From Pseudonocardiales bacterium (GTDB taxonomy: Bacteria; Actinomycetota; Actinomycetes; Mycobacteriales; Jatrophihabitantaceae), in contig JAVEES010000130.1 in the NCBI GenBank assembly GCA_030840285.1, positions 1 to 38,626 on the forward strand: 38,626 nt of DNA, given 5' to 3'. The first letter of the stretch is position 1, and every line of letters begins with the position of its first letter. The position numbers were made by a program, and so were the translations under genes. Shown in pieces: positions 1-38,626 of this stretch. The notes under the pieces are model-generated. The model made no database searches, was not told where the DNA came from, and saw only the letters and a list, made by a program, of their open reading frames with translations.

Positions 1-32
1 GGGTATGCACGGACTCCACGCCAAAAGCGGGG
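1..32. repeat. Right half of an intergenic palindromic repeat, cut by the window edge
   Basis: The first 32 bases nearly match the spacer and right arm of the perfect palindrome at 3108-3157, including GGACTCCACGCCAAAAGC followed by a G run. The left arm would lie outside the window. It sits just downstream of the last gene of the sigma operon, as expected of an intergenic repeat that may also end transcription. Confidence 0.7.
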
Positions 33-35
33 GGA

Positions 36-287
36 TCAGGTGGCGCCGGGGCCTCGATCAGGCGGGCGTGTCGCGCGAGCTTCGTCGAGGACCTGAGTGG
101 CCCAGTCAGATGAGCCGGTGGCTGTGCTCTGGGTGCCGTCGAGCTCAGTGGACGGACGGCCGCGCTCACTGGACCGACTGCCGCGCCGCGGCGCGAGTGC
201 CCGGCGGAGGCCGCGGCGGATCAGCCAGCCGACCACGGCCAACAGACACAGCAGGATCAGTGCCGCGAGCCAACTGAAACCGAGCAT
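36..287 (-). CDS. Small single-pass membrane protein, third gene of ECF sigma operon
   Basis: This 83-residue protein starts with a strongly hydrophobic segment (about residues 3-23, FSWLAALILLCLLAVVGWLI), followed by an Arg-rich stretch (RRGLRRALAPRR) and a polar tail without recognisable motifs. That pattern fits an N-terminal membrane anchor with a cytoplasmic tail by the positive-inside rule. The ATG lies 15 bp after the stop of the anti-sigma-like gene, so the three minus-strand genes probably form one operon. I do not recognise a family. It may be an accessory part of the sigma/anti-sigma pair, but that rests on context only. Confidence 0.6.
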   Translation of the reverse strand: MLGFSWLAALILLCLLAVVGWLIRRGLRRALAPRRGSRSSERGRPSTELDGTQSTATGSSDWATQVLDEARATRPPDRGPGAT

Positions 288-302
288 TCGGACCCCCTTG
301 AG

Positions 303-1007
303 CTAGCGGGATGTCGGACTGATCCTAGCGATCAGCTGACCGTTGACGTCCTCCGCGGTGAGTGTCGCCGGAGCGGCGCCGCCAGGCCACCACGCGACGT
401 AGGATCCATGGGCCACCGAAGCCGTCACGTGCAGGCCGGTGGTCGTGACGATTGACACTGTGACAACACGTGGGGCAACCCGACCGTAGACATAGCGGTC
501 GCCTGAGTCAGTATCGGTCGATCCGCCGTTACCCGCAACGGAGATCTCCGTGCCCGCGGGCAGCGCGGGCGACAGAGTGCGCCCTCCGGTTCGGGACTTG
601 TCGACTGCTATGCAGATCGCCTGGCTGTCACCCCCTCCAAGTAGGGCTGCACGTGACGTGCCGCGCTTCTCCGCCACCATCGGCACAAGCTGTGCCCGGC
701 CGACCAACTCGCTCGGCCAGGCCGGCAGCCCGGCAAGGCATTGTTGGACCATGGGGTCATCGAATCCGATGGATAGCGGTCTCGGGACGGCGCTCCAGGA
801 CGCAGTGGCCGCGGGCGTAAACCTCAGCATGGCAGCAACCGTGGCCGCTGCGGCAACGGCGGCGACGCCGACTGCCGTCGCTACATGGCGCCGATAGCGC
901 CGCTTGTCGCGCCCGATTCGGGTCACCAGATCATGCTTGAGAGCAGCGCGCCGCGCCGGCGTGAGGTCACCGCAAGCCCACACACAATCATCGACGTAGT
1001 CAGTCAT
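303..1007 (-). CDS. Membrane-anchored anti-sigma factor-like protein
   Basis: The 234-residue protein has a short N-terminal cytoplasmic part (about 40 residues, with CVWAC near the start and many basic residues), one transmembrane segment (about residues 41-62, Ala/Val rich) and an extracytoplasmic domain of about 165 residues. Its ATG overlaps the stop of the ECF sigma gene (ATGA), so the two are translationally coupled. This layout is typical of anti-sigma factors that hold an ECF sigma factor at the membrane until an outside signal arrives. The classical zinc anti-sigma motif (HxxxCxxC) is not visible, and the cytoplasmic part is short. The role is inferred from position and topology, not from a domain match. 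Confidence 0.65.
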   Translation of the reverse strand: MTDYVDDCVWACGDLTPARRAALKHDLVTRIGRDKRRYRRHVATAVGVAAVAAAATVAAMLRFTPAATASWSAVPRPLSIGFDDPMVQQCLAGLPAWPSELVGRAQLVPMVAEKRGTSRAALLGGGDSQAICIAVDKSRTGGRTLSPALPAGTEISVAGNGGSTDTDSGDRYVYGRVAPRVVTVSIVTTTGLHVTASVAHGSYVAWWPGGAAPATLTAEDVNGQLIARISPTSR

Positions 1008-1615
1008 GGCCGGGTCCTCTCGGCGACGAGCTGGTCTGGATTACCTTCGTTGTGGTCCGCTGCGGGGTCGCCCGCGCGTTGTTGGAGGCTCTGGCGCACG
1101 CGAGACATCCGTGACTTGACTGTTCCCACAGGTACGCCCAGCACGTGGGACACCTCGTCGTAGGGCATCTCGGCGTATACGACGAGTTCGTACACGTCGC
1201 GAAATTGGGCCGGCAACGACGGGACCTGATTCCGTAGCCAGGCCCTGCGTCGGTCGGCTTCGTCGTCCGCGACGACTTGATCTGCGATGTCGACTACCGG
1301 CGTTGTTCCCGCCATAGCGACCACGCTGTCGCCCCGGGCCCGACGCCGGGCGGACCTCAGCCGCTTCTGTCCGGCGCGGCGCGCGATCGCCAGCAGGATC
1401 GGCAGCGCAGTATCACCCTGCACCGCGAAGGAACGTCGAGAGCGCCAGACCTCGAGATATGTGTCGGAAAGCGTGTCTTCCGCGTCCTCCGAGCCGACGA
1501 AGCGTAGGCAGAAGCGATAGATCCGCGCGGCATGCCTGTCGAACAGCAGGCCCCAAGCGTCGAGATCTCCTGAGCGCATCTGGCTCCAGAGGACGGCATC
1601 AGAGGCTTCGCTCAT
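1004..1615 (-). CDS. ECF-type RNA polymerase sigma factor (sigma-70 family)
   Basis: The protein has the two conserved parts of an ECF sigma factor. Region 2 lies near residues 15-75 (FDRHAARIYRFCLRF, then SEDAEDTLSDTYLEVW). A region 4 helix-turn-helix lies near 130-180 (PAQFRDVYELVVYAEMPYDE, then LGVPVGTVKSRMSRVR). It would direct RNA polymerase to a small regulon. The ORF opens with GTG at 1618, but the ATG at 1615 sits 5 nt after a strong AGGAGG ribosome binding site, so I prefer 1615. It is the first gene of a three-gene operon with a coupled anti-sigma-like gene. Its target promoters cannot be named from this window. Confidence 0.92.
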   Translation of the reverse strand: MSEASDAVLWSQMRSGDLDAWGLLFDRHAARIYRFCLRFVGSEDAEDTLSDTYLEVWRSRRSFAVQGDTALPILLAIARRAGQKRLRSARRRARGDSVVAMAGTTPVVDIADQVVADDEADRRRAWLRNQVPSLPAQFRDVYELVVYAEMPYDEVSHVLGVPVGTVKSRMSRVRQSLQQRAGDPAADHNEGNPDQLVAERTRP

Positions 1616-1664
1616 CACACCCTCCTATACCCACCGAGCAGTTACCGGTTCCCAAGGCACGCTA

Positions 1665-1696
1665 CGGGCTGCGCCGGCTGCCGCGGGCGCAGCCCG
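1665..1696 (-). terminator. Hairpin terminator after the secreted-protein gene
   Basis: A perfect 11-bp stem (CGGGCTGCGCC pairing with GGCGCAGCCCG) with a 10-nt loop lies just downstream of the stop of the minus-strand gene at 1712 and upstream of the sigma operon. There is no T-run, as is common in high-GC actinobacteria. Confidence 0.55.
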
Positions 1697-1711
1697 TGAC
1701 CCGGGATTTCG

Positions 1712-2379
1712 TCAGTTGAGTGGGCAGCCGTCGGATGCGGAACTGCTCTCGGAGTACAGACCGGTGGACCCGCCACGGACTTGCATGCAGAACGTATTGT
1801 TGAAGCCAAAGAAATTCGCCTGGTAATACCGGCTAGACCGAACCTCCCAACCTACGTTCAGGTCGGCACGACCGCCGGGGGTGCAGGTGGCGCCGTAATG
1901 CCCGGCGCAGCCGACGTTGGACTGACTCCAAGACGTGATGCGGCTATTCGAGCTGCACCAGTTCAGTTGCATCCACGAATCACCGTCGTGGATGCCAGCG
2001 TCATACCAGGACTTGTACCAGTAGCGGTACCAACACCCGGTACTTGCGGTCACGAGAGCGGTGATCTGAGATGGTGCCGGGGCCGTCTGCATTGCTGCCG
2101 TTCAGCCGCCGTTGGGAGGTAAGTCCCGCCCTCGTCAATCACGGTCAACGACGTCTGGTGGGAGAAGGCGGCTAGGAATGCGGCACGGTTGGCATCGCTG
2201 AGGGCCTCGAAGGCCACATGCGGGTTGGCGCTATACATGACCGAGGCCGTGATCGCTTTGTCGGACGGACCGCGCGAGGAGCTGGGTGTCGCTGCTCCGG
2301 CGGTGTGCGATGTGACTGAGAAGGCGGCCGCGGCGACGAATGCAGCCGCGGCAATTACGAGACGACTAATCGCTCTCAT
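1712..2379 (-). pseudogene. Secreted Trp/Tyr/Cys-rich protein, split by a frameshift
   Basis: The ATG at 2379 follows a very good ribosome binding site (AAGGAGGA) and opens a clear signal peptide (MRAISRLVIAAAAFVAAAAF, cut near TAGA). Reading continues to ERQQ around 2095, then diverges into a spurious tail that stops at 2050. In the next frame an ORF covers 2092-1712 and encodes a plausible mature domain: WYRYWYKSWYDAG, about six cysteines and many Trp/Tyr/Ser. Frame 2 has a stop near 2107 and frame 1 stops at 2050, so the shift must lie between them. I do not recognise the family; it looks like a disulfide-stabilised exported protein. Either the gene is dead, the assembly has an indel, or a rare frameshift is used. 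Confidence 0.6.
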
Positions 2380-2502
2380 GAAATCCTCCTTGAGGGGCGA
2401 GCATGATGTGCTTGGTCTAATTGGGCTCGAAATCGAAAGTCCGCGGATCTCATTCCGTTGGGGGGTCGAGACTGCCGATGCGCGGGCCTCGCCTGACCTT
2501 GA

Positions 2503-3045
2503 GTCAGGAGCCAGGCCGCGTCTGCTTCCCCGTTCGCCCCTGTGGCGGCGCACGGACTCTGCCATACCGGAATGGTGTGCGCGTGCTTGCTCGCCGGGTC
2601 AGTAGCCGTGACAGGGAACGCCCAGACATTGCGGAGCACCGAAGTGGTCCTGCGAGGCATCACGCACGATATCGGACCCGCCCAAACCACGCCCGGCGGC
2701 CCCCGGAACGTCGCCCTCGCAGAACAGGTCGTCGCTGGACTTGCCGAGCCAGGAGCGCACCGCGCGCTAGTCAACCTGCGTTCACTGCGACTGCTCCGCT
2801 GGCTTGATGACCCCATGCCCGGCATCGCATGGGAATATCGACCGGACGGCCCTCAGCCAGCAATACACCCTGACGACCTGACGACCGCACTAAGAATGGC
2901 GGAAGGTCTCGCGCGCGGCAAAACCAACGGTGTCATTCGGCTCCGAACCACGGACGGACGATGGCACCCAACACCGACAACAGCGAACCTAATCATCCTC
3001 GACCAGCACACCGCAGCAGCACTAGTGACTTTGAAATCTCCGTGA
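2503..3045 (+). pseudogene. Orphan C-terminal fragment resembling DUF5593/GAF-type actinobacterial proteins
   Basis: The ORF is open from a GTG at 2503 (or 2542). From about residue 35 its translation matches my memory of the C-terminal half of mycobacterial/nocardial DUF5593 proteins: EVVLRGITHDIGPAQ, then LVNLRSLRLLRWLDDPMPGI, then LITLDQ-like LIILDQHTAAALVTL at the end. Those proteins usually carry a GAF-like N-terminal half, and nothing upstream in any frame supplies one. I therefore read this as a truncated remnant; a short stand-alone gene is the alternative. It lies between another broken gene and a palindromic repeat, in a visibly decayed stretch. No good ribosome binding site precedes either GTG. 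Confidence 0.45.
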
Positions 3046-3107
3046 CGTCGCAGGCCTGCGACTCCCAGGCCGTCACGCCAGTCGCTCTGCCCTAGCGGCG
3101 CTGCTCT

Positions 3108-3157
3108 GCTTTTGGCGTGGAGTCCGGGTATTCACGGACTCCACGCCAAAAGCGGGG
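3108..3157. repeat. Perfect intergenic palindrome (AAAAGCGGGG family)
   Basis: Two perfect 18-bp arms (GCTTTTGGCGTGGAGTCC and its reverse complement) flank a 10-bp spacer, followed by GGGG. The right half recurs at the left edge of the window (1-32). Arms of the same style but different inner sequence occur at 21626-21690 and 22016-22082. The element lies between the DUF5593-like remnant and ricT. The ricT ORF in the supplied track reads back into it, which argues for the later start at 3184. Confidence 0.85.
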
Positions 3158-3183
3158 TAGATCTGGGGGTTAGGCTCACCCTT

Positions 3184-4065
3184 ATGGGGATGATCTGCGC
3201 GGTGACCTTCACCGATAAGGGGCGCCTGTACTACGCCGACCCGGGATCGCTGACTCCCGCCGTGGGCGAGCACGTCCTCTACCCGACGAGCGAGGGTCCC
3301 GAGGTCGCTCAGGTGATGTGGGCACCGCAGTGGACGTCGGAGGACATCGGCGGCCTTGCCGTCCTGGAAGGAATGGCGACCCCTGCCGATCTGCAGGCGG
3401 TCGAGGACGGACGCAAGAAGCGGGCACATGCCAAGGTCGCGGCCAGGCGGCTGATCCGGGAGCACGGGTTACCGATGAAGGTCGTCGGTATCGATCACGT
3501 TCTCGCCACCAATCACACGGTGATCTATTTTTCGGCACCGCATCGGGTGGATTTCCGCGCGCTGGTGCGGGACCTGGGCTCGACGCTCAAAGGCCGGGTG
3601 GAGTTGCGTCAGCTGTCGGCTCGCGACGAGGCTCGCGTCCTGGGCGGAATCGGATCGTGCGGGCGTGAACTGTGCTGCTCGACGTTCCTGGTCGATTTCG
3701 AGCCGGTGTCCGTCCGGATGGCCAAGGATCAGGATCTGCCGCTGAATCCGATGCGCATCTCGGGGGCGTGCGGCCGGCTGATGTGCTGCCTGAAGTACGA
3801 GCATCCGCTGTATCAAGACGCACGCGATTCGATGCCCGAAGTTGGCTCCTGCCTGTCTACACCGGAGGGCGAAGCCACCCTGGTCAGTTACAGCGTGCCG
3901 GCCGAGACCGCCGTCCTGCGCATGAATTCAGACGGTCGCCGGACGACGTGCTCGATGGCCTCGGTGTGCTCATCGCGCAAAGCGCACGACGAGTTTTACG
4001 GCAGCGGCGAGGTCGGATCGGCGGTCGCCAGCCCGCACGGTTGCGGGCCCGGCGCGGGCGCCTGA
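3184..4065 (+). CDS. ricT: PSP1 domain / RicT (YaaT) family protein
   Basis: RicT-type proteins carry a PSP1 domain. In Bacillus subtilis RicT (YaaT) joins RicA and RicF in an iron-sulfur-containing complex that affects RNA processing and phosphorelay activity. The family signature is clear: an early ICAVTFTDKGRLYYADP strand, then two cysteine clusters, GSCGRELCCSTF and GACGRLMCCLKYEH, with the conserved DLPLNP between them. The length of 293 residues is close to the family norm of about 275. I start at ATG 3184 because the longer ORF translates the upstream palindrome. Actinobacterial PSP1 genes often sit by replication genes (tmk, holB); here the neighbour is a gene remnant. RicA and RicF partners are not in the window, so the actinobacterial role stays open. 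Confidence 0.92.
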   Translation: MGMICAVTFTDKGRLYYADPGSLTPAVGEHVLYPTSEGPEVAQVMWAPQWTSEDIGGLAVLEGMATPADLQAVEDGRKKRAHAKVAARRLIREHGLPMKVVGIDHVLATNHTVIYFSAPHRVDFRALVRDLGSTLKGRVELRQLSARDEARVLGGIGSCGRELCCSTFLVDFEPVSVRMAKDQDLPLNPMRISGACGRLMCCLKYEHPLYQDARDSMPEVGSCLSTPEGEATLVSYSVPAETAVLRMNSDGRRTTCSMASVCSSRKAHDEFYGSGEVGSAVASPHGCGPGAGA

Positions 4066-4420
4066 GCGGACGCTGGCCACCTGGGATGCTTTCGACACCG
4101 CGCTGATCACCACCGTCGGACTGACCTTCACTTCTTGAGCGTGCGCTAGCCGCTCCTCGAATTTCAGCCACGGCGGCTTCAAATAACTACGGTCCAACGC
4201 TGACCGCAGGCGGGGCACGTCAACGCCTCGATGCGCCGACTCCGACGCTCGCCGCGGCTCGAAGGTGTCGGCATGGATACCTGCTGCCGCCGTATTCAAA
4301 CGATGTTCAGTAGTTGTCCATTCAATCATCGGGCCGAGGACAGCGAGGGCAACCAGATTCGGTTCGTGGCAGCCGGTGGCTGATCCATAACGGCCTGTGA
4401 CATGACCCGAAAGGACCTAG
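4066..4420. other. Intergenic stretch without a supported gene
   Basis: These 355 bp separate ricT from the phospholipase gene. Short ORFs exist on both strands, but none has a ribosome binding site plus codon use or similarity that I trust. The right end supplies the ribosome binding site (AAAGGA) of the downstream gene and probably its promoter. I see no strong hairpin or repeat. Confidence 0.5.
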
Positions 4421-5914
4421 ATGACGGAGAACTCTGAGGCCAGTACCCCAGGTGGCGTGACGCGTCGCCGCCTGCTCGGTGGCGCCGGTGCCATCGCGGG
4501 ACTGGCAGCCGCATCCATTGCGCTACCCCCGAACATCAGCAAGGCGATCGCCTCGCCGCTACCCAAGCCAGGCAAGCTTGAGGACATCAAGCACGTCGTC
4601 ATGTTGATGCAGGAGAACCGAAGCTTCGACCACTATTACGGCGCGCTGTCAGGGGTTCGCGGCTTCGATGATCCCCATGCTATGCGGATCTCCAACGGAC
4701 GCTCGGTTTTCTATCAGCCCGACCCGTCCAACCCGGAAGGCTTTCTGCTGCCCTACCGCCTGAACACAAAGATCAGCGCGGCGCAGGCGATTCCGTCGAC
4801 GAGCCACGAATGGGACGTGCAGCACGCCGCGTGGAACGGCGGCAAGATGGATAACTGGCTACCGGCCCACATCGCGGCCGACGGCGCCACCAACGGGCCG
4901 TACACCATGGGTTACTTCACTCGTGAAGATATACCGTTCCAGTACGCCTTGGCTGAGGCATTCACCGTCCTCGACGGCTACTACTGCTCCGTGATGGGCC
5001 CGACGGCGCCGAACCGGCACATGTGGATGTCCGGCACGATCGACCCCAACGGCTTGGCCGGTGGCCCGTCGCTCACCACCGGTGGCCCGAACAACCAGTT
5101 CAGCTGGACGACCTACCCGGAGCGCCTGGAAGAGGCCGGCGTCAGCTGGAAGATCTACCGTCAGCCCGGCAGCCTCACCGGCGCCGCATCGATCAGCAAG
5201 TGGACGCAGTTCGGCACCGCCAAGCCAGGTAACCCACTATTCGACAAGGGTATGGCTGTGCAGCCCCTCGGCCAGTTCGAGTACGACGCGATGCACGATC
5301 AACTCCCCACGGTCAGCTGGATCTTGCCTCCCGCTGGATTCGACGAGCACCCCGCAGCGCTCCCGGCCGCCGGCGCCACCTTCGTCGCCGGCAAGATCGA
5401 CGCTATCGCAGCGAACCCCGAAGTTTGGGCCAAGACGGCATTCATCTTGTCCTACGACGAGAACGACGGCCTGTTCGACCACGTGGTGCCCCCGACGCCT
5501 CCGCCCGGCACGCCGAACGAATTCGTGTTCAAGACCTCGAACACCGGCGTGGACGGAGCCGGATTGCCAGTGGGCCTCGGGTTCCGGGTGCCTTCCATCA
5601 TCATCTCGCCCTGGACGGTGGGCGGCTGGGTCTGCTCAGAGACGTTCGATCACACCTCGCAGTTGCGATTCTTGGAGCAGGTAACCGGCGTCAAGGAAAC
5701 CAACATCAGTGACTGGCGGCGCGAGCACGTTGGCGATCTGACCTCGGCGTTCCGGTTCAATTCCAAGAACGAGCAGCCGCCGATCCTGCCCGACACAACG
5801 GGCGCGTACAACCTGGCGCAGTACGAGGCAGCGCACTTGCCACTGCCGGCGGTCCCGACGACTGAGCAGACCATGCCGCATCAGGAGCCAGGGCACCGTC
5901 CGCAGATCGGCTGA
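4421..5914 (+). CDS. Tat-exported phospholipase C / phosphoesterase family protein
   Basis: The N-terminus is a twin-arginine signal (TRRRLLGG at residues 14-21, hydrophobic to about 35), so the enzyme is exported folded. The mature part opens with the bacterial phospholipase C/acid phosphatase phosphoesterase motif (IKHVVMLMQENRSFDHYYG, about residues 56-74). It continues with VMGPTAPNRHMWMSGT, a YDENDGLFDHVVPP metal-site region and FDHTSQLRFLEQ near the C-terminus. Members cleave phospholipid or other phosphoester headgroups outside the cell. The length of 497 residues is normal and all main metal-binding motifs look intact. The ATG follows AAAGGA. The gene stands alone and ends at a strong hairpin shared with the convergent YdeI-like gene. 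Exact substrate preference cannot be read from sequence. Confidence 0.9.
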   Translation: MTENSEASTPGGVTRRRLLGGAGAIAGLAAASIALPPNISKAIASPLPKPGKLEDIKHVVMLMQENRSFDHYYGALSGVRGFDDPHAMRISNGRSVFYQPDPSNPEGFLLPYRLNTKISAAQAIPSTSHEWDVQHAAWNGGKMDNWLPAHIAADGATNGPYTMGYFTREDIPFQYALAEAFTVLDGYYCSVMGPTAPNRHMWMSGTIDPNGLAGGPSLTTGGPNNQFSWTTYPERLEEAGVSWKIYRQPGSLTGAASISKWTQFGTAKPGNPLFDKGMAVQPLGQFEYDAMHDQLPTVSWILPPAGFDEHPAALPAAGATFVAGKIDAIAANPEVWAKTAFILSYDENDGLFDHVVPPTPPPGTPNEFVFKTSNTGVDGAGLPVGLGFRVPSIIISPWTVGGWVCSETFDHTSQLRFLEQVTGVKETNISDWRREHVGDLTSAFRFNSKNEQPPILPDTTGAYNLAQYEAAHLPLPAVPTTEQTMPHQEPGHRPQIG

Positions 5915-5968
5915 CGCCCGGTCTTCGGTCAGGCGCGCATTGGGCAAGGAGCAACGGGCCAACCACTT

Positions 5969-5999
5969 GCTCGGCCTCGTATCCGCTGCGAGGCCGAGC
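5969..5999. terminator. Bidirectional hairpin between convergent genes
   Basis: A perfect 11-bp stem (GCTCGGCCTCG with CGAGGCCGAGC) and 9-nt loop lie between the ends of the phospholipase gene (+) and the YdeI-like gene (-). Confidence 0.65.
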
Positions 6000-6067
6000 G
6001 GTGGCGTCGGCTCAGCCATTCGCTGCTCATCGTTGCCGTAGTTCCCGCTCGAGCTCCGGGCAGACGC

Positions 6068-6520
6068 TCAGTGCGTCCGCTTGCCCTCCTCCAGCAGGAG
6101 GACAGCCTTTGTGACGCGGCTCGTCCGGGTCTCAGGCTTCTTCGCCTCCTCGATCCAGCGAACCCATTCCTTCTTGTGCGACGGCGCGCAAGCCTCGTAG
6201 GTCCGACGTGCCTCAGGGGCGGCGTCTAGGGCGGCGGCCAGGTCAGGCGGCAGGCCGACCTCGCGCGGCGCCTGATCGAGGATGACCTCAACCTCGACCC
6301 GATCGCCGGCCACGACGCCTGCACCAGCGCGGTTCTCCGCGCTGACGCCTACCAGGAAGCGTCCACCCATCCGGGCGACTGTGCTGCGATAGCTGTAGCC
6401 GTTGATCGTTACGGTAACTGCGGGGCGCTTGCTCTCACCAAGGGCACCGACGACACGCTCCGGCACCTCGATCCCGGTGGCGGTCTTGCCGCTCAGTTCG
6501 ACGGTGGCCTGAAAGCGCAT
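6068..6520 (-). CDS. YdeI/OmpD-associated family protein with DUF1905 domain
   Basis: The 150-residue product begins with a DUF1905 domain (MRFQATVELSGKTATGIEVP, then INGYSYRSTVARMGGRFLVGVS). It ends with the YdeI/OmpD-associated helical segment (LPPDLAAALDAAPEARRTYEACAPSHKKEWVRWIEEAKKPETR). This two-part layout is common in actinobacteria and other soil bacteria; the biochemical role is unknown. The ORF in the track extends upstream, but DUF1905 starts exactly at the ATG at 6520, and a strong hairpin lies just before it. It may be transcribed with the 66-residue protein upstream, although that hairpin argues against read-through. Confidence 0.88.
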   Translation of the reverse strand: MRFQATVELSGKTATGIEVPERVVGALGESKRPAVTVTINGYSYRSTVARMGGRFLVGVSAENRAGAGVVAGDRVEVEVILDQAPREVGLPPDLAAALDAAPEARRTYEACAPSHKKEWVRWIEEAKKPETRTSRVTKAVLLLEEGKRTH

Positions 6521-6542
6521 GGCTCGATTGTGAGGCAGGTAG

Positions 6543-6580
6543 CTGCCTGGCGACAGGCGGCTTGCGAAATCGCCAGGCAG
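6543..6580 (-). terminator. Hairpin between small ORF and YdeI-like gene
   Basis: Perfect 11-bp arms (CTGCCTGGCGA and TCGCCAGGCAG) with a 16-nt loop lie between the stop of the 66-residue ORF and the YdeI-like start. It could be a terminator for the former or a leader structure for the latter. Confidence 0.45.
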
Positions 6581-6626
6581 GCAGGGTCTCGGCTGCGCCA
6601 ACTCAGCCGCAATGGCCAGCGAACCG

Positions 6627-6827
6627 TCAGACGATCGGGAAATCTCGCATGACCTCGCGCACGTAGTCGGCGGCTTGAGGCTCCGAGCGCTCCAGAATCG
6701 CGGCGAGCTCGGTCCGTTCCGCGTGGGTGACATAGGTGGCAAGATCCCGGCGCAGGTTCTGACGATCGCGCAGCGCCGTCGTCCTACGCCTCACGGTGGG
6801 GCGGTGAATTCGGTTCTGTAATCGCAT
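6627..6827 (-). CDS. Small conserved-type hypothetical protein (66 aa)
   Basis: The product is short, highly charged and helical (RRDLATYVTHAERTELAAILERSE). It resembles the many 60-70-residue actinobacterial hypothetical proteins with an 'LATYxTxAERxELxAIL' core, but I cannot name a family. It is divergent from the LysR gene, with a 70-bp gap for promoters of both. The start is uncertain because there is no clear ribosome binding site and the first 20 residues are Arg-rich and less convincing than the rest. Confidence 0.5.
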   Translation of the reverse strand: MRLQNRIHRPTVRRRTTALRDRQNLRRDLATYVTHAERTELAAILERSEPQAADYVREVMRDFPIV

Positions 6828-6897
6828 ACGTCAAGTGTCCAGACCCACGTCAGATGCGTCCAATGAATACCTCGCATGAAATCCATGCGATATCGTC

Positions 6898-7833
6898 ATG
6901 GATGTGGATACCACGGCGCTGCGCTGGTTCCAGCAGGTCGCCGATGGCATGACCGTCACTGAGGTCAGCGAGCTGGACCGCGTCACCCAGTCCGGCGTTT
7001 CGCGGGCGCTCGCTCGTCTCGAGGTCGAGGTTGGCACTGCCCTGTTACGCCGTTCGGGCCGCACGCTGCGCATGACACGGGCTGGCGCGGCCTTCAAACG
7101 GCACGTCGATGCGCTGTTGCACGAGCTGGACGACGGTCTGGCCGCCGTCAGCCAGTTGGTCGATCCTGAGATCGGAACGGTGACGCTGGCCTACCAGCTG
7201 TCCTTCGGGGGATGGCTCGTTCCTGAACTCGTGGCTGGCTTCCGTCCGGCTCACCCGGACGTCGCCTTCGAGTTCCGAAACGTACACGACCAGGTCGGTC
7301 CGAGCATCCAGCTCGAGTCTGCCGATCTTGCGGTCACGGCCGTTCGCGGCGGCGATTCCGACGTCGAGTGGCGCCGGCTGCTCACCGAGCCGTTGTACCT
7401 TGCCGTTCCGGACGGCCACCCCTTAACTGGCCGGCGAACCGTCATGCTGGCCGATGCATCAGAGGAATCGTTCGTGATGCTCAGCCATCGGTGGGCGCTT
7501 CGACAACTCGCCGACAGGCTGTGTGCACAAGCAGGCTTTCGACCTAGTGTCGGCTTCGAGGCCGACGACCTGTCGACCGTTCGTGGCCTGGTAGCGGCCG
7601 GTGTCGGCGTGGCGATCATGCCCGCACTGCGTAGCCGAGTGGCGGACGAGGTGGACGGCGTGGCCTTCGCGGCCCTGTCCGATTCCGGCGCGGAGCGACA
7701 GGTCGGACTCGCCTGGTCGAAGAGACAACCATTGCTGCCATCTGCCGGCCTGTTCCGTGACCATGTGCTCGCATGGGCCGCGAGCGCCCGTGCCGGAAAA
7801 TCGGTTCCCGGAGAAGCCGCTTCCGGAAAATAG
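6898..7833 (+). CDS. LysR family transcriptional regulator
   Basis: The first 60 residues form the LysR winged helix-turn-helix (TTALRWFQQVADGMTVTEVSELDRVTQSGVSRALARLEVEVGTALLRR), followed by a linker helix and a type 2 periplasmic-binding-like effector domain to residue 300 (GTVTLAYQLSFGGWLVPELVAGF, then DLAVTAV, then GLVAAGVGVAIMPALR). The length of 311 residues is typical. LysR proteins often control the adjacent divergent gene; here that is only the 66-residue ORF and the YdeI-like gene, so no effector can be proposed. The stop codon lies inside the left arm of a 20-bp terminator stem. Confidence 0.93.
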   Translation: MDVDTTALRWFQQVADGMTVTEVSELDRVTQSGVSRALARLEVEVGTALLRRSGRTLRMTRAGAAFKRHVDALLHELDDGLAAVSQLVDPEIGTVTLAYQLSFGGWLVPELVAGFRPAHPDVAFEFRNVHDQVGPSIQLESADLAVTAVRGGDSDVEWRRLLTEPLYLAVPDGHPLTGRRTVMLADASEESFVMLSHRWALRQLADRLCAQAGFRPSVGFEADDLSTVRGLVAAGVGVAIMPALRSRVADEVDGVAFAALSDSGAERQVGLAWSKRQPLLPSAGLFRDHVLAWAASARAGKSVPGEAASGK

Positions 7834-7873
7834 GAGACGACACGCCAAATGGAGGCGTGTCGTCTCCTATTTT
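7827..7873. terminator. Very strong bidirectional terminator (20-bp perfect stem)
   Basis: Two perfect 20-bp arms with a 7-nt loop are bordered by AAAA on the left and TTTT on the right, so the structure works as an intrinsic terminator on both strands. It contains the stop codon of the LysR gene and serves the convergent gene ending at 7905. Confidence 0.92.
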
Positions 7874-7904
7874 GCAGCGCTGAGCCTCTCGTGCCGATGA
7901 CAGA

Positions 7905-8459
7905 TCACCCCTCCGGATCGCCCCAGCGCGGTACTGGGTCGAAGTGCCAGTTCGGGTACTCGGCATCGAGATAAGGAAGGTGGCTCACCCATTCGTGCGG
8001 ACTCAGCGGGAGGACTGGCGCAAGCCGGATCGCCCGACCGCGAATGCTGAAGCCCCACGAGAAACCCTGCAGCGGTGTCACCTGTCGCGAACCGTATTCG
8101 GTCGGGGTCGCGGCGAGAAAGCTGTGCGCGATCCAATCCATGTCGTTTCGATGGGTACGTCCGGGCGCGTCGAACAGCGTCGGTTTGTGGCCGTAGAAGC
8201 AGTACGGCATGTCAATGGTCGGAAAGAAAAGGTACTGGTCCATCTCGAAGTCGATCGTCGTTGCATCCGTGGAACGGACAAGCTGAACCCAGCCGAACAT
8301 GGCGTTGTATCCGCCCCCGCCGTACCGGACTTTCGCTGTGCAGGCTGGGAACTGAAGATTGTCTTCGTTGCAGCCGAGGCTCGGAGGGTCAGTGTTCGCG
8401 ACGACATCGACCTCCACCTGTCCCTGGGCCGCGTGATGTATGAAGTGCAGTCGCTCCAT
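7905..8459 (-). CDS. Conserved hypothetical protein (184 aa)
   Basis: This soluble, aromatic-rich protein has no signal peptide or membrane segment. Characteristic stretches are MERLHFIHHAAQGQVEVDVVAN, FPACTAKVRYGGGGYNAMFGWVQLVRST and FLAATPTEYGSRQVTPLQGFSWGF. I recall similar uncharacterised proteins in streptomycetes and relatives, with no assigned function. The many His, Trp and Tyr residues could suit ligand binding, but no catalytic motif is recognised. The start (ATG at 8459) fits the conserved MxRLHFxHHA beginning. It is convergent with the LysR gene across the 20-bp terminator. Confidence 0.75.
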   Translation of the reverse strand: MERLHFIHHAAQGQVEVDVVANTDPPSLGCNEDNLQFPACTAKVRYGGGGYNAMFGWVQLVRSTDATTIDFEMDQYLFFPTIDMPYCFYGHKPTLFDAPGRTHRNDMDWIAHSFLAATPTEYGSRQVTPLQGFSWGFSIRGRAIRLAPVLPLSPHEWVSHLPYLDAEYPNWHFDPVPRWGDPEG

Positions 8460-8535
8460 TCCTGCAGGCTAGCGGCAGGCGAATTGCACGAGCGCTGCTT
8501 TCAGCGACGCATGCGGGAGATTCGTGAGCCTTGGA

Positions 8536-9342
8536 CTACTCCGTCGTGGCCCATACCCAGGGTGTCGTTGTTGCGACGTGGGTGAGGCCCAGCCGTTCGA
8601 GGATCGGGCGGCTGTCCTTGGAGGCGTCGACCTGCAAGAACGCCAAACCCTTGGCCTCGGCAATTCGTGCTCGTTCAGCAAGCAGTGCTCGGTAGATGCC
8701 CTGACCTCGCCAGCGCGCAAGAGTCGAGCCGCCCCAGAGTCCGCCGAACTCGGTCCCGGGCATCACTACGAGCCAAGCAGCCGACACGATGGTGTCGTCG
8801 GCCTCGGCGACCAGGATGACGATGTCAGCCGGTGCGGTGCTGACCCGGTCGGCGAGGTCATCTGCCAACCACGACCAGTCCCGGCCCCACACGGCCGACT
8901 CCATGGCGGCGATCCGTTCCAGGTCACCACTCTCAGTGGTGGCACGGATCGTCACACCAATGGGTGGCTGACCAGCATCGAGCAGGTCCCGCACGCGGCC
9001 CACCATGACCGACTCTTCTTCCTCCGGCCGGAAGCCCGCCGCTCGGAGCCGATCCGGCAGCTGCTCGTGATCATTGCTGTACAGCTTCCACTCCACCGAT
9101 TCACCATGAGCGGCGAAGAAGTCCCGCGCCCCGTGGATGTACTCGTCCAGCTCGTTGACCGTGAGGTCTACAAGCCCATCTGAGAAGGCGAATCCTCGAT
9201 GCGGCGTTCGGACCCGCAGTACCCGGCCATGGGCATGGACGGTCCAAGTCCGGGGCACCCGGCTGGCGACGGTTCCTCGGACCTGAGTGTCGTGGGCCTG
9301 GAGGAGGGCTCGTGCATCGGTCACGATGGGTGATCCTTGCAC
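8536..9342 (-). CDS. GNAT family N-acetyltransferase
   Basis: The C-terminal half (about residues 125-265) is a GNAT domain. The acetyl-CoA loop is visible as STLARWRGQGIYRALLAERARIAEAKG, with the following strand and helix FLQVDASKDSRPILERLGL. The N-terminal 120 residues form a second, more divergent part (HAHGRVLRVRTPHRGFAF, then FFAAHGESVEWKLYSND, then LPDRLRAAGFRPEEEESVMV) that matches the N-terminal arrangement of two-part GNAT proteins in actinobacteria. It probably acetylates an amine of a small molecule or protein; the substrate is unknown. It stands alone on the minus strand. Confidence 0.9.
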   Translation of the reverse strand: MQGSPIVTDARALLQAHDTQVRGTVASRVPRTWTVHAHGRVLRVRTPHRGFAFSDGLVDLTVNELDEYIHGARDFFAAHGESVEWKLYSNDHEQLPDRLRAAGFRPEEEESVMVGRVRDLLDAGQPPIGVTIRATTESGDLERIAAMESAVWGRDWSWLADDLADRVSTAPADIVILVAEADDTIVSAAWLVVMPGTEFGGLWGGSTLARWRGQGIYRALLAERARIAEAKGLAFLQVDASKDSRPILERLGLTHVATTTPWVWATTE

Positions 9343-9422
9343 GCGTCAGCCGCCTTCGCCGCATCCTTTACGGCGTAGTCCACGCTGGCGGCTACCCCTG
9401 GGCGGCAGCTGCTGAGCGACCG

Positions 9423-9755
9423 CTACTTCGGTGGCAGCGCTCGCGCGTACGCGGTTCCGCTCGCGACCCAACGGGTGAGGTCGGCATCGCTCTCGACGGC
9501 TTGTGGGTCCACCCGAAGCCAGCCGTCCATAGCTCGTCCGCGCATCACGAAGCGCTCGACATGTGGTTGAGCGGTCAGCGCATCGCTCTGAGCTGGATCG
9601 ATGCGCAGCAACAGACCGCCCTGTCCGCTCGCGCTGACTGCCATGTTGCCATTGATCAGAAATGCAAGGCCGCCGAACATCGGTCGTTCTGCCAGCCCTG
9701 GTTCGTTCTGCAGCACCTCACGCAGACGGTCTGCCAGTTCTCTGTCGTACGCCAC
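9423..9755 (-). CDS. TfoX/Sxy N-terminal domain protein
   Basis: From the GTG at 9755 the 110-residue product matches stand-alone TfoX N-terminal domain proteins: VAYDRELADRLREVL, the conserved EPGLAERPMFGGLAFLINGNMAVSA, then a DPAQSDAL segment and the closing MRGRAMDGWLRVDP. The longer ORF (to 9953) adds 66 basic residues that overlap the divergent amidase gene, so I reject it. TfoX domains are named after a competence regulator of Gram-negative bacteria; the short actinobacterial versions have no proven role. No strong ribosome binding site is visible. Confidence 0.88.
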   Translation of the reverse strand: MAYDRELADRLREVLQNEPGLAERPMFGGLAFLINGNMAVSASGQGGLLLRIDPAQSDALTAQPHVERFVMRGRAMDGWLRVDPQAVESDADLTRWVASGTAYARALPPK

Positions 9756-9956
9756 TTCAACAGTATGAGCCGGTGCACCGACAACCCGGCTCCTTTTGAA
9801 ATGTCTCCGCGATGTAAGCGGTTTGTGAACCTTATGCGCAGTGTGATCCGGTTGAGTCCGGTGTGTGATTAGGTCGTTACGCCCGTCGGCTGTTGCGACG
9901 TGGACCTTCCCCCACAGGTGGCGCGCCTCCGCGCCCAGAACGGAGATTTCCAAGCT

Positions 9957-11555
9957 ATGCCCGCACCACGAAAGTCACGGCGGCATAAGGCAATTCGCAT
10001 CTGTGCCGCGGGCATCGCGGCGGTCGCCGCGTGCACCGGCTTTGTAGGCGTTAGTTCGGCCGCTCCAAGGCCACTGTCGCTCAACCTTGAAACCGCAACC
10101 ATCGAGCAACTACACGGACTGCTCGCCGCCAAGTCGCTCTCGGCCGTCACGCTGTCGCAGCTGTACCTCCAGCGAATTGGCGACCTCAATTCGCAAGGAC
10201 CGAGTCTCAATGCGGTACGGGTGATCAATCCGGACTGGAAGGCAGAGGCCGAGCGCGTGGACAGCCTGCGTGCGCATCACGTCGACCTCGGGCCGATGAT
10301 GGGAATTCCGGTACTCGTCAAGGACAACGTCTCCGTCAAGGGCCTGCCGACGCCCGCTGGATCGGTCGCACTCGCCGACTCCTACCCGAGCGATGATGCT
10401 CCGGTCATCAAGCAGCTCAAGGCGGCAGGCGCCGTCATCCTCGGTAAAGCCAACCTTGCCGAATTCGCCTACTACACCACGACTGGTGCGCCGAATGGGT
10501 ACAGCTCGCTCGGTGGCCAGGTACTCAACCCCTACGACGCTGCGCTGAATCCGGGTGGTTCCAGTTCCGGTTCAGGTGCGGCTATGGCGGTCGGTATGGC
10601 TGCTGGCACCGTTGGTTCTGACACCGGTGGCTCGATCCTTCAGCCGGCTAGCAACATGTCAGATATTGGGCTGCGGCCGACCGTCGGCCTGCTCAGTCGC
10701 AGTGGCGTCGTGCCGATCTCTGGCACGAATGACACGACCGGCCCGATCACTCACACGGTGTGGGACGCGGCCGCGATGCTGACCGCGATGACCACCGGCG
10801 TCGATCCCGGCGATCCGGCCACCAACTCCGCCGGTCAGTACGACCACACCGATTACACCAAGGCATTATCGAGTACGGCCCTACAACGTACGAGGCTCGG
10901 CTACGTCGCTCCCGCGGCTCCCGATCCGCTCTATGACGCTGCATTGCAAGCACTTCGTGACCGGGGAGCGACCCTCGTCCAGGTCAATCTCACCGCTGCC
11001 AACCTGCCCACCCGAGTCTGGGACTACGAGTTCAAGAAAGACCTCAACGCCTACCTGAGCAAGTTGCCCGCCAGCGACAAGGTGCGATCCTTGGCCGATG
11101 TCATCGCCTACAACAAGTCCCATGCGAACGTCGCGCTGAAGTTTGGCGAGACCTTGCTGGAGGCATCCCAAGCCATCAACGTCGATGACCCGGCAACCGC
11201 CGCGAACTACGAGCAGTTGCGAGCGGCGGGCCTCGCCGAAGCGCAATCCCGCATCGACACCACCTTGAAGGACAACCAGATCTCAGCCATCGTGTTCGCG
11301 GGCACCAGCGGCAACACGATTGTCACGCGTGCCGCCTACCCGGCCATCATGGTGCGCGCCGGCTACCAGGACGGCACGCGCCATCCTGAGGGACTGGAGA
11401 TGATCGGCACGGCGTATTCCGAAGCGACCCTGCTCCCATACGCCTACGACTACGAGCAAGCCACCCACTTGTGGCAGGCTCCGTCGGTCAACAACCCGAC
11501 CTTGTTCCGATGCGTTGGAGCGCAGTCGACCCGGTCTGCATCCTGCCCTCCCTGA
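9957..11555 (+). CDS. Secreted amidase (amidase signature family)
   Basis: A basic N-terminus and hydrophobic stretch (RKSRRHKAIRICAAGIAAVAA, cut near SSAAP, about residue 36) mark a secreted protein. The amidase-signature catalytic Ser-cisSer-Lys set is complete: Lys in IPVLVKDN (about residue 122), the Gly/Ser loop NPGGSSSGSGAAMAVG (about 199-213) and the nucleophile Ser in GSDTGGSI (about 226). The C-terminal part holds the variable substrate region (YPAIMVRAGYQDGTRHPEGLEMIG). It probably hydrolyses an amide outside the cell; secreted homologues occur in many Gram-positives. I use ATG 9957 because it precedes the signal peptide directly; the ORF-track start at 9900 adds 19 unlikely residues. 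Confidence 0.92.
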   Translation: MPAPRKSRRHKAIRICAAGIAAVAACTGFVGVSSAAPRPLSLNLETATIEQLHGLLAAKSLSAVTLSQLYLQRIGDLNSQGPSLNAVRVINPDWKAEAERVDSLRAHHVDLGPMMGIPVLVKDNVSVKGLPTPAGSVALADSYPSDDAPVIKQLKAAGAVILGKANLAEFAYYTTTGAPNGYSSLGGQVLNPYDAALNPGGSSSGSGAAMAVGMAAGTVGSDTGGSILQPASNMSDIGLRPTVGLLSRSGVVPISGTNDTTGPITHTVWDAAAMLTAMTTGVDPGDPATNSAGQYDHTDYTKALSSTALQRTRLGYVAPAAPDPLYDAALQALRDRGATLVQVNLTAANLPTRVWDYEFKKDLNAYLSKLPASDKVRSLADVIAYNKSHANVALKFGETLLEASQAINVDDPATAANYEQLRAAGLAEAQSRIDTTLKDNQISAIVFAGTSGNTIVTRAAYPAIMVRAGYQDGTRHPEGLEMIGTAYSEATLLPYAYDYEQATHLWQAPSVNNPTLFRCVGAQSTRSASCPP

Positions 11556-11568
11556 GTCGACGTACTGC

Positions 11569-11893
11569 CTATGCGTCGCAAGCCGGAGCCGGAACCCGCA
11601 TCGTTGGGTTCCGGCTTCGGCCGGTCTGCGCGCTGCGCCCGTTGTTTGAGTACTCCCACGCCGTGAAAGAGGGGCCGCCATAACGCTCGTTGCCCAGCCA
11701 AGCATGGACGGATCTTGACACTGAAGCCGGATGGTTCGAACCACACGTTGATCCGCCACCAGCCACGATCGTTGAACCAGTAGCGCGGGCTATTGCCTCG
11801 CCGCAGGACGCCAAGCCCGGACAACTCGGCAGATGCCGCGGCAGCGATGGCCTTCGCAGCCCGCTTGACTACGGCCCGGTCGTCATTGATCAC
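11569..11893 (-). pseudogene. Hypothetical protein, possibly frameshifted near its middle
   Basis: The first 57 residues from ATG 11893 look like a real protein start (MINDDRAVVKRAAKAIAAAA, then PRYWFNDRGWWRINVWFEPSGFS) and faintly recall small DUF4304-like proteins. After that the frame becomes Cys/Arg-rich, runs through the amidase terminator and overlaps the amidase 3' end as far as 11450, which looks wrong. A second frame (HAWLGNERYGGPSFTAWEYS) has better codon use and stops at 11569. The plausible reading is a gene with a frameshift near 11715-11725. An intact 147-residue protein (11450-11893) is the alternative. No function can be given. Confidence 0.35.
11583..11620. terminator. Hairpin terminator after amidase gene
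   Basis: A 15-bp stem with a single G-T wobble (CCGGAGCCGGAACCC with GGGTTCCGGCTTCGG) and an 8-nt loop begins 28 bp after the amidase stop. It can act in both directions. Confidence 0.75.
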
Positions 11894-12052
11894 CGCGCCA
11901 TCCTCTCAAATCCCGGGTCCAGCCGGGCTTTCCCCTGCAACGTAGACCGTCCAATTAATCACCCGTCTACGATCGGGTATCGCGCTTAGTCATCTGCTAG
12001 TTATTGCTGGTGCTACCGGTTGCAGTGATAGGAATGTCTTTGGCATAGCTGG

Positions 12053-12904
12053 CTAGGTGATATTCAGATCGACTAGAAGTCCCGGGTGATCGGTCGTGCC
12101 CCGCATGCTGATCGATCGGCTGGACGCCACCGTCAGGCCCGCGCTGTCGACAACGTACTGGGTGCCGCCGTCGGTTGTGTGACGATATCCCGGCGGTAGG
12201 CAGGCATGAGCGCCGCGCGAACCGCCCAGGCTGAGGTTGAAGTCCCCGCCGAGCACCATCGGATCCTGGCCGCCCTGCGCGCGGAGGTCCGGGATGGCGG
12301 TATGGAGCAGGTAACCGCATTGGCCGAGCGCAACAGTGCTACTCGTACTGGCAAGGTGCGTCGTGCAGGCATAGAAATCGCTGATCGCATGCAGGCAGAG
12401 CCAGACTCGCTGCTCGGGGTCCCTCGTGTCCTGAATCGGGTACACCTCGCTGTAGAGGCGGTATCCGCGATTTTGCGGGCCGACTCGCGCAAGGACACCA
12501 ACGCCATAGGGCTGGCCGTTGCGGCATCGGAACGCGGCTGCGGTACGACGGTCCACCGCAGCTTCAAAGGCCGACGTGATCAGCCCGCCACGCTTGGCGT
12601 CGGACAGAGCTGTTTGAAGCACGGGAAGGTCGTCCCGGCAGATCTCGTTCAGCGTGACGATGTCCGGTTGCTCCGCGCGGATCACCTCCGCGGCCTGATG
12701 GACCGAGCGACCCGTATAGCACCTGGCGATCCCGCTATCGCAGAGGTTCAGCTGAAGCACGCGCAATGATGCGCCCACTAGATGAGTTGCCTCGCGGGAG
12801 CCCTGACTTGCGGCGGTGGCTCCTGCGAGCGAGGTGACGGCCCACACCAGACAGCAGCCGATAGCCACCTGCCGCCACAGCCTGCGGCGCGATCGAACAG
12901 CCAT
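12053..12904 (-). CDS. Secreted endonuclease/exonuclease/phosphatase family protein
   Basis: The product opens with a signal or anchor sequence (VRSRRRLWRQVAIGCCLVWAVTSLAG), then carries an EEP-fold domain. The expected metal and catalytic stations appear in order: LRVLQLNLCDSG (Asn), PDIVTLNEIC (Glu), CTTHLAS (His), MVLGGDFNLSL (Asp-Phe-Asn) and the closing TDHPGLLVDL (Asp-His). It is therefore probably an exported nuclease or phosphodiesterase. The length of 283 residues is normal. The start is uncertain: ATG 12904 or, in frame, ATG 12928; the longer track ORF to 13105 is unlikely because it intrudes on the divergent gene's upstream region. Confidence 0.85.
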   Translation of the reverse strand: MAVRSRRRLWRQVAIGCCLVWAVTSLAGATAASQGSREATHLVGASLRVLQLNLCDSGIARCYTGRSVHQAAEVIRAEQPDIVTLNEICRDDLPVLQTALSDAKRGGLITSAFEAAVDRRTAAAFRCRNGQPYGVGVLARVGPQNRGYRLYSEVYPIQDTRDPEQRVWLCLHAISDFYACTTHLASTSSTVALGQCGYLLHTAIPDLRAQGGQDPMVLGGDFNLSLGGSRGAHACLPPGYRHTTDGGTQYVVDSAGLTVASSRSISMRGTTDHPGLLVDLNIT

Positions 12905-13137
12905 GAGACCGCCGAACCGAATCTGCATTTCAGCGTATCGATACAGCCGTGCCGGGTTCGCGGACTTCTTCCGACACACCGACCACACGATCGTCCGCGT
13001 CCGGCCCTGATCCTTGTCGTCACGGGTCCCGACCTGCATTGCGCCATTGTTCCTCACTCTGCGGTCACAGGCGGCGTACAGAGAGCCCGAAGGAACGCGG
13101 CTCACTGTGGGGATTGCCTCAGCGAAAGGAGCGCATC

Positions 13138-13878
13138 ATGAACGATTTCGAGCCAACGAGCCCCCGCCAGAGGCGATGGTTCTCAAGAAAAACAACCTGG
13201 ATCGTGGCCGCCGCGCTGGTGTGTGCGGTGATCGGACTTACCGTCATCCTCGGCACATCCAGCTCGCCCACTACAGGTAACGCCGCCGCCAGCGGTTCCA
13301 CCGGCGCCCCAGCGTCCGGTGGCGGGGCCTCCAACGCTCGTTCTGGACCCGCAGCCGGCGGCACGACTGGAACGGTTGACACGGTATCTGCGTCGACCTT
13401 CACCCTGTCTACCCCAGCGGGTCAGAAGGTAACAGTGAACGAGGCGTCCTCGACGACTTATCAGAATGGGACGACCCCGACGTCGGCCAGCGCAATCAAG
13501 GCCGGTGAACCTGTCCTGGTACTGGGTGCTACGAGCGGAACGACCATTACGGCCACCCAAGTCGTCGTTCAGGCTGCTGGCAGCGACGGATCCGCGGCTT
13601 CCACGGCGGCCGGAGTTGTGCCGTTCCAGCGCGGTGCGCCGAGCACCGCGAAGCAGGATGGCCAGATCCCCGCGAATTACAGTGAAGGGGAGGGCACGAT
13701 CGTCAGTGGAACGATGGCGAACAAGGCCACCGAAGCCGCACTGGCCGCTTATCCCGGCGGTGTTGTCGACCGTGTAGTAAAGCTGAGCAATGGCGAGTTC
13801 GAGGTTCACTACATCGGTGTCAACTGGCCTCACCACATTTTCGTCAGCCAGGATTTCAAGGTCGTCGGGGCAAACTAG
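13138..13878 (+). CDS. Membrane-anchored protein with DUF5666-like and PepSY-like regions
   Basis: A good ribosome binding site (GAAAGGAG) precedes ATG 13138, so the much longer ORF in the track is rejected. The 246-residue protein has a basic N-terminus, one membrane segment (about residues 21-40, WIVAAALVCAVIGLTVILG) and a Ser/Gly/Ala-rich linker. A strand-rich module (GTVDTVSASTFTLSTPAGQKVTVNEASSTTY) resembles DUF5666 repeats. The C-terminal piece (EAALAAYPGGVVDRVVKLSNGEFEVHYI) resembles PepSY-type domains. Both are extracytoplasmic modules thought to bind ligands or inhibit peptidases, but no activity can be assigned. The gene is monocistronic and followed by a perfect hairpin. Confidence 0.82.
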   Translation: MNDFEPTSPRQRRWFSRKTTWIVAAALVCAVIGLTVILGTSSSPTTGNAAASGSTGAPASGGGASNARSGPAAGGTTGTVDTVSASTFTLSTPAGQKVTVNEASSTTYQNGTTPTSASAIKAGEPVLVLGATSGTTITATQVVVQAAGSDGSAASTAAGVVPFQRGAPSTAKQDGQIPANYSEGEGTIVSGTMANKATEAALAAYPGGVVDRVVKLSNGEFEVHYIGVNWPHHIFVSQDFKVVGAN

Positions 13879-13899
13879 CCTTACTTGCACCCCAAGCGC

Positions 13900-13936
13900 G
13901 TGGCCGGTTGCGTGTACTTTCACCGCAACCGGCCAC
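13900..13936 (+). terminator. Hairpin terminator
   Basis: Perfect 13-bp arms (GTGGCCGGTTGCG and CGCAACCGGCCAC) with an 11-nt loop lie 22 bp after the stop of the preceding gene. Confidence 0.75.
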
Positions 13937-14040
13937 TGCTATGCCGCCGAATGGGCGTCGGCCGAGCGCAATCGGCACGGTCTCGCGGACGGCACACTAT
14001 TCGGGTATCGCGCCGTCCGCGATGGTTCTACCGTCGGTCC

Positions 14041-14535
14041 ATGACAGAAACGCAGCGCCAATCCGTACCACGCGTGGATTCAGGCGAGCTCGACACTTCG
14101 CTCGCTTTCTTGAGGTTCGCCCGCGAGTGTGTGATCAAGAAGCTCGACGGCCTCGATGAGGAGCAAGCCCGACGAGTTCTCGTCCCGTCAGGCACCTCGC
14201 TGCTCGGACTGGTTCGACACCTGTGCGACGGTGAGCGGTATTGGTTCGGCTATCACCTGACCGGACTAGGGTCCGAACCGGATTGGGATCGTGGCATGAC
14301 TGCCGAACCGGGCCAGCGCATTGTCGACGTTGTTGAGCAGTACCGAGCAGCGATCGCGGATAGCGATGCGGCGATCAGCCGGCTCGGCGATCCGGCGGCC
14401 TTGGCCGTGATGCCGGTGGACGGGCAGCCCAAGACGCTGCGCTGGACCATCGCCCATATGACCTCTGAGACTGCACGCCATGCCGGGCACGCCGACATCC
14501 TTCGCGAGCAGATTGATGGGGCGACAGGACGCTAG
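14041..14535 (+). CDS. DinB family protein (DUF664)
   Basis: The 164-residue product is a DinB-type four-helix protein of the DUF664 subgroup. It shows LDTSLAFLRFARECVIKKLDGLDEEQARRVLVPSGTSL, the first metal-ligand His in LVRHLCDGERYWF, and the His pair near the end (AHMTSETARHAGHADILREQIDG). Members are metal-dependent proteins related to mycothiol/bacillithiol-dependent S-transferases, and many are of unknown substrate. The mycothiol reductase elsewhere in the window makes a thiol-transfer role possible but unproven. ATG 14041 matches the domain start. Its stop shares a CTAG tetranucleotide with the convergent glycosyltransferase gene, so the two coding regions overlap by 4 bp. Confidence 0.88.
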   Translation: MTETQRQSVPRVDSGELDTSLAFLRFARECVIKKLDGLDEEQARRVLVPSGTSLLGLVRHLCDGERYWFGYHLTGLGSEPDWDRGMTAEPGQRIVDVVEQYRAAIADSDAAISRLGDPAALAVMPVDGQPKTLRWTIAHMTSETARHAGHADILREQIDGATGR

Positions 14536-15800
14536 CCCGCGCGACGAAAGACCCAACGGCGTAGCAGTACGAAGCGAAGTACCGTCGCGGCCAGGTTTGC
14601 GCCGACGAGGGTGAACAGTTCGAGCAGCGGATGCGGATGATCACTGGTGGCATGTAGCACGGCCAATGATCCGCTGGTGAGAATCAGCCCCAGCACGAAC
14701 ACGACCAAGCCCTGAGCCTGCTGGGTAGCCGCTTTGGCCCTTCCAGATATGCCAAAAGTGAGCCGCCGGTTTGCCGCGGTATTCGCGATCGCGGTCACCA
14801 GCAAAGCGAAGAGATTGGCCATTTGTGCGCCCATGCTCCCGCGAGCCACGGTGAACAGCACCAGGTAGGCCAGCGTGGACAGGACGCCGATGCAGGCGAA
14901 GCGTACGAGCTGGCGGAATAGGCGGGGGTTCACGTCCGCATCAGTCGGCCGCAATGGATGGCGGCCGAGTTGCGCGCTGATCGCAGCAAGCGGCAAGCGT
15001 CCGGTGGCCAACGCTCGTCCCACTCGTAACACTCCCTTGAGATCAGCAATGGCTGTCGAGACGATGTCGACCCGGCTGTCTGGGTCATCGATCCAGTCGA
15101 CGGGTACCTCGTGAATCCGCAGGCCAGCGTGTTCGGCCAGCACCAGCAGCTCGGTGTCGAAGAACCAGCTGGTGTCTTCGACCAGCGGCAGCAGCTGCCG
15201 GCCGACATCGGCCCGGATCGCCTTGAAACCGCACTGCGCATCGGAAAACCGGGTCAGCAGGGTCGATCGAAGAATCAGGTTGTAGCAGCGCGAGATCAGC
15301 TCCCGCTTAGCTCCGCGGACGACCCTGCTGTGCCGGGACAGCCGGGAGCCGATGGCGATGTCGGAGTGGCCCGAGATCAGCGGAGCGACCAGCGGCAGGA
15401 CGGCGCTGAGATCTGTGGACAGGTCGACATCCATGTACGCGAGCACGTCGGCGTCCGAAGCAAGCCACACCGTCCGCAGGGCACGTCCGCGGCCCTTCTG
15501 CTCGAGTCGCACGTGGCGCACGTTGTCGAGCTCGGTGGCGAGCTGGGCCGCGAGCCGGGGGGTCGAGTCGGTGCTCGCGTTGTCGGCGATGGTGATGACG
15601 TATTGGTAGGGAAAGTAACGGGAAAGGTGCGCGTGCAGCAAGCGGACAGTCTGAGCGAGATCGCGTTCCTCGTTGTAGACGGGGATGGTGACATCCAGGG
15701 TCGGGCGCTGCCGACCAGCGGATGAGACAGCAACGTTCGGCTGGGCCAGCGAGGTCATGAGTAGAGCTTCTGCTGGCACGCTTGCCGGTCCTTGTGCCAC
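14532..15800 (-). CDS. Glycosyltransferase family 2 fused to GtrA-like membrane domain
   Basis: Residues of about 35-270 form a GT2 domain of the dolichyl/polyprenyl-phosphate sugar synthase type: VTIPVYNEERDL, ADNASTDSTP, the DxD-type motif in YMDVDLSTDL, then SDAQCGFKAIRADV and DTELLVLAEHAGLRIHEVPVDWIDD. The last 125 residues are a GtrA-like unit with about four membrane segments (LVRFACIGVLSTLAYLVLFT, then the NRRLTF motif). The protein would make a lipid-linked sugar from a nucleotide sugar and help present it across the membrane. It lies downstream of the GT39 gene but behind a strong terminator, so it may be separately transcribed. An alternative start is ATG 15758. Confidence 0.92.
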   Translation of the reverse strand: MAQGPASVPAEALLMTSLAQPNVAVSSAGRQRPTLDVTIPVYNEERDLAQTVRLLHAHLSRYFPYQYVITIADNASTDSTPRLAAQLATELDNVRHVRLEQKGRGRALRTVWLASDADVLAYMDVDLSTDLSAVLPLVAPLISGHSDIAIGSRLSRHSRVVRGAKRELISRCYNLILRSTLLTRFSDAQCGFKAIRADVGRQLLPLVEDTSWFFDTELLVLAEHAGLRIHEVPVDWIDDPDSRVDIVSTAIADLKGVLRVGRALATGRLPLAAISAQLGRHPLRPTDADVNPRLFRQLVRFACIGVLSTLAYLVLFTVARGSMGAQMANLFALLVTAIANTAANRRLTFGISGRAKAATQQAQGLVVFVLGLILTSGSLAVLHATSDHPHPLLELFTLVGANLAATVLRFVLLRRWVFRRAG

Positions 15801-15821
15801 GCCTGTGGCCTTCCTTTAGAT

Positions 15822-15880
15822 AAAAAACCCCGATCGTGCAACCTCTGGCAGCGCTTGCCGCCAGGAATTGCACGATCGGG
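15822..15880 (-). terminator. Intrinsic terminator after GT39 gene
   Basis: Read on the minus strand, perfect 13-bp outer arms (CCCGATCGTGCAA / TTGCACGATCGGG) enclose a second small stem and are followed directly by GTTTTTT. It starts about 10 bp after the GT39 stop and separates that gene from the GT2-GtrA gene. Confidence 0.92.
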
Positions 15881-15890
15881 ATAGGGAAAG

Positions 15891-17987
15891 TCAGGCCGTC
15901 AGGTCGTACAGGGTCACTCCGCCGACAGTGGTCGCGGTGAAAGTGCTCTGCACCCAACTGGTGATTGAGGAGGCGGCGTCGCTGCCCCCAGACTGGGCGC
16001 CGAACCTGCCACCGCTGGCGATGAAGTAGTGGATCTTGCCTGCGGCCACGTCGGCCTTGAATTCGGCAAGTGTCGGCGACGGATCGCTTCCGTTGAAGCC
16101 GCCGATCGGCATCACGGACTTGCCCGTTGCCAGCTGGAAGCCCGCTGCGCTGTTGGACCCCACCGCGGCGGCAACCCAGGTGTACTTGGTGGAATTCGCG
16201 TTCAGCGCGGCGACGACTGCTGCGGAGGGAGCGCTCGCGTCCAGAAGCCCGCCCGCGCCACCAGTCCGGCCACCGCCGGTCTGTGCACCTGTACCGCCGC
16301 CGGCCCGCGAACCAGTGCCGCCACCTGCCAATCCACCTTGAGCGCTACCTGCCAATCCACCCTGAGCGCCGCCGAATCCACTACGGAATCCGCCGGGAGG
16401 CGTGCCGTTTCGGCCGCCGCCGAAAGGCCTTCCGCCGCCCGGCCCGCCGCCGATGCTGCTGGTGAAACCGGCCGGCCCCGCGCTCGGAATAGCGCCGCTA
16501 TGCGGAGTGGCCGCCGTCGCGATCGAGTAGGCAGTGGGCGCGGCCAAGGCGGCAACCAGGGCAACGGAGGCAACCGCGGTCGATACCTTCGGGGCAAGCC
16601 GCGATGCAACGATGAGCAGCAATGCGGTCGCGATACCCGCAACGAGCACCGAATAACGCAGCCACGGCTGCCACGCGGCTACGCGATTCAGCAGGACGAA
16701 CTGCCAGCAGACGGTCACGGCGACGGTGAGGCCGAGCAGGAGGTTCGCCATGACGTCATGCCGCAACCGCCAGAGCCCCGCCACGCTGACGCCGATCACG
16801 CCTCCTATCGCGGGGGCGAGGGCTACGGTGTAATACGGGTGGATGATTCCCTTGGCATAGCTGAAGGTGAGGGCGGTGACGACGAGCCAGCCACCCCAGA
16901 CGATGAGTGCGGCGCGGACCGCGTTGGTACGCGGGGCGCGGCGCGTGAACCAGAAGCCGATGCCCAGCAAGATCAGGGCAGTGGGGAGCAACCAGGCGAT
17001 CTCACCGCCCATCTCGCTGCCGAACAGCCGGCTCCATCCGGTGCTTCCCCAACGTCCGGCGGCATTGCCACCGCCGCCGACGCTGCCGGTCTCGTTGCCG
17101 GTCAGCCGTCCGAAGCCGTTGTAGCCGAGGGTGAGCTCAAGAATCGAATTGTGCTGGGAGCCCCCGATGAAAGGGCGATATCGAGCAGGCGTCAACTGGA
17201 CGATGGCGATCCACCATCCGGCCGCGGCGATCATCGTGCCGCCGGCGTAGAGGAGTTGCACGATGCGTCGGCGGACAGTCGTCGGCGCGCAGATGAGGTA
17301 CGCCAAGGCGAACGCGGGCACCAGGAGCAGGGCTTGCAACTGCTTGGTGAGAAAGCCGAATCCGATAAGCGCGCCCACGGCCAGCAGCCATCTCGTCGAG
17401 CCGTTCTCGATGGCCCTTATGACGCCGTACGCCGCGATTGTCATGAGCAGCACCAGGAGCGCGTCCGGGTTGTTGAAGCGGAACATCAGCGCTGCCACCG
17501 GGGTCGCGGCAAGTACGGCACCGGCGATGAGACCTCCTTGGATGCCCGAGGTGCGCCGCACAGCAAGGTAGAGCACTCCCACCGCGGCGACGCCCTCCAA
17601 TGCCTGCGGAACGAGAATGCTCCACGAGCTCAGGCTGAACAGCCGTACGGACAGGGCCATGATCCAGAGTGCAGCTGGCGGCTTGTCGACGGTGATCGAG
17701 CTGGCCGCATCAGAAGAGCCGAAGAACATGGCCTTCCAGCTGGTAGATCCCGCTTGAACGGCGGCAGAGTAGAACGAGTTCGCCCAGCCGGACGCTCCAA
17801 GGCCCCAGAGATAGAGCAACGCCGTGGCGAGCAGGAGGGCGAGCAAACTGGGACGCACCCATGCTGGGTCGTCCGTCCGTCCGCGAACCAGTGAACGGCC
17901 ACGGTCCGCCCAGCGCTGCCGGACGGAGATCAGTGTGCGGCTAGCAGCCGAGGAATCCCCCGGTGCCACAAGGGTTTCTGAGGTCAT
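15891..17987 (-). CDS. GT39-like (PMT/ArnT) polytopic glycosyltransferase
   Basis: The 698-residue membrane protein resembles dolichyl-phosphate-mannose or ArnT-type transferases. After the first membrane helix it has a short acidic-poor loop and the conserved VDKPPAALWIMALSVRLF stretch, and there are about a dozen hydrophobic segments to residue 500. A Gly-rich low-complexity linker (about residues 510-590, with repeated GGLAG and GGTG) then leads to a soluble C-terminal domain (about 595-698, VVAALNANSTKYTWVAAAVG). This fits an integral membrane transferase that moves a sugar from a polyprenyl-phosphate donor to an envelope acceptor. The ATG overlaps the histidine kinase stop (ATGA), so expression is coupled to the two-component system. 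The acceptor is unknown. Confidence 0.9.
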   Translation of the reverse strand: MTSETLVAPGDSSAASRTLISVRQRWADRGRSLVRGRTDDPAWVRPSLLALLLATALLYLWGLGASGWANSFYSAAVQAGSTSWKAMFFGSSDAASSITVDKPPAALWIMALSVRLFSLSSWSILVPQALEGVAAVGVLYLAVRRTSGIQGGLIAGAVLAATPVAALMFRFNNPDALLVLLMTIAAYGVIRAIENGSTRWLLAVGALIGFGFLTKQLQALLLVPAFALAYLICAPTTVRRRIVQLLYAGGTMIAAAGWWIAIVQLTPARYRPFIGGSQHNSILELTLGYNGFGRLTGNETGSVGGGGNAAGRWGSTGWSRLFGSEMGGEIAWLLPTALILLGIGFWFTRRAPRTNAVRAALIVWGGWLVVTALTFSYAKGIIHPYYTVALAPAIGGVIGVSVAGLWRLRHDVMANLLLGLTVAVTVCWQFVLLNRVAAWQPWLRYSVLVAGIATALLLIVASRLAPKVSTAVASVALVAALAAPTAYSIATAATPHSGAIPSAGPAGFTSSIGGGPGGGRPFGGGRNGTPPGGFRSGFGGAQGGLAGSAQGGLAGGGTGSRAGGGTGAQTGGGRTGGAGGLLDASAPSAAVVAALNANSTKYTWVAAAVGSNSAAGFQLATGKSVMPIGGFNGSDPSPTLAEFKADVAAGKIHYFIASGGRFGAQSGGSDAASSITSWVQSTFTATTVGGVTLYDLTA

Positions 17988-19564
17988 ACCTGAAGAACGT
18001 GCCCGGTGGAGCTTGCCGGACTCTGTGAGCTTGCTTGACGGTACCCATGCATCGGGAGCGTCACGGTGAAGATGGTTTCGCCCGGCCTACTGCGCACCGC
18101 GATCTGGCCGCCGTGAGCGGCAACGACGGCCGCCACGATGGCGAGTCCAAGTCCGGTACTGCCTGCGACCCGGGATCGCGATTCCTCACCGCGCGAGAAC
18201 CGTTCGAAAATCTCGGGCATCAGGCTGGGCGGGATCCCCGGACCGTCGTCGCGCATCTGGATTATGGCGAGATTGCCCTGCTCCGTAAGGGAGGTCCACA
18301 CGTTCGTACCAGCGGGCGTGTGAGTCCGCGCGTTCGCCAGGATATTGACCAGCACCTGCTGCAACCGGGCGGGGTCACCCTGTACCGCCACCGTTTCCTC
18401 GCCGAGGTCCAGATGCCAGTTGTGATCAGGGCCGGCCGCGTGCGCGTCACTGATCACATCGACGATGAGGCGGCTGAGGTCGACCTCTTCGCGCGCCAGT
18501 GGGCGGCCTGCGTCGAGCCGTGCCAGAAGAAGTAGGTCCTCCACCATCGAGGTCATCCGGTTGGCCTCGGACTCGACCCGGTTCATCGCATGTGCGATGT
18601 CGGGCGGGGCTTGATCCCGGCTGCGGCGGGTGAGTTCGGCATAGCCGCGAATGGAGGCGAGCGGCGTGCGCAGTTCGTGGCTGGCATCGGCAACGAACTG
18701 CCGAACCCGAGTCTCACTGCGATGCCGCGCGTTCAGTGCATCGCTGACGTTCTCCAGCATCCGGTTCAGGGCCACGCCGACCTGCCCGACCTCGGTGTGC
18801 GGGTTGGCGTCGGTCACTCGTACCGCCAGTGCCACCTCGCCAGCATCCAGCGACATGTCGGCGACCTTGCTCGCGGTCGCGGTCACCCGGCGTAGCGGGC
18901 GCAGCGCGAGCCTGACGATGAAGGCGCCCAGAAGGGCAGCAAGCACAAGCCCGATCACGGTAACGGCGGTGATCACCGCGGTCAGGTTGAGCAGGGTCGC
19001 GCGCACGCTGTTCAGCGGGAGCCCGGTGATGAAGGTGTCACCTTCGGGGGTCCTTCTAGCAGCGACCCGGTAGTCGCCGTAGCCGGGCACCGTGACGGTA
19101 TGCGGCTTGGCATCGGGAGCTACCGCCGACAGCGCGGTTATGGCGCCCTGGCTGACCTGGGCCCTGGTAGCCAGGTATCCATTCTGCTCGAGAATCCGTG
19201 AGGACACGCTTCCGTCGGCGCAGATTCGCATTCCGATGGTGTTGATCTCAGATCCCGGGGGCAGCAGGCCGTCGGTGGATGCCGCTGAACATACGAAGGT
19301 TCCGGCGCCGACCCCGCTCGCCCCGACCCCGCTCGCCCCGCCGCCGGGATTCAGGCGGCCGGCGAAGTTCTGTCTGCTGCCCTGCGCGCTCAGCTGGTCG
19401 TCCAGCCGGCCCATCAGAAAATGCTGGAGCGCGATTTCGGTGAACAGGCCGATAGCAAGGCACAGAACGACGAGCAGGCTCACCAGGCTCGCGATCAAGC
19501 GGGCCCGCAACGTCCAGTCGCGCAGTGGTTTCACGCGCGACCGGTGTGCCAACGCTGGCAGCAT
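17984..19564 (-). CDS. HAMP-domain sensor histidine kinase
   Basis: The order of parts is standard: a basic N-terminus and membrane segment 1 (LIASLVSLLVVLCLAIGLFTEIAL), a ~150-residue extracytoplasmic sensor loop with a Gly-rich patch and two cysteines, and membrane segment 2 (ITAVTVIGLVLAALLGAFIV). After these come HAMP, HisKA with the phospho-acceptor His in DASHELRTPLASIRGYAEL, and HATPase_c with N-box VNILANARTHTP, DDGPGIP and GSTGLGLAIV. It autophosphorylates and passes the phosphate to the adjacent response regulator. I choose ATG 19564, one base after the regulator stop, over GTG 19597 used in the track; neither has a good ribosome binding site, which suggests translational coupling. 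The sensed signal is unknown. Confidence 0.93.
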   Translation of the reverse strand: MLPALAHRSRVKPLRDWTLRARLIASLVSLLVVLCLAIGLFTEIALQHFLMGRLDDQLSAQGSRQNFAGRLNPGGGASGVGASGVGAGTFVCSAASTDGLLPPGSEINTIGMRICADGSVSSRILEQNGYLATRAQVSQGAITALSAVAPDAKPHTVTVPGYGDYRVAARRTPEGDTFITGLPLNSVRATLLNLTAVITAVTVIGLVLAALLGAFIVRLALRPLRRVTATASKVADMSLDAGEVALAVRVTDANPHTEVGQVGVALNRMLENVSDALNARHRSETRVRQFVADASHELRTPLASIRGYAELTRRSRDQAPPDIAHAMNRVESEANRMTSMVEDLLLLARLDAGRPLAREEVDLSRLIVDVISDAHAAGPDHNWHLDLGEETVAVQGDPARLQQVLVNILANARTHTPAGTNVWTSLTEQGNLAIIQMRDDGPGIPPSLMPEIFERFSRGEESRSRVAGSTGLGLAIVAAVVAAHGGQIAVRSRPGETIFTVTLPMHGYRQASSQSPASSTGHVLQV

Positions 19565-19565
19565 G

Positions 19566-20303
19566 TCAGCCGGCAGCGCGCAGGACGTAGCCGACACCGC
19601 GCAGCGTGTGGATCATCGGCTCGCGGCCGGCGTCGATCTTCTTGCGCAGGTAGGAGATGTAGATCTCGACGACGTTGGCCTGGCCCCCGAAGTCGTAGTT
19701 CCACACCCGGTCGAGGATCTGGGCCTTGGACAGCACCCGGCGGGGATTGCGCATCAGGTAGCGCAGCAGCTCGAACTCGGTGGCGGTCAGGTTGATCTCG
19801 CTGCCCGCACGTGAGACCTCGTGGCTCTCCTCGTCGAGGCTGAGATCCCCGACCGAAAGCACCGAACCGCTCTTCGCGGCCGCGATGGACGTACGGCGCA
19901 TCAGGCCGCGGACCCGTGCGACAACCTCCTCGAGGCTGAACGGCTTGGTGACGTAGTCATCGCCACCGGCCGTCAGGCCGGCGATGCGATCTTCCAGCGC
20001 GTCCTTGGCGGTGAGGAAGAGCACGGGAAGCTCGGGGGAGTCGTCCCGCAGCCTGCGCATGACCTCGAGGCCGTTGAGATCCGGCAGCATGATGTCGAGG
20101 ACTACCGCGTCCGGCTTGAACTCACGCGCCATCCGGACGGCGTTCAGGCCATCGTGGGCGGTCCGGATATCCCAGCCCTCATAGCGCAACGCCATCGTGA
20201 GAAGGTCGGCAAGGTTGGGCTCGTCATCGACCACCAGTACCCGGACAGGGGTGCCGTCGGTCCGGACGAGGGATGAGGCGCGCTGGGAGCTGGTAGTAGT
20301 CAC
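19566..20303 (-). CDS. OmpR/PhoB family response regulator
   Basis: The receiver domain (about residues 20-135) shows the acidic pair VVDDEP, the phosphorylation site Asp70 in VVLDIMLPD, the Thr in LFLTAKD and Lys120 in YVTKPF. The winged-helix effector domain (about 150-240) is of OmpR type, with LTATEFELLRYLMRNPRRVLSKAQILDRVW and the closing RGVGYVLR. It is closest in style to the MprA/TcrX/TrcR group of actinobacteria. It starts the minus-strand unit regulator-kinase-GT39. The 180-bp AT-richer region upstream probably holds its promoter and possibly its own binding site. Confidence 0.95.
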   Translation of the reverse strand: MTTTSSQRASSLVRTDGTPVRVLVVDDEPNLADLLTMALRYEGWDIRTAHDGLNAVRMAREFKPDAVVLDIMLPDLNGLEVMRRLRDDSPELPVLFLTAKDALEDRIAGLTAGGDDYVTKPFSLEEVVARVRGLMRRTSIAAAKSGSVLSVGDLSLDEESHEVSRAGSEINLTATEFELLRYLMRNPRRVLSKAQILDRVWNYDFGGQANVVEIYISYLRKKIDAGREPMIHTLRGVGYVLRAAG

Positions 20304-20427
20304 GGTGTAAAGATTGTTGCATTTTGCTTGTGTCCCACTGTGCGAAGTCTGTGATTGACCTGTGGGTAATTCTCATTATGGTCTGAGGCTCGGCACAGCG
20401 TGGTCACGGCACGCCCGCCCGACCGGA

Positions 20428-20457
20428 TTCACACTCGGCCAGCGAACCCGCTAGACT
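20428..20457 (+). promoter_or_regulatory. Putative housekeeping promoter of tRNA-Thr
   Basis: TTCACA and TAGACT hexamers with an 18-bp spacer end 25 bp before the tRNA. They fit a primary-sigma promoter, with a weak match at the -35. Confidence 0.45.
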
Positions 20458-20482
20458 CTGGCGGTCGCGGTTCGCCGTGTAC

Positions 20483-20558
20483 GCCGCCTTAGCTCAGTCG
20501 GCAGAGCGTCTCACTCGTAATGAGAAGGTCTAGGGTTCGATTCCCTAAGGCGGCTCCA
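20483..20558 (+). tRNA. tRNA-Thr (anticodon CGU)
   Basis: The cloverleaf is complete: acceptor GCCGCCT pairs with AGGCGGC, the D arm is TAGCTCAGTCGGCAGAGC, the anticodon stem TCTCA/TGAGA holds a CTCGTAA loop giving anticodon CGT, and the T arm is TAGGGTTCGATTCCCTA. The 3' CCA is encoded. It reads ACG threonine codons, which are common in high-GC genomes. Confidence 0.97.
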
Positions 20559-20713
20559 GCAAATACCGGAGGCAGAGGCCCTGTCAAGGGGTAGCCGAGG
20601 CATCGTGCGATGACCTGGACGGTCGACTGAACGCAAAAAGCGGCAGTAGCGCAATTGTGTCTAGTACGGGCTTGGCTTGATCCCGATCGCTCGCCACAAC
20701 GAGATCAGCTGCG

Positions 20714-21568
20714 TCATGGCCGCCTGGCGAGCGTGACCGTCCGGCATCCCCTGATCTGAAGATCACGCCGCTGGGTCAGCGACTGCGGACCGTCGCCGTC
20801 GAGCAGCGCGCCTAGCGTTTCCAAATCCTCATCGGCCAGCTGATCGGCCGCACCGGATCTCAGGCGTCCTAGCCACCGTTGGGCGTAGCGAGCGGCGCTG
20901 TCGCCGGCGTGCCGCGGATCGAGCTCGATGGCAAAGACGCGTTCGGCGACCAGGGTAAAGCCGGCCGCTTGCAGCCGGCCGGACCAGTCCGATCCGAGCT
21001 CCGGGAGGGAATGGGCGTGTTCCTCGCTGAGAGCGGCGAGGCAGCGCTCCTCGAGCCCAGGCCGCCCGAATCCGAGATCGTGCGGCAGAAAGCGCAGGTG
21101 TTCGGAGAATTCGGCGACGGCCACCAGCCCTCCTGATCGCATCGTCGTGAACAGCTGGCCGAGTACCTCGTCAGGGTCGGTGAGGTGGTGCAGCGACATC
21201 GAGGCCCACGTCAGGTCGATGGGCTCGAAGGCGGGCCACACGACGTCGAGGTCGGCCCGGACGGTTCGGACCCGACCGGCCAGGCCAAGGTCCAGGGCCT
21301 TGACGCGGATACGCCTGAGCATCTCCTCCGAGGTGTCCACCGCGATGACCTCGGCGTCGCCGAAACGCTGCGCCAGCGGGATCGTCCCGGTCCCGGAGCC
21401 GGCGCCCAGGTCGAGGATCCGCACCCGGGCCGTGCCGGTGGCCGCGCGCCGAACCCAGCTCAGGGCGTCCGTCCAGTAAGCGCAGAGCACCTCGGCGTCC
21501 AGGTCCAGCAACTCCGCGAGGTGCGCCTGCGACTCATCGTCGTGGGCCGCGCCGTGATGATCAGCCAT
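20714..21568 (-). CDS. Class I SAM-dependent methyltransferase
   Basis: The Rossmann-type methyltransferase core spans about residues 45-160: motif I is RILDLGAGSGTGTIPLAQRFG, motif II is AEVIAVDTSEEMLRRI, and LTWASMSLHHLTDPDEVLGQL and RSGGLVAVAEF follow. The C-terminal 120 residues (RCLAALSEEHAHSLPELGSDW onwards) are a substrate-side extension seen in actinobacterial homologues. It would methylate a small molecule; the substrate is unknown. I start at ATG 21568 (MADHHG); GTG 21577 is possible. The longer track ORF reads through a palindromic repeat and is rejected. Confidence 0.9.
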   Translation of the reverse strand: MADHHGAAHDDESQAHLAELLDLDAEVLCAYWTDALSWVRRAATGTARVRILDLGAGSGTGTIPLAQRFGDAEVIAVDTSEEMLRRIRVKALDLGLAGRVRTVRADLDVVWPAFEPIDLTWASMSLHHLTDPDEVLGQLFTTMRSGGLVAVAEFSEHLRFLPHDLGFGRPGLEERCLAALSEEHAHSLPELGSDWSGRLQAAGFTLVAERVFAIELDPRHAGDSAARYAQRWLGRLRSGAADQLADEDLETLGALLDGDGPQSLTQRRDLQIRGCRTVTLARRP

Positions 21569-21625
21569 GGATGTCACGCTAGGGCCTCCGTCCTCGATGG
21601 CATACCGCCGTGCCGGCGCCTGCCA

Positions 21626-21690
21626 CGCTTTGGGCGTCTGGAAATCCCCCAAATTGGCCTCCGCGGGGGTAGTTCCAGACGCCCAAAGCG
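21626..21690. repeat. Intergenic palindrome, copy A (CGCTTTGGGCGTCTGGAA arms)
   Basis: Perfect 18-bp arms flank a 29-bp spacer with CCCCCAAATTGG and CCGCGGGGG. Copy B at 22016-22082 shares arms and spacer, with a few substitutions. The outer ends (CTTTGG...CCAAAGCGGGG) resemble the palindrome at 3108-3157. It lies upstream of the methyltransferase gene. Confidence 0.88.
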
Positions 21691-21707
21691 GGGGTTGGGG
21701 GCAGCGC

Positions 21708-21983
21708 TCACGTGTCGAGTTCAGGCGTGGTTTCGGATCCCGGATGAGTCGTGCCACCTCCTGATCGGGTGGCTAAGCCATGGCGCAGAGTCAGCATGGT
21801 CAGGCTCGCCTGGACGTCGGCCCGCGTGGTCGCTCGACGAACCTGCAGCGGAAGGCGCCCCCAGATCGCGTCGACGATCTCGGCGACGGTGCTGCTCGTG
21901 ACGTCCTCGTCGCGTTCGCGGACATCGCGTTCGTGGCGGCCGAGGGCATCTTCGATCCAGCCCCGTAGCTCTGCCCGGTCCAC
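21708..21983 (-). CDS. Small hypothetical protein between two repeat copies
   Basis: From the GTG at 21983 the 91-residue product is helical and charged (ELRGWIEDALGRHERDVRERDEDV, then VAEIVDAIWGRLPLQVRRATTRADVQASL), with a disordered Thr/Gly-rich tail. No family is recognised. The track start at 22043 would translate the palindromic repeat B, so the internal GTG is preferred; it has only a weak purine stretch (AGGGA) upstream. The gene is enclosed exactly by the two palindrome copies A and B. Confidence 0.6.
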   Translation of the reverse strand: MDRAELRGWIEDALGRHERDVRERDEDVTSSTVAEIVDAIWGRLPLQVRRATTRADVQASLTMLTLRHGLATRSGGGTTHPGSETTPELDT

Positions 21984-22015
21984 GGTCCCTAGTCTGCACT
22001 TCCGCTTGCCCTGAA

Positions 22016-22082
22016 CCGCTTTGGGAGTCTGGAAATCCCTCAAATTGGCATCCGCCGGGGTAGTTCCAGACGCCCAAAGCGG
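22016..22082. repeat. Intergenic palindrome, copy B
   Basis: This copy has 19-bp arms with one mismatch (CCGCTTTGGGAGTCTGGAA against TTCCAGACGCCCAAAGCGG) and the same spacer as copy A apart from a few changes. It lies upstream of the small hypothetical gene and downstream of the SRPBCC gene. Confidence 0.88.
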
Positions 22083-22119
22083 GGGGTTGAGGGTCGGGGC
22101 AGAGCGGGGGGTTGAGGGT
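22078..22119. repeat. 17-bp direct repeat next to palindrome B
   Basis: AGCGGGGGGTTGAGGGT occurs at 22078-22094 and 22103-22119, a 25-bp period. The first copy starts inside the right arm of palindrome B, so the end of the element seems to have been duplicated. Confidence 0.8.
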
Positions 22120-22583
22120 TACGGGTGCTCCGCTGACTTCTTGATCGCGGCGAGCGTGATCGGAATTCCGACGTGGGCGGCCTCTGATCGGATTGCGATT
22201 TGGGCCTCTGCTTCCTCGCCGTAGCGCTCGCCGAAGCCGGCGACACCGGCCGGCAAGAACGCCCAGCTCTCGGTCAACGTGGTGCCGCCGCTGGTCGGCG
22301 TGAAGGTGTAGCTCCACCGCGTCCAGGCTTTCCCCACCTCGAAGGCGAATGAGCGGCCTCGCTCCGCGGCGATGACTCGCGACCGGGTTTCCCATACCCG
22401 ATCAGGCGTTTCGTTGCGGCCGGTGAACCAGCTGCCCACTTGCGGGCCGCTGCCCTCGTCCCACCAGCAAGCCCGACAGATAGGGCTCCATTCGCCCATG
22501 CGGGTCACGTCCGACACGATGTCCCAGAGCTCTTCGGGACTGGTGGCGACGAAGATGGACTCGGAGTAGTTGAGTTCGGTCAC
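22119..22583 (-). CDS. SRPBCC family protein (polyketide cyclase/START-like)
   Basis: The 154-residue protein has the helix-grip pattern of SRPBCC proteins: an opening strand (SESIFVATSPEELWDIVSDVTRMGEWSP), a CRACWWDEGSGPQVGSWFTGRNE segment, strands ERGRSFAFEVG and WTRWSYTFTPTSGGTTLTESW, and a long C-terminal helix (YGEEAEAQIAIRSEA). These proteins bind hydrophobic ligands, and some are cyclases or dehydratases. I prefer GTG 22583 because the track start at 22643 lies inside the palindrome at 22638-22687. The neighbours give no pathway context. Confidence 0.88.
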   Translation of the reverse strand: MTELNYSESIFVATSPEELWDIVSDVTRMGEWSPICRACWWDEGSGPQVGSWFTGRNETPDRVWETRSRVIAAERGRSFAFEVGKAWTRWSYTFTPTSGGTTLTESWAFLPAGVAGFGERYGEEAEAQIAIRSEAAHVGIPITLAAIKKSAEHP

Positions 22584-22637
22584 CGGCGAAGTCTCGCAGG
22601 CCGCGCGAGCCGGTTCAACGCGACATCCCCATCCCGA

Positions 22638-22687
22638 GATCAACTCACGTTTCGTGTCGCTATCGCAGCACGAAACGTGAGTTGATC
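22638..22687. repeat. Perfect intergenic palindrome of the GATCAACTC family
   Basis: Perfect 19-bp arms (GATCAACTCACGTTTCGTG and its complement) flank a 12-bp spacer. A degenerate second copy is at 31596-31640. It lies 20 bp after the SDR stop, upstream of the SRPBCC gene, and could also serve as a terminator. Confidence 0.88.
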
Positions 22688-22706
22688 ATGGAAATAAGGG
22701 GGAGGA

Positions 22707-23546
22707 TCACAGGATGGGACGGCCGCCGGTGACGGGAATCCGCGCTCCGGAGATGTAGCTGCCGTCATCGGAGGCGAGCAGCACGTACACCGGCGCGAGC
22801 TCGGCAGGCTGCCCCGCACGTCCCAGAGGCGTGTCGCTTCCGAACTTCTCCACCTTCTCCTCCGGCATCGTGGCCGGGATCAACGGCGTCCAAATCGGTC
22901 CTGGCGCGACGCTGTTGACCCGGATGCCCTTCGGCCCGAGCAGCTGAGCCAGGCTCGCGCAGAGGTTCGCAATGGCTGCCTTGGTCGCGGCGTAGGGCGC
23001 AAGTGTCGGCGAGGGCATATCGGAGTTCACCGAGGAGCTTCCGATGATCGAGGAGCCGGCGGGCATGTGCGGGACGGCCGCCTTGCAGAGATGGAACATG
23101 GACGAGATATTCGTGGCGAGCGTGTAATCCCATTCCTCGTCAGGGATTTCCTCCAAAGACTCGTGCGTCATCTGGAAAGCCGCGTTGCTGACGAGGATGT
23201 CCAGCTTGCCGAATTCCTCCACGGCTTTGGAAATGATGTCGCGGCAGTGCTGAGGATCGGAAAGGTCGCCCTTAACCAGCACGGCCTTCTGCCCCGCATC
23301 GGTCACCAGCGATGCGGTGTCCTTGGCGTCGTCGTCCTCGCTGAGATAGGAGATCAGGACGTCAGCACCCTCGCGGGCGTACGCGATCGCCACCGCGCGG
23401 CCGATGCCGCTGTCCCCGCCGGTGATCACCGCTGCTTTGCCCACCAACTTGCCCGATCCGCGGTAGCTCTGCTCACCGCTATCGGGGACGGGCGTCATCT
23501 CCTGCTGGGTTCCAGGGACTTCTTGCTGCTGGGATGGTTGGTTCAT
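22707..23546 (-). CDS. SDR family oxidoreductase (YghA/general stress protein 39-like)
   Basis: The 279-residue protein has an N-terminal Gln/Pro-rich tail (MNQPSQQQEVPGTQQEM) and then a classical short-chain dehydrogenase. The cofactor site is AAVITGGDSGIGRAVAIAYAREGADV, followed by DILVSNAA, active-site Ser in IIGSSSVN, the YAATKAA Tyr/Lys pair and the SVAPGPIWTPL loop. The tail and the core match the YghA/Gsp39 group, stress-inducible NAD(P)-dependent alcohol or aldehyde oxidoreductases. GGAG stands six bases before the ATG. A CCGTAG-CCAC-CTACGG mini-hairpin overlaps the leader. It follows the Balon-like gene on the same strand, with a 180-bp gap. Confidence 0.93.
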   Translation of the reverse strand: MNQPSQQQEVPGTQQEMTPVPDSGEQSYRGSGKLVGKAAVITGGDSGIGRAVAIAYAREGADVLISYLSEDDDAKDTASLVTDAGQKAVLVKGDLSDPQHCRDIISKAVEEFGKLDILVSNAAFQMTHESLEEIPDEEWDYTLATNISSMFHLCKAAVPHMPAGSSIIGSSSVNSDMPSPTLAPYAATKAAIANLCASLAQLLGPKGIRVNSVAPGPIWTPLIPATMPEEKVEKFGSDTPLGRAGQPAELAPVYVLLASDDGSYISGARIPVTGGRPIL

Positions 23547-23612
23547 CGGTTACTCCGTAGCCACCTACGGCCTGGCGAGCTCGCATCGATGTGGAAGCTC
23601 GTCGCCTTGATC

Positions 23613-23636
23613 GCAATGCTGGGCGCTCAGCATTGC
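23613..23636. terminator. Perfect inverted repeat between Balon-like gene and SDR
   Basis: Perfect 9-bp arms (GCAATGCTG and CAGCATTGC) with a 6-nt loop lie 90 bp after the Balon-like stop and 67 bp before the SDR start. They fit a terminator for the former; an operator for the SDR is the alternative. Confidence 0.45.
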
Positions 23637-23725
23637 CACCGTATCGCGGAAGCCGAACATTGCCCACTGCGGGCTTGTCCGGCCAGTACGACTAATGGCA
23701 CGCGGCGCCGACGGGCCGCAGCACG

Positions 23726-24874
23726 TCAATGCACGGTCGTGGCATCGCTGTAACGCAATAGCGCCGCCACTCCATTGGGCAGGTAATCGTGGGCGTTCGG
23801 GGTGATCACCAAATCCCCGCCGGACTCCGCGGCGGCCCGCAGGATCGCCGCGTCAAGGCGGTCCTCGACGAGCTCCCGCACGCCGAGGTCGATCAGCTGG
23901 GACCGCTCTCGTGCCAGCTGGGTGGGTTCGGGACCGATCCACGCGGTCAGCGTCGAGGACGGGTCGTCGGAGAGAACCACCGTCTGGGCCTGCGCCCGCT
24001 GCAGGGCTTGCAACACCGGCTCGATTCCGGCCGCAGCCCGGTTCGCCCGGCCGAGCTGTTCCTGCAGGCTTTCCAGAAGCTGCCGGCGCTGCTTCGACGC
24101 CTGCCGCAGGACCGCCGCCCGCACTGCCTCGTCGAGCGGTTCTTGTGCCGCGCCCGGTGCCCTGCCGCCTTCGGCGACGTTATCGAGCTGCACACCAGGC
24201 GGCAGCAGCCGTCGCAGGTCATCGCTTATCAGGGCGCGGGCGCGTTCATCGCCGGCGATGACGACCAGCTCCGCGGCGACTCGCGCGACCTGCCGAGCCG
24301 ACTCCGCTGCGACGTCCCCGGCATTCCTGGCCCAGGAGTTCTCCACCCTCCGCTGAAAATGCGCTTCGGACCAGTCATTGGTGGCCGTCTTGTGCAGCGG
24401 AAAACTCACCTCGCCCTGGACGACCGAGTGCTCGGGCCTGCGCTGCTGGGCTGCGATCTCCGACGATGCGGCATAGATATCGGCACCCTTGCGGTCAGCC
24501 ACGACGAGCACGTAGGCAATATCGGGCGCTCGCTGCGCGAGGTAGGGAACCAGGTGCGGTAGCGGAGCCCAGCGGGCGAGTTCCCTTGCGGGCGGCTGGG
24601 GAAGCACCTCGTCGAAGCAGAGGGTGCCATCAGCTGCCGCGACCAGGACCTGCCCGCGCCTGCCTGCCGCGTCGCGGTGCGCGCCGCCCTTGGCCGCGAT
24701 GGCCGTGACCGATCGGGGGTCGGCCCCCGCATCGAGCAGGCTCTGGCGAAGGCCACGCCAGCGCAACTCCACTTCGGCAGAGCCACGCTCGTCGGCATGG
24801 GTGGCATCGAAGTACACGGTCGCAAACGGGCCGCGGTGCTGGTAGATGGAAGTGATCGCGGGCGGAATCGGCAC
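23726..24874 (-). CDS. Rv2629/Balon-like protein (Vms1/baeRF, eRF1-Pelota fold)
   Basis: The 382-residue protein matches the mycobacterial Rv2629 family in order: an N-terminal domain (SIYQHRGPFATVYFDATHADE, then ELRWRGLRQSLLDAGADPRSV), a middle strand set (HLVPYLAQRAPDIAYVLVVADRKGADIYA) and the QGEVSFPLHKTATNDWSEAHFQRRVENSWARNAGD core. A helical DEAVRAAVLRQASKQRRQLLESL segment and an eRF1-like C-terminal domain (GVRELVEDRLDAAILRAAAESGGDLVI, then GVAALLRY) follow. Rv2629-type proteins are related to Balon, a ribosome hibernation factor that binds the A site. The classical GGQ of release factors is absent. It could alternatively be a Vms1-like peptidyl-tRNA hydrolase. The leader carries degenerate 15-bp repeats. 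Confidence 0.85.
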   Translation of the reverse strand: MPIPPAITSIYQHRGPFATVYFDATHADERGSAEVELRWRGLRQSLLDAGADPRSVTAIAAKGGAHRDAAGRRGQVLVAAADGTLCFDEVLPQPPARELARWAPLPHLVPYLAQRAPDIAYVLVVADRKGADIYAASSEIAAQQRRPEHSVVQGEVSFPLHKTATNDWSEAHFQRRVENSWARNAGDVAAESARQVARVAAELVVIAGDERARALISDDLRRLLPPGVQLDNVAEGGRAPGAAQEPLDEAVRAAVLRQASKQRRQLLESLQEQLGRANRAAAGIEPVLQALQRAQAQTVVLSDDPSSTLTAWIGPEPTQLARERSQLIDLGVRELVEDRLDAAILRAAAESGGDLVITPNAHDYLPNGVAALLRYSDATTVH

Positions 24875-24908
24875 GGTGGTCAGCTCCTCTGCTCGTTAGC
24901 GCTAGCTC

Positions 24909-24981
24909 TGTCCCGGCTTTCTCGGTACCAGGATTCTCAGCGCCGGAATTCTCGACACAGGACTCTCGACATGGAGGTCTC
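24909..24981. repeat. Five degenerate 14-15-bp tandem repeats in leader of Balon-like gene
   Basis: Consecutive units each end in CTC and contain a GGA/GG-TTCTC-type core (for example GGTACCAGGATTCTC). The units are 15, 15, 15, 14 and 14 bp long. They end 35 bp upstream of the ATG at 24874. Confidence 0.6.
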
Positions 24982-24988
24982 TTCATAG

Positions 24989-25011
24989 GGATCGCTTGGT
25001 TCCAGCGATCC
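24989..25011 (-). terminator. Hairpin after the small membrane protein gene
   Basis: Perfect 8-bp arms (GGATCGCT and AGCGATCC) with a 7-nt loop lie 46 bp after the stop of the gene at 25057. There is no T-run. Confidence 0.4.
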
Positions 25012-25056
25012 GGTATTTACCTGCGGCCGATCGGTGGTTGCTGTTCAGCCCCAGCG

Positions 25057-25371
25057 TCAGCCTGGCTCGCCGCGGCGTTTGCGGCGCACGATCACCACGA
25101 TATCCACCGCCGCGATGAGGGCGAGGACAGCGAGGAATACCACGAAGGCAACGGGAGCACCGGCAATGGCGAGCACGAGCGCGCCGATCCCGCAGACAAC
25201 CAGCCCGAAGGCAGCGAGAACCAATCGGAGCGTCAGTGCGCTGTATGCGGGCGGCGCACCGCCGATGCCGGCGAGCGGGTCGTGGTAGTCGGCATAATCG
25301 CGGTGCCTGCCGTCACCGTCGGGCGGGCCGGTGGGTCGGCGCTCAGGCTCACCAGCAGCAGGCCGCGTCAC
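25057..25371 (-). CDS. Small two-helix membrane protein (DUF6343-like)
   Basis: The 104-residue protein has a disordered, Pro/Arg/Asp-rich first 40 residues and two membrane segments (about 47-70, LRLVLAAFGLVVCGIGALVLAIAG, and 72-93, VAFVVFLAVLALIAAVDIVVIV), ending in RRKRRGE. The SALTLRLVLAAFGLVVC stretch recalls DUF6343 membrane proteins of actinobacteria, which have no known role. It ends the minus-strand run lutA-lutB-lutC with a 51-bp gap after lutC, so it may be cotranscribed with the lactate operon, although a functional link is only inference. Confidence 0.7.
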   Translation of the reverse strand: MTRPAAGEPERRPTGPPDGDGRHRDYADYHDPLAGIGGAPPAYSALTLRLVLAAFGLVVCGIGALVLAIAGAPVAFVVFLAVLALIAAVDIVVIVRRKRRGEPG

Positions 25372-25422
25372 GGCAGGAGCCCCGGCATGAGGTCCATCCC
25401 TCGACCATAGACCTCATCCGGA

Positions 25423-26028
25423 TCACGTCAGTAGCAGCACGTCGAGGGTTCGCGGGCCGTGCACGCCTTCTACCCGCTTCAACTCGATATCGCTGGTAGC
25501 GCTCGGTCCGCTGATCCAGGTGAGGGGACGGGTCGGGTCCAGCACGGCGATCGCGTCCGGGACGCTCGCGAGGATCTGCTCGGCCCGCACGACCACCAGG
25601 TGGTAGTCCGGTATCAAGCTCAGCGCGCGTCGCCCCTGGCCAGGTCCGGCATCGAGCACGATCGTCCCCGTCTCGGCAACCGCGACCGCGCAGGTGGTGA
25701 CCACCCCGGCCGCGCTGTCCAGCTCCGTGATGCCGAGTGGCTCTCGCAGTTGCCCGATGGTGGGAAGCCAGCTCTGGTCGAACCCGTCCGGGACGATGAC
25801 CTGTGCGATGCCCCGTGCGGCCAGGATCGCCTCGATCTGATCGGGGGTTCCGCGGTGCACGGTGGCTCGATAGTCGACGAGCCGGTCGACGAACAGTTCC
25901 ACGTCGGCCTCGGTTGTGCCGGCCGTTCGGTAGTTGCGCACGATCGGCTGCGGGGACGGCCGGTCGCTGGTCGCCCGGCGGATCCGGTCGAGGATCTCGG
26001 CCCTGGCGGTTGCTGTGACGTCACTCAT
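25423..26028 (-). CDS. lutC: LutC/YkgG family LUD-domain protein, lactate utilisation
   Basis: The 201-residue protein is a stand-alone LUD domain: ARAEILDRIRRATSD at the N-terminus, then VDRLVDYRATVHRG, a strand set around GIAQVIVPDGFD, the conserved AVAETGTIVLDAGPGQGRRALSLIPDYHLVVV and the C-terminal GPSATSDIELKRVEGVHGPRTLDVLLL. LutC works with LutA and LutB in an NAD-independent L-lactate dehydrogenase complex that oxidises lactate to pyruvate. It overlaps the lutB stop by 8 bp. No membrane segment or signal is present, so it is cytoplasmic. The whole set faces the GntR regulator. Confidence 0.95.
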   Translation of the reverse strand: MSDVTATARAEILDRIRRATSDRPSPQPIVRNYRTAGTTEADVELFVDRLVDYRATVHRGTPDQIEAILAARGIAQVIVPDGFDQSWLPTIGQLREPLGITELDSAAGVVTTCAVAVAETGTIVLDAGPGQGRRALSLIPDYHLVVVRAEQILASVPDAIAVLDPTRPLTWISGPSATSDIELKRVEGVHGPRTLDVLLLT

Positions 26029-27472
26029 CGCGGCTCTTCTCCCGCTCGGTCCACCAGTCGCGGAAGCTCTGCGCGGGCGCTGCCGGCAGGTCTCGCGAAG
26101 AGATCCAACTCGACAGCGGCGGCGGCAGCAATCGCCATCCCCGCAAGGGCTTGCTCAGTCGGACGGCTCGCAGCGCGCGAGTCCACCGGCGCGAGTCGCG
26201 CATGGTCCAGGAGGCCGCGGCCATGGCGGCCTGCTCGGGAGACGGCAGACGGTGCTGCTCGCGCTTGTCATCGACCACCCGGGCCCGCAGGTGAACGAGC
26301 ATCGAAGGAATGTCGATGGCCACCGGGCAGACGTCGTAGCACGCACCGCACAGGGTGGATGCGTAGGGCAGGGACGGGTTGCGATCCACCCCGGTGAGCT
26401 GCGGGCTCAACACCGCACCGATCGGGCCGGGATAGACCGAGCCGTAGGCATGCCCGCCGGCCCGTTCATAGACCGGGCAGACGTTGAGGCACGCCGAACA
26501 GCGGATGCAGCGCAGCGCACTGCGGCCCTGCGGATCGGCCAGCGTGGCGGTACGGCCGTTGTCCAGCAGCACGAGGTGAAATTGCTGGCCTTCCACCGCG
26601 CCCGTCCACATCGAGGTGTACGGATTCATCCGCTCACCGGTGGAGGACCTCGGAAGCAGCTGCAAGAACACCTCGAGATCGCGCCAGGTCGGAACGAGCT
26701 TCTCGATGCCCATCACCGTTATCAGCGTCTTCGGCAGGGTAAGGCACATCCGGCCGTTGCCCTCGGATTCCACCACGGCCAAGGTGCCGGTCTCAGCGAC
26801 CGCGAAGTTGGCCCCGCTGATCGCAACCTCGGCGGTGAGAAACTTGCGCCGCAGGTGGCCGCGCGCCGCCTCGGCAAGGGCCGCGGGAACGTCGGTCAAC
26901 GCGGGATCGACGTCGGGCATCTCGCGCAGGAAGATCTCGCGGATCTCGCTGCGATTGCGATGGATGGCAGGTACCAGGATGTGGCTCGGCTTGTCATGGC
27001 CCAGCTGCACGATGAGTTCGGCCAGGTCGGTCTCGAACGCCTCGATGCCGGCTTGTTCGAGCGCCTCGTTCAGGCCGATCTCCTGGGTGGCCATGGACTT
27101 GACCTTGACGACCTCGCTGGCCCCGGTCGCCTTTACCAGATCCGTGACGATGCGATTGGCCTCTTGCGCGTCGCGAGCCCAATGGACGGTGCCACCGCGA
27201 GCTGTGACCTGCTGCTCGAGTTGAAGGAGGTAGCGCTCGAGGTTGGCGAGCACGTCATCCTTGATGGCTGCCCCGGCCGCGCGAAGCTCTTGCCAATCCG
27301 GCAGCTCGCTGACGACGGCCGCCCGCTTGCCACGAATTGTGTGCGTGGCGGCGCCGAGGTTTCGTCGTAGCTGAGCATTGCCGACGCTGAGCCGCGCCGC
27401 CTCTGGGAAGGGCTGTTCGCCATCGAGGTTGCCGCCGGTGAGCGAGGCCGCCGGCATACCGAGGAAGGTCAC
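26021..27472 (-). CDS. lutB: LutB/LldF family iron-sulfur electron transport protein
   Basis: LutB carries a LUD domain (about residues 65-300, with EVVKVKSMATQEIGLNEAL and ISGANFAVAETGTLAVVESEG) and a ferredoxin-like part with two 4Fe-4S motifs: CIRCSACLNVCPVY and CGACYDVCPVAI. A helical C-terminal tail ends in RDWWTERE. It passes electrons from lactate oxidation towards the respiratory chain. The GTG start at 27472 has a purine-rich GAAGGAG upstream. The length of 483 residues is normal, and all eight cysteines of the two clusters are present. It lies 70 bp after lutA; that gap holds a short direct repeat. Confidence 0.96.
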   Translation of the reverse strand: MTFLGMPAASLTGGNLDGEQPFPEAARLSVGNAQLRRNLGAATHTIRGKRAAVVSELPDWQELRAAGAAIKDDVLANLERYLLQLEQQVTARGGTVHWARDAQEANRIVTDLVKATGASEVVKVKSMATQEIGLNEALEQAGIEAFETDLAELIVQLGHDKPSHILVPAIHRNRSEIREIFLREMPDVDPALTDVPAALAEAARGHLRRKFLTAEVAISGANFAVAETGTLAVVESEGNGRMCLTLPKTLITVMGIEKLVPTWRDLEVFLQLLPRSSTGERMNPYTSMWTGAVEGQQFHLVLLDNGRTATLADPQGRSALRCIRCSACLNVCPVYERAGGHAYGSVYPGPIGAVLSPQLTGVDRNPSLPYASTLCGACYDVCPVAIDIPSMLVHLRARVVDDKREQHRLPSPEQAAMAAASWTMRDSRRWTRALRAVRLSKPLRGWRLLPPPLSSWISSRDLPAAPAQSFRDWWTEREKSRDE

Positions 27473-27517
27473 GTCCTGCTCTCCTTCGTGGCTTGGAATC
27501 CTGCGGAGCGATCGAGG

Positions 27518-27550
27518 CTGCTCATCACGTCGCGACTGCTCATCACGTCG
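27518..27550. repeat. 15-bp direct repeat at the lutA-lutB junction
   Basis: CTGCTCATCACGTCG occurs at 27518-27532 and 27536-27550. The second copy contains the lutA stop codon. It looks like a recent 18-bp tandem duplication. Confidence 0.75.
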
Positions 27551-28268
27551 AGGCCAAGATCTCGGCCAGGTGCACCGTTCGCACCCCGACCTTGAGACGC
27601 GACAGGCCGCCGCCGATGTGCATCAGGCAGGACGAGTCGCCGGCCGCGCACACTTCGGCGCGGGTCTGCAACACGTTCTGCATCTTGTCGGCGAGCATCG
27701 CGGTCGAGACGTCCGGGTTCTTCAGGGCGAAGGTGCCGCCGAACCCACAGCACGATTCGGCGTCCGGAAGCTCGACGAGATCGATCCCGCGTACCTGCCG
27801 GAGCAGCTGCAGCGGCCGGTCCCCGACGCGCAGCAACCTCAGCGAGTGGCAGGTGGGGTGGTAGGTCACCCGGTGGGGGTAGTAGGCGCCGACGTCGGTC
27901 ACCTCGAGCACATCGGTGAGAAATTCTGAAAGCTCATACGTGCGCGCGGCGATCTCGGCTGTGCTCGCGATCAAGGACGCGTCGCCGATGCTGCTCGCCA
28001 CCTCGCCGTGCTGGTGCCGGATGGACGCCGTGCACGAGGCGCTCGGCGCCACGATCGCGTCGTAGCCGGCGAAGGCGTCCACGTGGTTGCGAATCAGCGG
28101 TACTGCCTCGCGGGGATAGCCGGTATTGATGTGCATCTGACCGCAGCAGGACTGTTGCAGGGGCACCTCGACCTCGTGCCCCAAGCGTTCGAGCAGCCCC
28201 ACTGTCGCCTTGGCGACGTCGGGATAAAGCCCGTCCGCCAGGCACGTGATGAAGAGCGCGACGCGCAT
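27543..28268 (-). CDS. lutA: LutA/LldE family Fe-S oxidoreductase, lactate utilisation
   Basis: The 241-residue protein has the two CCG domains that hold an Fe-S cofactor: EVPLQQSCCGQMHINTGYP early and LPDAESCCGFGGTFALKNPDVS late, plus APSASCTASIRHQH and YHPTCHSLRLL. I start at ATG 28268 because AGGAGG lies a few bases before it and the family begins MRVALFITCLxD; the track start adds eight residues inside the operator region. It is the first gene of lutA-lutB-lutC. The promoter region is shared with the divergent GntR gene and holds two palindromic operator-like sites. Confidence 0.96.
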   Translation of the reverse strand: MRVALFITCLADGLYPDVAKATVGLLERLGHEVEVPLQQSCCGQMHINTGYPREAVPLIRNHVDAFAGYDAIVAPSASCTASIRHQHGEVASSIGDASLIASTAEIAARTYELSEFLTDVLEVTDVGAYYPHRVTYHPTCHSLRLLRVGDRPLQLLRQVRGIDLVELPDAESCCGFGGTFALKNPDVSTAMLADKMQNVLQTRAEVCAAGDSSCLMHIGGGLSRLKVGVRTVHLAEILAST

Positions 28269-28280
28269 TGCCACCTCCTG

Positions 28281-28291
28281 TGGTCCGACCA
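28281..28291. promoter_or_regulatory. FadR/LldR-type operator, site 1
   Basis: TGGTCCGACCA matches the FadR-subfamily operator form TNGTNNNACNA. It lies 12 bp upstream of the lutA start codon, next to its ribosome binding site, so binding would block lutA expression. Confidence 0.75.
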
Positions 28292-28300
28292 TAGAGTATG

Positions 28301-28311
28301 TGGTCTGACCA
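28301..28311. promoter_or_regulatory. FadR/LldR-type operator, site 2
   Basis: TGGTCTGACCA (extended TGTGGTCTGACCACA) has the same form as site 1. The two centres are 20 bp apart, about two helical turns, so two regulator dimers could sit on the same DNA face. Confidence 0.8.
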
Positions 28312-28333
28312 CACCAGATGAGGGGGACGGGTT

Positions 28334-29050
28334 GTGAGTGCCGATATCCGGCAACGGACGCATGAGCTCGTCGTCCGGCACGTGGAGGATGAGCTGCGGG
28401 CGGGGCGCCTGCGGGTGGGCAGCCGGATGGATGGGGAGCGCGCGCTCGCGGAATCCCTCGGTGTCAGCCGCTCCTCTGTTCGCGAGGGCATCCGGGTACT
28501 CGAAGCGATGGGCCTGATTCGCACCGCTGTCGGAAGCGGGCCTGATTCCGGCGCCGTAGTCGTGGCGGACGCTGCCGTCGGCATGACTTCCGCCCTCAGG
28601 CTCCATCTCGCGTCGAGCAGCCTGCCCGTCGAGGACATCGTGCAAACCCGGCTCTTGATCGAGACGTGGTCTGTGCGTGAAGGGGCGCGCCGCGCGGACC
28701 AGGCCGCACTCCGGATCGCCGGATCCTTGCTCGACGCGGCGGACGACCCGGATATCGACGCCGAGCAGTTTCACCTGCTCGACGCTGAATTCCACGTCGC
28801 GCTCGCGCACGCGACGGGCAACGATGTGGTGGCGGCGATCATGACGTCGCTGCGCGGCGCCATCCACGGTTATGTGATGGCAGCGGTGCCCGAGCTACCT
28901 GATTGGCCCGCCATGGCTCGAAAGCTGCGCAGGCAACACCGCAACCTGCTCGCGGCGATCCAGGACGGTGACGGCGAGCGAGCCGCCCAGCTCGTCGAGG
29001 CTCACATCAACGGCTTCTACCGGGCAACCTTGCCCGCAGTTACCCGGTAG
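28334..29050 (+). CDS. FadR-subfamily GntR regulator, probable lactate operon repressor
   Basis: The N-terminal winged helix (about residues 1-70) shows RTHELVVRHVEDELRAGRLRVG and the GntR recognition part ERALAESLGVSRSSVREGIRVLEAMGLIRT. The remaining 160 residues form an FCD ligand-binding domain (DIVQTRLLIETWSVREGARRA, then LDAEFHVALAHATGNDVV, then HRNLLAAIQDGDGERAAQLVEAHI) with the expected metal-site Asp and His residues. Its divergent position and the two nearby TGGTNNGACCA palindromes make it the likely regulator of lutABC, with lactate as the probable inducer, as for LldR. The start is GTG 28334. A perfect 13-bp hairpin overlaps its stop codon. Confidence 0.93.
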   Translation: MSADIRQRTHELVVRHVEDELRAGRLRVGSRMDGERALAESLGVSRSSVREGIRVLEAMGLIRTAVGSGPDSGAVVVADAAVGMTSALRLHLASSSLPVEDIVQTRLLIETWSVREGARRADQAALRIAGSLLDAADDPDIDAEQFHLLDAEFHVALAHATGNDVVAAIMTSLRGAIHGYVMAAVPELPDWPAMARKLRRQHRNLLAAIQDGDGERAAQLVEAHINGFYRATLPAVTR

Positions 29051-29055
29051 AAGCC
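29012..29055. terminator. Bidirectional hairpin overlapping GntR stop
   Basis: Perfect 13-bp arms (GGCTTCTACCGGG and CCCGGTAGAAGCC) with an 18-nt loop span the end of the GntR gene and the gap to the convergent surface-protein gene. Confidence 0.65.
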
Positions 29056-29066
29056 GCCCTTCGAGG

Positions 29067-30335
29067 TCAGTGCCTGCGGCGGGCTCGTCTGGCCGTCAGC
29101 ATCAGCGCTGCGCCACTGGCGAGCAGCACGCTTGCCAGCGCGATACCGGCGCCGGGCCCGGAACCGGTCGTCGCCAGAGCTGCTGCGGGCGGCGTCGCGC
29201 TGGAGGTGGGTCCGGCGGGCGGGCTCGACACCGCAGCCGTGGTGGGCGTGGTGGGCGTCGTCGAACTCGGCGGGGTAGGCGCGTTGTTCACCTGCGAGGT
29301 GGAGGGGCTGGTCGGTGCGGGTGTGGTCGGGGCCGGCGTAGTGGGGGCCGGGGTAGTCGGTGCAGACGTCGTAGGAGCGTCGCTTCCGTTGCCGCTGCCG
29401 GTCGCCGTCGTCCGCTTCTGCACGGCTGATACGGGCGTCGGGATGCCGTTGATCGTGACGGTGCCGGTGTTGCGGTACTCAGTCAGCGACGGGTCGGTGA
29501 TCGTTGCCCGGATCCACAATTCAGCTTGTTCGCCCGGGGGCAGGCCGGTCCAGGTCGCGGTGGCCGAGGCGGCGCTACAGGTTGCCGATGCGGGGAAGCG
29601 GGCGGTGTCCGTCGGGGTGGTTACGAAACCGTTGGCGTTGACGAACCGGCCGACCGTGGTCGCGATCGACGTGCAGTCCAGCGCCATGCCGGCCCCGGCG
29701 GTGTCGGTGATCGTCACCGAGTTTGTCGGCTGGAGGGTCCGCGGAGTCTTGATGACGGATTGAAGGCCGTTCTGAAAGCCGTCGGTCCACCACATGTCCT
29801 TGGTCGCGGTCTGGCTCGGCGTGCAACCGGTCGTGCACGGCCCGGCATCGACGATCGGCACCCTGATGACCTGCGAGCCGACGGTGAATTCGAGATTCTC
29901 AGGACCAGGTTGGGTCTGTACTGCCGTGTACAGGGTGCTGAAAGTGCAGTCGCCGTGCACGTTGCGCGGGTGCGTCGCGACGAAGTCGGTCAGCGTGAAG
30001 ACCACTGACCCATCGCTGTTGGCGTGCGCCGTAGCCACCGACTCGCCGCTGGGGCTCAGCAGCGAAAAGTTCGCGTTGCCGAACCAGGCCAGCTGCGGCG
30101 GCAACTGCAGGGTGAAGGTGTCACCTGGCTGGGAGTTGTCGGGAACTGCCCAGGTGCAGTCGAAGTCGACCTCGTCCCACTGGCCGACCGTGGTTGAAGT
30201 CGTCGTTACCGACGTGATCGCTCCGGGGATGACAGCAGCTGTCGCGGTACCGACCAGCCCCAGGCCGATGGTCATCAGCCCGGTTATCAACAGGCCGGCG
30301 ATGCCCAATCCGACCAATCGCGAACGAATAGACAC
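29067..30335 (-). CDS. Cell-wall-anchored surface protein with LATTG (sortase E-type) signal
   Basis: From GTG 30335 (GGGGAG upstream) the 422-residue protein has a signal peptide (SRLVGLGIAGLLITGLMTIGLG, cut near ATAA), then about 270 residues of Ig-like adhesin domains. The first of these (GQWDEVDFDCTWAVPDNSQPGDTFTLQLP) resembles bacterial adhesion domains of the SdrG/fibrinogen-binding type. A Thr/Pro/Ala stalk with TTPAP repeats follows. The C-terminus is a sorting signal: LATTG, hydrophobic GIALASVLLASGAALMLTA, then RRARRRH. LAXTG is the usual target of class E sortases in high-GC actinobacteria. No sortase gene is in the window. It probably acts in surface contact or envelope structure; the ligand is unknown. 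Confidence 0.88.
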   Translation of the reverse strand: MSIRSRLVGLGIAGLLITGLMTIGLGLVGTATAAVIPGAITSVTTTSTTVGQWDEVDFDCTWAVPDNSQPGDTFTLQLPPQLAWFGNANFSLLSPSGESVATAHANSDGSVVFTLTDFVATHPRNVHGDCTFSTLYTAVQTQPGPENLEFTVGSQVIRVPIVDAGPCTTGCTPSQTATKDMWWTDGFQNGLQSVIKTPRTLQPTNSVTITDTAGAGMALDCTSIATTVGRFVNANGFVTTPTDTARFPASATCSAASATATWTGLPPGEQAELWIRATITDPSLTEYRNTGTVTINGIPTPVSAVQKRTTATGSGNGSDAPTTSAPTTPAPTTPAPTTPAPTSPSTSQVNNAPTPPSSTTPTTPTTAAVSSPPAGPTSSATPPAAALATTGSGPGAGIALASVLLASGAALMLTARRARRRH

Positions 30336-30551
30336 AGTGCTTCTCCCCGTGTGAAGACGACAGACGACGAGGCACCGCGAGGTGCCCACCGCCTTAGGAA
30401 CGTTCGAAGTCCGCGAACATGACGCTGAAGTGGCGAAAGAACCTCAAAATTCCCAAAACGAGATGACCGAATGGCCGTTTCACCCGCCTATCGGGGCCTG
30501 GCGGGTCTGCAGCGAGTCGTGCCGGCTTCTGACCACGGGCAAGATGGCGAT

Positions 30552-31520
30552 ATGCCGGTAGCAGGAGCTGACCTCGTCTCGCGGGCCGCGGCGGAACTGT
30601 ATTCGCTGGACCCTTCGGCCTTCATCGACCGCCGCGCCGCCCTGGCCACGGCGGCCAAGGAACAGGGCGAGGCGAACGCCGCCAAGCAGATAGCCGGACT
30701 GCGTAAGCCGACGGTGAGCGCGTGGACGGTCAACAGCCTTGCTCGCGAGCATCCCGAACTCGTGGAGGAACTGGTCGAGTTGGGCCAGGAACTTCGAGCC
30801 GCCCAAGAAAGTCTTGACGGCGGGCAGTTGCGAGATCTCGCGCCGCGCCGCCGGGCCATGATCGACGCACTGGCGCGTCAGGCCTTCTCCGCGACCGGAC
30901 AGCGGCCCAGCGCGGCGGTGCAGGAGGAGGTGACGGCCACGCTGTCCGCGGCGCTCGCCGATCCAGAGACGGCAGAGGGCCTGCGAGGGGGCATGCTCGT
31001 CAAGGCCGTGCGATGGGACGGCTTCGGCCCGGTCGGGCGCCCTGACCTCGCAGTGGTGCCCGATCCCAAGCCCCAGGGCCGTCCAGTCGAGCGACGGCCG
31101 GACCCGCGGGGTGCGGACGAGCGGCGTTCGGGTGGGTTTCCTGCCGAAGAGGGACGCGTAGCGCGGCTTTCGCAGCGGGACCGCGCCGAGCAGGATCGTG
31201 CCGAGCAGGACCGTGCCGAGCAGGACCGCGCCGAGCAGGACCGTGCCGAGCAGGACCGTGCCGAGCAGGACCGCGCCGAGCAGGGCCGGTCGGAGGATCG
31301 CCGCAGGTTGCGCGCCGGAGCCGAGCGTGGCGTTGCGGTAGCGACAAAAAAGCTTGCCCGAGCCCGGGACACGGAGCGTTCGAAGGCTGAGCGGCTGGAG
31401 GAATTGCAGGCCCGCATCGACGAAGCCAGGCGGGCTCTGGACGAGGCCCGTTTCGAAGTGCGCCGGAGCCAGGGTGAGCTGGCCGAAGCCGAACAGGAAC
31501 TCGCCGACCTGGCCGACTGA
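30552..31520 (+). CDS. Coiled-coil hypothetical protein with seven DRAEQ repeats
   Basis: From ATG 30552 the 322-residue protein has a conserved-looking N-terminal half (LVSRAAAELYSLDPSAFIDRRAALA, then KQIAGLRKPTVSAWTVNSLA), known to me from uncharacterised actinobacterial proteins. The middle then holds seven perfect DRAEQ units, and the last 80 residues are strongly heptad-like (ERLEELQARIDEARRALDEA). It is probably a cytoplasmic coiled-coil protein; no catalytic motif is seen. The longer track start (30471) adds a stretch without conservation. The repeat DNA is almost perfect at the nucleotide level, so the array is young and may vary in copy number. Confidence 0.78.
   Translation: MPVAGADLVSRAAAELYSLDPSAFIDRRAALATAAKEQGEANAAKQIAGLRKPTVSAWTVNSLAREHPELVEELVELGQELRAAQESLDGGQLRDLAPRRRAMIDALARQAFSATGQRPSAAVQEEVTATLSAALADPETAEGLRGGMLVKAVRWDGFGPVGRPDLAVVPDPKPQGRPVERRPDPRGADERRSGGFPAEEGRVARLSQRDRAEQDRAEQDRAEQDRAEQDRAEQDRAEQDRAEQGRSEDRRRLRAGAERGVAVATKKLARARDTERSKAERLEELQARIDEARRALDEARFEVRRSQGELAEAEQELADLAD
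31179..31283 (+). repeat. Seven 15-bp in-frame tandem repeats (DRAEQ)
   Basis: Seven units of GACCGYGCCGAGCAG-type sequence follow each other without a gap, differing only at a third-codon position. They keep the reading frame of the coiled-coil protein. Confidence 0.92.
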
Positions 31521-31595
31521 GCGCTTGCCGCAGCTAAGGCGCGCCGCGAACCGTTACCGAAACAGGCCGAGTGCTCGCGCGCTCAAACCAGCCAA

Positions 31596-31640
31596 GATCA
31601 ACTCGCGTCTGCTGCTGTTATAGCGAAACGTGTGTTGATC
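31596..31640. repeat. Degenerate copy of the GATCAACTC palindrome
   Basis: It begins GATCAACTCGCGT and ends CGAAACGTGTGTTGATC, as in the perfect copy at 22638-22687, but the left arm and loop have changed. Confidence 0.7.
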
Positions 31641-31715
31641 ACCGACGAAGGCGGGGGCGGGACGGGGGTCCGCCGGTTGGTATAGCCAGGATGCGTCATG
31701 ACGCGTCGAGGGCAT

Positions 31716-31825
31716 CCCAACCGGCGCTAACAGGCACCCCACCCTGCGCTGACGAACAGCCCAACCGGCGCTAACAGGTACCCCAACCTCCGCTGGCCGA
31801 CACACCAACCCGCGCTGGCAGGATC
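31716..31825 (+). repeat. Five imperfect 22-bp tandem repeats upstream of YibE/F operon
   Basis: Five units of exactly 22 bp share CCAACC, CGCT at positions 10-13, and mostly end in AC. Units 1 and 3 differ by one base. The array stops 5 bp before the GTG of the YibE/F gene, so it forms the leader of that operon. A related array follows the operon at 35253-35319. Confidence 0.88.
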
Positions 31826-31830
31826 GCAAC

Positions 31831-33015
31831 GTGGCTGCTCACTCGCATTCGCGTCGCCCAGGGCCCGCCGATGAGGCTGGCCACCGCCGCGCGCTGGTGG
31901 TGGCCGTCGCCGTCGTCAGCGCAGCGGTGCTCGTTGGGCTGGTGTTGCTGTGGCCAGCGCGCCCATCCACCGTCCGGCTTGGATCGGCTGAGGTCGCGCA
32001 CGGCACCGTGACGGCCACCCGGCTGCAGGACTGCGCGGTCGCTCAGCGCTCCTGCACGGTCGTCGTGACGGTGCGGGTCACCGACGGCCCCGATCGTGGA
32101 CGCGACACCCAGCTGACCTTTCTGCCCGGCGCGACCGACCCCAAGCTAGAGGTCGGCGAGCATATTCGGATGGGCCGGCAAGGTTCGGGTGCGGGAGCGG
32201 TCTACGCCTTCGCCGATGTCGAGCGCCGCGGACCACTGCTGTTGCTGGCTGCCGTCTTCGTGATCGTGGTATTGGTCACCGGGCGGCTGCGCGGGCTGGC
32301 GGCCATGCTCGGATTGGCGATCGCCGGCGCGGGCCTGGTCTGGTTCGTCCTGCCCGCCTTGCTGGCTGGCGAATCGCCAACCCTGGTCGCGCTGGTCGGC
32401 GGTGCTGCCATCACGCTGGCAGTGCTGCCGCTCGCCCATGGCGTGTCCGTCCGGACGGGTGCAGCGCTCATCGGAACCCTGGCTGGCATGGCTATCGCCG
32501 CGCTTCTGGCGGCGGTTTCGGTCAGCGCGCTGCGGTTCACCGGAACCTCGAATGAAGAGGGCACCATGCTGCAACTGCTCGGCTCTCGGTCCTCGGTGTC
32601 AGGACTGCTGCTCTGCGGTGCGGTCATCGGTGCGATCGGCGTGCTCAACGACGTCACAGTGACCCAAGCCTCGGCGGTTTTCGAACTCGCGGCCGCGGAC
32701 CCGGCCGCGAGTCGGCGCCGCGTGTTCTCCGCGGCGATGCGGATCGGCCGTGACCACATCGCGTCCACCGTGTATTCGCTGGTTTTCGCCTACGCGGGGT
32801 CTGCCCTGCCGCTGTTGCTGCTCTTCGTGATCACGGGACAGTCCGTGGGTGACGTGTTGACCGGTGACGCGCTCGGTCCTGAGATCGCGGCGGGGTTGAT
32901 CGGCGCCATCGCCCTGGTGCTGGTGGTGCCGCTGACGACCTTCACAGCAGTGCTGCTGATCTCGAACCGGCGCCTTCGCCCTAGTGCCTCCGACGTTGCT
33001 CAGTACGCTGATTGA
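31831..33015 (+). CDS. YibE/F family multi-spanning membrane protein
   Basis: The 394-residue protein begins with a basic tail and one membrane helix (ALVVAVAVVSAAVLVGLVLLWP), then a strand-rich extracytoplasmic domain (about residues 45-130). A set of about seven further helices carries the YibE/F signature (GLLLCGAVIGAIGVLNDVTVTQASAVFELAAADP and MRIGRDHIASTVYSLVFAYAGSALPLLLLF). The molecular role of the family is not settled; transport has been suggested. The start is GTG 31831, 5 bp after a 22-bp repeat array. Its TGA is followed directly by the GTG of the mycothione reductase gene, so the three-gene operon is tightly coupled. Confidence 0.92.
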   Translation: MAAHSHSRRPGPADEAGHRRALVVAVAVVSAAVLVGLVLLWPARPSTVRLGSAEVAHGTVTATRLQDCAVAQRSCTVVVTVRVTDGPDRGRDTQLTFLPGATDPKLEVGEHIRMGRQGSGAGAVYAFADVERRGPLLLLAAVFVIVVLVTGRLRGLAAMLGLAIAGAGLVWFVLPALLAGESPTLVALVGGAAITLAVLPLAHGVSVRTGAALIGTLAGMAIAALLAAVSVSALRFTGTSNEEGTMLQLLGSRSSVSGLLLCGAVIGAIGVLNDVTVTQASAVFELAAADPAASRRRVFSAAMRIGRDHIASTVYSLVFAYAGSALPLLLLFVITGQSVGDVLTGDALGPEIAAGLIGAIALVLVVPLTTFTAVLLISNRRLRPSASDVAQYAD

Positions 33016-34380
33016 GTGTCCGACTTCGACCTTGCCATCATCGGTACCGGCTCCGGTAACTCCATTCTGACCCCAGACTTCGACGGCAAGCGGGTAGCCC
33101 TGGTCGAGGACGGCATCTTCGGCGGCACCTGCCTCAACGTCGGCTGCATACCGACGAAGATGTATGTCTACGCAGCCGATGTCGCCGCCTCGATCCGCGA
33201 TTCCGCTCGTTACGGCGTGGATTCGACGATCGATTCGGTGCGGTGGCTCGACATCCGGGATCGGATCTTCGGCAGGATCGATCCCATCTCACAAGCCGGC
33301 AAGCAATACCGGATGTCAAGCGCGACCACGACGTTGTTCTCCGGACATGGTCGCTTCGCCGCGCCGAACAGGATTTCGGTCGACGGTACTGCTGACTCCT
33401 TCACGGCCGATCAGATCGTCATCGCGGCCGGCGGGCATGCCGTTATCCCGCCGGAGGTTCAAGATTCGGGGCTGCCATTTCACACCTCGGACACCGTCAT
33501 GCGCATCGACAAGTTGCCGCAACGGCTTGTGATTCTCGGCGGTGGCTTCATCGCTGCCGAGTTCGCGCACGTCTTCTCCTCCCTCGGCGTGGCGGTGACC
33601 GTCGTCGGCCGCGGTGAGATGCTGCTGCGGCACCTCGATCACGAGATAGCGAGTGCCTTCACCGACGAGGCCCGCCGGCAATGGGACGTGCGGCTCGGTG
33701 CGACGGTCGAGCGGGTGTCAGGCGTACCGGACGAGATTCGCCTTGAGCTGTCGGATGGATCGAGCGCGGAAGGTGATGTGCTGCTGGTTGCCACGGGACG
33801 CCGTCCCAACACCGCCGACCTGGGACTCAGCGCCGCCGGTATCGAAACCCATCCCGACGGCCGGGTCGTGGTGGACGCCTACGGACGAACTACGGCGGCC
33901 GGTGTCTGGGCACTGGGTGACGTGTCCTCGCCATTTCAGCTGAAGCACGTCGCCAATCACGAGGCCAGGGTGGTCGCCCACAACCTGGCGCACCCCGACA
34001 GGCTCCGCGAGTTCGATCACCGCTTCGTCCCGTCAGCGGTTTTCACGCATCCTCAGCTAGCGACTGTGGGCATCACCGAGGAGGAAGCGCGGTTGCAGGG
34101 CATCGAGTACCTGACCGCGACCCAGCGTTACGGCGATACTGCCTACGGCTGGGCGATGGAGGACGCGACCGGCATCTGCAAGCTGGTCGCTGATCCGCAG
34201 TCGGGCTTGCTGCTCGGAGCACACCTGATGGGCTATCAATCCTCGAACCTGATTCAACCCTTGATCCAGGCGATGTCGTTCGGTCAACGGGTCAGCGATA
34301 TCGCAACCGGCCAGTACTGGATACACCCGTCCCTGGCCGAGGTAGTCGAGAATGCGCTGCTGAAACTGGGCAGGTCGTGA
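33016..34380 (+). CDS. mtr: Mycothione reductase
   Basis: The 454-residue flavoprotein disulfide reductase has the FAD site (DLAIIGTGSGNSI), the redox disulfide GGTCLNVGCIPTKM, a NAD(P)H-binding fold (RLVILGGGFIAAEFAHVFSSLGVAVTVV), the second FAD motif (VWALGDVSSPF) and the C-terminal catalytic His-Glu pair in GQYWIHPSLAEVVENAL. The closing motif and the GTGSGNS opening are specific for mycothione reductases rather than glutathione or lipoamide enzymes. It reduces mycothiol disulfide with NADPH in the cytoplasm. The gene starts at the base after the YibE/F stop and overlaps the ROK gene by four bases (GTGA). Confidence 0.95.
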   Translation: MSDFDLAIIGTGSGNSILTPDFDGKRVALVEDGIFGGTCLNVGCIPTKMYVYAADVAASIRDSARYGVDSTIDSVRWLDIRDRIFGRIDPISQAGKQYRMSSATTTLFSGHGRFAAPNRISVDGTADSFTADQIVIAAGGHAVIPPEVQDSGLPFHTSDTVMRIDKLPQRLVILGGGFIAAEFAHVFSSLGVAVTVVGRGEMLLRHLDHEIASAFTDEARRQWDVRLGATVERVSGVPDEIRLELSDGSSAEGDVLLVATGRRPNTADLGLSAAGIETHPDGRVVVDAYGRTTAAGVWALGDVSSPFQLKHVANHEARVVAHNLAHPDRLREFDHRFVPSAVFTHPQLATVGITEEEARLQGIEYLTATQRYGDTAYGWAMEDATGICKLVADPQSGLLLGAHLMGYQSSNLIQPLIQAMSFGQRVSDIATGQYWIHPSLAEVVENALLKLGRS

Positions 34381-35255
34381 CGGCTATCCCCATTCTCGAA
34401 GTCGGCGGGACGCATGTCACTGCGGCGTGGGTCCACCCGCAAGAGTGGCAGGTGTCCGCCGCCGTCCGGCGGGAACTCGACGGGCGAGCTGATTCAGCCG
34501 TGTTGATAAAGGAATTCGCGGCCGCGGCTGCCGCCCTGGACGCCGACCCCGGATCCGACTGGGGCGTGGCGATGCCGGGACCGTTCGACTACAGCGCCGG
34601 AATCGCCTGGTACGTCGGCGTGGGCAAGTTCGATTCGCTGCATGGCATCGACGTCCGGCGCGAACTCCTGGCCGCGATGCCGAATCGGCCCGGATCGATC
34701 AGTTTCATCAACGATGCCAGTGCCTTTCTGGTGGGTGAGTGGCTAGCGGGACAGGCCCGTGGAACGTCGAGAAGTGCCGCGGTGACGCTCGGCACCGGTA
34801 TCGGATCGGCGTTCCTGGCCGACGGGCAGGTGATCGACAGCGGTCCGGATGTGCCGCCGGACGCCGAGGCGCACCTGCTCTTTCACGAGGGCCGTCCCCT
34901 GGAGGAGTTGGTGTCACGCCGGGCCCTGCGGCGCCGGTTCGCGGAGTTAGCAAGCCGATCCGACGAGCCCGACGTCCGCGAGATCGCAGACCTGGCCCGA
35001 TCTGGGGACGCGACTGCCGCGAAGGTGTTCGACACCGCGTTCGAGTTGCTGGGCCGGGTGCTCGGGCCGTGGATGAATCGCTTCGGCGCCGAGGTTATCG
35101 TGCTCGGCGGTTCGATCAGCCGAGCCTGGGACCTGATCGCGGATCCCCTGCACCGGGGGCTTTCGATCTCTGGTGACATCCCGGTTCGCCTCACCGAGGA
35201 TGCCGAGCGGTCCGCGCTGGTCGGCTCGGCCTACCCGGCCTACCTGCTGCGCTGA
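34377..35255 (+). CDS. ROK family protein (sugar kinase-like)
   Basis: The 292-residue protein has the ASKHA fold of ROK kinases: an N-terminal phosphate loop (IPILEVGGTHVTAAWV), a central GVAMPGPFDYSAGIAWYVGVGKF, the catalytic Asp in FINDASAFLVGEW, ATP loop VTLGTGIGSAFLADG and the C-terminal EVIVLGGSISRA. The usual zinc-binding Cys cluster (CxCGxxGCxE) is missing; the equivalent stretch reads AEAHLLFHEGRPLEELVS. Either the substrate site is reorganised or the protein binds a different ligand. The GTG overlaps the mycothione reductase stop, so it is the third gene of that operon. The first unit of the 22-bp array starts at its own stop codon. Confidence 0.88.
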   Translation: MTAIPILEVGGTHVTAAWVHPQEWQVSAAVRRELDGRADSAVLIKEFAAAAAALDADPGSDWGVAMPGPFDYSAGIAWYVGVGKFDSLHGIDVRRELLAAMPNRPGSISFINDASAFLVGEWLAGQARGTSRSAAVTLGTGIGSAFLADGQVIDSGPDVPPDAEAHLLFHEGRPLEELVSRRALRRRFAELASRSDEPDVREIADLARSGDATAAKVFDTAFELLGRVLGPWMNRFGAEVIVLGGSISRAWDLIADPLHRGLSISGDIPVRLTEDAERSALVGSAYPAYLLR

Positions 35256-35319
35256 ACCCGGCGCCCCAACGCACTGAAACCCGGCGCCCCGACGCTGTGA
35301 ACCCGGCGTCGCGACGCGC
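35253..35319 (+). repeat. Three 22-23-bp tandem repeats starting at ROK stop codon
   Basis: Units at 35253-35274, 35275-35297 and 35298-35319 each begin with TGAA and contain ACCCGGCG. A fourth TGA begins the flank. The core (ACCCGGCGC plus GCAC at the end of unit 1) resembles the array at 31716-31825 (AACCGGCGC, GCAC). The ROK gene's stop is the first TGA. Confidence 0.85.
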
Positions 35320-35328
35320 TGAGGTGAG

Positions 35329-36165
35329 CTATCGCACCGGCGGCGGGCTGAACGAGCGCACGTCGAGGGCATCCACCGGTCCGTCACCGCTCCCGATTCC
35401 GACCAGCCCGTTGAGCACGGCGTCGCTGGCGACCCGGCTTGCCCGGTGGGCCGCGTCCACCAGCGAATCGCCCCGCGCCAGGCATGCCGCGAGAGCGGCC
35501 GAGTGCGTGCAGCCGGCCCCATGGGTCGCCTCGACGGGATGCCGGACGACCGCGATGTCGTAATGATTCTCGCCGTCGAACAAGTGGTCGACCGGTCGAG
35601 CGCCGTGACCGCCGGTGACCAAGGCGCCCCCGGCCCCCATCATGACCAGTGCCTCGCTGAGTTCTTTCCGGTCCTCGGTCTGCATCCCGGTGAGCGCCTG
35701 AGCCTCCATGAGGTTGGGCGTGATCACCGTCGAGAGCGGGAAGAGCGTTTCCATCAAGGTGCCGATCGCATCGTCGCGCAACAGCGTCGCACCAGAGGAC
35801 GCCAGCATGACGGGATCGACCACCAGCGGCAGGTTCGTTGCGCGCAGCGCGTCGGCCACGGCAGCGATGATCGGAGCAGAGAACAGCATGCCGGTCTTGA
35901 TCGCCGCCGGCGGCAGGTCGGCCAGCACGGCCTCGATCTGAGCGGTGACGAATTCCGGCGGGCACTCGTGGACAGCGGTGACCCCGACGGTGTTCTGCGC
36001 GGTCAGGGCGACGATCGCCGACGTGCCGTGCACCCCGCACCGGGCGAAGGCCTTGATATCCGCTTGGATTCCCGCGCCGCCCCCCGAGTCCGACGACGCG
36101 ATTGTCAGCGCTCGGGCAGGCATCGCACGGTTGGTGGACTGGGACGGGGTTGCGCTGGGCTGCAT
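35329..36165 (-). CDS. thiD: Hydroxymethylpyrimidine/phosphomethylpyrimidine kinase
   Basis: ThiD phosphorylates 4-amino-5-hydroxymethyl-2-methylpyrimidine (HMP) twice to HMP-PP for thiamine synthesis. The ribokinase-like fold is clear: ALTIASSDSGGGAGIQADIKAF at the N-terminus, VHGTSAIVALTAQNT, AAIKTGMLFS, LPLVVDPVMLASSGATLL and the C-terminal catalytic HPVEATHGAGCTHSAALAACLA (GAGC with the Cys as in ThiD enzymes). The length of 278 residues is normal. The start may be ATG 36165 or ATG 36123; neither has a strong ribosome binding site. It is divergent from the riboswitch-controlled cytX gene and supplies the kinase for the HMP that CytX would import. Confidence 0.95.
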   Translation of the reverse strand: MQPSATPSQSTNRAMPARALTIASSDSGGGAGIQADIKAFARCGVHGTSAIVALTAQNTVGVTAVHECPPEFVTAQIEAVLADLPPAAIKTGMLFSAPIIAAVADALRATNLPLVVDPVMLASSGATLLRDDAIGTLMETLFPLSTVITPNLMEAQALTGMQTEDRKELSEALVMMGAGGALVTGGHGARPVDHLFDGENHYDIAVVRHPVEATHGAGCTHSAALAACLARGDSLVDAAHRASRVASDAVLNGLVGIGSGDGPVDALDVRSFSPPPVR

Positions 36166-36188
36166 GTGTGCACCGTACTAACCTGTAC

Positions 36189-36314
36189 CCGTCCCCGCGG
36201 GAGCCCATCCACATCGGGCTGAGAGGGTGGCAGTGCCGTCGGCGCCTGGCGTCCGGCGGCGGGGCCTCCGACCGCTTGAACCTGATCCGGCTAATACCGG
36301 CGAAGGGAGAGGTG
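36189..36314 (+). promoter_or_regulatory. TPP (thi-box) riboswitch
   Basis: The thi-box is complete: GGGAGCCC, then CTGAGAGGGTGG at 36219, a variable P3 arm of about 50 nt, and the 3' motif GAACCTGATCCGG (CCTGAT at 36281), CTAATACCGGCGAAGGGAG. It lies on the plus strand directly before the cytX start. The ribosome binding region (GAGAGGTGG) follows the aptamer with no room for a separate terminator, so control of translation start by TPP is the simplest model. It confirms the thiamine role of the downstream genes. Confidence 0.96.
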
Positions 36315-36321
36315 GTCACAC

Positions 36322-37728
36322 ATGTCCACTGTCACCGAGCACAACAAGATCGCCGATCACCCCGGGCCGGTCGCCCGAAAGGCCGAAGCGCCCACCACGT
36401 TGACCGAGGCGGCTCCCCGCACCCTCGGGCTGCTCGACCAGTTCGGCTTCTGGGGAAACCTCGGGGTCAGCCTCTTCGGCCTGACCACCGCCAGCACCGT
36501 GATGTACGCGGTGCTCGACAAGCCACTGCCAGTCGCTGGGACGATCCTCGCGCTCGTCGTGGGCACGCTGCTCGGCGGCGCGATTCTGGGAATCTCACTC
36601 ATGCTCGGTGCCCGCAACGGGGTGCCCGCCATGGTGTTGTTGCGAGGCGTGCTCGGGGCAAAGGCCTCCTACTTGCCCACCGCCCTCAACGTTCTGCAGA
36701 ACCTCGGCTGGGGGACGTTCGAAATCGTGCTCATCGCCGAGAGCCTGCGGTCGGTCGTTCACGACAACCTGCCGCGCTGGTTGTGTGTGCTGATCGCGGG
36801 AGCGATCACGACCGCCCTGACGATCCGGCCGCTGGGATCGATCCGGGTACTGCGCAAGTACGTCACGGCGCTCGTCGTGCTGGCAACGGTCGTGCTCGCG
36901 ATCGGCCTGTTGAACCGGCCGATCCCGCATGTCGCGGGCAGTTCGTGGGGCGGCTTCTGGCTCGGTGTGGATGCGGTGGTAGCGGTGTCGATCTCCTGGG
37001 TCCCGTTGGGCGCGGACTATTCGCGCCATTCCCGGACCGAGCGCGCGGCGTTCCTCGGAGGTTTCGTCGGCTATGGCGCGACGCAGATCGCCTGCTACCT
37101 GGTCGGCTTGATCGCGCTCTTGCAGGTGCTCGCGGACCCGTCGAAGATCTTCGATCTCTACCTGAGCCTGCCGCTGGGCACTATCGCGCTGGTCATACTG
37201 ATCCTTCGCGAGACCGACCAGAGCTTTGCCAACACCTACTCGACCGCCTTGTCGATCCAGAACCTGCGGCCGCACTGGGATCGTCGGGTGCTCTCGGTGG
37301 CGATCGGGACGCTGATCACGCTCGCCGCGCTGAAGATCCAGATCGGTGACTACTACAACTTCCTCGCCCTGATCGGCGCGGTGTTCGTGCCGATGTCCGG
37401 CGTCCTGGTGGCGGCGTGGGTGCGTACCCGGGGCGATGGGCTGGACTTTTCGGAGACGGCGCCGACGCGTCCCGGCATGCTCACCGCCTGGCTCGCCGGT
37501 TTCATCAGCTACCAGCTTCTGAATCCCGGTTTGCTGGCGCACTGGTCATCGTTCTGGAGCCGGATCGGGGATGCGCTGCACACCACGGGGCACGTCTGGC
37601 TATCGGCATCGGTGACGTCGTTCGTACTGGCGCTGCTGGTTGCCCTGCCGTTTGCGGGCAACCGTCCGGGAACCAAGCGCGGAAACGGAAAACTTGACGA
37701 TGAGGATCAAGTAGCGTTGAAACCGTGA
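36322..37728 (+). CDS. cytX: NCS1 family transporter, probable hydroxymethylpyrimidine permease
   Basis: The 468-residue protein has about twelve membrane segments and the NCS1 pattern: an N-terminal tail with PRTLGLLDQFGFWGNLGVSL, then NGVPAMVLLRGVLGAKASYLPTALNVLQNLGWGTFE, VSISWVPLGADYSRHS and DQSFANTYSTALSIQNL. NCS1 members move nucleobases and related rings with Na+ or H+. Direct control by a TPP riboswitch and the neighbouring thiD identify this one as CytX, importing HMP or a related pyrimidine for thiamine synthesis. The ATG lies 7 bp after the purine-rich end of the riboswitch region. Its stop overlaps the LLM gene start (GTGA). Confidence 0.92.
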   Translation: MSTVTEHNKIADHPGPVARKAEAPTTLTEAAPRTLGLLDQFGFWGNLGVSLFGLTTASTVMYAVLDKPLPVAGTILALVVGTLLGGAILGISLMLGARNGVPAMVLLRGVLGAKASYLPTALNVLQNLGWGTFEIVLIAESLRSVVHDNLPRWLCVLIAGAITTALTIRPLGSIRVLRKYVTALVVLATVVLAIGLLNRPIPHVAGSSWGGFWLGVDAVVAVSISWVPLGADYSRHSRTERAAFLGGFVGYGATQIACYLVGLIALLQVLADPSKIFDLYLSLPLGTIALVILILRETDQSFANTYSTALSIQNLRPHWDRRVLSVAIGTLITLAALKIQIGDYYNFLALIGAVFVPMSGVLVAAWVRTRGDGLDFSETAPTRPGMLTAWLAGFISYQLLNPGLLAHWSSFWSRIGDALHTTGHVWLSASVTSFVLALLVALPFAGNRPGTKRGNGKLDDEDQVALKP

Positions 37729-38501
37729 CTACGTTTCCCGTTCGAATCGCTGTACAACTCCAACCCCAGCACGCCGATTACGCAACTATCCGCCGAGCGC
37801 TGGCCGAAGCCGAAGATATGGGCGTGGACGTCGCGTTCAACTGGGACCATTTCTATCCGCTCTATGGTGAGCCCGACGGCAAGCATTTCGAATGCTGGAC
37901 GATGCTCGCGGCCTGGGCGGAGCAGACCACGCGCGTCGAAATCGGTGCTCTGGTCAGCTGCAACAGCTACCGCAATCCCGAGCTGCTCGCCGACATGGCG
38001 CGCACCGTCGATCACATCAGTGACGGACGGCTGATCCTGGGCATCGGTTCCGGGTGGTTCGAGCGCGATTACGCCGAGTACGGCTATGAATTCGGCACCG
38101 CGGGCGGCCGCCTGGACGACCTCGCGAAGTCGTTGCCACGGATCGAAGAGCGGTGGGCCAAGCTCAATCCCGCGCCGACCCGAAAGATCCCGGTCCTCAT
38201 CGGTGGTGGCGGCGAGAAGAAGACGCTACGCCTCGTTGCCAGGCATGCAGACCTCTGGCACTCGTTCAGCGATCTCGAGACGCTCAAGCGCAAGTCGGCG
38301 GTGCTGGACAAGTGGTGCTCAGAGATCGGCCGCGACTCCTCGCAGATCGAGCGGTCGGTCGGAGCGCCGGAGGGCGAGCCTGCCGAGGTCGGACCGGCAT
38401 ATCTGGAAGCCGGCGCGACTCTCTTCACCGTGGGCCTCACCGGTCCCACCTACGACCTCTCCGGTCTCAAGAAGTGGATCACCTGGCGGGACAGCCTGTA
38501 G
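37725..38501 (+). CDS. LLM-class F420/FMN-dependent oxidoreductase coupled to cytX
   Basis: The 258-residue protein is a luciferase-like monooxygenase fold: VRIAVQLQPQHADYATIRRALAEAEDMGVDVAFNWDHFYPLYGE, then ALVSCNSYRNPELLADMARTVDHISDGRLILGIGSGWFERDYAEYGYEF, then KIPVLIGGGGEKKTLRLVARHADLWH. These match actinobacterial LLM enzymes that often use F420. It is shorter than many (280-340), yet no core motif is missing. GTG 37725 overlaps the cytX stop, so the enzyme is translationally coupled and under the same TPP riboswitch. A role in converting an imported thiamine precursor or analogue is therefore likely, though the substrate is unknown. Cofactor choice (F420 or FMN) cannot be decided by eye. 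Confidence 0.9.
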   Translation: MTTFPVRIAVQLQPQHADYATIRRALAEAEDMGVDVAFNWDHFYPLYGEPDGKHFECWTMLAAWAEQTTRVEIGALVSCNSYRNPELLADMARTVDHISDGRLILGIGSGWFERDYAEYGYEFGTAGGRLDDLAKSLPRIEERWAKLNPAPTRKIPVLIGGGGEKKTLRLVARHADLWHSFSDLETLKRKSAVLDKWCSEIGRDSSQIERSVGAPEGEPAEVGPAYLEAGATLFTVGLTGPTYDLSGLKKWITWRDSL

Positions 38502-38513
38502 AGCCCAGCCTCG

Positions 38514-38626
38514 TCAGATCATCCCGTCCAGCAGGCCTTCATACGGCGAGGACGCCTGAGCCCACCAGCGCCGGCTCATCCGGCCGGCCTGGTGGGCGTC
38601 GCGGCCGGCCTGTACGGCCAGGCGCA
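38514..38626 (-). CDS. thiG: Thiazole synthase, C-terminal part (cut by window edge)
   Basis: Missed by the ORF track because it is partial. Reading the minus strand from the window edge gives 36 residues, RLAVQAGRDAHQAGRMSRRW followed by WAQASSPYEGLLDGMI and a stop at 38514. That matches the end of ThiG (for example the AxxAGxxAxxxG and ASSPxxGL pattern). ThiG makes the thiazole phosphate of thiamine from deoxyxylulose phosphate, ThiS thiocarboxylate and dehydroglycine. It is convergent with the LLM gene, with only 12 bp between the stops, which extends the thiamine locus beyond the window. Confidence 0.85.
   Translation of the reverse strand, partial: RLAVQAGRDAHQAGRMSRRWWAQASSPYEGLLDGMI

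Follow-up and report, generated by a model that had tools for sequence, protein, structure and literature searches.

The question raised by this locus is whether a gene of a Jatrophihabitans-like actinobacterium encodes a ribosome hibernation factor of the Rv2629/Balon type, or one of the other relatives of the release factors. Rv2629 and MSMEG_1130 bind the ribosomal A site and lower protein synthesis in vitro by a factor of about 15, and Balon homologues occur in 23 of 27 bacterial phyla (PMC10901736). According to a survey of 2019, the baeRF families are for the most part inactive relatives of release factors, and several of them are linked to hibernation genes (PMC6514570). The gene lies in a stretch of 38,626 nucleotides, hereafter the window, from the draft genome of a Pseudonocardiales bacterium.

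The Gene and Its Domain Layout

The coding frame consists of 382 codons and a stop on the minus strand (23726–24874). We confirmed that it is real: because the protein is kept in related genomes, mostly at near full length, a chance open reading frame is ruled out. The interval given in the initial annotation (23726–24981) therefore contains a real gene, but its 107 nt up to 24981 are leader and are not coding in this frame. An in-frame extension into the leader was considered and rejected, as the frame stays open for just a few codons upstream (389 versus 382 amino acids). The features are as follows.

23726–24874, minus strand: coding sequence of the Rv2629-type Balon/baeRF family 2 protein, 382 aa, GTG start
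24884–24890, minus strand: AGAGGAG, Shine-Dalgarno-like, before the GTG start (from the sequence)
24906–24965, minus strand: leader with an imperfect 15-nt direct repeat in about four copies, lineage-specific
24521–24874, minus strand: N-terminal domain, about residues 1–118 (model and alignments; boundary approximate)
24797–24799, minus strand: His26, in the loop that follows strand 1 (REHP in Psychrobacter Balon); the window protein has no HP dipeptide
24149–24520, minus strand: middle domain, about residues 119–242 (Pfam, residues 121–276, and model; boundary approximate)
24365–24412, minus strand: equivalent of the GGQ loop, residues 155–170, EVSFPLHKTATNDWSE (profile alignment to eRF1 and column counts)
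23729–24148, minus strand: C-terminal Pelota/L7Ae-like domain, about residues 243–382 (weak L7Ae match and model; boundary approximate)
23870–23968, minus strand: C-domain insert, residues 303–335 (alignments and model; EF-Tu-hairpin role from PMC10901736)
22707–23546, minus strand: SDR oxidoreductase, co-directional downstream neighbour (profile matches)

In the alignments and the model, the N-terminal domain, whose counterpart in Rv2629 and Balon is the decoding-centre domain, carries a GPFA[ST]VY strand. The middle domain is of the baeRF_family2 or eRF1 domain 2-like type, that is, the domain of the peptidyl-transferase centre, and the C-domain insert probably corresponds to the region of the beta-hairpin with which Balon contacts EF-Tu.

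Family Identity and Predicted Fold

The initial annotation held that the protein follows the Rv2629 layout, and this was borne out by profiles, a sequence match in the PDB, Foldseek and the tree, which together strongly support homology to Rv2629 and Balon. The NCBIfam model NF052289 (Rv2629_fam_RHF, “Rv2629 family ribosome hibernation factor”) matches residues 10–375 with an E-value of 4.9e-70, and Pfam baeRF_family2 (PF18844) matches with an E-value of 5e-35, with weaker matches to acVLRF1 (E 4e-11) and baeRF_family10. Searched as a single sequence, the protein has one PDB match, 8v9k_z, the chain of Rv2629 bound to the M. smegmatis ribosome (residues 13–377, E 9.2e-25). A PDB profile search with our alignment A1 gave 8v9k an E-value of 4e-119; this value is circular, as A1 contains Rv2629, and we set it aside as evidence. 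It should be mentioned that the NF052289 score, 236.5 bits, is below the equivalog cut-off of 320 bits, and because of this we call the protein a homologue of the Rv2629 type and do not certify it as a functional equivalent of Rv2629. The model is matched by all 21 relatives in the alignment; the cut-off is passed by L025, L026, L036 (Actinokineospora) and L070 (Nocardia), and most other individually scored members fall below it.

An AlphaFold2 model built with 36 sequences (mean pLDDT 90.6, pTM 0.85) has the three-domain aeRF1-like fold, with the lowest certainty at residues 141–170, around the GGQ-equivalent loop. The best Foldseek match is 8v9k_z (TM 0.81/0.85), and the top six matches are Balon-family chains only: Rv2629 is followed by MSMEG_1130 and three Psychrobacter Balon chains, and then come the release factors of archaea and eukaryotes, and Pelota. 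The C-domain insert aligns with that of Rv2629 and is modelled confidently. The loop at residues 155–170, where pLDDT is low, lies in a place comparable to that of the bL27 trap and lasso loop. A structural comparison with Balon and Rv2629 had been proposed as a check on the annotation, and a model lacking the ribosome-contacting loops had been named as a finding that would overturn it. This did not come about: the model keeps each of the three domains as well as the C-domain insert.

The Loops at the Catalytic and HP Positions

A check for the strings GGQ, NIKS and HP found none of them in the window protein, and for the GGQ loop the alignment agrees. The profile alignment to eRF1 is ungapped around GGQ and places Trp168 in the column of the catalytic Gln. 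In the order-level alignment, Rv2629 included, 19 of the 21 sequences have Trp in this column, often as GGW; in a wider actinobacterial set the count is 11 of 36. It is possible, if rather doubtful, that the conserved Trp serves as a dedicated contact, either plugging the peptidyl-transferase centre or stacking on the CCA end of the P-site tRNA; in that case the Rv2629 branch would have a defined switch of its own from release to hibernation.

The HP motif of P. urativorans Balon is likewise absent from the window protein, which has His26 in the equivalent loop. Rv2629 also has no HP dipeptide within residues 12–365. The loop after the first strand reads THADE in the window protein and SHDTL in Rv2629, so that the His is common to both but the motif is not. 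Balon (8rd8) has a single HP dipeptide in the stretch compared, within the REHP after its first strand, and this REHP is presumably the published HP motif. Because Rv2629 binds the ribosome without HP, the literal HP motif is no defining feature of the Rv2629 branch.

Phylogeny and Distribution

In a quick maximum-likelihood tree with Balon as the outgroup, the window protein groups with members of its own taxonomic family, and the Rv2629-type clade around them (34 rows, SH-aLRT 97) leaves out MSMEG_1130 and Balon; several branches of this tree are long and its deep order is uncertain. The source genome (86% complete) has one copy of the gene, and at an E-value of 1e-5 it gave no match of the MSMEG_1130 or Balon type; elsewhere it has a gene with a long-form HPF C-terminal domain. 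Of 61 related genomes, among them its own, 27 have the protein, mostly at full length, with 47–51% identity among the matches from the same taxonomic family, and the nearest sequences come from Jatrophihabitans and from metagenome-assembled genomes labelled “Pseudonocardiales bacterium”. The Rv2629 model is matched in 29 of the 61 genomes, and its cut-off is passed in five. The spread is patchy, the protein being present in some near-complete genomes of the genus and family and absent from others. In a sample of the class, 103 of 297 genomes have a match at an E-value of 1e-12 (with a divergent Streptomyces member of the family as the query), and a plasmid collection gave three matches in total, all distant and actinobacterial.

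The protein had been recommended for comparison as a Balon homologue outside the mycobacteria. It does come from outside them, but non-mycobacterial members of the Rv2629 type are already known and common, as the 103 of 297 genomes and the survey of phyla (PMC10901736) both indicate, so that this value is small. The protein belongs to a known and common kind, of which it is an ordinary member, and the picture of ribosome hibernation is unchanged by it. What it offers is an Rv2629-type sequence that folds well, is moderately diverged and comes from a Jatrophihabitans-like lineage. Taken together with its relatives, it lets one see which features of the branch hold (the GPFAxVY strand, the loss of the catalytic Gln and, for the majority of members, the C-domain insert) and which one drifts (the HP motif).

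The insert (window-protein residues ~305–335) is missing in seven short relatives (L073, L078, L079, L083, L087, L095 and L150), as read from their C-terminal 110 residues; those named belong to Streptomyces, Sciscionella and Yaniella. In the class sample, G133 and G341, two genomes of one family, have this close type and, at another locus, a second match. The Balon paper emphasises that the hairpin contacting EF-Tu is conserved (PMC10901736), which makes the insert-less relatives natural tests of its role.

Genomic Neighbourhood and Leader

The gene was described as lying upstream of a general-stress type SDR. A same-strand SDR does follow after a gap of 179 nt, its closest models being the PRK06701/PRK06128 SDRs, but the link is mostly not conserved among relatives. 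Among the loci compared for this link, a close SDR homologue (50% identical) was directly adjacent only in Actinokineospora xionganensis (L036), where it is divergent; more distant SDRs adjoin the gene in L074 and L069. The SDR was accordingly rejected as a functional partner. The upstream genes on this strand encode a DUF6343 protein and a lut-like cluster; downstream, besides the SDR, there is a polyketide-cyclase-like protein. In congeners (L096, L098 and L033), a ChaB-domain gene follows the homologue instead, and in other lineages the neighbours vary again (e.g., DUF2795, DUF6328 and hemerythrin). No hibernation gene is adjacent. No conserved stress operon was seen across the loci compared, which fits the variety of gene contexts that has been reported for Balon (PMC10901736). 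The lutABC-like lactate utilisation cluster occupies 25423–28292 of the window, with a divergent GntR/FCD regulator at 28334–29050.

The leader had been called an unusual repeat. Its 15-nt periodicity (29 of 45 positions) was equalled by none of 1000 dinucleotide shuffles and so exceeds chance, but it is weak and is not a conserved feature of the family: across the 38-kb sequence, periodicity of this strength is seen in about 2% of windows, TRF did not report the repeat, and its 15-nt unit is absent from the leaders of relatives. A regulatory RNA was rejected, as there is no Rfam family, the folding is not significantly above that of shuffles (z −1.2) and relatives do not share it. We take the repeat to be a lineage-specific sequence of no assigned function. 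A promoter and terminator scan yielded nothing clearly above chance.

The window has several other repeats and elements. A palindromic, REP/MITE-like element occurs in two 83-nt copies that are 88% identical (21619–21701 and 22010–22092), and another palindrome lies at 3101–3160, with a half copy at 1–32. About 7.7 copies of the 15-nt unit AGCAGGACCGTGCCG (92% matches), which may be a coding repeat, are found at 31174–31288, and about 4.8 copies of a 22-nt unit at 31711–31816, just upstream of a gene called at 31831. A TPP riboswitch (Rfam RF00059, 61 bits; 36187–36325) ends at the start of the gene 36322–37728, and a tRNA-Thr (CGT) gene is located at 20483–20558.

Proposed Function and Alternatives

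Homology to Rv2629 and Balon, the three-domain fold, the absence of the catalytic Gln and membership in the Rv2629-type clade are directly supported by the observations above. Given that A-site binding and translational inhibition in vitro are reported for the homologues Rv2629 and MSMEG_1130, an A-site hibernation factor is the best explanation, and the window protein is very probably a catalytically dead, Rv2629-type ribosome hibernation factor of the aeRF1 superfamily. Its most likely job would be to occupy the A site and silence translation under stress. Upon starvation or another stress, the protein would enter the A site independently of mRNA; its N-domain would touch the decoding centre, its middle domain would set the Gln-less loop beside the peptidyl-transferase centre, and the C-domain insert could hold EF-Tu-GDP, leaving a ribosome that is silenced yet preserved. 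Ribosome binding, the contact with EF-Tu, translational inhibition and a role in survival are all suggested by the solved homologues. The gene with the HPF domain elsewhere in the genome also speaks for this reading. Against it we counted the score under the cut-off, the missing HP motif, the lack of an adjacent hibernation gene and an SDR that is mostly not conserved.

A protein of this superfamily and architecture might instead act as a Pelota/Dom34-like rescue factor, which would bind stalled ribosomes without catalysis and aid recycling rather than hibernation. Its middle domain is inactive, as in Dom34, the next structural matches after the Balon family are eRF1 and Pelota chains, and rescue or shutdown roles were proposed for the family in the 2019 survey (PMC6514570). 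Yet in fold and sequence the protein is nearer to factors with demonstrated hibernation-type binding than to Pelota, and the C-domain insert is that of Balon-type proteins, so we consider rescue unlikely. Somewhat less probable still is a reading in which an Rv2629-type protein has diverged, its function having become specialised or been lost in this lineage, and is patchily kept in Jatrophihabitans-like bacteria; the patchy distribution in near-complete genomes and the score below the equivalog cut-off would fit it, whereas the full-length frame, the conserved core, the confident fold and the 47–51% identity across the taxonomic family, with no signs of decay, speak against it.

Least probable of all, and hardly to be expected, is a peptidyl-tRNA hydrolase of the Vms1/acVLRF1 type, in which the catalytic Gln sits in a loop motif GGxSQ or GxuQ (PMC6514570). 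The Pfam match to acVLRF1 is in its favour, but the baeRF_family2 match is far stronger, and the acVLRF1 NCBIfam model does not match the window protein at an E-value of 0.001. Closer similarity to Vms1-type hydrolases with an intact catalytic Gln had been named as another finding that would overturn the annotation; this position of the loop carries Trp168. Because the release-factor Gln is replaced in this way, the Vms1 and release-factor alternative is unsupported.

Comparison with Known Systems

With aRF1/eRF1 and Pelota/Dom34, the window protein has the superfamily and the order of domains in common, but the structural match is lower (query TM 0.48 or less) and NIKS and GGQ are absent. Balon of Psychrobacter urativorans (8rd8/8rdv/8rdw, NF052287) has the same fold (query TM 0.63–0.66) at 14–15% identity; both proteins are without GGQ and NIKS, whereas the HP motif is present in Balon alone. 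MSMEG_1130 of M. smegmatis (8v9j/8v9l, NF052288), also of the Balon family, again has the same fold (TM 0.73/0.75 with 8v9l), with about 18% identity and a place on a separate branch of the tree. Rv2629 of M. tuberculosis (8v9k_z) differs in that its loop reads AGW, where that of the window protein reads NDW, and in its gene context, the window gene having the lut-like cluster and DUF6343 upstream and the SDR downstream. At about 26% identity and TM 0.81/0.85, Rv2629 and the window protein are alike in length, in their three domains, in the region of the C-domain insert, in the Trp that stands for the catalytic Gln and in having no GGQ.
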